Below are positions 1 to 48,924 of a stretch of 48,924 bases of DNA, in pieces. How positions within the stretch are numbered: the stretch's first letter is position 1; each line of letters begins with the position of its first letter. The translations under genes were made by a program, and so were the position numbers. Source of the DNA: a bacterium (GTDB lineage: Bacteria; Patescibacteriota; Minisyncoccia; Phycocordibacterales; UBA1550); contig JAUSES010000068.1 of the NCBI GenBank assembly GCA_030649835.1, forward strand, positions 1 to 48,924, given 5' to 3'. Below the pieces are notes generated by a model. That model had not been told where the DNA came from. It ran no database searches and worked only from the letters and a program-made list of their open reading frames with translations.

Positions 1-26
1 AAAACCCTCCATTGTCTAGACTATAT

Positions 27-55
27 ATTATATCCCTAAAGCCAAATTTAGTCAA
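27..55 (-). promoter_or_regulatory. sigma70-type promoter reading off the left edge
   Basis: Minus strand TTGACT (50-55), 17-nt spacer, TATAAT (27-32). Confidence 0.6.
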
Positions 56-79
56 CATTTTTGTATTTGATGAGTTTTT

Positions 80-353
80 GATTATGAGTTTTGTTAAGAG
101 GGCGAAATTCCTGTCGCCCTGTGAAAAGTACTTTCACCAGAATTTTTTTCCATGAGATATACTGATTGCATCGTGACTTCGTGCAAGAATATACATCGTC
201 ACATAACATGCGACAATCGTGGAAATCTCCCAAATTGATACCGGGTGCCCATGAGCTAGCCACACCTGATTCGCATGAAGAACATTGCCAATCATCATAA
301 TGATTCTCCTTCGTAATAAGGAGGGTAATTCCCCCTTAACAAAACCCACAATC
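80..353. repeat. Element bounded by ~23-bp imperfect inverted repeats
   Basis: gattatgagttttgttaagaggg (80-102) versus reverse complement of cccccttaacaaaacccacaatc (331-353): 19/23 matches by eye. Confidence 0.55.
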
Positions 354-414
354 ACTCACTTTTTCAAATAACATTTTTGTGCTTGAACGGCAGCTCTGCT
401 GTTCAAGCACGGTC

Positions 415-2520
<2,106 letters not shown>

Positions 2521-2618
2521 AGGAAATTTAAAAACCACAATCATTATTTGTTCCCGAGCACCATTGCTGGTGCTCGGCTGCCTCACCCTGCTTAATTGGT
2601 GAGGACTTAACCTTGCTT

Positions 2619-2757
2619 TTAATTAAATCTTCGTGAATTTCGTTAAAAATCTCAGGCGAGACGAGGAGAAAAATTTGAATTGAGCCGAGGCTCAAAGAAA
2701 ATTTTTCTCAAAGTCGTAGTCGAGATTTTTAATGAAATGCGAAGAGATTAAATAAAA
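2619..2757. repeat. Long imperfect hairpin in pre-23S leader
   Basis: Arms AATTAAATCTTCGTGAATTTCGTTAAAAATCTC...AGAAAAATTTGAATTGAGCC and complement of GAGGCTCAAAGAAAATTTTTCTC...GAGATTTTTAATGAAATGCGAAGAGATTAAAT. Confidence 0.7.
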
Positions 2758-2867
2758 ACAAGGTGTGTTTTTACCTGCCTGTCTACACACACTCAAAGAC
2801 CTCCTTAACGGTGCGTGTGACAGAATGAAATTGTCAATCAACTTTCGATGAACGTTCTCATCGGAAT

Positions 2868-2890
2868 AAAAAAGCCCGCGATAACGCGGG
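2868..2890 (-). terminator. Intrinsic terminator in the 23S leader
   Basis: Minus strand CCCGCG-TTAT-CGCGGG followed by CTTTTTT. Confidence 0.7.
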
Positions 2891-2913
2891 TAAAATAGAA
2901 GCCGTAATGGTTC

Positions 2914-2955
2914 CTATCTAAGCCCGCCGAGGGTGTTTTTGGTTCCGATACTCAT
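2914..2955 (-). CDS. Possible 13-aa leader peptide MSIGTKNTLGGLR between 23S promoter and terminator
   Basis: ATG about 10 nt downstream of the predicted TSS, TAG stop, followed by an intrinsic terminator. Speculative. Confidence 0.25.
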   Translation of the reverse strand: MSIGTKNTLGGLR

Positions 2956-2971
2956 ATGCAACAATCCAGCC

Positions 2972-2999
2972 ATTATATACAAAAGGAAAACGATGTCAA
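2972..2999 (-). promoter_or_regulatory. Promoter upstream of 23S rRNA
   Basis: Minus strand TTGACA (2994-2999), 16-nt spacer, TATAAT (2972-2977). Confidence 0.7.
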
Positions 3000-3202
3000 C
3001 CCCGACACCTACTTTTTCATTATTGCATTGTGTTTCCAATATATTGTCTACAAGAATCCTATATTTCACTTGATAAATAAGGGTTTACTGAATGAATAAA
3101 AAGCAATAAAACACGATGAAAAAGTAGGTGTGGGGGTCAAGGAAAATGGGTGGAATATTGAATTTAAAATAGGGAATGATGGATTATGCATTAAAATCAA
3201 CG

Positions 3203-3229
3203 AAAAACCCGCCTTTTTGGCGGGTTTTT
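3203..3229. terminator. Bidirectional intrinsic terminator
   Basis: aaaaacccgcctttttggcgggttttt. Confidence 0.75.
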
Positions 3230-3282
3230 AGAACGTATTATTACCTTTTTAGATATAGAGCCATGAACACCGATTGTGAGAG

Positions 3283-4374
3283 TTATTTAACAGGACCTAC
3301 TGGAGACGGCAAAGGTACGCCAAAACTCGAAGATGGCGGGACGACACTAGACATAGACGGAGGTATCATTAATGGTAATTCTCTATCCTGATTCATCAGT
3401 TCAACCATTTCAACAAATGAATTTCTTTCTTTAAAACGTTGCAAATCTTCAGCGCGCCCATAAAGATCAAGTGCAGTGATTAGAAATTTTTGTTCTTTTT
3501 GCGCCTCTTCAATATGTGCAATAAATGCATTTCGGAGCCCAGTATCGGTTATTGTTGGCAACATTTTCTTTTCAATCTCTATGCGTTGGTTAAGAAAAAG
3601 CGAGTGATCACGAACGCAATTGTCCAGCGCCTGTGCTACTGTCTCCCCGACACCAACCCCACAACCTCCATTGCTTTCACCTGTATTGTGCCGGAATCCT
3701 TTTACCGCAAAAGCAACATCTCTTGTCATCTTCTTCACTTCTTCCAAAGACATACCGTGTGTAAAAGTTGCCGTCGCAAAGATTTCTTTTCTTGGTTCTT
3801 TTTCAAGAACTTCACCAAAAGTTTCGTAGGTGCTGTCTGTAGGTAGTATGGATGGTGACATTAGCGGAGGAATTCCCACACCTTGATAATGTGGTTGTCC
3901 ATTCCCCATAGGAACAAACAAAATGGTAAATGCAACAAGGAGGAGCAACAAAATGGTAAGAAAAATATATTTTACAGAAAGTAACGAGAAAATTTCCTTG
4001 TTTACTCTCCTTGTATAAACAACAAAGAGAATCCCTGTGAGCACTATTTGCGTAATTACTATATCAAGAAAGAAAATGGGCAGAATAGTTGTATGATAGC
4101 CTTGCCCAGGATAACTAAAACTACTCATTTTTTGCGGAAGTAAGTACAGCCCAACTGGGGAAGCGTTTACTCCAACAAAATCTATTGAGTGATATCCGAG
4201 AGGAAGCCCCGACCGCACATCGCGCAGGTCTTCATCTTTGTATACCATTTCGCCTGCCCAAATTTGAGAAGTTCCAACAAAAATTATACTTAGCGTAAGA
4301 ATAGAAAAAAAATATTTTTTTGAAAAACTAAATAATTTAATTAGCATACTGTTAGTATACTTCGTAGTTCTCAT
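3283..4374 (-). CDS. Membrane protein: N-terminal TM module plus C-terminal 'KGFRH' domain plus Pro-rich tail
   Basis: 363-aa ORF. N-terminal 'LIKLFSFSKKYFF.ILTLSIIFV' matches the 6708-7259 protein; C-terminal half matches the 5246-5830 protein. Confidence 0.85.
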   Translation of the reverse strand: MRTTKYTNSMLIKLFSFSKKYFFSILTLSIIFVGTSQIWAGEMVYKDEDLRDVRSGLPLGYHSIDFVGVNASPVGLYLLPQKMSSFSYPGQGYHTTILPIFFLDIVITQIVLTGILFVVYTRRVNKEIFSLLSVKYIFLTILLLLLVAFTILFVPMGNGQPHYQGVGIPPLMSPSILPTDSTYETFGEVLEKEPRKEIFATATFTHGMSLEEVKKMTRDVAFAVKGFRHNTGESNGGCGVGVGETVAQALDNCVRDHSLFLNQRIEIEKKMLPTITDTGLRNAFIAHIEEAQKEQKFLITALDLYGRAEDLQRFKERNSFVEMVELMNQDRELPLMIPPSMSSVVPPSSSFGVPLPSPVGPVK

Positions 4375-4378
4375 AAAA

Positions 4379-4407
4379 AGAACCCCTTAAATTAATTAAG
4401 GGGTTCT
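4379..4407 (-). terminator. Intrinsic terminator
   Basis: Perfect 12-bp stem agaaccccttaa-attaa-ttaaggggttct; minus strand followed by TTTTT. Confidence 0.75.
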
Positions 4408-4429
4408 AACTAGTATCAACTACTGATGA

Positions 4430-5218
4430 TTAACAACTTGCGTTTGTGCTTATATCCCACTTATACCAATACTGACGGCACCCAGGAGCAACAAAATTAG
4501 GGACACCTGGACTTGCGTCCCATGGAAGAGTAAACGTAGTTGGCGTGTTTGTTGGCGGTTGGTTACATCCATACGAATTCCACTTACCGTAAAAATAAAC
4601 CCATGACGGAGTGGTGGGGATCGCGAGTCGACCTCTCTGAGAAGACAACTTTACTTTCCCCGAACTAGCACCTCCATCATATACCCGTGTTACAGTGTAA
4701 TAGACCCTTTGAGGCGAGAGTGATACGGCCTGAGCAGACCCTATCGTGACTGCCCACTCATTACCTGAATCCCCCCACGCTGTGTCTTGATATGGGCTCG
4801 GCAAATCAGAAGCCCAATATCCGACAACGTCACCACCTCCATACCATACTGTCCGTGGAAAGTAGCCATATGCTGTCGTAGAATTACCAGGACCCACAGG
4901 AGGTTCCCCCGGAAAGTGAGGGAATTCTACAATTCCACTCCCTGATCCGTCAAACAAGGCCTCAGGCTCGTATGTACTGTCTCCATTACTACTGAACCAC
5001 GCCAATCTTCCATAACTATCCCAGTACATCCACTGATAAATATATTTACTGTACTGGTCTTGATTCACATACACCTGCCCCCAACTTGGGACAAACTGTG
5101 TGTCTGTTGCTGATGAACAGTTTATAGTGCTTCCATCTTGATACGGCACTTCTGCTCGAACCAGAACTGCACTACAAGACAAACATAAAACTAAAATGAG
5201 TTTCCAGAGGTACTTCAT
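4430..5218 (-). CDS. Secreted protein of unknown function
   Basis: 262-aa ORF with signal peptide. Shares an LPSxYxD...GSxQA segment with the C-terminus of the 7835-8929 protein. Confidence 0.8.
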   Translation of the reverse strand: MKYLWKLILVLCLSCSAVLVRAEVPYQDGSTINCSSATDTQFVPSWGQVYVNQDQYSKYIYQWMYWDSYGRLAWFSSNGDSTYEPEALFDGSGSGIVEFPHFPGEPPVGPGNSTTAYGYFPRTVWYGGGDVVGYWASDLPSPYQDTAWGDSGNEWAVTIGSAQAVSLSPQRVYYTVTRVYDGGASSGKVKLSSQRGRLAIPTTPSWVYFYGKWNSYGCNQPPTNTPTTFTLPWDASPGVPNFVAPGCRQYWYKWDISTNASC

Positions 5219-5245
5219 TATGAATCTCCTTTTCAGTATTGTTGG

Positions 5246-5830
5246 TTAGGGAACAATCGCAGGTTGCGGTTTCCCGTTTTGCTTGAGCTCAATAACGCGG
5301 ACAAAAGAATTTTTATTCTTGAAGTCCTCAATGTCTCGTGCCCGCCCAGAAACTTCGACACCAACGACACTAATGCCATTTTTATCGAAGTCCGCTTTCA
5401 TTTGGTCGGCCTCCTTGCGGTGGGCAACCATTGCATTGCGTAGCTCGACATTGGTTTCCGTTACTACAGCACGGTCTTCGATTTCCATTCTTTTTTGCAA
5501 GAAAAACAGATGATCTCGAGGGTAGTTTACCATCGCCTCGTCCAGTGTTTCGCCTTGCTTCAAAGAATAACCACCGCTGTAGGATTGTGTCCCGTGACGA
5601 AAGCCCTTGATCGTAACATTGCTGTTAATAAACGCAGTGCGAACATCTTTGAGGGTCATATCGTTAGTGAAAAATGCCGCAACTTCGACTTCTTTTTCAG
5701 GGCTGTCCTTCAAAACCTGTGCGAAACCAGCTCCTGCTTCTGCAATTCGCACGTCAACGGGCGGAATAGCAAATGATGTGAATGGAAAAATTAGTGAAGC
5801 CAACAATAGTAAAGCTTTCGTAAATCTCAT
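5246..5830 (-). CDS. Secreted protein consisting of the 'KGFRHG' domain
   Basis: 194-aa ORF, signal peptide, SD AAAGGAG; colinear similarity to the C-terminal half of 3283-4374. Confidence 0.85.
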   Translation of the reverse strand: MRFTKALLLLASLIFPFTSFAIPPVDVRIAEAGAGFAQVLKDSPEKEVEVAAFFTNDMTLKDVRTAFINSNVTIKGFRHGTQSYSGGYSLKQGETLDEAMVNYPRDHLFFLQKRMEIEDRAVVTETNVELRNAMVAHRKEADQMKADFDKNGISVVGVEVSGRARDIEDFKNKNSFVRVIELKQNGKPQPAIVP

Positions 5831-5853
5831 GGTGTAACTCCTTTATGAATTGA

Positions 5854-5880
5854 TTAGCAAGTGATTGAATTGAATTTCAT
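5854..5880 (-). CDS. Putative 8-codon leader ORF MKFNSITC
   Basis: ATGAAATTCAATTCAATCACTTGCTAA in the leader of the 5246 gene; counterpart at 8953-8979. Confidence 0.25.
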   Translation of the reverse strand: MKFNSITC

Positions 5881-6017
5881 TATTGCTTGTAGCCCTAGAG
5901 ATACCTCCTTTCGTTTATAAAGAACAGACCAGCCTCGAGCTTAACATGGTTTACAAAAAAAAAAGAAAATTTTTATGAACAGCACAAAGTTTGGATAGAA
6001 TTTTCATTTCACTTGCC

Positions 6018-6056
6018 CACACAAAAACCCGCCTTTTGGGCGGGTTTTTGTGTGGG
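6018..6056. terminator. Bidirectional terminator
   Basis: ccacacaaaaacccgccttttgggcgggtttttgtgtgg. Confidence 0.75.
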
Positions 6057-6087
6057 TTGTTCCGAAATTCCAACCAACTAGCAATAA

Positions 6088-6639
6088 TTAATTTAGAGGA
6101 GATGGGATGGGCGTAGGAATTACATGGCGAACCATGGGCGTAATAGGCATATAAATTCCTGGATTCCTCCATTCTAATATTTTTAAACTTATAAACGAAG
6201 CACTAATAATTACTACAATAAGCGTGACAATAGCAATAAGAGTTACTTTAAATGTGGGCGGTCTCACCACAATGCCTGCCTTTCGAAAAAAGAGCGCTAG
6301 TGAGAATAAACCTACTCCCCACAAAATAGCGTTAATTATAGCGCTACCAAAAAAATTGTTCCAGACAATTACTGGGGGAGCCCATAGCTCCTTCATAGGA
6401 TGGTCTACAAAAGAAAAAGGAATCGGCCACCCATTCTCAAGGGGTTTTATCACATCAAAGCGATAAGTAGCGTCATCTGCCCAAAAGATAGAACTTCCAG
6501 TAAAGAAGAGCGCAAAAACGATAATAAGGCCTGCCACTTTTAGCACGCTCCCTTTTGTCTGGAAGATACCGATAATATTGATTGTAAGAAATGCAAGAAT
6601 AAATATGAAAAGAATAAAGGTAATTAAAGCTTCAGGCAT
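6088..6639 (-). CDS. Membrane protein, paralogous to the 6708-7259 protein
   Basis: 183-aa hydrophobic ORF with the same layout (TM / 'SSIFW' / TMs / Pro-rich ...PIPSPLN tail). Confidence 0.75.
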   Translation of the reverse strand: MPEALITFILFIFILAFLTINIIGIFQTKGSVLKVAGLIIVFALFFTGSSIFWADDATYRFDVIKPLENGWPIPFSFVDHPMKELWAPPVIVWNNFFGSAIINAILWGVGLFSLALFFRKAGIVVRPPTFKVTLIAIVTLIVVIISASFISLKILEWRNPGIYMPITPMVRHVIPTPIPSPLN

Positions 6640-6661
6640 AATTTTATAGTATTTTTAAAAA

Positions 6662-6694
6662 ATAACCCTCTTTGTAATCATACGCGGAGGGTTA
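6662..6694 (-). terminator. Intrinsic terminator
   Basis: Minus strand ATAACCCTC...GAGGGTTAT followed by TTTTTT. Confidence 0.6.
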
Positions 6695-6707
6695 TAAATT
6701 GTATCGG

Positions 6708-7259
6708 CTAATTAGCTGTAGCCGGGGACGGAACATGAGTAGCAGGAAATTCCGAATTAGGAACAGGGTTGTTCATGTCGGGCGATGTCCGTACCGAAAC
6801 CTCTCCGCCCGCCAATAAAGACGGACCAAATGCATATATAAAAATTATTGCAACGAAAAACAGGAGCCCCGTGAGGACATTTTTTACGGAAAAGAATCTG
6901 AAAAATTTTTGGGTTTTTGGAAATATTGAATATACGAGAAAGAATACAATTGTGAACACAGATTGAACAATCATTATGTTTAAGAAAAACATGTTCCAGA
7001 TAAAAGATGCAGGAACCTGCCACCCAATGCCCAGCTCCTGAGGAGATTCAATAGGCCCGATGTGTGAGTAATTAATTGAATAAAAAGCAAAAGGAACCCC
7101 GACATCAACGAGATACTTTTCTTCCAATTGGTATATAGTGTCCGTCGTCCAAAAGATAGAAGAATAAACAAAAATTACACTCAACACTAAAATAGGAAAA
7201 AAATACTTTTTCGAGAAACTAAAAAATTTTATTATCATATCGTTATTAGATCTATCCAA
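6708..7259 (-). CDS. Membrane protein, paralogous to the N-terminal module of 3283-4374
   Basis: 183-aa ORF; 'IIKFFSFSKKYFFPILVLSVIFV' and ...HVPSPATAN tail. Confidence 0.75.
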   Translation of the reverse strand: MDRSNNDMIIKFFSFSKKYFFPILVLSVIFVYSSIFWTTDTIYQLEEKYLVDVGVPFAFYSINYSHIGPIESPQELGIGWQVPASFIWNMFFLNIMIVQSVFTIVFFLVYSIFPKTQKFFRFFSVKNVLTGLLFFVAIIFIYAFGPSLLAGGEVSVRTSPDMNNPVPNSEFPATHVPSPATAN

Positions 7260-7314
7260 CTAGAAACGATTAATTTATTGGGGAGGGAAATTGAAATTAT
7301 TCAAAAAACAGCCA

Positions 7315-7740
7315 CTATTTATGACTTTTATGTTTCTTTGCGATAATCAACAACGTGAGCGCGTTTATCACGATTACTACAAAAAAAACTGCAATTATGA
7401 CAGTCCCTAACACGGCGGCAAGATCGCTTCTTTCATACATAGCTGCATTTATATATATAAAAATAAAAAAAGGAGACATGACATATAACATAAAACTGTG
7501 ACGTACATGATCTACCATGGTAGGATTTTTCGTTCCCTCAAATCGTAAGAGAAAGTAACTTGCTCCACCACATACAACAATCCCCCAAAAAGTGAGCAAG
7601 AAAATAAAATCAACATCTCCTTCGCGCCATAAAGTATGCGATCTTCCCATAGTTTCAATCATCCTCATTGACTCTACTACAAGAAAAAAAACCAGTATTG
7701 CCGAAAGCGTATATAAAATTGGGGATATAATTTTTTTCAT
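7315..7740 (-). CDS. Multi-pass membrane protein of unknown function
   Basis: 141-aa ORF, about four hydrophobic segments. Confidence 0.7.
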   Translation of the reverse strand: MKKIISPILYTLSAILVFFLVVESMRMIETMGRSHTLWREGDVDFIFLLTFWGIVVCGGASYFLLRFEGTKNPTMVDHVRHSFMLYVMSPFFIFIYINAAMYERSDLAAVLGTVIIAVFFVVIVINALTLLIIAKKHKSHK

Positions 7741-7790
7741 TTTTTAAGTACCCTATCGTACAGTAAAGCACAGTTTATAGATTTACAAAA

Positions 7791-7819
7791 ATGGAGACGC
7801 TTTTGTAAAGCGTCTCCAT
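7791..7819 (-). terminator. Intrinsic terminator
   Basis: atggagacgcttttgtaaagcgtctccat; minus strand followed by TTTTTG. Confidence 0.7.
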
Positions 7820-7834
7820 AACTACATAAACGAT

Positions 7835-8929
7835 TTACGGATTATATGTCCAGCTTTGCTGATAACTAATCGGCGCATAGTACATCACTAAGCTCCCTGT
7901 TGTCATCGTAGGCCAAATACAGAACGTAGGGCTATGGCACGAACTGGGCTCACGATACCCGAGCTGACCTTTTATCCTCACCAACGCGGTAGATACAAAC
8001 TGTGGACGAAGCGACATATATGTCCAATATTGTGTATTTACCGTGATGGATGACGCCTGAGATGACCCGACAGTAAAATTATCAATAGTCGGATCTGGGT
8101 CAAACTTACTAAAATCAAGATAATGACTGGGTAAATTGCTGCTATAATAATTATCATAATCAGCAAAATTCTTCTCATACACTTGTGTTTCGTGCTCGTA
8201 TGTCAAGATACCGCCAAACGATGAGAAGCCGCTAACATTAGGAAAGTAGAAGGTATTGAACGCCATAGACTGTGTAGTTTTTGACGATCCGCTTCTTGGT
8301 ACCCATAAGCTCGGATTCACATAATAGATACCGTGTGACGCATGAGCCTTCGATATTGCGAAATCAAGTACCTTTTCCAAAGACGAGATTTGTTGCTCTT
8401 TCGCCTGTTGCCCTTCTCCTCTTTGCCGAAGGATTTCTGAAGATGGGGCAACTTTACTTACCACCACGCTCCATTCACGAGACGCCAACAGCCCAACATC
8501 ACGAACAGTCACCGCATGAATACGAAACATCCCATCCTTTACTTCTTTTAGTGCGGACTGGAATTTTGATTGCATTTTGCCAAGTCGAGATTTGTTTTCC
8601 GTGTCCCGCTCTTTCGCGATTTCATCCTCTGTGGACGAGACTGCAACATCGAGAAACTCCTGATGTTTCGCAAGCATGTTTTCAAAAGCTTCTTCAACTT
8701 CCACCTCCTTTGGTATCGTGTAAACGCTTACCATGTCCTCGTGTTGATGCCGAAGCTCTGTGGGAACGAAGTTGAACTTTCTCACCATGTTCATCAATTG
8801 TTTTTTTGACAACGGTTGCTTGAATTCAACAACAAATTCCTCGCTACTTTGTAAATCTGCGGCATAGGTACTGCTTATGCCACCTACAAGAAAAACGAAG
8901 ATTAAAGCAAAGACTTTTATGTACCTCAT
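7835..8929 (-). CDS. Secreted two-domain protein: diverged 'FRH'-type N-terminal domain plus LPSxY domain
   Basis: 364-aa ORF, signal peptide, SD AAAGGAG; leader nearly identical to that of the 5246 gene. Confidence 0.8.
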   Translation of the reverse strand: MRYIKVFALIFVFLVGGISSTYAADLQSSEEFVVEFKQPLSKKQLMNMVRKFNFVPTELRHQHEDMVSVYTIPKEVEVEEAFENMLAKHQEFLDVAVSSTEDEIAKERDTENKSRLGKMQSKFQSALKEVKDGMFRIHAVTVRDVGLLASREWSVVVSKVAPSSEILRQRGEGQQAKEQQISSLEKVLDFAISKAHASHGIYYVNPSLWVPRSGSSKTTQSMAFNTFYFPNVSGFSSFGGILTYEHETQVYEKNFADYDNYYSSNLPSHYLDFSKFDPDPTIDNFTVGSSQASSITVNTQYWTYMSLRPQFVSTALVRIKGQLGYREPSSCHSPTFCIWPTMTTGSLVMYYAPISYQQSWTYNP

Positions 8930-8952
8930 TGTGTAACTCCTTTATGTACGAA

Positions 8953-8979
8953 TTAACAAACAGTTGAAATGAATTTCAT
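8953..8979 (-). CDS. Putative 8-codon leader ORF MKFISTVC
   Basis: ATGAAATTCATTTCAACTGTTTGTTAA; counterpart of 5854-5880. Confidence 0.25.
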   Translation of the reverse strand: MKFISTVC

Positions 8980-9118
8980 TGATACTAATTGCTTTCAGAG
9001 ATACCTCCTTTCGTTTATAAAGAACTGACCAGCCCCGAGTGTAGCATGGTTTACAAAAAAAAAGAAAGTTTTTATGAACAATGCAAAATTTGGATAGAAT
9101 TTTCATTACACTTGCCTC

Positions 9119-9147
9119 CAAAAAAACCCGCCTTTTGGCGGGTTTTT
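9119..9147. terminator. Bidirectional terminator
   Basis: aaaaaaacccgccttttggcgggttttt. Confidence 0.75.
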
Positions 9148-9233
9148 ACCGAGGTTAAACCTCGGTTGAGGCGGTAATTCCCTTTGCCGTAGCGCATTTA
9201 CCTCCCTAGGATGACACCGAGGCGCACCGATTT

Positions 9234-9274
9234 CCACACGCAAAAACCCGCCTAAAAGGCGGGTTTTTGCGTGG
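9234..9274. terminator. Bidirectional terminator
   Basis: ccacacgcaaaaacccgcctaaaaggcgggtttttgcgtgg. Confidence 0.8.
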
Positions 9275-9321
9275 AATTTATTCTAAATCCCAAATTCTAA
9301 ATTATATCTTCTTTTCCCTAA

Positions 9322-10011
9322 CTAGCGATTTGAGATATCTGCGCGGAGTTTCTCAATGTAGCCTGATGCTGCATCTTTGCCACCGAGTCCAAATGCAAGT
9401 CCGCCAGCGATAGCGAGCATTGCTACAAGGCCAGTAAAGAGTGTCTGCATCATAGGACCTGCAATACCGAGCTGGTTCAATGCTGCAAGAATTGCAACAA
9501 TCCAGATTGCCCAGCGTGCGATACCGCCAACAAACCCAGCTGACTTTGACTCAAGAGCGCGTGCGCCTCCAGTCAAAACTTTCTGAGAAAGATCAGCAAG
9601 AACTGCTGCAACAACCAAAATCAAAGTTGCTACGATAACCTGTGGAATGTATCCAAGAACAACATTTGTCAAAAATGTATTTACCGCCTGAAGATTGAGC
9701 ACATCAAGAGCAGTAACGAGGAATACGATGATAATAAACCACTTTACCAAGCCACCGAGAAACGCACCGGTGTTTAGGTTGAACCCTGCTTTGCTCAAAA
9801 GGCTTTTTGCTCCTGCGCTTTCAAGGATTGCGTCAATTTTAATTGTCTTCACGATCTTTGAAATAACCTCTGCAATAACAGAACCAATCACCCAACCTGC
9901 GATAAAAATAATAACGGCGAGGAGAAGTTGAGCAAACACTGAAACTGCTTGTGTTCCAATATTATTGAAGGCTCCACTCAATTGCATTCCCCAATCTGAA
10001 ATAATAGGCAT
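9322..10011 (-). CDS. Mechanosensitive-channel-like protein with conserved TM helices
   Basis: 229-aa ORF with repeated TM helices, 'GGLAFGLGGKDAA' motif. Confidence 0.8.
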   Translation of the reverse strand: MPIISDWGMQLSGAFNNIGTQAVSVFAQLLLAVIIFIAGWVIGSVIAEVISKIVKTIKIDAILESAGAKSLLSKAGFNLNTGAFLGGLVKWFIIIVFLVTALDVLNLQAVNTFLTNVVLGYIPQVIVATLILVVAAVLADLSQKVLTGGARALESKSAGFVGGIARWAIWIVAILAALNQLGIAGPMMQTLFTGLVAMLAIAGGLAFGLGGKDAASGYIEKLRADISNR

Positions 10012-10239
10012 AATCTTTTTGTTTGCTAGGCAAGAATTTCTTCCTGCGTAAACATTATGTTAAAACTGTTAATTGATAAATTGTATCATCAATCCCGCCT
10101 GCACAGCGCCCGCGCTCTTGCGTCCAAGCATGAAATAATTTCAGCCGCGCAAGCAGGAGAGCTTGATTTCTACCCTCTTATTGTACCATTTCACCGGATT
10201 GATTGTGAAGAGGGCTGTGGATAACTCGGGGGGGGCCGG

Positions 10240-10370
10240 GGGGAACAGGGGAAACGTTGGGACAGGAAGAACAGCGAGTACGCACAAAACGCCATTTGCC
10301 TTCGGCAAATGGCGTTCCTTGTTTTTCGTTCATCCTGTTCTTCCTGTCCCAAACGTTCCCCTTGTTCCCC
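10240..10370. repeat. G/C-rich inverted repeat around a hairpin core
   Basis: ggggaacaggggaaacgttgggacaggaagaacag (10240-10274) versus ctgttcttcctgtcccaaacgttccccttgttcccc (10335-10370); core acgccatttgccttcggcaaatggcgt. Confidence 0.8.
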
Positions 10371-10382
10371 ATGTGAGCCCCC

Positions 10383-11000
10383 TTATTCCACTCCAAGTTT
10401 GTCAATTATTCTGTCATGCCTAAAATCCAGCACGTCGCGGACAAATTTATCATACACACTCACCCGATAAAGAAATTCCTGAGTCTCTAGAGCACCATAG
10501 GAAAGCTCCTTCCCTATTTCTGCCTCAATACTACGGAGAACGCTTTCAATGGTTCGTTTTTTGAGGTCATCTCCCACAATGAGCACATCCACACGCGCCT
10601 CGGGCTCATCTATAAAAACACCAGAAATGGCGAGAAATTTAATTTTCCCTGCAGTTTTGAAACGGCTTGCTATTTCGTCACGACGAAGAGGCATCTCTGA
10701 AACAACGAGATTTTTTAATGCTGAAAGAAGTGATGATGCGGATTTGAGCAGGAAACCAGAAGCTCTTTTCCTTTTTGGTTTGGCATCTTTATTTTTTGTG
10801 GTGATTTCTTTTGTAAACGCTTTTGTAGAGACAATGCCAACAGACTTAAGAAGTGCAAGCTCTCTGCGCGCCTCTGTAGTAGATACTTTGCTTTTTTCTG
10901 CGACCATCGCGACATCAAAAGCCTCCAGTGGGTTCAGCAAAAACAAGCGCAAAATCTTCACGCGCGCCTGACTACCAAATAGTTTTCCAAGTGGATCCAT
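10383..11000 (-). CDS. Winged-HTH DNA-binding protein, possible regulator with nucleotidyltransferase-like C-terminus
   Basis: Start set to MDPLGKLFGSQARVKILRLFLLNP, a typical wHTH N-terminus. The ORF track extends upstream to 11057. Confidence 0.75.
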   Translation of the reverse strand: MDPLGKLFGSQARVKILRLFLLNPLEAFDVAMVAEKSKVSTTEARRELALLKSVGIVSTKAFTKEITTKNKDAKPKRKRASGFLLKSASSLLSALKNLVVSEMPLRRDEIASRFKTAGKIKFLAISGVFIDEPEARVDVLIVGDDLKKRTIESVLRSIEAEIGKELSYGALETQEFLYRVSVYDKFVRDVLDFRHDRIIDKLGVE

Positions 11001-11098
11001 GGCAAATAGTATACCATTAGTAAGTGGAAAGGAAAAAGAGGTTGGCCGTACGGCCAACCCCTTTTTCCTTGTTTACATAGGCGAGGCCTATGTAAAGG

Positions 11099-11122
11099 TT
11101 ACTTAAAAGTAACCTTCGCACC
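11099..11122 (-). pseudogene. Short remnant resembling the rplL 3' end (GAKVTFK*)
   Basis: GGTGCGAAGGTTACTTTTAAGTAA versus GGTGCTAAAGTTACCTTCAAGTAA of rplL; all four differences at third codon positions. Confidence 0.5.
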
Positions 11123-11326
11123 AACCGTCGGCGAAACGCCTCCTTGAGGTCACGCATATTCGCCTGCTGGCGAATTGCGCTACCCCGCCTCCTTCGCCTT
11201 CGCTCAGTCCGGCCTTGCGAAGCTACGCACGCTCGCTTCTCACCCACTCTCTCAACATAAGAAAAACCGCTGATGCGGTTTTTCTTATTGCTCACTTGAG
11301 CTCCTTTCAAAGCTGTTCGCGTAAAG

Positions 11327-11719
11327 TTACTTGAAGGTAACTTTAGCACCTGCTTCCTCAAGCTTCTTCTTGAATTCCTCTGCATCTGCCTTCTTCATAC
11401 CCTCTTTGAGCATTGAAGGAGCGGCATCTACGAGGTCCTTTGCCTCTTTCAATCCAAGTGCAAGAACTTCCTTTACCACCTTGATAACAGCAATCTTTGT
11501 GTCACCTGAAGCGGTCAATTCTACGCTAAATGAATCCTTTTCCTCTGCGCCAGCGGCTGCGGCTGCGGGAGCTGCGGCTGCGGCAACAGCTGAAACACCA
11601 AACTTCTCCTCGAGAACTTTTACAAGCTCGTGAAGATCAAGAACGGTCATGGTCTCTATCTTCTCTACAAGGTCCTTGAACTTTGCAGGAACTACTACGT
11701 CTTTGTTTTCTTCTGTCAT
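11327..11719 (-). CDS. rplL: 50S ribosomal protein L7/L12
   Basis: Ala-rich hinge and C-terminal '[33 protein letters not shown]...[10 protein letters not shown]'. Confidence 0.97.
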
Positions 11720-11750
11720 GTTAATGTTAATAGTTAAATTTTTAATTTCC

Positions 11751-12386
11751 TTAGGCTGTTGCTTCAGTAGCTACTGATGCTACTTCAGCTACTACTTCTG
11801 CAGGAGCTACTTCGACTACAGGAGCCTCAGCTACTACTGCTTCTACGGTAGGAGCCACTTCTGCGGGAACTTCTGCTTTTGCTACAGGTGCAGACCCTTT
11901 TGATTCGGCGATCTGTCCCATCGCAATAGCCAAACGCTGAATAGGTGAATTGATAATGTTTACAAACATTCCACGAAGCACCTTGAGTGGTGGAATTGTT
12001 GCAATTGCCATCATTTCCTCCCTTGTCTTGTACTCTCCATCAAAGATTCCACCCACGATTGAGATTGAACCCTTATCGCGTGGTGTTGTTTGAAAGGCAT
12101 ATGTTTCGCGTGCGGGAGCGAGGAGATCCTCACCATACGCAATCGAAAGTTCTCCGGGAAGCTCAGGCATGGTGCCCTTTGCTTTTAGGTCTCCGAGAAC
12201 ACGCTTTGCAAGAGTCTTTTTTGTAACAAAGTATCCTACATTATCAGCTAAAAGTTTTCTGCGAAGTATCTTTGTTTCAGAAACAGGGAGTGCTTTAAAG
12301 TTTACGAAGACAATTGATTTTGCCTTTGCAAGACGCTCTGTCATTCCCGCTACCAGTTCTACTTTTTTCTGTTTTGTAATTGCCAT
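11751..12386 (-). CDS. rplJ: 50S ribosomal protein L10
   Basis: Start set to [37 protein letters not shown]; upstream of rplL. Confidence 0.93.
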
Positions 12387-12454
12387 AAATTGATAACTTT
12401 TAAACGATTCGACGGCTCTCGCGCGAAGCGCTTGAGCCGTAAAGCCATCCATAT

Positions 12455-12660
12455 TAAAACGGAATGAGTCGACCTCCGCAGGGCTTACCGACCTGTCACC
12501 TAATACTTTTCTGCTACAATTTTCAATTTTCGGTTACGAGTTGCCAAAAATTCTTCGAAGTATCTCGATATTCCTCATAATTTTTGACTACGTCTCACTC
12601 GAAAATTGAAAATCTCGCTACGAAAATTATTAGGCTCCACGTCTTGTCACATTTCTCTGT
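12455..12660 (-). promoter_or_regulatory. Probable L10 leader (r-protein autoregulatory RNA) containing a large hairpin
   Basis: Directly upstream of rplJ: 'GTGACAAGACGTGGAGCCTAATA ... TATTAGGTGACAGGTCGGTAAGCCCTGCGGAGGTCGACTC', with a 12499-12634 hairpin between the two halves. Confidence 0.5.
12499..12634. repeat. Long imperfect hairpin inside the rplJ leader
   Basis: Arms cctaatacttttctgctacaattttcaattttcgg... and ...cgaaaattgaaaatctcgctacgaaaattattagg. Confidence 0.75.
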
Positions 12661-12689
12661 AACAGCCTACTTCTTCGGGCTTCGGGGTC

Positions 12690-12718
12690 ATCTTATCTCA
12701 CGCGGGCAACATTGTCAA
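12690..12718 (-). promoter_or_regulatory. Promoter for rplJ-rplL
   Basis: Minus strand TTGACA (12713-12718), 17-nt spacer, TAAGAT (12690-12695). Confidence 0.6.
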
Positions 12719-12836
12719 CCGTCATAATAGCTGAATTTATATCACCCAATTTCAAAATCTCGGACACAGTCACCCCCGCAAGCCCCACAATGATAATCGC
12801 CGTAAAACCTATAATTGTTTTTACGATTTCATACAT
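12693..12836 (-). CDS. Possible small single-TM protein (47 aa)
   Basis: MYEIVKTIIGFTAIIIVGLAGVTVSEILKLGDINSAIMTVDNVARVR; overlaps the rplJ promoter. Confidence 0.35.
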   Translation of the reverse strand: MYEIVKTIIGFTAIIIVGLAGVTVSEILKLGDINSAIMTVDNVARVR

Positions 12837-12889
12837 AGGCCCATTATATCATGGAACATGCTACAACCCCTAGAAACCTCCCTTCCAAC

Positions 12890-12904
12890 AAAGGACGGTC
12901 CTTT
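12890..12904. repeat. REP-like palindrome copy 1
   Basis: aaaggacggtccttt. Confidence 0.8.
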
Positions 12905-12927
12905 TATAAACACTGCATGGTTTTCAA

Positions 12928-12942
12928 AAAGGACGGTCCTTT
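12928..12942. repeat. REP-like palindrome copy 2
   Basis: aaaggacggtccttt. Confidence 0.8.
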
Positions 12943-12960
12943 TATAACTTTGCGGGATTC

Positions 12961-12985
12961 TCTACAAAGGACCGTCCTTTGTAGA
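12961..12985. repeat. REP-like palindrome copy 3 (opposite central base)
   Basis: tctacaaaggaccgtcctttgtaga. Confidence 0.8.
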
Positions 12986-12997
12986 GAATGTCTAGGC

Positions 12998-15900
12998 TTA
13001 CTCAAGTGCACAATCAGGACGAAATTCGCAAACGGCAATATTTTGACCGTTGTCGTGCACGGAAGTGTTGCTCAAAATTACTGATTCTGAGGTGTCAACG
13101 GAAATCCCGACCGTGTTTCCTGTAATCTCACTGTTTGTTATACTAACGGGTTCAAGGGGTTTTTCTACAGTAATACCACTACCGTAGTCGGACCATATTA
13201 GTGAGCCTTCTTCATCATAATACACTTCTGATTTATTGAACCCTTTCACCGTGGTGCTTGCAATAGTTGTCACTCCACCATAAATTTCTATCCCATCATT
13301 GGGGCCATTTTCAATAACAACATTAGTGATAGTGGAAGTTGCATCATCTAAAGAAATACCGTAGTCCTCAACATTTCTAATAGTGGTGTCCGAAACGTTT
13401 AATATTGAATCATAGGCGCCAATACCGTTGCCCTCTATTCCATCAATGGTTGTTGATGCAATAGTTAATATTGAATTACCATACGCCCCGAACGCGTCTC
13501 CCCAGCAAACATTCTTAACTGTTGATGAGCTCACTGTTAGCACAGAATTATTATCTGCACCAAAAGCATCCCCACAGATATTATTAATTACCGCCCCGCT
13601 GACTGTTACCGTTGAATTATTGTAAGAGCCAAACCCATCTCCTCGTCCAAGATTGTTGACAGTGGTTGACGCAACAGTAATTACAGAATTATTGAATGCG
13701 TCAAAGGCATTACCTTTCTCACTGTTATCTATAGCAATTGAAAAGGCATCTATCGTTGAAAAATCATTTGCATAAAACGCACTGTTGATTAGATTGTTGA
13801 AATTAGTATTTTCCACAAAAATCTGTCCGTGACTAATCGCTGCGAGACCGCCGTCAGTGTGAATAAAATCTGAATTTCGAACATCTATTCTTGCATGATC
13901 AATAATTATTTCCCCTACATCCTCAAGTTGTACGTATTCAAGCGTGCTCGTTCCCGTACCACCACGAAGAATCAACCTGCCCGTTGGATTTCCCAAAAAT
14001 GAGTTAAAAATAATTGGTTCTTCGACCGTTCCTCTCGCATCAAGTGTTCCATTAACCACCAATGCCCCATCATACCGATAATATTCGCGACAATTGCATC
14101 TCTGTCTATAAAACGAAATAGTGACACCGGGTTCTATGGTCAGTGTACTAGTAGCGCTTACAGAAATAGTTGTCGTCGCGACATATCTTTCTTCATCTGA
14201 AGTCAGAGTAAAGTCGCTTGTGATATTCTTCCCTTTATTGATGAGCATGCTTATTGAATTCTGCATACCAGGGGTACCACCGATTAGATTGTCATCAGCA
14301 TCTAATCCGTTTCTGCTAAGCCCTTCACGATAGCACCCGGTCGAATATATGTATTCAATTTTCGCTTTTTGAGAACATTCGAACATCTCATCATCAGTCC
14401 TCGTGTCGCCGAGGTTGGTGCCCCAGTTTTCAGGATTTGAACCATCTTCTCTTGAGGAATAACGTTCCATCGTTTTTCTTGATGTTGTGCTGTTCGTGCC
14501 TCCCGCCCATGCTCCTTCGGGGGTTTGGTCAAACGTGGTGGATGCGTAAGAAAGATTGAGCTGTTCTCCGGAGTTGCCGAGAGCTCCAGTGTAAATTTGA
14601 TGCGCTGCTACATCAGAAACGGTTGTGTCGTCGATGCGTTCAAAAACAAGATACCCTCGCGGAGCGATCGTACCGGTGAGTTTCACGTGTGGCATGCCGT
14701 CTTTTGCATTAAGCTCCCATTGCGACAGGTCAATCGTATGCGTAGTATTGTTTTTTATTTCAAACCATTCGTCAGTCGCGGAAGCAACGGTCCCCATCCA
14801 CGCGATCTCATTGATGGCAACAGGAATTGTGGCGACAGAAACTTTTTGCGTGCTTGTGGCGCTTACGGTGCCGTCCGGACCAACTGCTACAACCTCAAAT
14901 ACATAATCAGAAAAATCTTTTGCAATTTCATCAAGAGCATTATCTGTTGTTGTAGCGATTGTCCCATTTTTGTTGACGACATAATGATCAGCTCCTTCAA
15001 CTTGTGTCCACTCAAAACGCACTGTTGTGGTGGCTAAAAGACACCCGTCGGTTGCTAGGGTTTGCGCACATTGTGATGCAGAAAGAATGGGCGCGGCCAC
15101 AGCCACACCCACTCTTTCTGCCGTCTCCCCTTTCCCAGTTGCTTCGTCCGTACCCGAAGTGCTCGTTTGTGTTCCCAAAACCTGCTGTGTCGGCGAGCCT
15201 CCACCACTACTGTCCCCCGTAACCGTTCCCACAAACACCAGCTTCGGCATATTCGTCCCCGCCTCCCCCACCTTCGGCTCAAATACAAAAACTGTCTGGG
15301 GTTCTTGCTGGTTTTGTATTTGCGGTTGCTTTGGAATGGTTGTCGTTATTTTTGTTGTTGTCGGTTGTGTTTTTGTGGTCTGTTGTATAAATACTATTGA
15401 ATTTAGTACAGTATCCTTGCTGACTTCGTATCCAGTTTTAATTGCGCCTGGAATAGCTGCAATCTGATTTTTAGACCAATTGTAAGAAGCTACTTCCGCT
15501 GCTCCCACACCAAAGAGTGCAATTTTTGTTCCGTTCGCTCCTTCTTGCACGGAAACAGTTCCTACTGTCACGACCCCAGACCCGAAGGAATACAGTGAGT
15601 TCCACGCAGGAGTAATTACTGGATCAATAATATAATCAGAAACAAGATACCCGAAACCGTATGTTAACCTTGTAAAAAACCCTGGGACTCCTGTGCGTGA
15701 CAAAATTTGTGCTTGAACAGTATTAGCACGTGTTTCTGCTTCCTTTTTTTTGCGTAATTCAGCTTGATATATCGCCCGTGCTTTTTCCCCCTCCTTAAAA
15801 AACAGGTCAACGACGCCAGCCCCACTTGGAATTATTTGTAGGGATAGTCGGTCGAAATAGGATGAGAGGATGGAGGTATTATCTTCAGTATTTAAAATTT

Positions 15901-16684
15901 TATTTCGTGAACCATCTTTCTCTTGCTTTACAATAGCAAGTTTGACCATCTCGCCTGTTAGATTATCTTTGGCATAAGCATACCCATCCAAAACACTTGT
16001 AAATACCGGTTCTGCGTAGACGGAGCCCTCAATCGTATCTCTGCTAAAAAAATTCCTATTTGAATAATTTGCCAAAAAATCAAAATATGCCCCGAGGTCA
16101 TTAAAAACTCTTGCCAGTGAGCCCGCATCCATGTATCGTTTCCCAAGCCCTGCCAATGATGTGCGATTTTTATTTAGTGCTGACCAGTCCTCATAAGGGC
16201 TGTCCCCTCCAAGAGCTTCCCATACTGGTAAATGTTGGTCGTTTCTTGTATGGTCCGGAACCCCCATGTCTTCTATCAAGTGGACTACGTGTCCAAGTGC
16301 TACAAACGCACCACTTTCATCTCCTTCTGCGTAAAGTTTTATCGCATCATTCCAGTCATATTTGTTCAGCTCCACATCGCCTAGCGCCCAGTCTTTTGCA
16401 CTACGGCTAGACGCCACACCCATTCCACGCACTGGATCATAGAAATGATTTACTGCGCGAGTAGAAGGCTCGTCTTCTTCCATAGCACCCTTTATCATAG
16501 ATTCTTTTTGAGTGTTGGTAATTTTATTACCAAATTGTAGATTATAAAATTCCACCACTTGTTCGGTGAGCCCTGCGTGTGTTTGTGTCGGCTCATAGGC
16601 AAAAGCGTCGGATGGGATAGTGAAAAAAATTATGATGAGAAATAATTTTTTCATAAAATCTAGTATGGTTGTTTTATTTTCCAA
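12998..16684 (-). CDS. Large secreted protein: zinc-phospholipase-C-like domain, lamin-tail (LTD) domain, C-terminal beta-helix repeats
   Basis: 1228 aa. 'THAGLTEQVVEFYN...NHFYDP...ALGHVVHLIEDMGVPDHTRND'; 'INEIAWMGTVASATDEWFEIKNNT...DLSQWELN'; repeated 'NNSVLTVSSSTVKNV' units. Confidence 0.8.
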   Translation of the reverse strand: MENKTTILDFMKKLFLIIIFFTIPSDAFAYEPTQTHAGLTEQVVEFYNLQFGNKITNTQKESMIKGAMEEDEPSTRAVNHFYDPVRGMGVASSRSAKDWALGDVELNKYDWNDAIKLYAEGDESGAFVALGHVVHLIEDMGVPDHTRNDQHLPVWEALGGDSPYEDWSALNKNRTSLAGLGKRYMDAGSLARVFNDLGAYFDFLANYSNRNFFSRDTIEGSVYAEPVFTSVLDGYAYAKDNLTGEMVKLAIVKQEKDGSRNKILNTEDNTSILSSYFDRLSLQIIPSGAGVVDLFFKEGEKARAIYQAELRKKKEAETRANTVQAQILSRTGVPGFFTRLTYGFGYLVSDYIIDPVITPAWNSLYSFGSGVVTVGTVSVQEGANGTKIALFGVGAAEVASYNWSKNQIAAIPGAIKTGYEVSKDTVLNSIVFIQQTTKTQPTTTKITTTIPKQPQIQNQQEPQTVFVFEPKVGEAGTNMPKLVFVGTVTGDSSGGGSPTQQVLGTQTSTSGTDEATGKGETAERVGVAVAAPILSASQCAQTLATDGCLLATTTVRFEWTQVEGADHYVVNKNGTIATTTDNALDEIAKDFSDYVFEVVAVGPDGTVSATSTQKVSVATIPVAINEIAWMGTVASATDEWFEIKNNTTHTIDLSQWELNAKDGMPHVKLTGTIAPRGYLVFERIDDTTVSDVAAHQIYTGALGNSGEQLNLSYASTTFDQTPEGAWAGGTNSTTSRKTMERYSSREDGSNPENWGTNLGDTRTDDEMFECSQKAKIEYIYSTGCYREGLSRNGLDADDNLIGGTPGMQNSISMLINKGKNITSDFTLTSDEERYVATTTISVSATSTLTIEPGVTISFYRQRCNCREYYRYDGALVVNGTLDARGTVEEPIIFNSFLGNPTGRLILRGGTGTSTLEYVQLEDVGEIIIDHARIDVRNSDFIHTDGGLAAISHGQIFVENTNFNNLINSAFYANDFSTIDAFSIAIDNSEKGNAFDAFNNSVITVASTTVNNLGRGDGFGSYNNSTVTVSGAVINNICGDAFGADNNSVLTVSSSTVKNVCWGDAFGAYGNSILTIASTTIDGIEGNGIGAYDSILNVSDTTIRNVEDYGISLDDATSTITNVVIENGPNDGIEIYGGVTTIASTTVKGFNKSEVYYDEEGSLIWSDYGSGITVEKPLEPVSITNSEITGNTVGISVDTSESVILSNTSVHDNGQNIAVCEFRPDCALE

Positions 16685-17286
16685 ATTTTTGTGTAAGGAT
16701 TTTTTTCCATATCAGTAAATTTAGAACTTTTGCTTCCGGCAGGAACAAATAGTTTATCTCCGTTTTTTCCAAAAGACACTGTCTCATCTTTTATTGTAGT
16801 GTATGTATAATCAAAAGTGCACCCATCTCCCTTTTCATTACACTTCTTTACTCCCCTTTTATAGACATCGTTTACGTACTCAATACTTTGATGCAAGTCC
16901 CCTTGTTTCTGTAACTCCTTTTCTAGCCCTTCCAAAGCTTTTCCCTGCACGGAAAGTTCATAATACTTACTTGCCTTTTCGATGTCACCGGCTTTCAACG
17001 CGGTAATAAATAAATCGAGTGTCTCCTCTGGGGTCTTTCCTCCATCAAAATCATTTTTATATTTTTCTCGCAACGCATTAACTTGCTCGTCGATCACGGC
17101 CTGCCTTTTCGCTTCTATTCTATTTTGTACCCAGGACTCCATTCTTTCTGGTAGCGTACTTGTAAACTCTGGCGCGAAAAAACCAATAGACCACATTACA
17201 ATATACAGCCCCAACAGACCCCACCCTATCCGCTTTAATATTTTCTTCACCTTCATTTTTGTCTCCTCATTAATATTTTCATTCAT
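16660..17286 (-). CDS. Membrane-anchored protein of unknown function
   Basis: 208-aa ORF with one N-terminal TM; start may be internal (MKVKKILKR). Confidence 0.7.
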   Translation of the reverse strand: MNENINEETKMKVKKILKRIGWGLLGLYIVMWSIGFFAPEFTSTLPERMESWVQNRIEAKRQAVIDEQVNALREKYKNDFDGGKTPEETLDLFITALKAGDIEKASKYYELSVQGKALEGLEKELQKQGDLHQSIEYVNDVYKRGVKKCNEKGDGCTFDYTYTTIKDETVSFGKNGDKLFVPAGSKSSKFTDMEKNPYTKIWKIKQPY

Positions 17287-17361
17287 ACAATTTTCCTAAT
17301 TCTACCAACCACCGCCCTAAACCCCTAATTCCCCTCAACAAAACCTGTGGATAACTCAAAT

Positions 17362-17376
17362 AAAGGACGGTCCTTT
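17362..17376. repeat. REP-like palindrome copy 4
   Basis: aaaggacggtccttt. Confidence 0.8.
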
Positions 17377-17398
17377 GTTTGGGAGAGTGATTTCTTAT

Positions 17399-17421
17399 AA
17401 ATAAAGGACGGTCCTTTATTT
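17399..17421. repeat. REP-like palindrome copy 5, overlapping the transposase stop codon
   Basis: aaataaaggacggtcctttattt. Confidence 0.8.
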
Positions 17422-18129
17422 TACTTTAGGTTGTAGCGCTTTAAATTCCAACCACTCGTTCACAAATTTATCGAAATCTTCTACAGAGGTGAAGTATTCT
17501 GGGCCTGCCGCTCGATTGATTATCTTTGTCGCTAGGCGCGTAACTCCTTGATAATCCATATAACTAGAGTATCCGAAGTACATTAGGTAATCTTTTGCAG
17601 CAACTCTGTCCTGTATGCCATTCTCCTTCCATTCTGGATCGATTAACTTTATAGGGTTAAGATGAATATATGCAAAAAGGTACTTTAAATATTCATCTGT
17701 GCTAGCGTGCCTCGCCTTAAACCTACTTTCAAACAAAGTGCCAGTCCTTGCGTATTTCTTATTGAAGTACATGGAATAAGCAGTTAGTAGCTTCGATATG
17801 AACTTCTGAGCGCCATTTTCTATTTTTTCACGAACAAGTAGGTGAAAATGGTTAGGCATTAGACAATATGCAACAATATCCACGAGTGTTTCATCCCGGT
17901 CTACATCAAAAACTTCTTCCAAGCCCCGTCCTTGACGGAGGTAATCACGAAGGCAAAATGCGGACCCGGCGCTATTACTGATGTAAAGAAGAGCAATAAA
18001 TCGCCTATAATCACTGCCGTCCATAAATATGACTCGCTTGTCTGTTCCACGACTATACAGATGATAAAACTCACCTATTGAAATATCTATGTTTCGCCGC
18101 ATGTAATAATTGTACACGTTGAATCGCAT
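17416..18129 (-). CDS. REP-associated tyrosine transposase (RAYT, Y1/IS200-like)
   Basis: 'EFYHLYSRGTDKRVIF', 'CLMPNHFHLLVRE' (HUH), 'SMYFNKKYARTGTLFESRFKARH', 'YLFAYIHLNPIK'. Start may be internal at MRRNIDIS (18102). Confidence 0.9.
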   Translation of the reverse strand: MRFNVYNYYMRRNIDISIGEFYHLYSRGTDKRVIFMDGSDYRRFIALLYISNSAGSAFCLRDYLRQGRGLEEVFDVDRDETLVDIVAYCLMPNHFHLLVREKIENGAQKFISKLLTAYSMYFNKKYARTGTLFESRFKARHASTDEYLKYLFAYIHLNPIKLIDPEWKENGIQDRVAAKDYLMYFGYSSYMDYQGVTRLATKIINRAAGPEYFTSVEDFDKFVNEWLEFKALQPKVK

Positions 18130-18173
18130 TCCGCCAAGGACGGGGCTTGGCGGAACTAGGAGGATTTTATGAC

Positions 18174-18323
18174 CTACCTGCGGTAGGAATTGAAGATTGT
18201 GTTGGTGAGTTCGGGCTCTTTTTCGAGGAATCTAGGGTCAATTTTGCTCACCTTGTTGAGCATTTCGACAGCCTCATCAACTTTTCCGTTCATATAGTAA
18301 ATCTTCGCCAAATCAACACTCCA
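18174..18323 (-). pseudogene. Orphan C-terminal fragment of a TPR-type protein
   Basis: Minus-strand frame reads WSVDLAKIYYMNGKVDEAVEMLNKVSKIDPRFLEKEPELTNTIFNSYRR* with no upstream start. Confidence 0.45.
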
Positions 18324-18361
18324 CAAAAGCCCAGCAAGGTTTAACCTTGCTGGGCTTTTGT
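18323..18361. terminator. Bidirectional terminator
   Basis: acaaaagcccagcaaggtttaaccttgctgggcttttgt. Confidence 0.75.
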
Positions 18362-18393
18362 AAAACTTGTCTTAAATTCTCTATAGGCCACGC

Positions 18394-19080
18394 CTATGGG
18401 GTGATGAGGGATTTTTCGTAGTCTGCGAAGAGTGCTTTTAGATCAGTCGATGTTGGGTTTTTCCTTATACCTTCATTTAGAAAAACGGGAATCTGGGTAC
18501 TCTTTTCCTTCATGGAATACATATAAAGTTCATATAATCCGCGATACCCATGCACGTAACTTGGTTTAAGAGCTATTAGTTTTTTCCAATTTTCCTCTGA
18601 TTTTGTATAGTTTTTTAGGTAAAAATGATATAAGTCACCAAGATTTCCCCATGGTACTACATTTTGTGGGTCGAGGGCCTTTGCGTATTCCCAAGCATCG
18701 CGAGCTCCCTCGTAGTCACCAATGGCTTTCCTTTGCAAACCTAATTCAATCCAATTATCAACATTTTTAGGATCTTTTTTGAGTGCAACAATGATGGCTT
18801 CTATATGTGAAAGCGCTATTTTTTTTATTTCTGGTGAAAGACTTCCCGGAAAATCGGTTGCTCGAACAAGTTCTGGAGCTGGAGGAAGTTTTTTCTCTTG
18901 AACGGGAACAATTTCAACTTTTGCGTCACCCGTCATATCAATACCAAGATTTTTCAAAGTATCCCCTGTATCTCCGGTAATCTCTATTTTGCTCCCTCGT
19001 GTATCCTTGTAGATAAGGACGCCGGCAACCAACGCAAGAATTACAAGTCCTATAATACCTAGATTTTTATTGTTTATCAT
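18394..19080 (-). CDS. Membrane-anchored TPR protein
   Basis: 'DNWIELGLQRKAIGDYEGARDAWEYAKALDPQNVVPWGNLGDLYHFYLKNYTKSEENWKKLIALKPSY'. Confidence 0.8.
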   Translation of the reverse strand: MINNKNLGIIGLVILALVAGVLIYKDTRGSKIEITGDTGDTLKNLGIDMTGDAKVEIVPVQEKKLPPAPELVRATDFPGSLSPEIKKIALSHIEAIIVALKKDPKNVDNWIELGLQRKAIGDYEGARDAWEYAKALDPQNVVPWGNLGDLYHFYLKNYTKSEENWKKLIALKPSYVHGYRGLYELYMYSMKEKSTQIPVFLNEGIRKNPTSTDLKALFADYEKSLITP

Positions 19081-19178
19081 TGATATATAGTATCAAAATC
19101 AAGCAAAAATACAATATTTTAAGCCAGCCATTGGCGAGACTTATCGAAGGGCATTGTTACATAAGCTAAACCTATAGA

Positions 19179-19203
19179 AAATAAAGGACCGTCCTTTATT
19201 TTT
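19179..19203. repeat. REP-like palindrome copy 6 (opposite central base)
   Basis: aaaataaaggaccgtcctttatttt. Confidence 0.8.
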
Positions 19204-19219
19204 GGATTTACAAGCATGC

Positions 19220-19257
19220 AAAAAACCCGCGACTTCTTGCGAAGCGCGGGTTTTTTG
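19220..19257. terminator. Intrinsic terminator
   Basis: aaaaaacccgcgacttcttgcgaagcgcgggttttttg. Confidence 0.75.
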
Positions 19258-19427
19258 CTGAATTGAGATTAGTTCGCCTTTAGCATTACCCTGTTCGAGA
19301 TATTTCTCAGAAGCAGCGGAGTCTGCCTAGTTGGACCAAGCCTTTTTCGTGAAAGTTTTTAAGGCTAAAACAATTTTATTGTTCGCCCTAAGAATCTTTC
19401 AATTCTTTGAGACGTCTAGCTAGCGAA

Positions 19428-22400
19428 CTAGTTAGAACGAGTCTGGATGAGACCGCTTGAAGGCAAGCCTGTAACACCGTAACCGTTCGTCCAGTCAATG
19501 TGAGCTGCTGCTGAGGTAGTCGTTGCGTTTGGTGACCAAACGAGGTTTGAACCTGCGACTGCTGCTGAAGTGCCCATATTCACTGCGAGTGAAGGATACG
19601 ATGCATCACCCAAGAGTGTTGACGTAACCGCGTATGTTGTAGCTGACGCTGTTATTGTTCCACTCAACTTGAAGTAGTACGTTGTACCTGCTGGAACGTT
19701 GATCACTGCTGTAGGAGTGATTGTCAATGTGCCAAGAGGAGCACTCTGAGTTGCCGTGTGGATAGCACCTGCTGTGAAGCCCGAAATTGGCGTCGAGTAA
19801 GCAGCATCTGTGTAGCCGTAAAGCTGGAGAGCTGATACTGTTGCCGAAGTCGTTGCAATTGTAAACTTGAATTGGTTGATACCAACACCACCGTTTGCGT
19901 TTGCAGTAACTTTGAACTTCATGAAGGTGCCGTCAATAACACCAGTTCCACCAAGCGCTGAATCAGCAGCGAGGGTTGGGAACGACTTGAAGAGGCGAAC
20001 ACCCGATACAGCCGTTGAGCCTGTTGCGTTGATTGTTGAGCCTGATCCTGCACCAGTACCTTGTGTATTGGTGCCGTTTGTATCAACATCAATAGCGATA
20101 AGGTCACCCTGTACGCCTGTTTCGCTTGTGCCAATTTGCTTGAGGTCTACCTTTACCGTAAGGTCTTTGTCAGCATCTTTTGGAAGTGCCACCACTGAAT
20201 CAAGTGTTGATGTTGCGTTCGTGTTGGTTCCTGTGAATGTTGCTGAACCTACCTTTGTTGCGCCATCCCAAATCGAAACCTGTACTAGGTCTGATGCTGA
20301 GCTTGATGCTGTGTTGGTAAGTTTAAGACCAATACGCGAGAGGTTAACTCCTTCATTTGCTGCACGGAAACGAATAACGTTTGCCGTAACACCTGTCGAG
20401 CCTGCAGCCGCAATAGCGTATGAAGGACTTGAAGGTGATAGAGAAGCTACGAGCGTGCCAGAAGTAATAGTCTGTGCTGCACCAGTAGTTACTCCGCCTG
20501 TTGCAGTAACTGTAGAACCTGAAGTTACCCCAGTAACTGTGAGCGCTGCAATTTGTGCAGCAGTCATGTTCCACGTGAATGAACCTGAGGTAAGACCTGA
20601 AGCAACATTACACTTGAGAGTCAATGTCTTTACGGTACCCTTTGGAACAGTAAAAGTTGAATCAAAAGTGAATGGTGTTGCTAATACCAATGCTACGGTA
20701 GGGTTAACTACGTTTGAACCAGTGTTCAAGGCAGTTGCACCATCCCAAATCTGACAAGCAGTCAAATCTGTTGCAGCGTTCGTAACAATAGTGTCCTTAA
20801 GCGTAATGGATGAGAAGCGAACATCTTCACCAGATTGAGTTGCGTCAAACTGGAAGTTTGCAAATGTTACTCCTGTTCCACCTGCAACAATATTCTGTGC
20901 TGCTGGGCTTGTTGACTGTGTTACTGCAAGTGCTGCAGCCTTTACGGTCATAGCGTTCATTGTTACAAGACCATTTGAGATCGTAATGGTGTTACCCGTT
21001 GTCTGACCTGTAATGCTTGTCCAATCCGATGAAGGAGTGGTTGTCGTTGTAATAATTGCGCCGTTTGTAGCTGTGGTAGGAATCTTACCCTTTAAGGTGT
21101 AGATATTCTTTCCTACAGGATACGTTACTGTGTCAGTGAAGGTTACTTTCCATCCGGAAACACCATCTGCTACTGCGTCAACTGGGCCTGCAACTACTGC
21201 ACCGCTCGCATTGTAGAGAGAGATACTTGTGTAAGCTGAAGCACCTGTTGATGCTGTTGAGGTAGCAAAGTGGAATACCTGTGACTGAACCGAAATCGAT
21301 TCACCTTTGATATCAGTTTCATAGCCACCGAGAACCTGATTACTAAGGTTAATAGCAATATTCTGCGCAGCAACTGAAGTTGCCTTGGTGATTGATGTTA
21401 CTGAACCAGCTGAAACGGTTACGGTGTAACCTACGATAGCAGGAGTTGCTGTTGAAACAGTACTGTTAACCGTACCTGTGTAGATAAGGCCCTGACCGTA
21501 TGTCTCGCCAGAAACGTAGATGTCGGTGTTCTTCTGGAGGTCAAAACGAGCAGTACGTCCTGCTGCGCCTGAACCAACAATATCGCCGGCAATCCATACA
21601 TCCTTTGCAAGACCTTTAGCGAGGACAATGCCTGCGCCGAAGCTTGAAGAATAGTATTTGCCGTCTGAAGAAACAGTGGTGTCATATGCAGTTCCGTCAA
21701 CATAGATTTTTACGTTTGCAAGATCCGAACTACCAACTGAACCAGCCTGATAGAAACGAACTGACTTCAAACGAACATCTTCAGCTGAGCCTGCAGTCAA
21801 GCGAACACCGGTAAACTTGTAACCAGTTGTTCCGATTTCTTTTGACTGTGCTGCACCTGGATCATATGAAGAGTTTGCAGCAGTCACTGTACCGATAGTC
21901 AAGGTACCGTTGATTGTGTGCATTGCTCCAGTGATAGGAAGTGTGCCAGTAACAGTTGCTGATGTACTAATACCAACAACGGTAAGTGCTGCAATCTGTC
22001 CAGCGTATGCTGAAAGGCTTGCACCCATGTTACCTGCAACAGTGAGCGTCATTGAAGTACCTGCCTTTACGGTAAAGGTGCCTCCGATGATTGCCTGATG
22101 TGTTGAGCCAAGTGTCTTTGCGATATCAAGCTGAGTACCGTCTTCCTGAAGGAGAACGATGCCTGCGAAGTTTGAATCGACGGAAGCACTCTGGCGCTCT
22201 ACCGTAATACCGTTTACTACAACATCCGAAGATCCTGCGGTAAGAGTAAGCTTGGTAAATGGCACACGTGCTGAGCCCTGAATAGCGAGACCGTTAGATG
22301 GCTGTGTGCCAGCGCTAACTGAAAGGCCAGTGCCTGTAGGAACAACTACTGTTGTACCAGTACATGGCTTTCCTGTTGCTGGGTCGAACGCTGTTGTACA

Positions 22401-22778
22401 ACCAGTTGTGGTTGTAACAGTTGTTCCGTTCAACTTTGCGCGAGTAGACAAACCAACAAATCCTGTACCAGCGGTCAAGCCGTTTGGTGTAAGAATGTCA
22501 GATGCGAACTTGTTCTGGAACTTGATCACTGCAGCTTTTGTTGCAGGACCAAAGTACGAAGTCTCCATTCCTGGAGAACCTGCACCTGTTGATGAAACCT
22601 GTGTGTCAGCACTCATGTTCAAAACCATTTGAAGGTTCTTTACATCAGCACCGGTGCTACCTTGCTTCAAGTTTGTACTGAAGGTGTAGGCTGATGCAGT
22701 TGCAGCGAATGCAAATGCGACAGCTACTCCAATCAAACCTGCAACGATGGCAGACTTTTTTGAAATAATTTTAGTCAT
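19428..22778 (-). CDS. Secreted peptidoglycan-binding, S-layer-like protein
   Basis: Start set to MTKIISKKSAIVAGLIGVAVAFAFAATASA (signal peptide); PG_binding_1-like 'LKQGSTGADVKNLQMVLN...YFGPATKAAVIKFQNKF'; Thr/Ser/Ala-rich repeats. Confidence 0.85.
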   Translation of the reverse strand: MTKIISKKSAIVAGLIGVAVAFAFAATASAYTFSTNLKQGSTGADVKNLQMVLNMSADTQVSSTGAGSPGMETSYFGPATKAAVIKFQNKFASDILTPNGLTAGTGFVGLSTRAKLNGTTVTTTTGCTTAFDPATGKPCTGTTVVVPTGTGLSVSAGTQPSNGLAIQGSARVPFTKLTLTAGSSDVVVNGITVERQSASVDSNFAGIVLLQEDGTQLDIAKTLGSTHQAIIGGTFTVKAGTSMTLTVAGNMGASLSAYAGQIAALTVVGISTSATVTGTLPITGAMHTINGTLTIGTVTAANSSYDPGAAQSKEIGTTGYKFTGVRLTAGSAEDVRLKSVRFYQAGSVGSSDLANVKIYVDGTAYDTTVSSDGKYYSSSFGAGIVLAKGLAKDVWIAGDIVGSGAAGRTARFDLQKNTDIYVSGETYGQGLIYTGTVNSTVSTATPAIVGYTVTVSAGSVTSITKATSVAAQNIAINLSNQVLGGYETDIKGESISVQSQVFHFATSTASTGASAYTSISLYNASGAVVAGPVDAVADGVSGWKVTFTDTVTYPVGKNIYTLKGKIPTTATNGAIITTTTTPSSDWTSITGQTTGNTITISNGLVTMNAMTVKAAALAVTQSTSPAAQNIVAGGTGVTFANFQFDATQSGEDVRFSSITLKDTIVTNAATDLTACQIWDGATALNTGSNVVNPTVALVLATPFTFDSTFTVPKGTVKTLTLKCNVASGLTSGSFTWNMTAAQIAALTVTGVTSGSTVTATGGVTTGAAQTITSGTLVASLSPSSPSYAIAAAGSTGVTANVIRFRAANEGVNLSRIGLKLTNTASSSASDLVQVSIWDGATKVGSATFTGTNTNATSTLDSVVALPKDADKDLTVKVDLKQIGTSETGVQGDLIAIDVDTNGTNTQGTGAGSGSTINATGSTAVSGVRLFKSFPTLAADSALGGTGVIDGTFMKFKVTANANGGVGINQFKFTIATTSATVSALQLYGYTDAAYSTPISGFTAGAIHTATQSAPLGTLTITPTAVINVPAGTTYYFKLSGTITASATTYAVTSTLLGDASYPSLAVNMGTSAAVAGSNLVWSPNATTTSAAAHIDWTNGYGVTGLPSSGLIQTRSN

Positions 22779-22805
22779 AATATATTGGTAAATTTCTAAT
22801 CGCAC

Positions 22806-22925
22806 AGTGTGCTCCCATTTCCCGTCTTTGCGAGTCGGTACTCTGACGTGGCAATCTAGGGATACTGGATTGCTTCGTCATGCCTCCTCGCAAAGACGAT
22901 GCGGGAATGGGTTTCGTAGCACACT
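22806..22925. repeat. Palindromic 'CGTCTTTGCGAG...CTCGCAAAGACG' element
   Basis: Arms agtgtgctcccatttcccgtctttgcgag / ctcgcaaagacgatgcgggaatgggtttcgtagcacact. Confidence 0.75.
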
Positions 22926-23058
22926 TTTTTTAATTAACTAACTACTTTTTTTGTTCTGTATTGTCGGTCATGCGGTAGTGCTTCGACCACTCGGGTCGAG
23001 TACAAAGAAAACTGAAGACGTACCTTTTTGTGAGATATGTTTTCTATGCAAGACCCGC

Positions 23059-23166
23059 TGCACCGAGCACCACTTCTACGAAATGGTTTATTAAAAAATA
23101 ATCTAAATAATTTACTAAAAAAATCTAGTAAGTTATCGTCGAGTTATTAAAGTGGTGCTCGGTGCA
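23059..23166. repeat. 17-bp perfect inverted repeat with AT-rich loop
   Basis: tgcaccgagcaccactt (23059-23075) / aagtggtgctcggtgca (23150-23166). Confidence 0.85.
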
Positions 23167-23314
23167 ACGGATCTAGTTTTCAATGGACTCTCCCCTTGCA
23201 CGCAATCTATCGCTGCCGGGAGCTTTCTATTTTAATTGCGAGCAAAAGTAAAAATACTTTTATTACGCCTAAATCCAGTGGGGGGTATTTCTACCTCTCA
23301 CTGAACTTAACTCT

Positions 23315-23343
23315 ATTATATACATTACAAGAATAACCTGCAA
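23315..23343 (-). promoter_or_regulatory. Candidate promoter of the S-layer-like gene
   Basis: Minus strand TTGCAG (23338-23343), 17-nt spacer, TATAAT (23315-23320). Confidence 0.5.
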
Positions 23344-23453
23344 AGGATATGTGTGGATAACTCGCGGATATCAGCTATTTCTAGCGAAACCGACAATCTC
23401 CACATACACTAAAGATAGCAGAAAATGGGGTAAAAAACAAGCAAGGGGGATAC

Positions 23454-23495
23454 GCAAAGGCCAGGTCTCGAGAGTACCCGAGGCCTGGCCTTTGC
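23454..23495. terminator. Hairpin, probable terminator
   Basis: gcaaaggccagg...cctggcctttgc, adjacent to the 3' end of the HTH gene. Confidence 0.5.
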
Positions 23496-23517
23496 TCCTC
23501 GGTGCAAGGTGCGAGGT

Positions 23518-24369
23518 TTACGCAAGTGTATAGCGTGACCACCTTCTCTCCCCCATTTTCTTAAGGACACTACCCTCTACAAAGGACACCAGCTCACGCT
23601 GAATTGTCTTCTCGGACAAGTCCGGAAAGTGTTTAACAATGTCCTTTATCATCACCTCACGATTGTCCTTTATGAGCTTCAATATACGAACCCGTCTCGA
23701 CTGAATTGCAAGACTTTCATCGATGCGAGATACTGCATGGTCTGTCCTTCGCCCAACGACTCGACGTTCAACTGGACTATTTTTTTGTACATGTCCTTTA
23801 ATATTTCTATCGGACATTGGTGAAGATAGATGTCCTATAGAATATCCCTGTGGTTGGCTTGTGCTCTGCGGTTTATTTGTACTTACAAATGTTTCACTGT
23901 TTGTTCTTACTGCTTCCAGTAGTGAATCTCCTGTATTGAAAAAATCGTTTGCTAAGATACTGTCTGTGCGTGATTCCCGAGAAAGCCTTTGTAGTTCAAC
24001 TACATCCCTAACAGTTACAAATTCTCGTTTTAAAATAGTAAAATTCATCTCAGAAATGAGCCCCGCTACGAATGCAATTTCTAGCAAGGAGAGCATGTCC
24101 TCGATGTTCGCATGGAGAGTATTAAGGACATCTCCTTCCGTGATCCGCCCACCTGCCTTGAGCGCGTTTGCCCCACGGATCATTTCCACACATAATGTCC
24201 TTATATGTCCTTTTAGAGGTTCGGTGTCCGATAGAAAATTAGTAACAAGATAAATTGCAGTTGTGAGGCGCTCACACTTCCTTGATAGGGTTACACCAAA
24301 AACAGTCATACCGTTGTTGGTTCCACGGCGTTCTATTCCCCTCTCTCTCATGTCCTTTTTGTATTCCAT
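23518..24369 (-). CDS. HTH-domain protein, possible DeoR-like regulator
   Basis: C-terminal 'RRVRILKLIKDNREVMIKDIVKHFPDLSEKTIQRELVSFVEGSVLKKMG' resembles a wHTH. Confidence 0.7.
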   Translation of the reverse strand: MEYKKDMRERGIERRGTNNGMTVFGVTLSRKCERLTTAIYLVTNFLSDTEPLKGHIRTLCVEMIRGANALKAGGRITEGDVLNTLHANIEDMLSLLEIAFVAGLISEMNFTILKREFVTVRDVVELQRLSRESRTDSILANDFFNTGDSLLEAVRTNSETFVSTNKPQSTSQPQGYSIGHLSSPMSDRNIKGHVQKNSPVERRVVGRRTDHAVSRIDESLAIQSRRVRILKLIKDNREVMIKDIVKHFPDLSEKTIQRELVSFVEGSVLKKMGERRWSRYTLA

Positions 24370-24683
24370 TATATTTGTCCTTTTAATGTCTTTTAAGATA
24401 TGTTTGTTTACGGCTAATCTGCAAATATGTCTTTTATGGCCGAATTGATTTTGTTTGCCAAGTATATAACGGACACCGGAGGATTGTAAAGGACTTATGG
24501 AACATCTGACAATTGATCATTGACACCGCTTTTGCGGACAGTTGGCGGGGTGGGGATTCAAAGACGGGTGCGGGGATGGGATTGTGTCGATACTCGGCAA
24601 GACAAATTCAAACTTAATTCAAAATTTTAAAGTATTGCGGGTTTTATTCTTATCGTTATATCTGTTAGTATGTATAAATAATT

Positions 24684-26954
24684 ATGGCAAAGAAAGAAAC
24701 GCGTGGTGGGAAAAAAATTGAAACTAGAGTTACAAAAAAAACAGAGCGGGTTTCTAGTGGCGGGCCTTCATGGTGGAGCAAAATTTCTTTTTTTGACGGA
24801 CTATCTTCTGAGACGAAACATAGTGTTGTTGCGATTTTATTTTTTGTCATTGCGGTATTTTTTTCTGCAGCTCCATGGGGATATGCAGGTGTGATTGGTG
24901 ACTCCACATACAACGGTCTGCGATACCTTCTCGGCGTCGGATACTTTGCACTTCCCCTTCTTCTTTTTCTTCTTGGTATTTCTTTTTTCCGTGAGTCGCG
25001 ACCAAACATTGCGGTGACGGCAAGTCTCGGCGCATTTCTTTTCCTTTTTTCTATTCTTGGGTTGGTAAATATCTTTTCTGGTGACTCATCTGGTGGTGTG
25101 CTCGGACAGCTCGTTTCCATTCCTCTCGTGAGGCTTTTTGACACATACATTGCGACGCTTTTTCTTATCGCATTTCTTGCAATTTCTTTTCTCATCATGT
25201 TTAATGCGCGACCAAATTTTGGTGCGTTACTTTTATGGAGAAAGAGTAGCGACGCGGACAATCGTGGACTAGACGCGGAAGAAGATGCCGAAGTGGAGAA
25301 AGCGATTGAAAAAATTGAAGTGGCTGAAGAGGCCCCAGCAAAAATTGCTACCGTTGTAGCGAAAATAAAAAAAGAAATCTCTGCTTCTTCATCGGACGAA
25401 TCTGGAATCTCCATGAACCAGGTAATGAACACGACGTACACTCCCCCACCACTTTCACTTCTCGCGAGTGACAGTGGTAAGCCAGGTGTTGGTGACATTA
25501 AGGCTAATGCAAACATTATTAAACGCACGCTCGCGCAACACGGTATCACGGTGGAAATGGACGAGGTATCCATCGGGCCATCTGTCACAAGATACGCATT
25601 GAAGCCAGCCGAAGGGGTGAAGCTTGCGCGCATTGTGGGTCTTCAGAGCGAGCTCTCATACGCTCTCGCTGCGCACCCCATTCGTATCGAGGCTCCTATC
25701 CCTGGACAGTCGCTCGTGGGCATTGAAGTCCCCAATTCCACAAAGACGGTGGTTGGACTGAAAACACTTTTTTCTTCAGATGAATTTCAGGAGTCACCAA
25801 AGCCTCTTCTCGTTGCTCTGGGGCGCGGTGTCTCCGGCAAGCTCTACTATGCTGACCTCGCAAAGATGCCTCACGTGCTCATTGCAGGGGCAACGGGCTC
25901 TGGAAAGTCGGTAACCATCCACGCTGTGGTGAACTCACTCCTTTATAGAAATGGTCCCGATGCTATGCGCTTCATTATGATCGACCCAAAGCGTGTGGAG
26001 CTGACCCTTTATAACAAAATTCCTCATCTTCTCACTCCGGTCATTACCGATGCAAAAAAAGCTATTCTCGCACTCAAGTGGGCAGCAAAAGAAATGGATA
26101 GACGATACAACGTACTCGAGACAGAGGCTGTGCGCGATATTTCTTCGTATCATAAGAATGTGGTGGAGCCAGCGATGAAGAAGGCAGCGAAAAATAAGGG
26201 GGATGGATTGCCACGCTCCGCTCGCAAAGACGGGGAGAGTGCGGATGCGGGGATGCCGGAGAGGATGCCGTACATCGTTATTATCTTGGATGAGCTTGCG
26301 GACATCATGCAGGCGTACCCCCGCGAGCTAGAAAGCGCTATTGTACGTCTCGCCCAGATGAGTCGTGCGGTTGGTATTCACCTTATTCTTTCTACTCAGC
26401 GTCCATCGGTCAATGTTATTACGGGACTCATTAAAGCAAACGTTCCTGCGCGTGTGGCACTCCAAGTGTCATCACAAATAGACTCACGCACTATTTTGGA
26501 CGCATCGGGCGCTGAGAAGCTCCTCGGTGCCGGCGACATGCTCTATATATCGGGCGAAATGTCCAAGCCAACCCGTATTCAGTCGGCATTTATGTCAGAA
26601 ACCGAAGTAAAAGCGGTGGTTAAATACCTTGCAAATATGCCCACAGATGGCCTTCCCGATACTGATGAGATCAATTTGTCTTCAGGAAGCATTAGTAATG
26701 AGCGTGATCCCCTCTTTTCCTCTTCCTTTGAAGAGGAGTCTGGAAATGATGATGACGAAATGTATGAAGACGCACGACTGATAGTCATTGAGGCAGGTAA
26801 AGCTTCGACCTCGTACCTCCAGCGTCGCCTCAAGCTTGGTTATGCGCGAGCGGCACGACTCATTGACATGCTTGAGGAGCGCGGTGTTATTGGCGCAGGT
26901 GACGGAGCAAAACCAAGAGAAGTTCTTGAAAAACCCGGTACCGCTACTGAATAA
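24684..26954 (+). CDS. ftsK: DNA translocase FtsK/SpoIIIE
   Basis: N-terminal TM segments, 'MPHVLIAGATGSGKSVTIHAVVNSLLY' Walker A, 'VIILDELADIM', C-terminal gamma-like domain. Confidence 0.97.
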   Translation: MAKKETRGGKKIETRVTKKTERVSSGGPSWWSKISFFDGLSSETKHSVVAILFFVIAVFFSAAPWGYAGVIGDSTYNGLRYLLGVGYFALPLLLFLLGISFFRESRPNIAVTASLGAFLFLFSILGLVNIFSGDSSGGVLGQLVSIPLVRLFDTYIATLFLIAFLAISFLIMFNARPNFGALLLWRKSSDADNRGLDAEEDAEVEKAIEKIEVAEEAPAKIATVVAKIKKEISASSSDESGISMNQVMNTTYTPPPLSLLASDSGKPGVGDIKANANIIKRTLAQHGITVEMDEVSIGPSVTRYALKPAEGVKLARIVGLQSELSYALAAHPIRIEAPIPGQSLVGIEVPNSTKTVVGLKTLFSSDEFQESPKPLLVALGRGVSGKLYYADLAKMPHVLIAGATGSGKSVTIHAVVNSLLYRNGPDAMRFIMIDPKRVELTLYNKIPHLLTPVITDAKKAILALKWAAKEMDRRYNVLETEAVRDISSYHKNVVEPAMKKAAKNKGDGLPRSARKDGESADAGMPERMPYIVIILDELADIMQAYPRELESAIVRLAQMSRAVGIHLILSTQRPSVNVITGLIKANVPARVALQVSSQIDSRTILDASGAEKLLGAGDMLYISGEMSKPTRIQSAFMSETEVKAVVKYLANMPTDGLPDTDEINLSSGSISNERDPLFSSSFEEESGNDDDEMYEDARLIVIEAGKASTSYLQRRLKLGYARAARLIDMLEERGVIGAGDGAKPREVLEKPGTATE
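26205..26234. repeat. In-frame repeat insertion in ftsK
   Basis: ggattgccacgctccgctcgcaaagacggg resembles cores of the 22.8-kb and 28.5-kb palindromic elements. Confidence 0.6.
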
Positions 26955-26959
26955 AAAAT

Positions 26960-27400
26960 ATGGAAGGTAGAAAAATATTGCAATGGGGGCTCGGGGGAAT
27001 TGTGGTCACGCTTATTATTGGTTATTCCTTTTTTGTTCTGGATGACTTTGTGCGTGGACCAAAAATAATCATTGAAAGTCCGCTTGATGGATACTCCACC
27101 ACTACGCCCGTCATCGTGGTGAGTGGTCGCGGAGTGCATACAAACAACCTATCTATAAACGGCGCACAAACGCCTGTTGACCTCAGCGGAAACTTTTCTA
27201 GTCGATTGATACTCGCGCCGGGGTATAATATAATTGAAGTTACGGCAAAAGATAACTATGCGCGCACCGTACGAGTGACGAGAGAGATCAATCTTATTGG
27301 GGAACATTTGGGACAAGGGGGAACCGGGGGAACATTTAACAATGGTGCGGGTGCGGGGACAACAACGCAGGCGACAAGTACGGGTTCACCTACTTTATAA
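26960..27400 (+). CDS. Membrane-anchored Ig-like domain protein
   Basis: N-terminal TM; '[62 protein letters not shown]'. Confidence 0.75.
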
Positions 27401-27435
27401 ACTTTAAAGACTTTATTAACTTTACAAACCTAATC

Positions 27436-28461
27436 ATGGCACTAGCAAAAAAGAAGTCAGCAGAAAAAAAGGAGATGGGTGGGAATATTGAGGATACGAT
27501 CAAAGCTATTCAGGCGAAGTTTGGCGAGGGGGCAATTATGAAACTTGGGGACAAACCCAAGGTTGGCATAGACGCTATTTCTACTGGCTCCATTGGTCTA
27601 GACTATGCTCTTGGCGTGGGTGGGCTTCCCCGCGGACGTATCATTGAGATTTTTGGGCCAGAATCATCTGGGAAAACAACACTGACCCTCCATGTCGTTG
27701 CTGAAGCACAAAAAGCTGGCGGTATTTGTGCCTTTGTGGATGCAGAGCACGCAATGGATCCTGAATATGCAAAAAAGCTTGGAGTGAATATTGATGAGCT
27801 CCTCATTTCACAGCCAGACAATGGTGAGCAAGCGCTTGAGATCGTGGAAAGCCTCGTGCGTTCAGGCAAAATGGATGTCATCGTTATCGACTCTGTCGCT
27901 GCGCTCACGCCAAAGGACGAAATCGAGGGCGACATGGGAGCGCACCACGTGGGCAAGCAGGCGCGTTTAATGTCACAAGCGCTTCGCAAGCTCACCGCAA
28001 TCGTTGCCAACTCAAAAACAATTGTTATTTTTATTAACCAAATTCGCATGCAAATAGGCGTGATGTTTGGAAACCCTGAGACGACCCCGGGGGGCAAGGC
28101 GCTCAAGTTTTATACATCGGTGCGTTTGGATATTCGCCGTATCGCGCAAATCAAAAAAGGAGATGAGGTGGTGGGGAGCCGTACTCGCGTGAAGGTTATC
28201 AAAAACAAAGTGGCGGCACCATTTAAACAAGCGGAGTTTGACCTCATGCATGGTAAAGGCATTTCACAAGAGGGTGAAATCTTGGGACTTGGAGAAAAGT
28301 TTGAGATTTTGCAGAAGAGTAGTTCTTCGTATGCATACGGTGATGTTAAAATTGGCCGTGGCTATGACTCTGCGTGCACATTTCTTTTTGACAAGGAAAA
28401 TAAATCAGTTCGCACTTCCCTACTGAAGGAGATACGGGCGAAGCTAAAAGAAACAGAGTAA
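27436..28461 (+). CDS. recA: Recombinase RecA
   Basis: '[27 protein letters not shown]', '[21 protein letters not shown]'. Confidence 0.98.
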
Positions 28462-28464
28462 AGT

Positions 28465-28575
28465 CAGTATGTCTTTGCTTCTCCAAGAGTCATTCTGCTG
28501 AATGAACAGTGAAGCAACCCAGAGTTTGCGGCATACAATCCTGGATTGCTTCGAGTACTCGCAAAGACAGGTACT
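28465..28575. repeat. Palindromic repeat downstream of recA
   Basis: gaagcaacccag/ctggattgcttc and gtctttgc/gcaaagac pairings; same family as 22806-22925. Confidence 0.6.
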
Positions 28576-28639
28576 CATAAAATAATCCAAGGCGAACTTC
28601 TTTTCAGAAATTCGCCTTGTTGCTAGTTAATCTTTTACC

Positions 28640-29563
28640 TTAAATCAGTGATTTCGGAAGATGGAAGATAACATTTTCTTCCACTCCTTTGAGCTCAATA
28701 ACTTCTCCGCCGAATAGCTCCCTGAGTCGCGCGACAACTCTCTGCACCAGTACTTCTGGAGCAGATGCTCCTGAGGTCACCCCAATGCGGGTTTTCCCAA
28801 CAAACCATTTACCGAAAAGATCATCATCATTATCAATCAAATGCGCTGACACGCCCGCACCTTCTGCAACTTCCCGAAGGCGATTGGAGTTGGAGCTGTT
28901 TGGTGAACCGACCACGATGATCACATCGCACTGTTTTTCAAGCAGCGCTTTCACCGCATCTTGGCGGTTTTGTGTGGCGTAACAGATATCTTCTTTTTTG
29001 GGGCCAATGATAGCTGGGAAGCGTGCTTTGAGTGCAGAAACAATTTTTTCGGTGTCATCTACTGAAAGCGTCGTTTGTGTTACGAAAGCAAGGTGGCTTT
29101 CGTTATTCACCCTTATTCTCGCTATATCAGCCAGTGACTCCACCAGATACATACCGCCCTCACCCTGGCCCATGGTGCCTTCCACCTCGGGGTGCCCAGA
29201 GTGTCCGATCATGATGATTTCCATACCCCGTTCGCGAAGCTGTTTGACTTCCATGTGTACCTTGGTTACCAAGGGACATGTGGCATCGAAAATAATCAGG
29301 TCGCGCGCTTCAGCTTCCTGTCGCACTGCTTGGGATACTCCGTGAGCGCTAAAGATGAGCATATTGCCAACTGGGACATCGGCCAAGTCCTCGATAAACA
29401 CAGCGCCTTTTTGACGCAGATTATCCACTACAAATTTATTATGCACCACTTCGTGGCGCACATAGATCGGTGCACCATATATTGCGAGTGCTCGTTCAAC
29501 CATTTCAATAGCGCGATCCACGCCGGCGCAAAAGCCCCGTGGGTTTACGAGTAATATGTCCAT
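28640..29563 (-). CDS. ispH: 4-hydroxy-3-methylbut-2-enyl diphosphate reductase
   Basis: '[22 protein letters not shown]', '[14 protein letters not shown]', '[11 protein letters not shown]'. Confidence 0.97.
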
Positions 29564-29704
29564 ACTTGTCTCCCTGTAATAGTTTCAAAAGGAACCCTTA
29601 AATCACCTCTACCACTCTACACAAAACTCTCCCTACTGGCAATTGATTTTGTTTCCCCATGGGGCGTTGCAATTTCTTAGAAAACCCAGTAAGATTGGCG
29701 GATT

Positions 29705-30280
29705 ATGGCAATTATTGATTACAATGAAATTAAACCTGGGAAATGTATTGTTCTGAAGGGCGAACCATTTATTGTTATGTCCTCTCATGTGGCACAGAAG
29801 CAGAAGCGTCGCCCTACCAACCAAACAAAGCTCAAGCACCTCATTACAGGTCGTGTTGTGGAGGAGACATTTCAGCAGTCAGACCGCGCAGAAGAGGCCG
29901 ATATTGAGTCGAAGGAGATTAAGTATCTTTACTCGGGTAAAGGTGAGTCGTGGTTCTGTTCTATAAAAGACCCGTCAGACCGCTTCTCTCTCAAAACGGA
30001 AGTTTTGGATGGGAAGGAAGGATTTTTGAAGCCAAATACAAACGTTACCGCAATGCTTTTTGACGAGAAAGTGATTAGTGTGCGTCTCCCTATTAAGGTG
30101 GAGCTTTTGGTAAAAGAAGCGCCTCCAGCAGTCCGCGGGAATACGGTGTCGGGTGGTTCAAACAATGTAACCCTTGAAACTGGCGCGACTATAAATGTAC
30201 CTATGTTTATTCACGAAGGAGACTTGATTCGTATTAACACAGAGACTGGAGAATACTCCGAGCGAGTGGACAAGAAATAG
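29705..30280 (+). CDS. efp: Elongation factor P
   Basis: 'NEIKPGKCIVLKGEPFIV', C-terminal 'VTLETGATINVPMFIHEGDLIRINTETGEYSERV'. Confidence 0.95.
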   Translation: MAIIDYNEIKPGKCIVLKGEPFIVMSSHVAQKQKRRPTNQTKLKHLITGRVVEETFQQSDRAEEADIESKEIKYLYSGKGESWFCSIKDPSDRFSLKTEVLDGKEGFLKPNTNVTAMLFDEKVISVRLPIKVELLVKEAPPAVRGNTVSGGSNNVTLETGATINVPMFIHEGDLIRINTETGEYSERVDKK

Positions 30281-30284
30281 TTTC

Positions 30285-30418
30285 GGGAACGTGGGGAACA
30301 TTTGGGACAAGGGGAACAAAAAAACAAATGCAACAAAACGCCCAGTCGCGTAGCGACTGGGCGTTTTGTCTTTAGGTTCCCCACGTTCCCCCTGTTCTTC
30401 CTGTCCCGATGGTTCCCC
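30285..30418. repeat. G/C-rich repeat module around a terminator hairpin
   Basis: gggaacgtggggaacatttgggacaaggggaac ... acaaaacgcccagtcgcgtagcgactgggcgttttgt ... gttccccacgttccccctgttcttcctgtcccgatggttcccc. Confidence 0.8.
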
Positions 30419-30422
30419 TATT

Positions 30423-30635
30423 TTACTTCGATACGAATGGCAAAAGTGCCATAAATCGTGAGCGCTTTATGGCCTGTGAAAGCTGACGCTGATGCTTTGC
30501 GCATACGCCATTTCGTCTTCCTGCGGTCATGCGTGCGTGCGGAGTAAGAAACTTTTTCAAGATATCAATATCTTTATAGTCGATTTGCTTTACATTGTTT
30601 GTCGTAAAGTAACATTGTGTGTTTGTTTTCATCAT
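30423..30635 (-). CDS. rpsR: 30S ribosomal protein S18
   Basis: 'IDYKDIDILKKFLTPHARMTAGRRNGVCAKHQRQLSQAIKRSRFMALLPFV'. Confidence 0.95.
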   Translation of the reverse strand: MMKTNTQCYFTTNNVKQIDYKDIDILKKFLTPHARMTAGRRNGVCAKHQRQLSQAIKRSRFMALLPFVSK

Positions 30636-30667
30636 AATAAGTTTAGTGTTTTAATTTTTTTGAACTT

Positions 30668-30780
30668 AGGCAGTTGAGTACAGTACGAGGCGACAGTGAT
30701 GGTTTCGACCGAGCTGTATAGTAATACTGCGAGCGAAAAACCAGTGCTGTCAACGAAGTAATGTGCCGACTGCGTATGTT
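30668..30780. repeat. Long imperfect hairpin between ssb and rpsR
   Basis: Arms cagttgagtacagtacgaggcgacagtgatggttt and aaaaaccagtgctgtcaacgaagtaatgtgccgactg. Confidence 0.55.
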
Positions 30781-30784
30781 CAAA

Positions 30785-31249
30785 TTAGAAAGGGATATCG
30801 TCGGGGTTAATATCTTCCTGCGGATACTCAATAGTCTCAAGTGGTTCGGGCGCCTGTGCGCCTTTTGCTGGTGCTCCAGATGCGGGTGAATAGCTTCCAG
30901 AAGATGCTGTCGCGCCTCCTGCGCGTGGACCAAACTGCATCGTGTCGGCGACTACCTCCATGCGATATTTTTTACCACCTGAAGTAGCATCATCCCAACT
31001 TCTTGTTTGCATGCGTCCCTCTACATAGACACCGCTTCCCTTTTTAAGATACTGCGCTGCAAGCTCAGCAAGTTTTCCGTACATCACTATGTTGTGATAG
31101 TCCACACTTTCCTGCTTGCTACCCGCTTTGTCTTTCCAGACACGATTGGTCGCAAGACTAAAGCTCGCCACTTGCTGTCCAGAAGGAATCGCGCGCATTT
31201 CTGGGTCGCGAGTCAAGTTCCCATACACCATTGCTTTGTTGATATACAT
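30785..31249 (-). CDS. ssb: Single-stranded DNA-binding protein
   Basis: 'MYINKAMVYGNLTRDPEMRAIPSGQQVASFSLATNRVWKD', acidic tail 'EDINPDDIPF'. Confidence 0.95.
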   Translation of the reverse strand: MYINKAMVYGNLTRDPEMRAIPSGQQVASFSLATNRVWKDKAGSKQESVDYHNIVMYGKLAELAAQYLKKGSGVYVEGRMQTRSWDDATSGGKKYRMEVVADTMQFGPRAGGATASSGSYSPASGAPAKGAQAPEPLETIEYPQEDINPDDIPF

Positions 31250-31400
31250 CGATTTTTTGTGGTTACTTATAATAAGAAGTCAATTTAATTTTTAATGCTA
31301 AATTTTTAATTTTTAAATAATGTTTTAATTCTTTAATTTTAAAATTAAGAAATTAAAATTTATTTAGAAATTTGAAATTAAACATTTGAAATTCTTATCC

Positions 31401-31883
31401 TTATGCTACCAATTCTTCAATGACCTTGTCCAGTGCTTCATCAGAGGTAGCCTCTTCAAGAATAGCTTCTTCGTTCACCGCAACTTCTGGTTCCAATTCG
31501 AGCTCCTTTACCTTTGCTCCGGTAAATTTCTTTGCAATAAATGTATTCTCGCGAATAGTTTTTACCACCATATAGCGAAGAACGTTTTCGTCTTTCTTAA
31601 GTGCCTCTTCTAATTCTGCGATCCCTGAGGGAGTTCCTTCAAACTTAATCCATCCGAAATAAGCTTCGTCAAAACGCTTATTCTTGTGGTCGATTGTTTT
31701 TACAATCTGATAGGCGAGGTCGATGAATACGGGTAGTTCCTCGGCAATTATTTCCTTGGAAATCCGTTCAATCATACCACGCACGGCTCCCGACGCTTCA
31801 GGGATTTGCTCCGATGAAAGCGTTGGAACGAGATGGTAGCCTAGCTCATATACGCGAGGCTCCGTGTGTTCATTATGATCCAT
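31401..31883 (-). CDS. rpsF: 30S ribosomal protein S6
   Basis: 'YELGYHLVPTLSSEQ', 'AYFGWIKFEG...ALKKDENVLRYMVVKT'; operon with ssb and rpsR. Confidence 0.9.
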   Translation of the reverse strand: MDHNEHTEPRVYELGYHLVPTLSSEQIPEASGAVRGMIERISKEIIAEELPVFIDLAYQIVKTIDHKNKRFDEAYFGWIKFEGTPSGIAELEEALKKDENVLRYMVVKTIRENTFIAKKFTGAKVKELELEPEVAVNEEAILEEATSDEALDKVIEELVA

Positions 31884-31935
31884 ATTTTCAATTAAATCTG
31901 CCCTTAAGCAGACCCTTTGGGGTTCCCCCCGTTAA

Positions 31936-32046
31936 CCTGATAAAAGCAGCTTCGCTCTTATATAAGCTCCTCGGCTCTGAAATACAAAAAAGAGTTTTTG
32001 TATTTCCCTCGCTCTACGTCGCTTATAACTCTCGTATACTACCAGA
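31936..32046. repeat. Long imperfect hairpin upstream of rpsF
   Basis: ctgataaaagcagcttcgctcttatataagc...gaaatacaaaaa / tttttgtatttc...gcttataactctcgtatactaccag. Confidence 0.6.
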
Positions 32047-32083
32047 GGGGTGGCCATAAGTCAAAAAACCCGGAAATATAAAA

Positions 32084-32112
32084 CACCCCCGAAAAAATCT
32101 CGGGGGTGTAAA
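32084..32112 (-). terminator. Intrinsic terminator of the M23 gene
   Basis: acacccccgaaaaaatctcgggggtgt; minus strand followed by TTTTATATTT. Confidence 0.7.
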
Positions 32113-32152
32113 CTGAAACTTAAAGAACTAATTTTTTATGAACACTGAGATA

Positions 32153-32797
32153 CTACTGACACGACAATGACGGATATGCTGGTGCATTGGTACCGTTTTG
32201 AGCGACCCAAAAGCTTCCCGTACTGCTCGTATTCCCCGGACCACCGAATAAATCTAGGCGGTCCGTGTGGGGACTTGCTGGGCTAACATACCTACTCGTC
32301 CATATTTCCATATGAAGATGGGTCCCTGTTGATGCCCCAGAATTTCCCATAAGGCCAACAGTCCCTCCACACAAGATAGACATTGGCCCAACTACTGTCC
32401 CCTTAAGCATGTGCGCGTAAATAGTAACCCTGCCACTTCCGTCGTTATGAAAGATCCTAACATGGTTTCCATAACCACCACCGCAAGTGCTGTATATTCC
32501 TTCATTATCATTACAACTGTTCAAGCCGTAGTACAAACTACCCCACGCTCCTGATCGAATATATGTCGGCGATATGTTGCCTAAAATATCCGTACCGTGA
32601 TGTTCGTCCTCGTTAAGGCGATTTGTTGAAGCGTCATAACGACGAGTAGACCCAGTACTGTGATTGTGATCATACCAACGTGAATACGTAGTGGGAGCAA
32701 AGTAGTCAAGTGGCCACCGATGAAGGGTTGCCGCTTCCGCAAAGAAACTTGTCCCAAATAAAACTAGTCCAGCCAGCATGGCTTTTTTCATTTTCAA
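32153..32797 (-). CDS. Secreted M23-family metallopeptidase
   Basis: Signal peptide; 'DEHHGTDILG', 'GNHVRIFHNDGSGRVTIYAHM', 'GTHLHMEIW'. Confidence 0.85.
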   Translation of the reverse strand: MKMKKAMLAGLVLFGTSFFAEAATLHRWPLDYFAPTTYSRWYDHNHSTGSTRRYDASTNRLNEDEHHGTDILGNISPTYIRSGAWGSLYYGLNSCNDNEGIYSTCGGGYGNHVRIFHNDGSGRVTIYAHMLKGTVVGPMSILCGGTVGLMGNSGASTGTHLHMEIWTSRYVSPASPHTDRLDLFGGPGNTSSTGSFWVAQNGTNAPAYPSLSCQ

Positions 32798-32821
32798 TCT
32801 CCTTTTAGTTTGTGAATTGCG

Positions 32822-33904
32822 TTACTTAATGGAAAAGAATTCCCAATATTTACCCTTAAATCCTTTAGTACGGTAAGCAATGATCTCGTCTTGTTTGAAC
32901 CAACGAAGATTTGTGCCATTCGGACCAACGAACTTTGCCGACACAGCATCTCCATCTTTGTTGAAATTGATAACACCGAGACCGTCCCCAGCCATAGAAA
33001 TCATTGCTGATCCATCCGAGGAGTGGATTATTGAATTTCTTTGCAGGAAAACAACTTGTCCTTTTTCGCTACGACTATCCAACTGCTTCACATCCCCACT
33101 TAAAAGATCAACAACCCATAAAGGCGTCTGAAATGGGGCTCCTTTATATTGATCGGAAACAAGACCTTGACCTCTTCCTGAATTGAAATACAATTTCCTC
33201 CCATCGGGAGAAAACGCGATAGGCTCGTAGTCGTCCTTTTCGACAGTTAAAATTGTTTCCTTTTGCGTTTCGATGTTATAAACAGCAATGCCTTGCATCA
33301 AATCTAATCCAGAACTCGCAAGTTTTACATAAGCAAGAAATTTACTATCCGGAGAAAATAAGGGAGCTGTACCATTACCATTTATTTTTTTAAGAAGTAC
33401 GCCGTCTTTGCTAAAAAGGCTAATCTCAAAACTATCAAGAGTAGATATTGCTACTAGCTTTCCTGATGGAGAAATTGATGCCCAATTCACTACATCATTA
33501 GAAAATTTACGCGATGTTCCTGACACAACATCAGTAATCCATAGCTCTGAACCGCCGGCTTCTCCTATCATTCTTGAATTTTTCCCAAAGAGGACAGTAT
33601 CTCCCTGCGTGCCGAAGATATAATCCGCGTCATCTGCAATTTTCCTTCGTGAAGATTTTTCATTGAGGTCGTTGGGACGAGAAACATAGATCGCCTTGTC
33701 ATCGTCAAGATATGCAGATTCCTCAGCTTGAATACCCTGCATAGATGTCAAGAGTGCTGATATATCATCAGAAAGATTTTCTCCTCCAAATTTCATATTC
33801 TGCAAGTCTTGCTTCCAAATAGGAATGTCTTGATTTTGCGCCACCGCAAATGCGGAAAGTCCAGCAAGTGTAATGCCAAACAGAATTAACAGTTTTGTTT
33901 TCAT
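32822..33904 (-). CDS. Secreted TolB/WD40-like beta-propeller protein
   Basis: Start set to MKTKLLILFG; 'ISPSGKLVAISTLD', 'FSPDSKFLAYVKLA', 'FSPDGRKLYFNSG' repeats. Confidence 0.8.
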   Translation of the reverse strand: MKTKLLILFGITLAGLSAFAVAQNQDIPIWKQDLQNMKFGGENLSDDISALLTSMQGIQAEESAYLDDDKAIYVSRPNDLNEKSSRRKIADDADYIFGTQGDTVLFGKNSRMIGEAGGSELWITDVVSGTSRKFSNDVVNWASISPSGKLVAISTLDSFEISLFSKDGVLLKKINGNGTAPLFSPDSKFLAYVKLASSGLDLMQGIAVYNIETQKETILTVEKDDYEPIAFSPDGRKLYFNSGRGQGLVSDQYKGAPFQTPLWVVDLLSGDVKQLDSRSEKGQVVFLQRNSIIHSSDGSAMISMAGDGLGVINFNKDGDAVSAKFVGPNGTNLRWFKQDEIIAYRTKGFKGKYWEFFSIK

Positions 33905-34082
33905 TGTGAGATTCCTCATATATGATTAGTGAGACAGATTGAGTTTGAGTGTAACATATTTGTTTTAAAGAACTATGATAAATTCATTTATATCCTCCTT
34001 GAGTAAGTTGGATGTGCGAAATGCAACATCCGTGGCGAGTCTATCATGTTTACACGGGGGGGGTCAAGCTAAGAGTTTAAAA

Positions 34083-34949
34083 TTAAATATTAAAAACTCT
34101 CAGAGCGTTTTGGACAAGTATTGCGCGGACGGTTTCGAAATCCTCGGAGCGGATTTCGGCTATTTTTTTAACGATTTCTTCCACGTAGATTGGTTCGTTT
34201 CTTTTTCCGCGATACGGTATGGGAGTAACGTAGGGACAGTCAGTTTCGGACATTATTTTATCCAAGGGAGCGAGACGTACAACCTCATCGTACTCGTGAG
34301 AAAATGTAATGACACCCGTGAATGAAATGGTAAAACCAAGAAAAAAATATTCGCGTGCGATGTCTATCGTTTGTGAGAAAAAATGCACATTACCACGAAG
34401 CCTCTCCCCCCGCCTGCCATCGCCCGACTGATCCCTTTGAGCGATAGGCAGTGGCGGGCAGGCCGCCATATTTTTCTTTGTTTTTAAAATATCTAGTACA
34501 TCTCGGTGGGCGTCTGCGAGTTTTTTGTCGCTGTCGCGCACATGGAGCATGAGGGGTAGATTTTGCGCAAGCGCAAAATCTATCTGTGTTTCAAAAAGCT
34601 CTCGCTGGCGCTCTTTTTCTGCCTCAATATCCGGAACATCCACAAGTCGTGAATAGTCTAGCCCGCACTCACCTATCGCTACCACACGAGGGCTCTCTGC
34701 AAGCTCCGCAAAAAGCTCCTCGCTAAATTTTTCATCTCTGTCATCAATCGGGTGCACACCGATAGTTGCATACACACCGCTTTCTGAAGGCCCAGCCATC
34801 GCAACACAATCCTGTGAGCTTTTATAATCCGTGCCCACCATAATCGCAGATGTCCCCGTCTCGCGCATGCGCGCAAGCACTTCGTTTCGGTCTTCGTCAA
34901 AACGTGCGTCATTTACGTGCGCATGGATATCAAAAAAATTAGGCATCAT
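34083..34949 (-). CDS. tatD: TatD family hydrolase
   Basis: 'FFDIHAHVNDARFDEDR', 'ATIGVHPID', 'VAIGECGLDYSR', 'MSETDCPYVTP'. Confidence 0.92.
   Translation of the reverse strand: MMPNFFDIHAHVNDARFDEDRNEVLARMRETGTSAIMVGTDYKSSQDCVAMAGPSESGVYATIGVHPIDDRDEKFSEELFAELAESPRVVAIGECGLDYSRLVDVPDIEAEKERQRELFETQIDFALAQNLPLMLHVRDSDKKLADAHRDVLDILKTKKNMAACPPLPIAQRDQSGDGRRGERLRGNVHFFSQTIDIAREYFFLGFTISFTGVITFSHEYDEVVRLAPLDKIMSETDCPYVTPIPYRGKRNEPIYVEEIVKKIAEIRSEDFETVRAILVQNALRVFNI
34405..34468. repeat. In-frame palindromic insertion in the TatD gene
   Basis: ccccgcctgccatcgcccgac...gagcgataggcagtggcgggcagg encodes 'AACPPLPIAQRDQSGDGRRGERL'. Confidence 0.6.
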
Positions 34950-36517
34950 TAGTCTTTGCGCATAAATAATGGTTCGGCGAGGGTTTTTGTATTAAAAACT
35001 ATTTCATCACCATTCGTAGCCGTAGCTCCAACAAGTAGCGAGATCCTCTTTGCGGTATCGGGCATCATTGGGTCAAGCATTTCACTTATCTCTCGAAGTC
35101 CGTACAAAAGCCCCCAGATAATATTCTCCGTAGAATCTTTATCAGTCTTTACGAGTTTAAACGGTTCATAGTCTGCGATAAATTGATCTAGATAGCCGAT
35201 GAGCTCCCACGCAACATCGGCAGCTCTGTTTACTTCATTGGCTGACATATGCTTGTGGTATCGTGGAAGAATGTCGTTGGTAACAAGGTACGGAATATTT
35301 ACGCCCTCTATGTTGCCGAAAGTTTCTACCGCAACAATTTTTGTGCGCACTGGCGGAACGCGCATAGAATCCCCCGATACAACCCCTCCAAAATATTGCT
35401 CAGCCATTTTGAGTGTGCGGGAAACAAGGTTCCCTAATCCGTTTGCAAGATTTGCATTATATACTTCTTTAAACTTTTCATTGGTTAAATCCCCGTCCTC
35501 TGTAGGAGAAATCTCTCTCGTAAAATAATAACGAAATGCGTCGGTACCATACTCATCAAGAAAATCCTCTGTGCTCAAAATATTACCAATTGATTTCGAC
35601 ATTTTTCTACCACCAGAGGTAACAAACCCGTGTACAAAAAGCTCGTGTGGAAGGGGAAGGTTTGCAGAGAGAAGAATCGCAGGCCAAAGGAGCGCGTGAA
35701 ATCGAACTATATCCTTCCCTACAACCTGTATGTCTGCCGGCCAAAATGTTTTAAAATTCTCTTCATTACTACTTCCGTATCCTAGTGCTGAAATATAATT
35801 TGAGAGCGCGTCGCACCACACATACATAAGCTGAGCGGGGTCGTTTGGCACTGGTATCCCCCAGGGTATTGCGCGCTCAGGGCGAGAAATGCTCACATCT
35901 CCTAAATCAGTCTCTCCCCCGAGTGATGAAATCAGTGAAATTATCTCATTTGCACGTGAACGTGGGGTGATTTTAAATTCACCACTTTCAAGTAGACGTT
36001 TTATCTCTGTTCCATATTTTGAAAGCCTAAAAAAATAGTTTTCTTCTTCAATATATTCTGGCACCGTGTCGTGGTGCATACATTTTCCATTTACCAATTC
36101 TTTTTCTGTTATAAATGCTTCACAGCCAACACAATAGAGCCCTTTATATACACCTTTGTAAATATCACCTGCTTCTTCTAGTGCAAGCCAGAGCTTTTGT
36201 GCGCCCGGCCAATGCTGTTCCTGGTCTGAGGTACGAATAAATACGTCGTTTGTAACGGAAAGTCTCTGTAAAAGATTCTTGAATTTTTCTACATTAGTAT
36301 TCACAAACGCCTGAGGGCTTAACCCTTCGTTTTGTGCAGCGCGGACGATTTTATCTCCATGTTCATCGGAACCAGTGAGAAAAAAAGTTTTGTCGCCAAT
36401 ACTTCTATGATATCGCGCAAGGATATCTGCAAATACAAAGGCATACGCATGCCCCACATGAAGATGGGCATTCATATACGGAAGTGCGGTCGTAATGTAA
36501 AATTTTTTCTCGCTCAT
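34949..36517 (-). CDS. metG: Methionyl-tRNA synthetase
   Basis: Start set to MSEKKFYITTALPYMNAHLHVGHAYAFV; 'KMSKSIGN'. The ORF track extends upstream to 36550. Confidence 0.96.
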   Translation of the reverse strand: MSEKKFYITTALPYMNAHLHVGHAYAFVFADILARYHRSIGDKTFFLTGSDEHGDKIVRAAQNEGLSPQAFVNTNVEKFKNLLQRLSVTNDVFIRTSDQEQHWPGAQKLWLALEEAGDIYKGVYKGLYCVGCEAFITEKELVNGKCMHHDTVPEYIEEENYFFRLSKYGTEIKRLLESGEFKITPRSRANEIISLISSLGGETDLGDVSISRPERAIPWGIPVPNDPAQLMYVWCDALSNYISALGYGSSNEENFKTFWPADIQVVGKDIVRFHALLWPAILLSANLPLPHELFVHGFVTSGGRKMSKSIGNILSTEDFLDEYGTDAFRYYFTREISPTEDGDLTNEKFKEVYNANLANGLGNLVSRTLKMAEQYFGGVVSGDSMRVPPVRTKIVAVETFGNIEGVNIPYLVTNDILPRYHKHMSANEVNRAADVAWELIGYLDQFIADYEPFKLVKTDKDSTENIIWGLLYGLREISEMLDPMMPDTAKRISLLVGATATNGDEIVFNTKTLAEPLFMRKD

Positions 36518-36637
36518 CCCGATGGAAATTTGGTTATTTGATTCAGTCATTGTTATTATTTGTTTCCCTTGTTGCCAGTCTTTATTTGTGTAATATACAG
36601 AGAAATTTCTGACGGGACAAGTATTCTTAAGTATTTT

Positions 36638-37708
36638 TTAAACAATCATACCTTTTTTTCGTTCTATGTCCTCTACGAGCTCCATAATGGCCGCCGCAAC
36701 GGGAACAGAAATAAGAATTCCCAAAAATCCGCCGAGTTTTGCACCGATAATAAGAGCAAGGATTACAAGAATAGGCGGAACCCCTACAACCTTTCGTACC
36801 ACGAGTGGATAGATAAGGTGGCTCTCAAACTGCTGAACAAGGAGGTAGTATCCTGCAACAAAGGCTGCAAGAGTCGGACCTCCAACAGTAAAAGCAATGA
36901 TGACTCCCGGAATCGCGGAGAGGATTGGCCCAAACACCGGTATAATTTCTAGCACTCCTGCAAGGAGGGCTAGGGACATCGCATATGGCACTCCCAAAAT
37001 GGTAAGCCCCAAATATACCAGAACAAAAATAAGCACACCGAGCAAGAGTTGTCCTTGCATCCATTTGCCAATTTTTGCCTTTGATCGTTCCCAAAGATTT
37101 ATTGCATACTCTTCACTGTCAAACGGCATAATAATTCTTAAAAAATTTTCAATGCCCCGCTCTTGCATCGCAAAATAAAACGAGAGAACGACAATGAGCA
37201 CGAAACTAAACATCCCTCCAAAAACTGCCCCCGCTGCTCCAAAGACGTTTTCCGAGGCAGATCCAACACCGATAATTTTACCAAACAATTCCTCAAACGC
37301 TGGGTTTACAGAAGTTACTCCTGATTTACTATTACTCCAAAATGCATTCGTTAAAATTCCCTTGTCTCCCAAAATATTTTTGTCGATGGACTCCATCATA
37401 CTTGGAAGTTTCTGGGTAATTTCTGAGGCCTCGTCTATTATTGGTGGGACAAACGCAACGATAATAGAAAAAAACAACCCAGCAATAGCAACATACATCA
37501 TAAGCACTGCGGGGATGCGATGAATCCGAAGCTTTGAAAAAAACTTTATTCCCGGCTCTATAGAGGACGCAAGAATGACCGAAGTGACAATAACCATCAC
37601 GAGGTCGCGCAAAATCCAAAGCACCCACGCGCCCACAACAATCGCGAGACACTTTACAATAGTGCCCGCGGTGATGGAAATAACGGTGTCGTTTTGAGGA
37701 GGTTTCAT
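36638..37708 (-). CDS. AI-2E family transporter (permease)
   Basis: 356 aa, multi-TM; 'GVLEIIPVFGPILSAIPGVIIAF', 'LVVRKVVGVPPILVILALIIGAKLGGFLGILISVPVAA'. Confidence 0.9.
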   Translation of the reverse strand: MKPPQNDTVISITAGTIVKCLAIVVGAWVLWILRDLVMVIVTSVILASSIEPGIKFFSKLRIHRIPAVLMMYVAIAGLFFSIIVAFVPPIIDEASEITQKLPSMMESIDKNILGDKGILTNAFWSNSKSGVTSVNPAFEELFGKIIGVGSASENVFGAAGAVFGGMFSFVLIVVLSFYFAMQERGIENFLRIIMPFDSEEYAINLWERSKAKIGKWMQGQLLLGVLIFVLVYLGLTILGVPYAMSLALLAGVLEIIPVFGPILSAIPGVIIAFTVGGPTLAAFVAGYYLLVQQFESHLIYPLVVRKVVGVPPILVILALIIGAKLGGFLGILISVPVAAAIMELVEDIERKKGMIV

Positions 37709-37746
37709 AAAGACATAATACCATAAAATAGGTAACTGCCAATCTC

Positions 37747-37812
37747 TAGTTGCAAAAACCCCCTCCGCGCAATAAACAGCTATAGCTGTTTATTGCGCGG
37801 AGGGGGATTTTT
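37747..37812 (-). terminator. Very long perfect-stem hairpin/terminator
   Basis: ccccctccgcgcaataaacagc-tata-gctgtttattgcgcggaggggg flanked by aaaaa/ttttt. Confidence 0.75.
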
Positions 37813-37819
37813 ATGACAA

Positions 37820-39088
37820 TTAAAATTTAAGAAGGGATTTGAGTGCCTTCTCATCATTGGCTGGTCCAATGAGCGCTAGGTTTAAATTTTTCTCTACAAA
37901 GATTTTGCGTGCCATATTGCGAATTTCTTCCGCAGTTACAGAACGGATAATCTTCTCGCGCTCTTTTGGCGTGCGAATTTCACGACGCATTATTTCCTGC
38001 ATGCCATAATATTCCGCAAGGTCGTCAGAGGACTCAAGCCCGAGATACGTCCTTCCAATTAAATGTTCTTTTACTTTGGAAATTTCATCTTCAGGGACAA
38101 GGCTATTTTTCACACTATCAAGCTCTACCATTACAGCTCGCAAAACTTCTTCCAAGCGGTCATTTGCTACACCTGCCGATACCGCAAAGTATCCGCTGTC
38201 TGTTGAAGTACTATTCCCAGCGTTCACATAATACCCCACTCCCATCTCACCTCTTATTTTTCTAAAAAGTCGTGATGACATTCCGCTCCCGAGAACTCCG
38301 CCGAGCACCGAAAGAATTGGGTTGCGCTTATCATACACAGGAAAGGTACGGACGCCGAGAATAAAATGTGTTTGGTCTGTTTCTTTGTGTTTGAGAGCAA
38401 CCTGCGGTGCTGACTGCGTGTCGCGCGTTTTTTTCTTGCCACCTTTTTTATTTTCAGCGATACCTTTAAACTTTTTTGAAATTTCTTTAAATGCAACACT
38501 TGCATCAACGTTGCCCGACACAATAACTGTTGTCGCGCCTGCGACATAATGCGCTTTGCGATAGGCGACGAAGTCCTTCCTCGACATGCCTCTCACGACA
38601 TCGCGCTCACCCGTAATAGCCCACCCTGCCGGCTGATCACCGTATAGTAAATCCATCCACACTTCATGTACTTTTTGCATTGGCATGTCGTCGTACATAT
38701 TTATCTCGTCCACAATCACGCCCTTTTCTTTTTGAATTTCATCTTCTTTGAGAAGCGGGTTTATGTAGAGGTCTGAAATAATATCAATAAGTTTAGGAAA
38801 GTCTCCCGCTTTGCCCTTTGCATAGTATCCAGTGTATTCCTGCCCCGTAAATGCGTTGAATTCGCACCCGAGAGTATCAAGCTCCTTAGAGAGGTCACTC
38901 GTGTTGGGGCGCGTGGTCGTACCCTTGAAACACATGTGCTCAAGAAAATGCGAGATGCCGTTTTTCTCTTTTGATTCATACTTTGAGCCAGCTTCTACGA
39001 GAACGAGTACCGTAACAGTAGGATTATCCACCATCGGCACCGCAATCATTCGGAGTCCATTGGGCAATACCTTTTTCTTGAATTTCAT
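37820..39088 (-). CDS. M16 family zinc peptidase
   Basis: 'NGISHFLEHMCFKGTTTRP' (HxxEH), processing-peptidase-like length. Confidence 0.94.
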   Translation of the reverse strand: MKFKKKVLPNGLRMIAVPMVDNPTVTVLVLVEAGSKYESKEKNGISHFLEHMCFKGTTTRPNTSDLSKELDTLGCEFNAFTGQEYTGYYAKGKAGDFPKLIDIISDLYINPLLKEDEIQKEKGVIVDEINMYDDMPMQKVHEVWMDLLYGDQPAGWAITGERDVVRGMSRKDFVAYRKAHYVAGATTVIVSGNVDASVAFKEISKKFKGIAENKKGGKKKTRDTQSAPQVALKHKETDQTHFILGVRTFPVYDKRNPILSVLGGVLGSGMSSRLFRKIRGEMGVGYYVNAGNSTSTDSGYFAVSAGVANDRLEEVLRAVMVELDSVKNSLVPEDEISKVKEHLIGRTYLGLESSDDLAEYYGMQEIMRREIRTPKEREKIIRSVTAEEIRNMARKIFVEKNLNLALIGPANDEKALKSLLKF

Positions 39089-39222
39089 CCCGTTAGAAGT
39101 TTATTTATTAAAAATTGATTCCGTTATTACTACTTTCGTTAGTAGATTATACCACACTTTAACTAAATTTAAGAGAAACTTCTAACGGAACAAGTCCCTC
39201 AATGTAGCACAGACCAAACACA

Positions 39223-39250
39223 AGCAAAAACCCCTCCTTTAAAAGGAGGG
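39223..39250 (-). terminator. Intrinsic terminator
   Basis: aaaaacccctcctttaaaaggaggggctc. Confidence 0.65.
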
Positions 39251-39651
39251 GCTCGGATCAGCTCACCTTTTTCTACACATGCCATCAATCGGACAAGTGA
39301 GTTTAATCGGTGGCATTATGATATCTTCTTGTTGAACAACGCCTGTATCGGGTGCGAGTGAATGAGCAACAACTTGTTTGTTTTCTTTCATTAAAATACT
39401 TTTGTATTTAATCACAAATAGAATGATTGTAAAAAAACAATGACTCCCGTAACAGCTCCTGCTCTTCGCACCTTTGTGGAATTTCTCCTCAATTTGAAAC
39501 ACGTGGCAAAACAAACAAAAGCAATCCCAACTGCAAAAAAGTTTCCCATAAAACCTTCCCTTCAATAATTATGAAAACTCTTAAAAAACCGAGCTCCTTA
39601 CTTTATCGCATTTTTAAATCAGATTGTCAAATTTTGTGATCCCGCTTGTAT

Positions 39652-39678
39652 AAAAGACCCTCTCTTGAGGGTCTTTTG
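39652..39678. terminator. Intrinsic terminator
   Basis: aaaagaccctctcttgagggtctttt. Confidence 0.65.
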
Positions 39679-39684
39679 TGTCAT

Positions 39685-39807
39685 TCATTTGTGGGGGTGA
39701 TGACTCTTCTTTCTTCCTTTAAAAGCGTAGAAAAGAAGCAACATCACCATTAAAACATCGAAAGAAAGATAAAAAAGACCAACGACTTTTTCTGCGTTCA
39801 TGCTCAT
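39685..39807 (-). CDS. Small single-TM protein (40 aa), absent from ORF track
   Basis: SD AAAGGAG-TACAGA-ATG; MSMNAEKVVGLFYLSFDVLMVMLLLFYAFKGRKKSHHPHK; terminator follows. Confidence 0.5.
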   Translation of the reverse strand: MSMNAEKVVGLFYLSFDVLMVMLLLFYAFKGRKKSHHPHK

Positions 39808-39851
39808 TCTGTACTCCTTTCATAAATAACGATTAACGGGGTGAGACTACT

Positions 39852-40064
39852 CTAGTATCTTTTAACTTTTTGATCTATGCAACCAAAAAGTTTCTTTCTA
39901 TCGCGAATTAACATGTAGAAAATCAACACTATTCCAACGACAGCCAGGACTAGTGTAAAAACAGAACAAAGCTCGAAAAATTCGCGAAGGGGCAGGAAAT
40001 ACCATACTCCGGTCATTAAAAGAAACAGCAAAAGTAGTAGCAATAGAACAAAATAGGTACTCAT
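39852..40064 (-). CDS. Small membrane protein (70 aa)
   Basis: SD GAGGAG; two hydrophobic segments. Confidence 0.6.
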   Translation of the reverse strand: MSTYFVLLLLLLLFLLMTGVWYFLPLREFFELCSVFTLVLAVVGIVLIFYMLIRDRKKLFGCIDQKVKRY

Positions 40065-40105
40065 ACTAATTCTCCTCGATAGTCATCAAAAAACAAGTAC
40101 TACAG

Positions 40106-41437
40106 CTATAGTAAAGATCTTTTGAGGTAGTTTGTCAAGTCGCTTATAGGGAGGCGGGTTTGAGTGCCGGTGTCGCGGTCGCGGATAGTGACGGTGTCTT
40201 TGTGCTCGGGAGTTTCTCCTAAAGTGTCAAAGTCGATAGTCACGCAGAATGGCGTGCCAATTTCGTCCTGACGGCGGTAGCGCTTTCCCACATTGCCGTT
40301 GTCGTCCCACATTATTTGAGGAATTTCTTTTTTAAGCATCGCGTATACCTCTCGTGCTTTTTCAACAAGCTCGGGTTTGTTTTTGAGAAGTGGTGATACA
40401 GCGGCCTTAATGGGTGCAACGCGAGGGTGAAATTTCAAATACTCACGTGGTGCATCCCCCATCGTGTCTTCGGTATAGGCAGACAAAAGGACAGCGAGCA
40501 TTGTACGGTCGAGGCCAAAAGAAGGTTCGATCACATGCGGAGTAAACTTATCTCCTACTTCTTCATCACGGTATGACAAATCTACCTTACTTGCCTCACT
40601 GTGTCGCGAAAGATCAAAGTCTGTTCGGTATGCGAGACCGTACAACTCTTTTTGTCCAAATGGGTAATCAAATTCAAAATCAATCGTACGCTTGGAATAG
40701 TGTGCGCGGTCGCCATCGCCTATCTCCACCTCATGTACTCTTTCACTATCAATACCAATCATCTCAATCCAGGCACCCATCGCTACACGCCACTCTTCAA
40801 ATGCGCGCGCCCAGTCACTTTCTTTTACGAAATATTCAATCTCCATTTGCTCGAGCTCTCGGAGGCGAAAAATAAAATCGCGCGGAGTGATTTCGTTTCT
40901 AAAAGCCTTACCAATTTGCCCCAATCCAAACGGCATCTTTGGATGAAACGAGTTCACAACATTTTTAAAATTGACGAACATTCCCTGTGCAGTCTCGGGT
41001 CGAAGATAGGAAATGGACGATGAGTCTTCCATCGCTCCTACTTTTGTAGAAAGCATCATATTGAACTGTCGCTCAGGGCCTAGGGCCCCGCCGCAGGCGG
41101 GGCACTTTAACTTGTCCTCCAAATGATCCACACGAAAACGCTTTTTGCACTTTGTGCATTCAGAAAGTGGGTCGGAAAAACCTGCTACGTGGCCCGTAGT
41201 TTCCCACACTTTTGGGTTCATTAAAATAGACGCGTCCACTCCATACATATCATCACGGCCATCCACAAACATTTTCCACCACAGATTCTTGATATTATTT
41301 TTGAGCGCGGTTCCGAGAGGACCATAATCATAGGTACCCGCAAGCCCGCCGTATATTTCGGAACCTTGATAAATAAAGCCTCGCCTCTTGCAAAGCGACA
41401 CTAGCTTTTCCATCATTTCGGGAGGATAGGGTTTCAT
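40106..41437 (-). CDS. glyQS: Glycyl-tRNA synthetase (dimeric type)
   Basis: 'RRGFIYQGSEIYGGLAGTYDYGPLG', 'LRPETAQGMFVNFKNV', 'GQIGKAFRNEITPRDFIFRLRELEQMEIEYF'. Confidence 0.97.
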   Translation of the reverse strand: MKPYPPEMMEKLVSLCKRRGFIYQGSEIYGGLAGTYDYGPLGTALKNNIKNLWWKMFVDGRDDMYGVDASILMNPKVWETTGHVAGFSDPLSECTKCKKRFRVDHLEDKLKCPACGGALGPERQFNMMLSTKVGAMEDSSSISYLRPETAQGMFVNFKNVVNSFHPKMPFGLGQIGKAFRNEITPRDFIFRLRELEQMEIEYFVKESDWARAFEEWRVAMGAWIEMIGIDSERVHEVEIGDGDRAHYSKRTIDFEFDYPFGQKELYGLAYRTDFDLSRHSEASKVDLSYRDEEVGDKFTPHVIEPSFGLDRTMLAVLLSAYTEDTMGDAPREYLKFHPRVAPIKAAVSPLLKNKPELVEKAREVYAMLKKEIPQIMWDDNGNVGKRYRRQDEIGTPFCVTIDFDTLGETPEHKDTVTIRDRDTGTQTRLPISDLTNYLKRSLL

Positions 41438-41446
41438 ATAAGGAGA

Positions 41447-41527
41447 TTTTAGGTGTTAGTTAACAGGTTTTAGGTTTGGGGATAATTTGCTAACACCTAA
41501 AAGCTACCAACTACTAACTACTAACTG
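41447..41527. repeat. Inverted plus tandem repeat in the glyQS leader
   Basis: ttttaggtgttag / ctaacacctaaaa; aactactaactactaact. Confidence 0.6.
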
Positions 41528-41529
41528 CC

Positions 41530-43437
41530 TTACTGTACCACATTTGCGTCGTTCGCACTAAATTGTGGATCAGAAGAAATGTAGGTCGTGAGGGCCTGTT
41601 TTTTATCAGAAATTTCAGTTTTAGTAAAATCATCGGTACCAGAAAGAGAGAAGTCCCCCGTGAGAAGTGGTGCGTGATTGATGTGACTTATGCTTGGCAA
41701 AAAAGAAATCTGAAACGACGCATCGCGAGACCCCCCTGCAGGAATACGTCCCACGTTCCACGTTACCTCACCTCTATTTTCATCAAAAGTAATGTTCTCC
41801 CCTTCTGGATAAATCTTCCCCAACCATTTCGTATAAATTGGAAGTGTTGTTTTTGCTATCACACTAGAAACATTGTTTGCTGAATTTCTTGCGGTAAGGC
41901 TAATCGTATATGTCGTAGGTTTGTCTGCTTGTGGGGGTATTGGCCCCGTGTTCTGAAATGGCCCAGAAAAGTAGAGTCCTTTTGCTCCGAGGCGCACCTC
42001 TGTTTCAAATTTTACACTCCGTGTCAAAAAAGTTGAATAGTTTTCTGAAGCAGAATCAGTCAAGAGCCCTCCTCGTGCACGTATTTCAAAAATAATCTGC
42101 GGATTTTTTATAAGTCGCATCGCATCTACACCGAGGGCAATCGGAGAAAAACTAAAGCTCATGGAACCTTTTGCGCCAGGATCAAGAGATGCAAGTGCTT
42201 GATCTCCCGATTTGTCCCATACTACGGTGTTGTCTATAGAGCGGTAATACCCACCGGTAGACGCATAGAGGGAATATTTATCAAGCGCAGCCCCCTTGAG
42301 CTTTACCTCAAACACAACATCAGTTACTTTTGTGGGGTTGTTGTTTTGCCACAATATATCCACACGTACACCCTTACCCAACGACGTGACCGTATCCTGT
42401 GCACTGTTGTTGTTCACTGAAGTTTGTATTGCCAAAAATGGCTTCGTGATAATACTCGACTCAGTGGAGGCATTATACATAATGCCAATATGTCGCTCAT
42501 CTTTTACGCTTTCAGTCCCAATAGAAATTTTTGTAAATTTTTCTTCACCCTCTTGCCCCTCAAGGATGCCACGAACTTTTATCGTACGCTTTTCTTGCGA
42601 TGAAAGCCCCGAAATACCCCAAATATTATTGCCATATGTTGGCGCTGGAGTAGCGTTTTGAAACGTAAATCCTGGTGCATATGTTACTTCTGTGATGAGC
42701 GCAGGGAGTGCCTCCTTACTGTTTGACTCTATATCAATATTAAATTCTATTTCCTGTCCCGAGCTTGTATTTTTAGGAATCGAAAGTTTAATATTTATTG
42801 GGGAAGAAGAAAGTTTTATCTGATACATCGCTTTCTTCTTTATGGTCGCATTTGACCCTGCCATCTGATACTCGAGAGTCACTCCAACTTCCCTATTTGT
42901 ATTTTCTTCACCATATAGTGTCGCGTTCACTATCTCCGTGATTGACTGCCCAACTTTGAGTGGCCCTAAATCTTTCGCAGTACGGAGAAGCTCAGTACCA
43001 CCAGGAGCAGAATAAAATCCTGTAGGATATTCCACAAGAAGGGTCGCAGCATCTATAGGCACCTTGTTGTTATTAACAATAGTAAATTTTGTATCAAATG
43101 GTTCTCCTCCTGCTACCGCTACTGGATTTTCAATTTTAATTTGAATATTTTCTCCAGAGATGATATTTGACCCTCGCCACCAAATAACCACAGCGACAAT
43201 AACTGCAAGAACAAAAAACCAGAGCGAAAATTTAACAAATTTTTTCAAGATAGAATGATGTTTTAATGCTTTTGTCTCCTCGTCAAGAAAAGTAGGCGCT
43301 TCAGGTGCACTTTCCCATGTTGGTGTTGCCGTGGACTCTTTATGAGGAAGAATGTCTTCCACGCGATGTGATTTGAAATCTTTCGAATAGAGTTCCTTTT
43401 CAAGGTCCGCTATTTTACTCTTTATATCGTCTGACAT
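41530..43437 (-). CDS. Single-TM surface protein with Ig-like/DUF11-like repeats
   Basis: 635 aa; cytoplasmic N-terminus, TM 'FSLWFFVLAVIVAVVIWW', long beta-rich ectodomain. Confidence 0.8.
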   Translation of the reverse strand: MSDDIKSKIADLEKELYSKDFKSHRVEDILPHKESTATPTWESAPEAPTFLDEETKALKHHSILKKFVKFSLWFFVLAVIVAVVIWWRGSNIISGENIQIKIENPVAVAGGEPFDTKFTIVNNNKVPIDAATLLVEYPTGFYSAPGGTELLRTAKDLGPLKVGQSITEIVNATLYGEENTNREVGVTLEYQMAGSNATIKKKAMYQIKLSSSPINIKLSIPKNTSSGQEIEFNIDIESNSKEALPALITEVTYAPGFTFQNATPAPTYGNNIWGISGLSSQEKRTIKVRGILEGQEGEEKFTKISIGTESVKDERHIGIMYNASTESSIITKPFLAIQTSVNNNSAQDTVTSLGKGVRVDILWQNNNPTKVTDVVFEVKLKGAALDKYSLYASTGGYYRSIDNTVVWDKSGDQALASLDPGAKGSMSFSFSPIALGVDAMRLIKNPQIIFEIRARGGLLTDSASENYSTFLTRSVKFETEVRLGAKGLYFSGPFQNTGPIPPQADKPTTYTISLTARNSANNVSSVIAKTTLPIYTKWLGKIYPEGENITFDENRGEVTWNVGRIPAGGSRDASFQISFLPSISHINHAPLLTGDFSLSGTDDFTKTEISDKKQALTTYISSDPQFSANDANVVQ

Positions 43438-43455
43438 TTTAATATTATAACATGA

Positions 43456-44043
43456 TTACAAATGTGAAGCATTAAACGCTTCGTTTATTTGAGGGAGCAC
43501 GGTGAGGCGAATTTTTTCAAAGCCCTGTAGTATTTCGCTTTTGTATGGATCTGCTACTAGAAAATCATCATACCCTTCGCTGTTTAAGTACCCTAGATGA
43601 ACCAGCACACGTAAGGTATAGAGGGTTTCAAAAGAAAGTATTAGTTCTGGTTTAATTCTTTCTTTTTCCAAAAAAGTAACCACCCTTTCTGCTTCTTCAA
43701 AAAGCTCCCTGTCGCACCCCTCACCCTGAAGAAGGCGCGCGAGGAGCGCACAAAACTCTGCAAAGAGTTTTGTGCGCGTAGGGTCTTTCTTAATACTCTC
43801 AATAGTTCGGTCTGCGCCCGCACTCACTATTCTCCACATTTCTTTTCCTCGTACCAAATCTACGTTTACAAATGAGTGGTCTTGGAGGATGTATCTCAGT
43901 TTTGACTTCCCCTCTCGCACCGCCTGCGCATGTGCCCCCACGAGCCCGAGCTCCTCAGTAAATATTTTATAAAAACGATTTGACTCGCCGGATAATGAGC
44001 TCATGAGTATCAAACCACGGGTGTGGTAAATGTGATGCGTCAT
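43456..44043 (-). CDS. recO: DNA repair protein RecO
   Basis: 'YHTRGLILMSSLSGESNRFYKIFTEELGLVGAHAQAVREGKSKLRYILQ'. Confidence 0.85.
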   Translation of the reverse strand: MTHHIYHTRGLILMSSLSGESNRFYKIFTEELGLVGAHAQAVREGKSKLRYILQDHSFVNVDLVRGKEMWRIVSAGADRTIESIKKDPTRTKLFAEFCALLARLLQGEGCDRELFEEAERVVTFLEKERIKPELILSFETLYTLRVLVHLGYLNSEGYDDFLVADPYKSEILQGFEKIRLTVLPQINEAFNASHL

Positions 44044-44045
44044 AG

Positions 44046-47000
44046 CTATTTACTTATTTCAAACGCAAAGCCGATTCCATCGACGAGAGCATCTGTTCCT
44101 TCTACTTCCCCAAATACAATCTCGCTCACCTGTGCGGTTTTTTTAATTTCCTGAGAAAACTCTTCTACGAGAGCTCTTCCTTCATCTGTCGTTTTAATAG
44201 TCAGGGTAATAATATCTGATGGGTTAAGTTTAGACTCCTTACGAAGCTCCTGTATGTCACGAAGTAAGTCCCGAAGTTGCCCTTCCCTCTTCAGGTTTGG
44301 GGTGACATTTGTATCAAGAGATACCTCATCGATAAGTGAACTATCAAAGGCAACTTCTTTAATGTTTACTTCATCCAAAATGAGTGCAATGTAATAATCT
44401 TTTCCTTTTAGTTCTGTGTTTTTTACCGTCAGTCGGGTGAGTGGCTGACGCACCTTTATCCCCGCTTTGGCGCGGGCTTCAAGCCCAAGCGATACGATAC
44501 GGCGTACCTCTGTCATTTTCACAAGCGCCTCAGTCTCATGCTCCTCGCACAAAGGGGGCGACATGTCGCTCCAACCTTCGAGATGTACACTTTCTTTTTT
44601 TCCACCTACACGTTTATAAATATCTTCTGCGAGAAAAGGCATTATGGGCGCAATAAGTTTTGAAAACTCAGTGAGAACGATGCGCGTGGTGCTGATCGCT
44701 TGTGCGCGGTCGTCAGCGTCATCTGATTTAAAACGGTCTCTAGAGCGACGCACATACCATGTAGAGAGGTCGTCCACAAAAAGATTGAGTGGCTTCACCG
44801 CGCGGTCAATCTCGTATGCATCAAGAGCCGCTGACTCTTCACAAGTTACTTCTTTTAAGCGTGCAAATATCCACATATCCAGTACGTTGGGCGCATGTGT
44901 TGGCGCATGCTCTTCCCCACGGTACAATTCGTAAAACGACAATACGTTGGAAATACGCATAATGATTTTTTTTACCACTTCATCAACGCCACGCTCAACA
45001 AACGCCAAATCCTCAGCATGCACAATAGGTGAAGAAAGAAGGTAGTATCTTACAGCATCGACTCCATATCTATTTATTACATCAATTGGGTCGGGGTAAT
45101 TTTTAAGACTTTTTGACATCTTTTGCCCATCCTCCGCGAGAACCATTCCGTTTACAATTACATTTTTAAACGGTGCCTTATCAAAAAGTGCAGCCGAGAG
45201 CACCATCATGCTGTAGAACCACCCGCGGGTTTGGTCAACTCCTTCTGCAATAAAATCCGCAGGAAAATTCTTCTCAAAGAGTTCTTTGTTTTCAAACGGA
45301 TAGTGGAACTGTGCATATGGCATTGATCCTGACTCAAACCAGCAGTCAAACACATACGGCACGCGAGACATTTTTCCTCCGCAGATACACTCCACATTTA
45401 CTTCGTCGATATATGGCAAATGAAAATCAAATTCATAATCTGCATTGTGTGGAAATGGAGTAAAAGTAAGTTTTGTGACTTCGCCTGGTAAAACAAAATC
45501 CTCTTTCCCATCTTTTAGTTCAAGACTACGAGCAATTCCCGCGCCTTCAGCTCCTGCCACAAGCATCCACACAGAATATTCATGAGTGACAATAAGAATT
45601 GTTTTTCCTTGATATTGTTTATCTATCTCTTCTAGAAAATCCATTGCTCTGCGTTTTACATCAAGTAGATTCTCCCCTCCCTGTGGACGCTTCGTAAATT
45701 TTTGTTCCTGCGAAGAAAAATACTCTCTATATTCACTAATTGGTTTCCCATTAAACCCTCGAGCATCAAGTTCTTTTATTCGTTCATCGACAATAATTTT
45801 TCCAACCTCATAACCAATTTCTCTAGCAACGATATCAGCTGTTTGTCTCGTGCGAGCAAATGGTGAAGTGATGATTATATCAATATTATTATCTTTGAGT
45901 TTTTGTGCTGCATTTTCTACAGAAACGCGTCCATTGGCAGTTAGCCCAAACGCTTCACTTCCATTAACTTCCGAACTTACTATTCCACGGGCGTTACTCT
46001 CTGCTTGTCCGTGGCGCATTACAATGTATTTATTGCCTGATTTTTTTGTATGTTCAGCAAGCTCCGCGCGAGAACCAAAAACTTTTCTAGTGTCGCATTT
46101 TTTACATTCCCACACGGGGATAGGTGCGCCCCAATACCGCGAGCGGGAAATAGCCCAGTCGCGCGCTCCCTCCAGCCACTTACCAAAGCGCCCATCACGC
46201 ATGTTTTTTGGCACCCAGGAAGTCTTTGCGTTTTCAGCGAGAAGCTTGTCTTTAATCTCAGGCACTTTTACAAACCACGACTGTGCTGCGTAGTTGAGAA
46301 GCGGAGTATCACAGCGCCAACAGTGTGGGTATGCATGCACAATTTTTTCTTTTGAAAAAAGCGCTCCTATTCCGGCGAGATGTTTAATAATCAAGATATC
46401 TGTCGCTTGATGCGCGTCCTTTTCTCCTCCTTTTGGTCTTACAGATGCGCCCGCAAAATCAAGCACTTCTTTTTTCATAGTGCCATCCATGCCAACATGC
46501 TGAATAAACGGAAGTTTTTCGCGTATTCCGAGCGCCATATCGTCCTCACCAAAAGCGGGCGCAATATGCACGACCCCCGTACCACTTTCCATAGTCACAA
46601 AATCTGCACCATATACTTTCCATCCATTTTCGTGATTTTCTAACGTTTTGTCCTTCGCATAATAATCAAAAATAGGTTTGTAGGACTTTCCTACGAGTTC
46701 CTTCCCTTTCATTTCTGAAATAACCTTGTACTCTTTCCCGGCGAGCGCTGTCTCTACGCGCGATTTTGCTAAAATATATTTTTCTTCTCCTATAGAAACT
46801 TTTAGATACTCTGCCTCTGGGTTCACTGCAAGCGCCACATTCCCAGGGAGCGTCCATGGGGTTGTAGTCCATGCTAAAATAAAGGTACCGGGTTCATTTA
46901 CTATTTCAAATTTTACCGTAACCGAAATATCAGTAATATCTTTGTATCCCTGCGCTATTTCATTGTTTGAAAGTGTCGTCTCACAACGTGGACAAATGTG

Positions 47001-47558
47001 CATAGGCTTGAAACCCTGGTATACAAGATTTTTTTCATATAATGTTTTAAAAGCCCACCACACACTCTCGGTGTAGTTTGCATCCATCGTGCTGTACTCG
47101 TGCTCCATATCAACAAAGCGGCCAATGCGGGGAATGAATTTTTTCCACTCCTTGTCGTAGCGATACACAGACGCGCGACACGCCTCGTTGAATTTTTCAA
47201 TACCGAGCGTTTCAATGTCTTTTTTGTGCAAAAGGCCAAGCTCCTTTTCAACCAGGTTTTCAACAGGAAGGCCGTGACAGTCCCACCCCCATACGCGACG
47301 TACATTACGCCCGCGCATCGTTTGGTAGCGTGGAATTGCATCCTTAATAACACTTGCAAGGATGTGCCCATAGTGCGGAAGCCCTGTCGCAAATGGCGGC
47401 CCATCATAAAAAACAAAATCTTCCCCATCTTTTGTTTGTTCTAGCGACTTTTCAAAAATATATGCCGACTCCCAAAACGCAAGGGTTTCCTCCTCGCGCT
47501 TTGCAATTTCTGAGTGGTTTTTCTGATCTCCATCTTTTTTACTTAGTACATCACTCAT
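44046..47558 (-). CDS. ileS: Isoleucyl-tRNA synthetase with inserted histidine-phosphatase domain
   Basis: 'GLPHYGHILA', 'WTTTPWTLPGNVAL', 'DGQKMSKSLKNYPDP'. Start taken at MSDVLSKKDG (ORF track to 47591). Internal 'YIVMRHGQAESNARG...IIITSPFARTRQTADIVA...TILIVTHEYSVWMLV' block. Confidence 0.96.
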   Translation of the reverse strand: MSDVLSKKDGDQKNHSEIAKREEETLAFWESAYIFEKSLEQTKDGEDFVFYDGPPFATGLPHYGHILASVIKDAIPRYQTMRGRNVRRVWGWDCHGLPVENLVEKELGLLHKKDIETLGIEKFNEACRASVYRYDKEWKKFIPRIGRFVDMEHEYSTMDANYTESVWWAFKTLYEKNLVYQGFKPMHICPRCETTLSNNEIAQGYKDITDISVTVKFEIVNEPGTFILAWTTTPWTLPGNVALAVNPEAEYLKVSIGEEKYILAKSRVETALAGKEYKVISEMKGKELVGKSYKPIFDYYAKDKTLENHENGWKVYGADFVTMESGTGVVHIAPAFGEDDMALGIREKLPFIQHVGMDGTMKKEVLDFAGASVRPKGGEKDAHQATDILIIKHLAGIGALFSKEKIVHAYPHCWRCDTPLLNYAAQSWFVKVPEIKDKLLAENAKTSWVPKNMRDGRFGKWLEGARDWAISRSRYWGAPIPVWECKKCDTRKVFGSRAELAEHTKKSGNKYIVMRHGQAESNARGIVSSEVNGSEAFGLTANGRVSVENAAQKLKDNNIDIIITSPFARTRQTADIVAREIGYEVGKIIVDERIKELDARGFNGKPISEYREYFSSQEQKFTKRPQGGENLLDVKRRAMDFLEEIDKQYQGKTILIVTHEYSVWMLVAGAEGAGIARSLELKDGKEDFVLPGEVTKLTFTPFPHNADYEFDFHLPYIDEVNVECICGGKMSRVPYVFDCWFESGSMPYAQFHYPFENKELFEKNFPADFIAEGVDQTRGWFYSMMVLSAALFDKAPFKNVIVNGMVLAEDGQKMSKSLKNYPDPIDVINRYGVDAVRYYLLSSPIVHAEDLAFVERGVDEVVKKIIMRISNVLSFYELYRGEEHAPTHAPNVLDMWIFARLKEVTCEESAALDAYEIDRAVKPLNLFVDDLSTWYVRRSRDRFKSDDADDRAQAISTTRIVLTEFSKLIAPIMPFLAEDIYKRVGGKKESVHLEGWSDMSPPLCEEHETEALVKMTEVRRIVSLGLEARAKAGIKVRQPLTRLTVKNTELKGKDYYIALILDEVNIKEVAFDSSLIDEVSLDTNVTPNLKREGQLRDLLRDIQELRKESKLNPSDIITLTIKTTDEGRALVEEFSQEIKKTAQVSEIVFGEVEGTDALVDGIGFAFEISK

Positions 47559-47720
47559 ATTTCCAAAGAATACCACAAACCCTTTGCCCAACCAAAATTT
47601 GCTCTACTTTTAAAATCGAGACCTAAACTGCAGATGTGTAGTGTTTAAATTCCGCCGATACCATAAAAACTTCAATTTCTAGGTGTCCTAATTGGACTCT
47701 TGATTTTTTCACGAAATTAT

Positions 47721-48924
47721 CTACGGCGTAGGTTTTGGAAAAACTAACATTCTCGCTGTTTTCCAGAACGAGGCTCGGGTGTATTTATATGGCAATGGCT
47801 CGTTATATAAATACATATCCATTGACCAGTTGTGTGTACCCGTCCCCAACGCCAAAGTAGGCCCTGTCATTTCTTTTATCACCACATTATTTACAGATAT
47901 CCTTAGTGCACCTTTGCCTCCATCTACTGTAGCTCGTTCATCCAGAAATGCTTCGATAACAATAGGAATGAGTGTATTACGTGAAAGCCCATGAACCTCA
48001 GCGATGCGCTGTGGGGAAGTGGCTGTACCTACGCGCAAGGAAAAAAAGATCATGAGTTTGGTGGGATCTTGTGAATCCGTATCTACAATTGCGGCTAAAG
48101 GCGGGTTACCTTGAGAAGGGCTTTTTACTTGCCAAAACAAAACTGGGCTCGTTCCCGTTGGGGTCAATGTCCAAATATTTTGAGGATCCTCCGCGCCAAA
48201 AGCTACGTTCAAATCCCAACGCACATGAGTGCGTGGAGGAATCGCATAGGAAGTTACTTGGGTCCGGCACTTTCCGGCAGTAATACCATCTCCTTCGTTA
48301 TATCGCACCATGGTAAGGTCGTCCCCGTTTATATTTTTCTGCTTGTCGACTTTTCCCGGAGCTCCCATATTAGTCATCATATCGCCATTTAAATTAACGG
48401 ACACTCCCAGAGCAGTGTCCCAATATTGAAATTGAGCTGGATCAGCTTTGCCTGTTAGTGGATTTACAAATGGAACATTACCACTAAAATCATATGCGCG
48501 TGGTGAGCCCCATAACGTATAGGGAGTGGAAGTATCCATGATATTGAGTAAGTAGGTTTCTGTTGCAACAAAGGCGTCAGTGGTGCTTGCCCCCACATAG
48601 TATTCCTCAGAATCCGGGATAGTTAGAGTAGAGCCGGTCAGCAACGGGACAGTGCTGGACGAAGTTGATGTAGTCGCGGTCGAGACCGGAGATGGGACGA
48701 ATACAACCACAGGAGTGGTCGTAGTCACCACCACACACGCATTCGTACTACAACTCTGAGTGGATTCTCCGGAACAGCTCTCACCCCCGTTTGCAGGAGT
48801 TGGGTTCGTACAAGTTCTCGTTTGGGTTCCCGTTAAACCACAGGCAGTTACCGAACAAGCACCGTACGCACTCCATCCTCCGTTTACGGGAGAGGGGGTT
48901 GAAGAAGATGGTGCTGAAGAGGCT
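47721..48924 (-). CDS. Secreted protein with thrombospondin type-1 repeat, 5'-truncated by window edge
   Basis: The frame of ORF 47721-48734 stays open to the right edge: ...[58 protein letters not shown]... Confidence 0.75.

Follow-up and report, generated by a model that had tools for sequence, protein, structure and literature searches.

What kind of system is encoded by the seven anonymous genes that separate a conserved channel-like gene from the 23S rRNA gene in this genome, and did it arise, as an initial annotation proposed, by local expansion of a lineage-specific surface gene family? If the genome is that of a Patescibacterium, to which genome size and gene content point, the question matters, since the cell surface decides the host and most surface proteins have no family name. 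Within the window, i.e., the whole stretch of 48,924 nucleotides that was analyzed, all seven adjacent minus-strand open reading frames listed in that annotation are present (A to G, positions 3283-8929). They are flanked on the right by the 23S rRNA gene (501..2520, minus strand) and on the left by a gene for a channel-like protein (9322..10011, minus strand; PF05552, E = 1.1e-9), which is 51-86% identical in relatives and belongs to the conserved synteny of the genus. The spacing between these two genes is 0.36-0.59 kb in relatives and 6.8 kb in the window, where the seven genes fill it. The GC content of the cassette is 40.3%, that of stretches of the same size elsewhere on the contig 41.9-47.6%. 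The cassette is thus an insertion between the channel gene and the 23S rRNA gene, and the module that it carries is sporadic, occurring in three of the 16 genomes of the genus and at differing genomic sites across genomes. Lower GC and a position near the contig end could also reflect an assembly artefact, in which foreign genes would have been joined to the contig end at a break in the 23S rRNA gene. This is scarcely credible, as genus-type flanks lie on both sides, close relatives (71-72% identical) occur in another genome of the genus, genome G004 independently has the module in the same neighborhood, and a further gene of the membrane-protein family described below lies on a separate contig of the same genome. 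The region is best read as a horizontally variable surface module made of two related gene sets and two spare membrane genes.

Signal peptides or transmembrane (TM) segments are predicted in all proteins of the cassette, in line with the membrane or exported location first assigned to them. Gene C (5246..5830, minus strand) encodes a signal peptide followed by an exported domain, domain 1 or ‘FRH’ (about 5279-5692), with the element order strand-helix-strand-strand-helical hairpin-strand-helix-strand; its AF2 model, obtained like all structure predictions here from window sequences only, has a mean pLDDT of 72, with most core blocks at about 80-92. Gene B (4430..5218, minus strand) encodes the separate form of an exported, aromatic-rich beta domain (‘YWASDLP..Y.DT’). 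Their counterparts in genome G011 are 72% (C′) and 71% (B′, L004:9494-10264) identical. Gene A (3283..4374, minus strand) joins a three-TM module with a G-x-P outer loop (about 3835-4374) to a copy of domain 1 (about 3361-3819), and its two halves match neighboring proteins in blastp, the C-terminus matching C (36% over 159 amino acids, E = 8e-34) and the N-terminus matching E (6708..7259, minus strand; 37% over 151 amino acids, E = 2e-23), a stand-alone copy of the TM module. Gene D (6088..6639, minus strand) is a diverged stand-alone copy with four hydrophobic segments and the G-x-P loop (D/E, E = 1e-7). The A/C, A/E and D/E pairs each outscore 300 of 300 shuffles. A is therefore a fusion of two modules that also occur next door, and D has the TM-module layout, both as originally proposed.

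The remaining two-domain gene, G (7835..8929, minus strand), encodes a signal peptide, then domain 1 (about 8435-8842), then the beta domain (about 7835-8344). Pairwise, the G N-terminus resembles C weakly (E = 0.03, a score reached by 6 of 300 shuffles); hhalign aligns the two with E = 2.8e-5 over 64 gap-free columns, and a domain 1 HMM built from the separate proteins only matches G with E = 1.9e-4, the set searched in such leave-out tests consisting of 27 named proteins and 787 decoy ORFs. The predicted order of strands and helices is similar in C and the G N-terminus, a likeness that is not independent because C was part of the alignment used for G. The diverged third copy of domain 1 suspected in G was upheld by these profile comparisons, and significant similarity holds between the regions aligned at the outset. 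What the first reading had missed is that one domain is common to B and the C-terminal half of G (E = 8e-5 pairwise, 9e-9 with the leave-out HMM); therefore, a single two-domain protein exists here fused, as G, and split, as the adjacent C plus B. When built from the separate proteins, HMMs match the fused ones with the domains in the correct order.

The noncoding parts also bear traces of duplication. The leaders upstream of C (5831..6056, minus strand) and G (8930..9154, minus strand) are about 220 bp long and 84% identical, the G leader being a duplicate of the C leader, which starts with a CCCGCC/GGCGGG hairpin; no further full copy was found in G000, G004 or G011. A terminator lies between B and A (4379..4407, minus strand), and its hairpin recurs between B′ and the membrane gene T′ of G011 (93% over 30 nt). 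By the scan, only A, B and G are followed by an intergenic terminator, contrary to the initial view that most genes have their own. Duplication and domain fusion stood as mechanisms, and simple local expansion gave way to a sporadic module at a variable locus.

How far the architecture extends was asked within the phylum of the window. Domain 1, the beta domain and a small membrane protein are encoded in this same order in two further genomes of the genus, G011 (twice) and G004; five more remote genomes (G223, G212, G564, G549, and G489) have fused two-domain proteins, and in three of them (G549, G489, and G564) a related TM-family gene adjoins the fused gene. The domain pair, fused or encoded by neighboring genes in that order, is found in G000 (twice), G011 (twice), G004 and these five. 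The distant fused proteins were picked up by a profile of the beta domain only, domain 1 then being seen upstream, with weak statistics in G223, G212, G549, and G489. Two further candidates were taken as chance matches, i.e., G001:C1 (E = 0.008) and G026:C4, which resembles an SGNH-type hydrolase. As other families in the class and the phylum also carry the beta domain, the membrane module and the two-domain architecture, the label “lineage-specific” does not hold.

The description of the domains as unfamiliar fared better: Pfam, NCBIfam and PHROGs searches with all seven proteins gave nothing above cut-off, so that no curated or well-characterized family is assigned. Apart from FN3 tails, tblastn yielded no match for B, G and two distant relatives on plasmids, or for one of the distant relatives on phages; the beta domain had no relative in viral contigs. 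A PDB sequence search returned FN3-type constructs or chance matches at most, and Foldseek of domain 1 against the PDB and viral models gave no match. The exported-protein set appears undescribed. Such a sporadic module at differing sites, with spare membrane paralogues lacking a partner in G000, G003 and G525, might suggest an antagonism cassette, contact-dependent or diffusible, whose exported protein would be a toxin or bacteriocin-like effector, with the A N-terminus, E and D as immunity proteins and the extra copies as orphans. We regard this as improbable, since no toxin or enzyme family was matched, the domain pair is conserved where a variable effector tip would be expected, and the relatives of the membrane module in pilin clusters, presented below, would be left unexplained.

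The membrane module carries an invariant G-x-P outer loop. In A, TM segments are predicted at residues 22-40, 100-118, and 136-154, after a cytoplasmic N-terminus of about 21 residues, and the three segments and the positive-inside pattern would place domain 1 outside. The A orthologue in G011 has no fused domain, and T′ of G011 is 54% identical to E. Gene F (7315..7740, minus strand) is a separate four-TM protein after G, related (E = 8e-8) to the four-TM protein that follows the second module of G011 (L008:7320-7736); its candidacy as a further copy of the TM module was ruled out (hhalign, P = 0.05). The third gene belongs to the G-x-P family in set one, in the first set of G011 and in G549, G489, and G564; as F and the neighbors in G004 and G223 are not detectably members, more than one family supplies the third component. 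Conversely, TM-family genes occur without the exported pair in G003, G000:C59, G503, G664, and G525, with no partner remnant in G525, so that the family is not dedicated to the pair.

Relatives of the TM family also lie inside type IV pilin clusters, in four genomes (G562, G809, G676, and G662; E = 2e-9 to 6e-5). They were found with a seed without pilin-linked members, and the pilins of two of these genomes and one PilD were checked by Pfam; within the window, the module had no pilin next to it. In a cultivated Patescibacterium, type IV pili play a part in binding to the host (PMC12206443), and these relatives may hint at host contact or adhesion. An adhesin or host-contact system, the initial proposal, in which a putative host-binding, lectin-like beta domain would be displayed by A or by pili, agrees with this hint, with the export and aromatic richness of the beta domain, and with its FN3-like and PPC-like tails in relatives (both below cut-off), but no lectin or adhesin family was matched and no pilin adjoins the module, which leaves that reading on the unlikely side.

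Because two exported-protein sets sit beside an rRNA gene with membrane partners that are found among pilus genes in relatives, the region probably represents an exchangeable kit for the cell surface and not part of the core machinery of the cell. Tentatively, and at somewhat less than even chances, we favor a surface module that is gained or lost, in which the membrane protein would serve the exported pair as chaperone or adaptor. The working unit would be the exported two-domain protein, in which domain 1, of alpha/beta type and bearing a helical hairpin, is combined with the aromatic-rich beta domain, in one chain (G) or from two adjacent genes (C then B). The pair would be exported by Sec and remain at or outside the membrane, where the beta domain, at times with an FN3-like or PPC-like tail in relatives, may bind an outside ligand. 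The usual third gene, A in set one, would supply a small multi-TM protein as dedicated chaperone, adaptor or anchor, and A would present its own copy of domain 1 outside. A bolder and rather doubtful extension is that G-x-P proteins are general membrane adaptors of small-genome bacteria, serving both type IV pilins and an exported, non-pilus two-domain system swapped between strains at an rRNA-side hotspot, which would give strain-specific surface binding. In any case, seven anonymous genes have become a defined and searchable module, with two exported domains and a membrane partner, at a strain-variable site, and that partner is linked to the clusters of a structure tied experimentally to host binding (PMC12206443).

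Among known systems, domain 1 is remotely related to the extracytoplasmic domain Sigma_reg_C (PF13791), in that several independent domain 1 proteins match the same stretch at the C-terminal end of the model, yet with scores (C, 15.7; C′, 19.0; FR004, 21.4 bits) below the gathering score of 25 bits. Over 31 genomes, the Sigma_reg_C profile picked C′, FR18 and C, and the best match (whole-genome E = 1e-4) was a new G004 protein, after which come a beta protein and a TM protein. Domain 1 is also predicted to lie outside the cytoplasmic membrane, from the signal peptide of C and the topology of A. These likenesses, and the precedent of YhdL-YhdK, a complex integral to the membrane that retains SigM and reacts to undecaprenyl phosphate (PMC11081497), would fit an envelope-stress sensor with domain 1 as anti-sigma sensor domain and A as membrane-bound regulator. 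Such a role is very improbable, and membership in the YhdL type was rejected: the scores fall below the Pfam cut-off, the sigma-binding cytoplasmic domain is absent (C opens with its signal peptide, and the cytoplasmic N-terminus of A has only about 21 residues), and no ECF sigma gene is linked to the module, those of G000 lying on contigs C34, C17, and C71 and G004, which carries the module, having none at E ≤ 0.01. Unlike YhdL, domain 1 mostly occurs as a free secreted protein with a beta domain as its partner.

Inhibitor_I9 or propeptide-like alpha/beta domains consist of two strand-helix-strand units, an order also predicted for domain 1, which differs from them by a long inserted helical hairpin, the absence of a protease and the lack of a PDB fold match. 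As for the membrane module, the TfpX/Y/Z pilin accessory proteins have three TM segments and a C-terminal domain in the periplasm, and a terminator separates the pilin gene from the accessory gene (PMC11841053). The C-terminal domain of A differs from theirs, the window genes have no adjacent pilin, their function is putative, and no NCBIfam match naming such a protein was obtained at E ≤ 1 or 10. On the other hand, three TM segments and an extracytoplasmic C-terminal domain are likewise predicted in A and in the 392-amino-acid protein of G000:C59, a terminator precedes the accessory gene (4379-4407, between B and A, with the same hairpin in G011), and relatives of the membrane module reside within pilin clusters.

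The seven adjacent minus-strand genes of the cassette, A (3283-4374), B (4430-5218), C (5246-5830), D (6088-6639), E (6708-7259), F (7315-7740) and G (7835-8929), were confirmed at the positions given in the initial annotation, and the best-supported reading is that they encode a two-domain protein, exported to the surface, together with a small membrane protein as its partner. Of this, computation shows the pairing, the gene order and the predicted export. All-against-all blastp of the seven proteins matched the C-terminus of A to C (E=8e-34), the N-terminus of A to E (2e-23) and D to E (1e-7). The N-terminus of G matched C at an E of only 0.03 by pairwise blastp; profile comparison was collinear over 64 residues without gaps (E=2.8e-5), and two HMMs built without G returned it as top non-seed match (E=1.9e-4 and 0.0023) from a test set including 787 decoy ORFs. 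Since the profile match is collinear and gap-free and G leads the non-seed matches, the three copies of the exported "FRH" domain (domain 1) claimed initially are real. The same account of the family overlooked the link between B and the C-terminal half of G (blastp, 8e-5). G unites domain 1 and the aromatic-rich beta domain of B in a single chain, C and B being the same pair as neighbours. AlphaFold2 modelled C with a mean pLDDT of 72 (core blocks mostly ~80-92) in the order strand, helix, strand, strand, two long helices, strand, helix, strand; a similar but less confident arrangement was predicted for the N-terminal half of G, whose beta domain gave no usable model, and Foldseek found no match.

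The pairing recurs in profile searches covering genomes of the window's phylum. In G011, a genome of the window's own genus, C' is followed by B' and then by a free-standing TM protein, next to ATP synthase genes, and the three are 72, 71 and 54-56% identical to their counterparts in the window, respectively; a second set comprises, in order, domain 1, a beta domain with an additional C-terminal part and a relative of F. In G004, a domain 1 gene is followed by those for a beta protein and a 110-aa TM protein, a set located via the Pfam Sigma_reg_C profile, which in whole-genome searches also retrieved C', FR18 and C. A chance match in G004 is unlikely because the matched gene precedes the beta and TM proteins. 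The beta-domain profile revealed fused two-domain proteins in G223, G212, G564, G549 and G489, the last three with an adjoining gene of the G-x-P membrane family. Of the HMMs built from separate forms alone, those for the beta domain matched the fused proteins (E=1e-6 to 2e-14), and those for domain 1 clearly matched G and G564 and were weak in G549, G223 and G489 (E>0.1, yet outranking almost every decoy of the C-type search). The beta domain occurs in 4 genomes of a 387-genome class sample and in 3 of the 16 genomes of the genus. Being exported and aromatic-rich, with relatives bearing FN3-like and PPC-like tails (matches below cut-off), it would bind a ligand. A less probable alternative is that the cassette encodes a toxin and its immunity partner. 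Another secreted protein of the window (12998-16684, minus; 1228 aa) carries a lamin-tail domain (PF00932) and a right-handed beta helix (PF13229), preceded by an N-terminus resembling, by eye only, a zinc-dependent phospholipase/nuclease.

Several of the small membrane proteins belong to the G-x-P family, whose aligned members (the N-terminus of A, D, E, the TM protein of G011 and the neighbours of fused proteins) share TM1, an outer loop with an invariant G-x-P, and TM2; F was considered and falls outside this family. The family is present in 12 genomes of the 387-genome class sample. In G562, G809, G676 and G662 the family member is located among prepilin genes, and PilD is visible as well in the first three (two pilins and one PilD were checked by Pfam), and an HMM seeded without these pilin-linked members recovers them (E=2e-9 to 6e-5). 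In four genomes, type IV pilin clusters encode unnamed small membrane proteins whose loop reads G[YF]P-x-x-F (L086:1501-1851, L087:1492-1863, L088:1480-1812, L085:1516-1881). The module is joined to other C-terminal domains in G000:C59, of the window's own genome, and in G503. Two G-x-P genes stand side by side in G503 (L080:1149-2244), where the C-terminal domain of the second is a different one, and G664 has tandem copies within one chain (L083:1273-1866).

Genomes of the genus keep an HTH gene, the channel gene and 23S rRNA in this conserved order, with 357-594 bp from channel to 23S in the seven genomes measured; in the window, where the channel gene lies at 9322-10011 (minus), this interval is 6.8 kb and is filled by the seven cassette genes. 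The G004 module sits on the opposite side of the channel gene. Cassette GC is 40.3%, vs 41.9-47.6% for all equal-sized windows elsewhere in the contig. Neither an integrase nor a transposase turned up among the ORFs of the cassette. C and G have a common leader of ~220 bp (84% identity), of which no further full copy was found in G000, G004 or G011; fragments lie upstream of C'. These leaders (5831-6010 and 8930-9107, minus) bear a strong GGAGGT ~75 nt ahead of the start codon and, between the two, a short ORF noted by eye (MKFNSITC / MKFISTVC), which could be a leader peptide or RNA element. Four CCCGCC-loop-GGCGGG hairpins (3193-3235, 6013-6055, 9112-9154, 9232-9274) delimit the cassette sets, and relatives have similar hairpins 3' of the channel gene. 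The neighbouring 23S rRNA (1-2520, minus) has a ~140-nt insertion at ~1781-1916 vs relatives, and its similarity to theirs ends between ~376 and 600, the contig continuing to 1; the anomaly is possibly an intervening sequence. Upstream lies a perfect TTGACA-N16-TATAAT promoter (2972-2999, minus), nearly conserved in relatives, and since no 16S is found upstream of it in the window, the 23S seems to be transcribed by itself. The genome (1.06 Mb, 98% complete), presumably that of a Patescibacterium, also encodes, at 44046-47591 (minus) of the window, an isoleucyl-tRNA-synthetase-like protein with a His_Phos_1 domain (E=2.8e-33, residues 523-688) inserted in its catalytic part.

Domain 1 is Sigma_reg_C-like and not an anti-sigma factor. 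The latter was rejected because the cassette has neither a sigma-binding part nor a linked sigma gene, and in this it differs from YhdL-YhdK, which is responsive to undecaprenyl phosphate and keeps SigM membrane-bound (PMC11081497); no recognisable ECF sigma was found in G004, although the module is present there. Conserved adjacency, the relatives in pilin clusters and the layout of A suggest that the small membrane protein would serve the two-domain protein as chaperone or adaptor, the roles proposed for TfpY-like pilin accessory proteins (PMC11841053), which A resembles in its three TM segments with an outer domain and in the terminator ahead of the gene.
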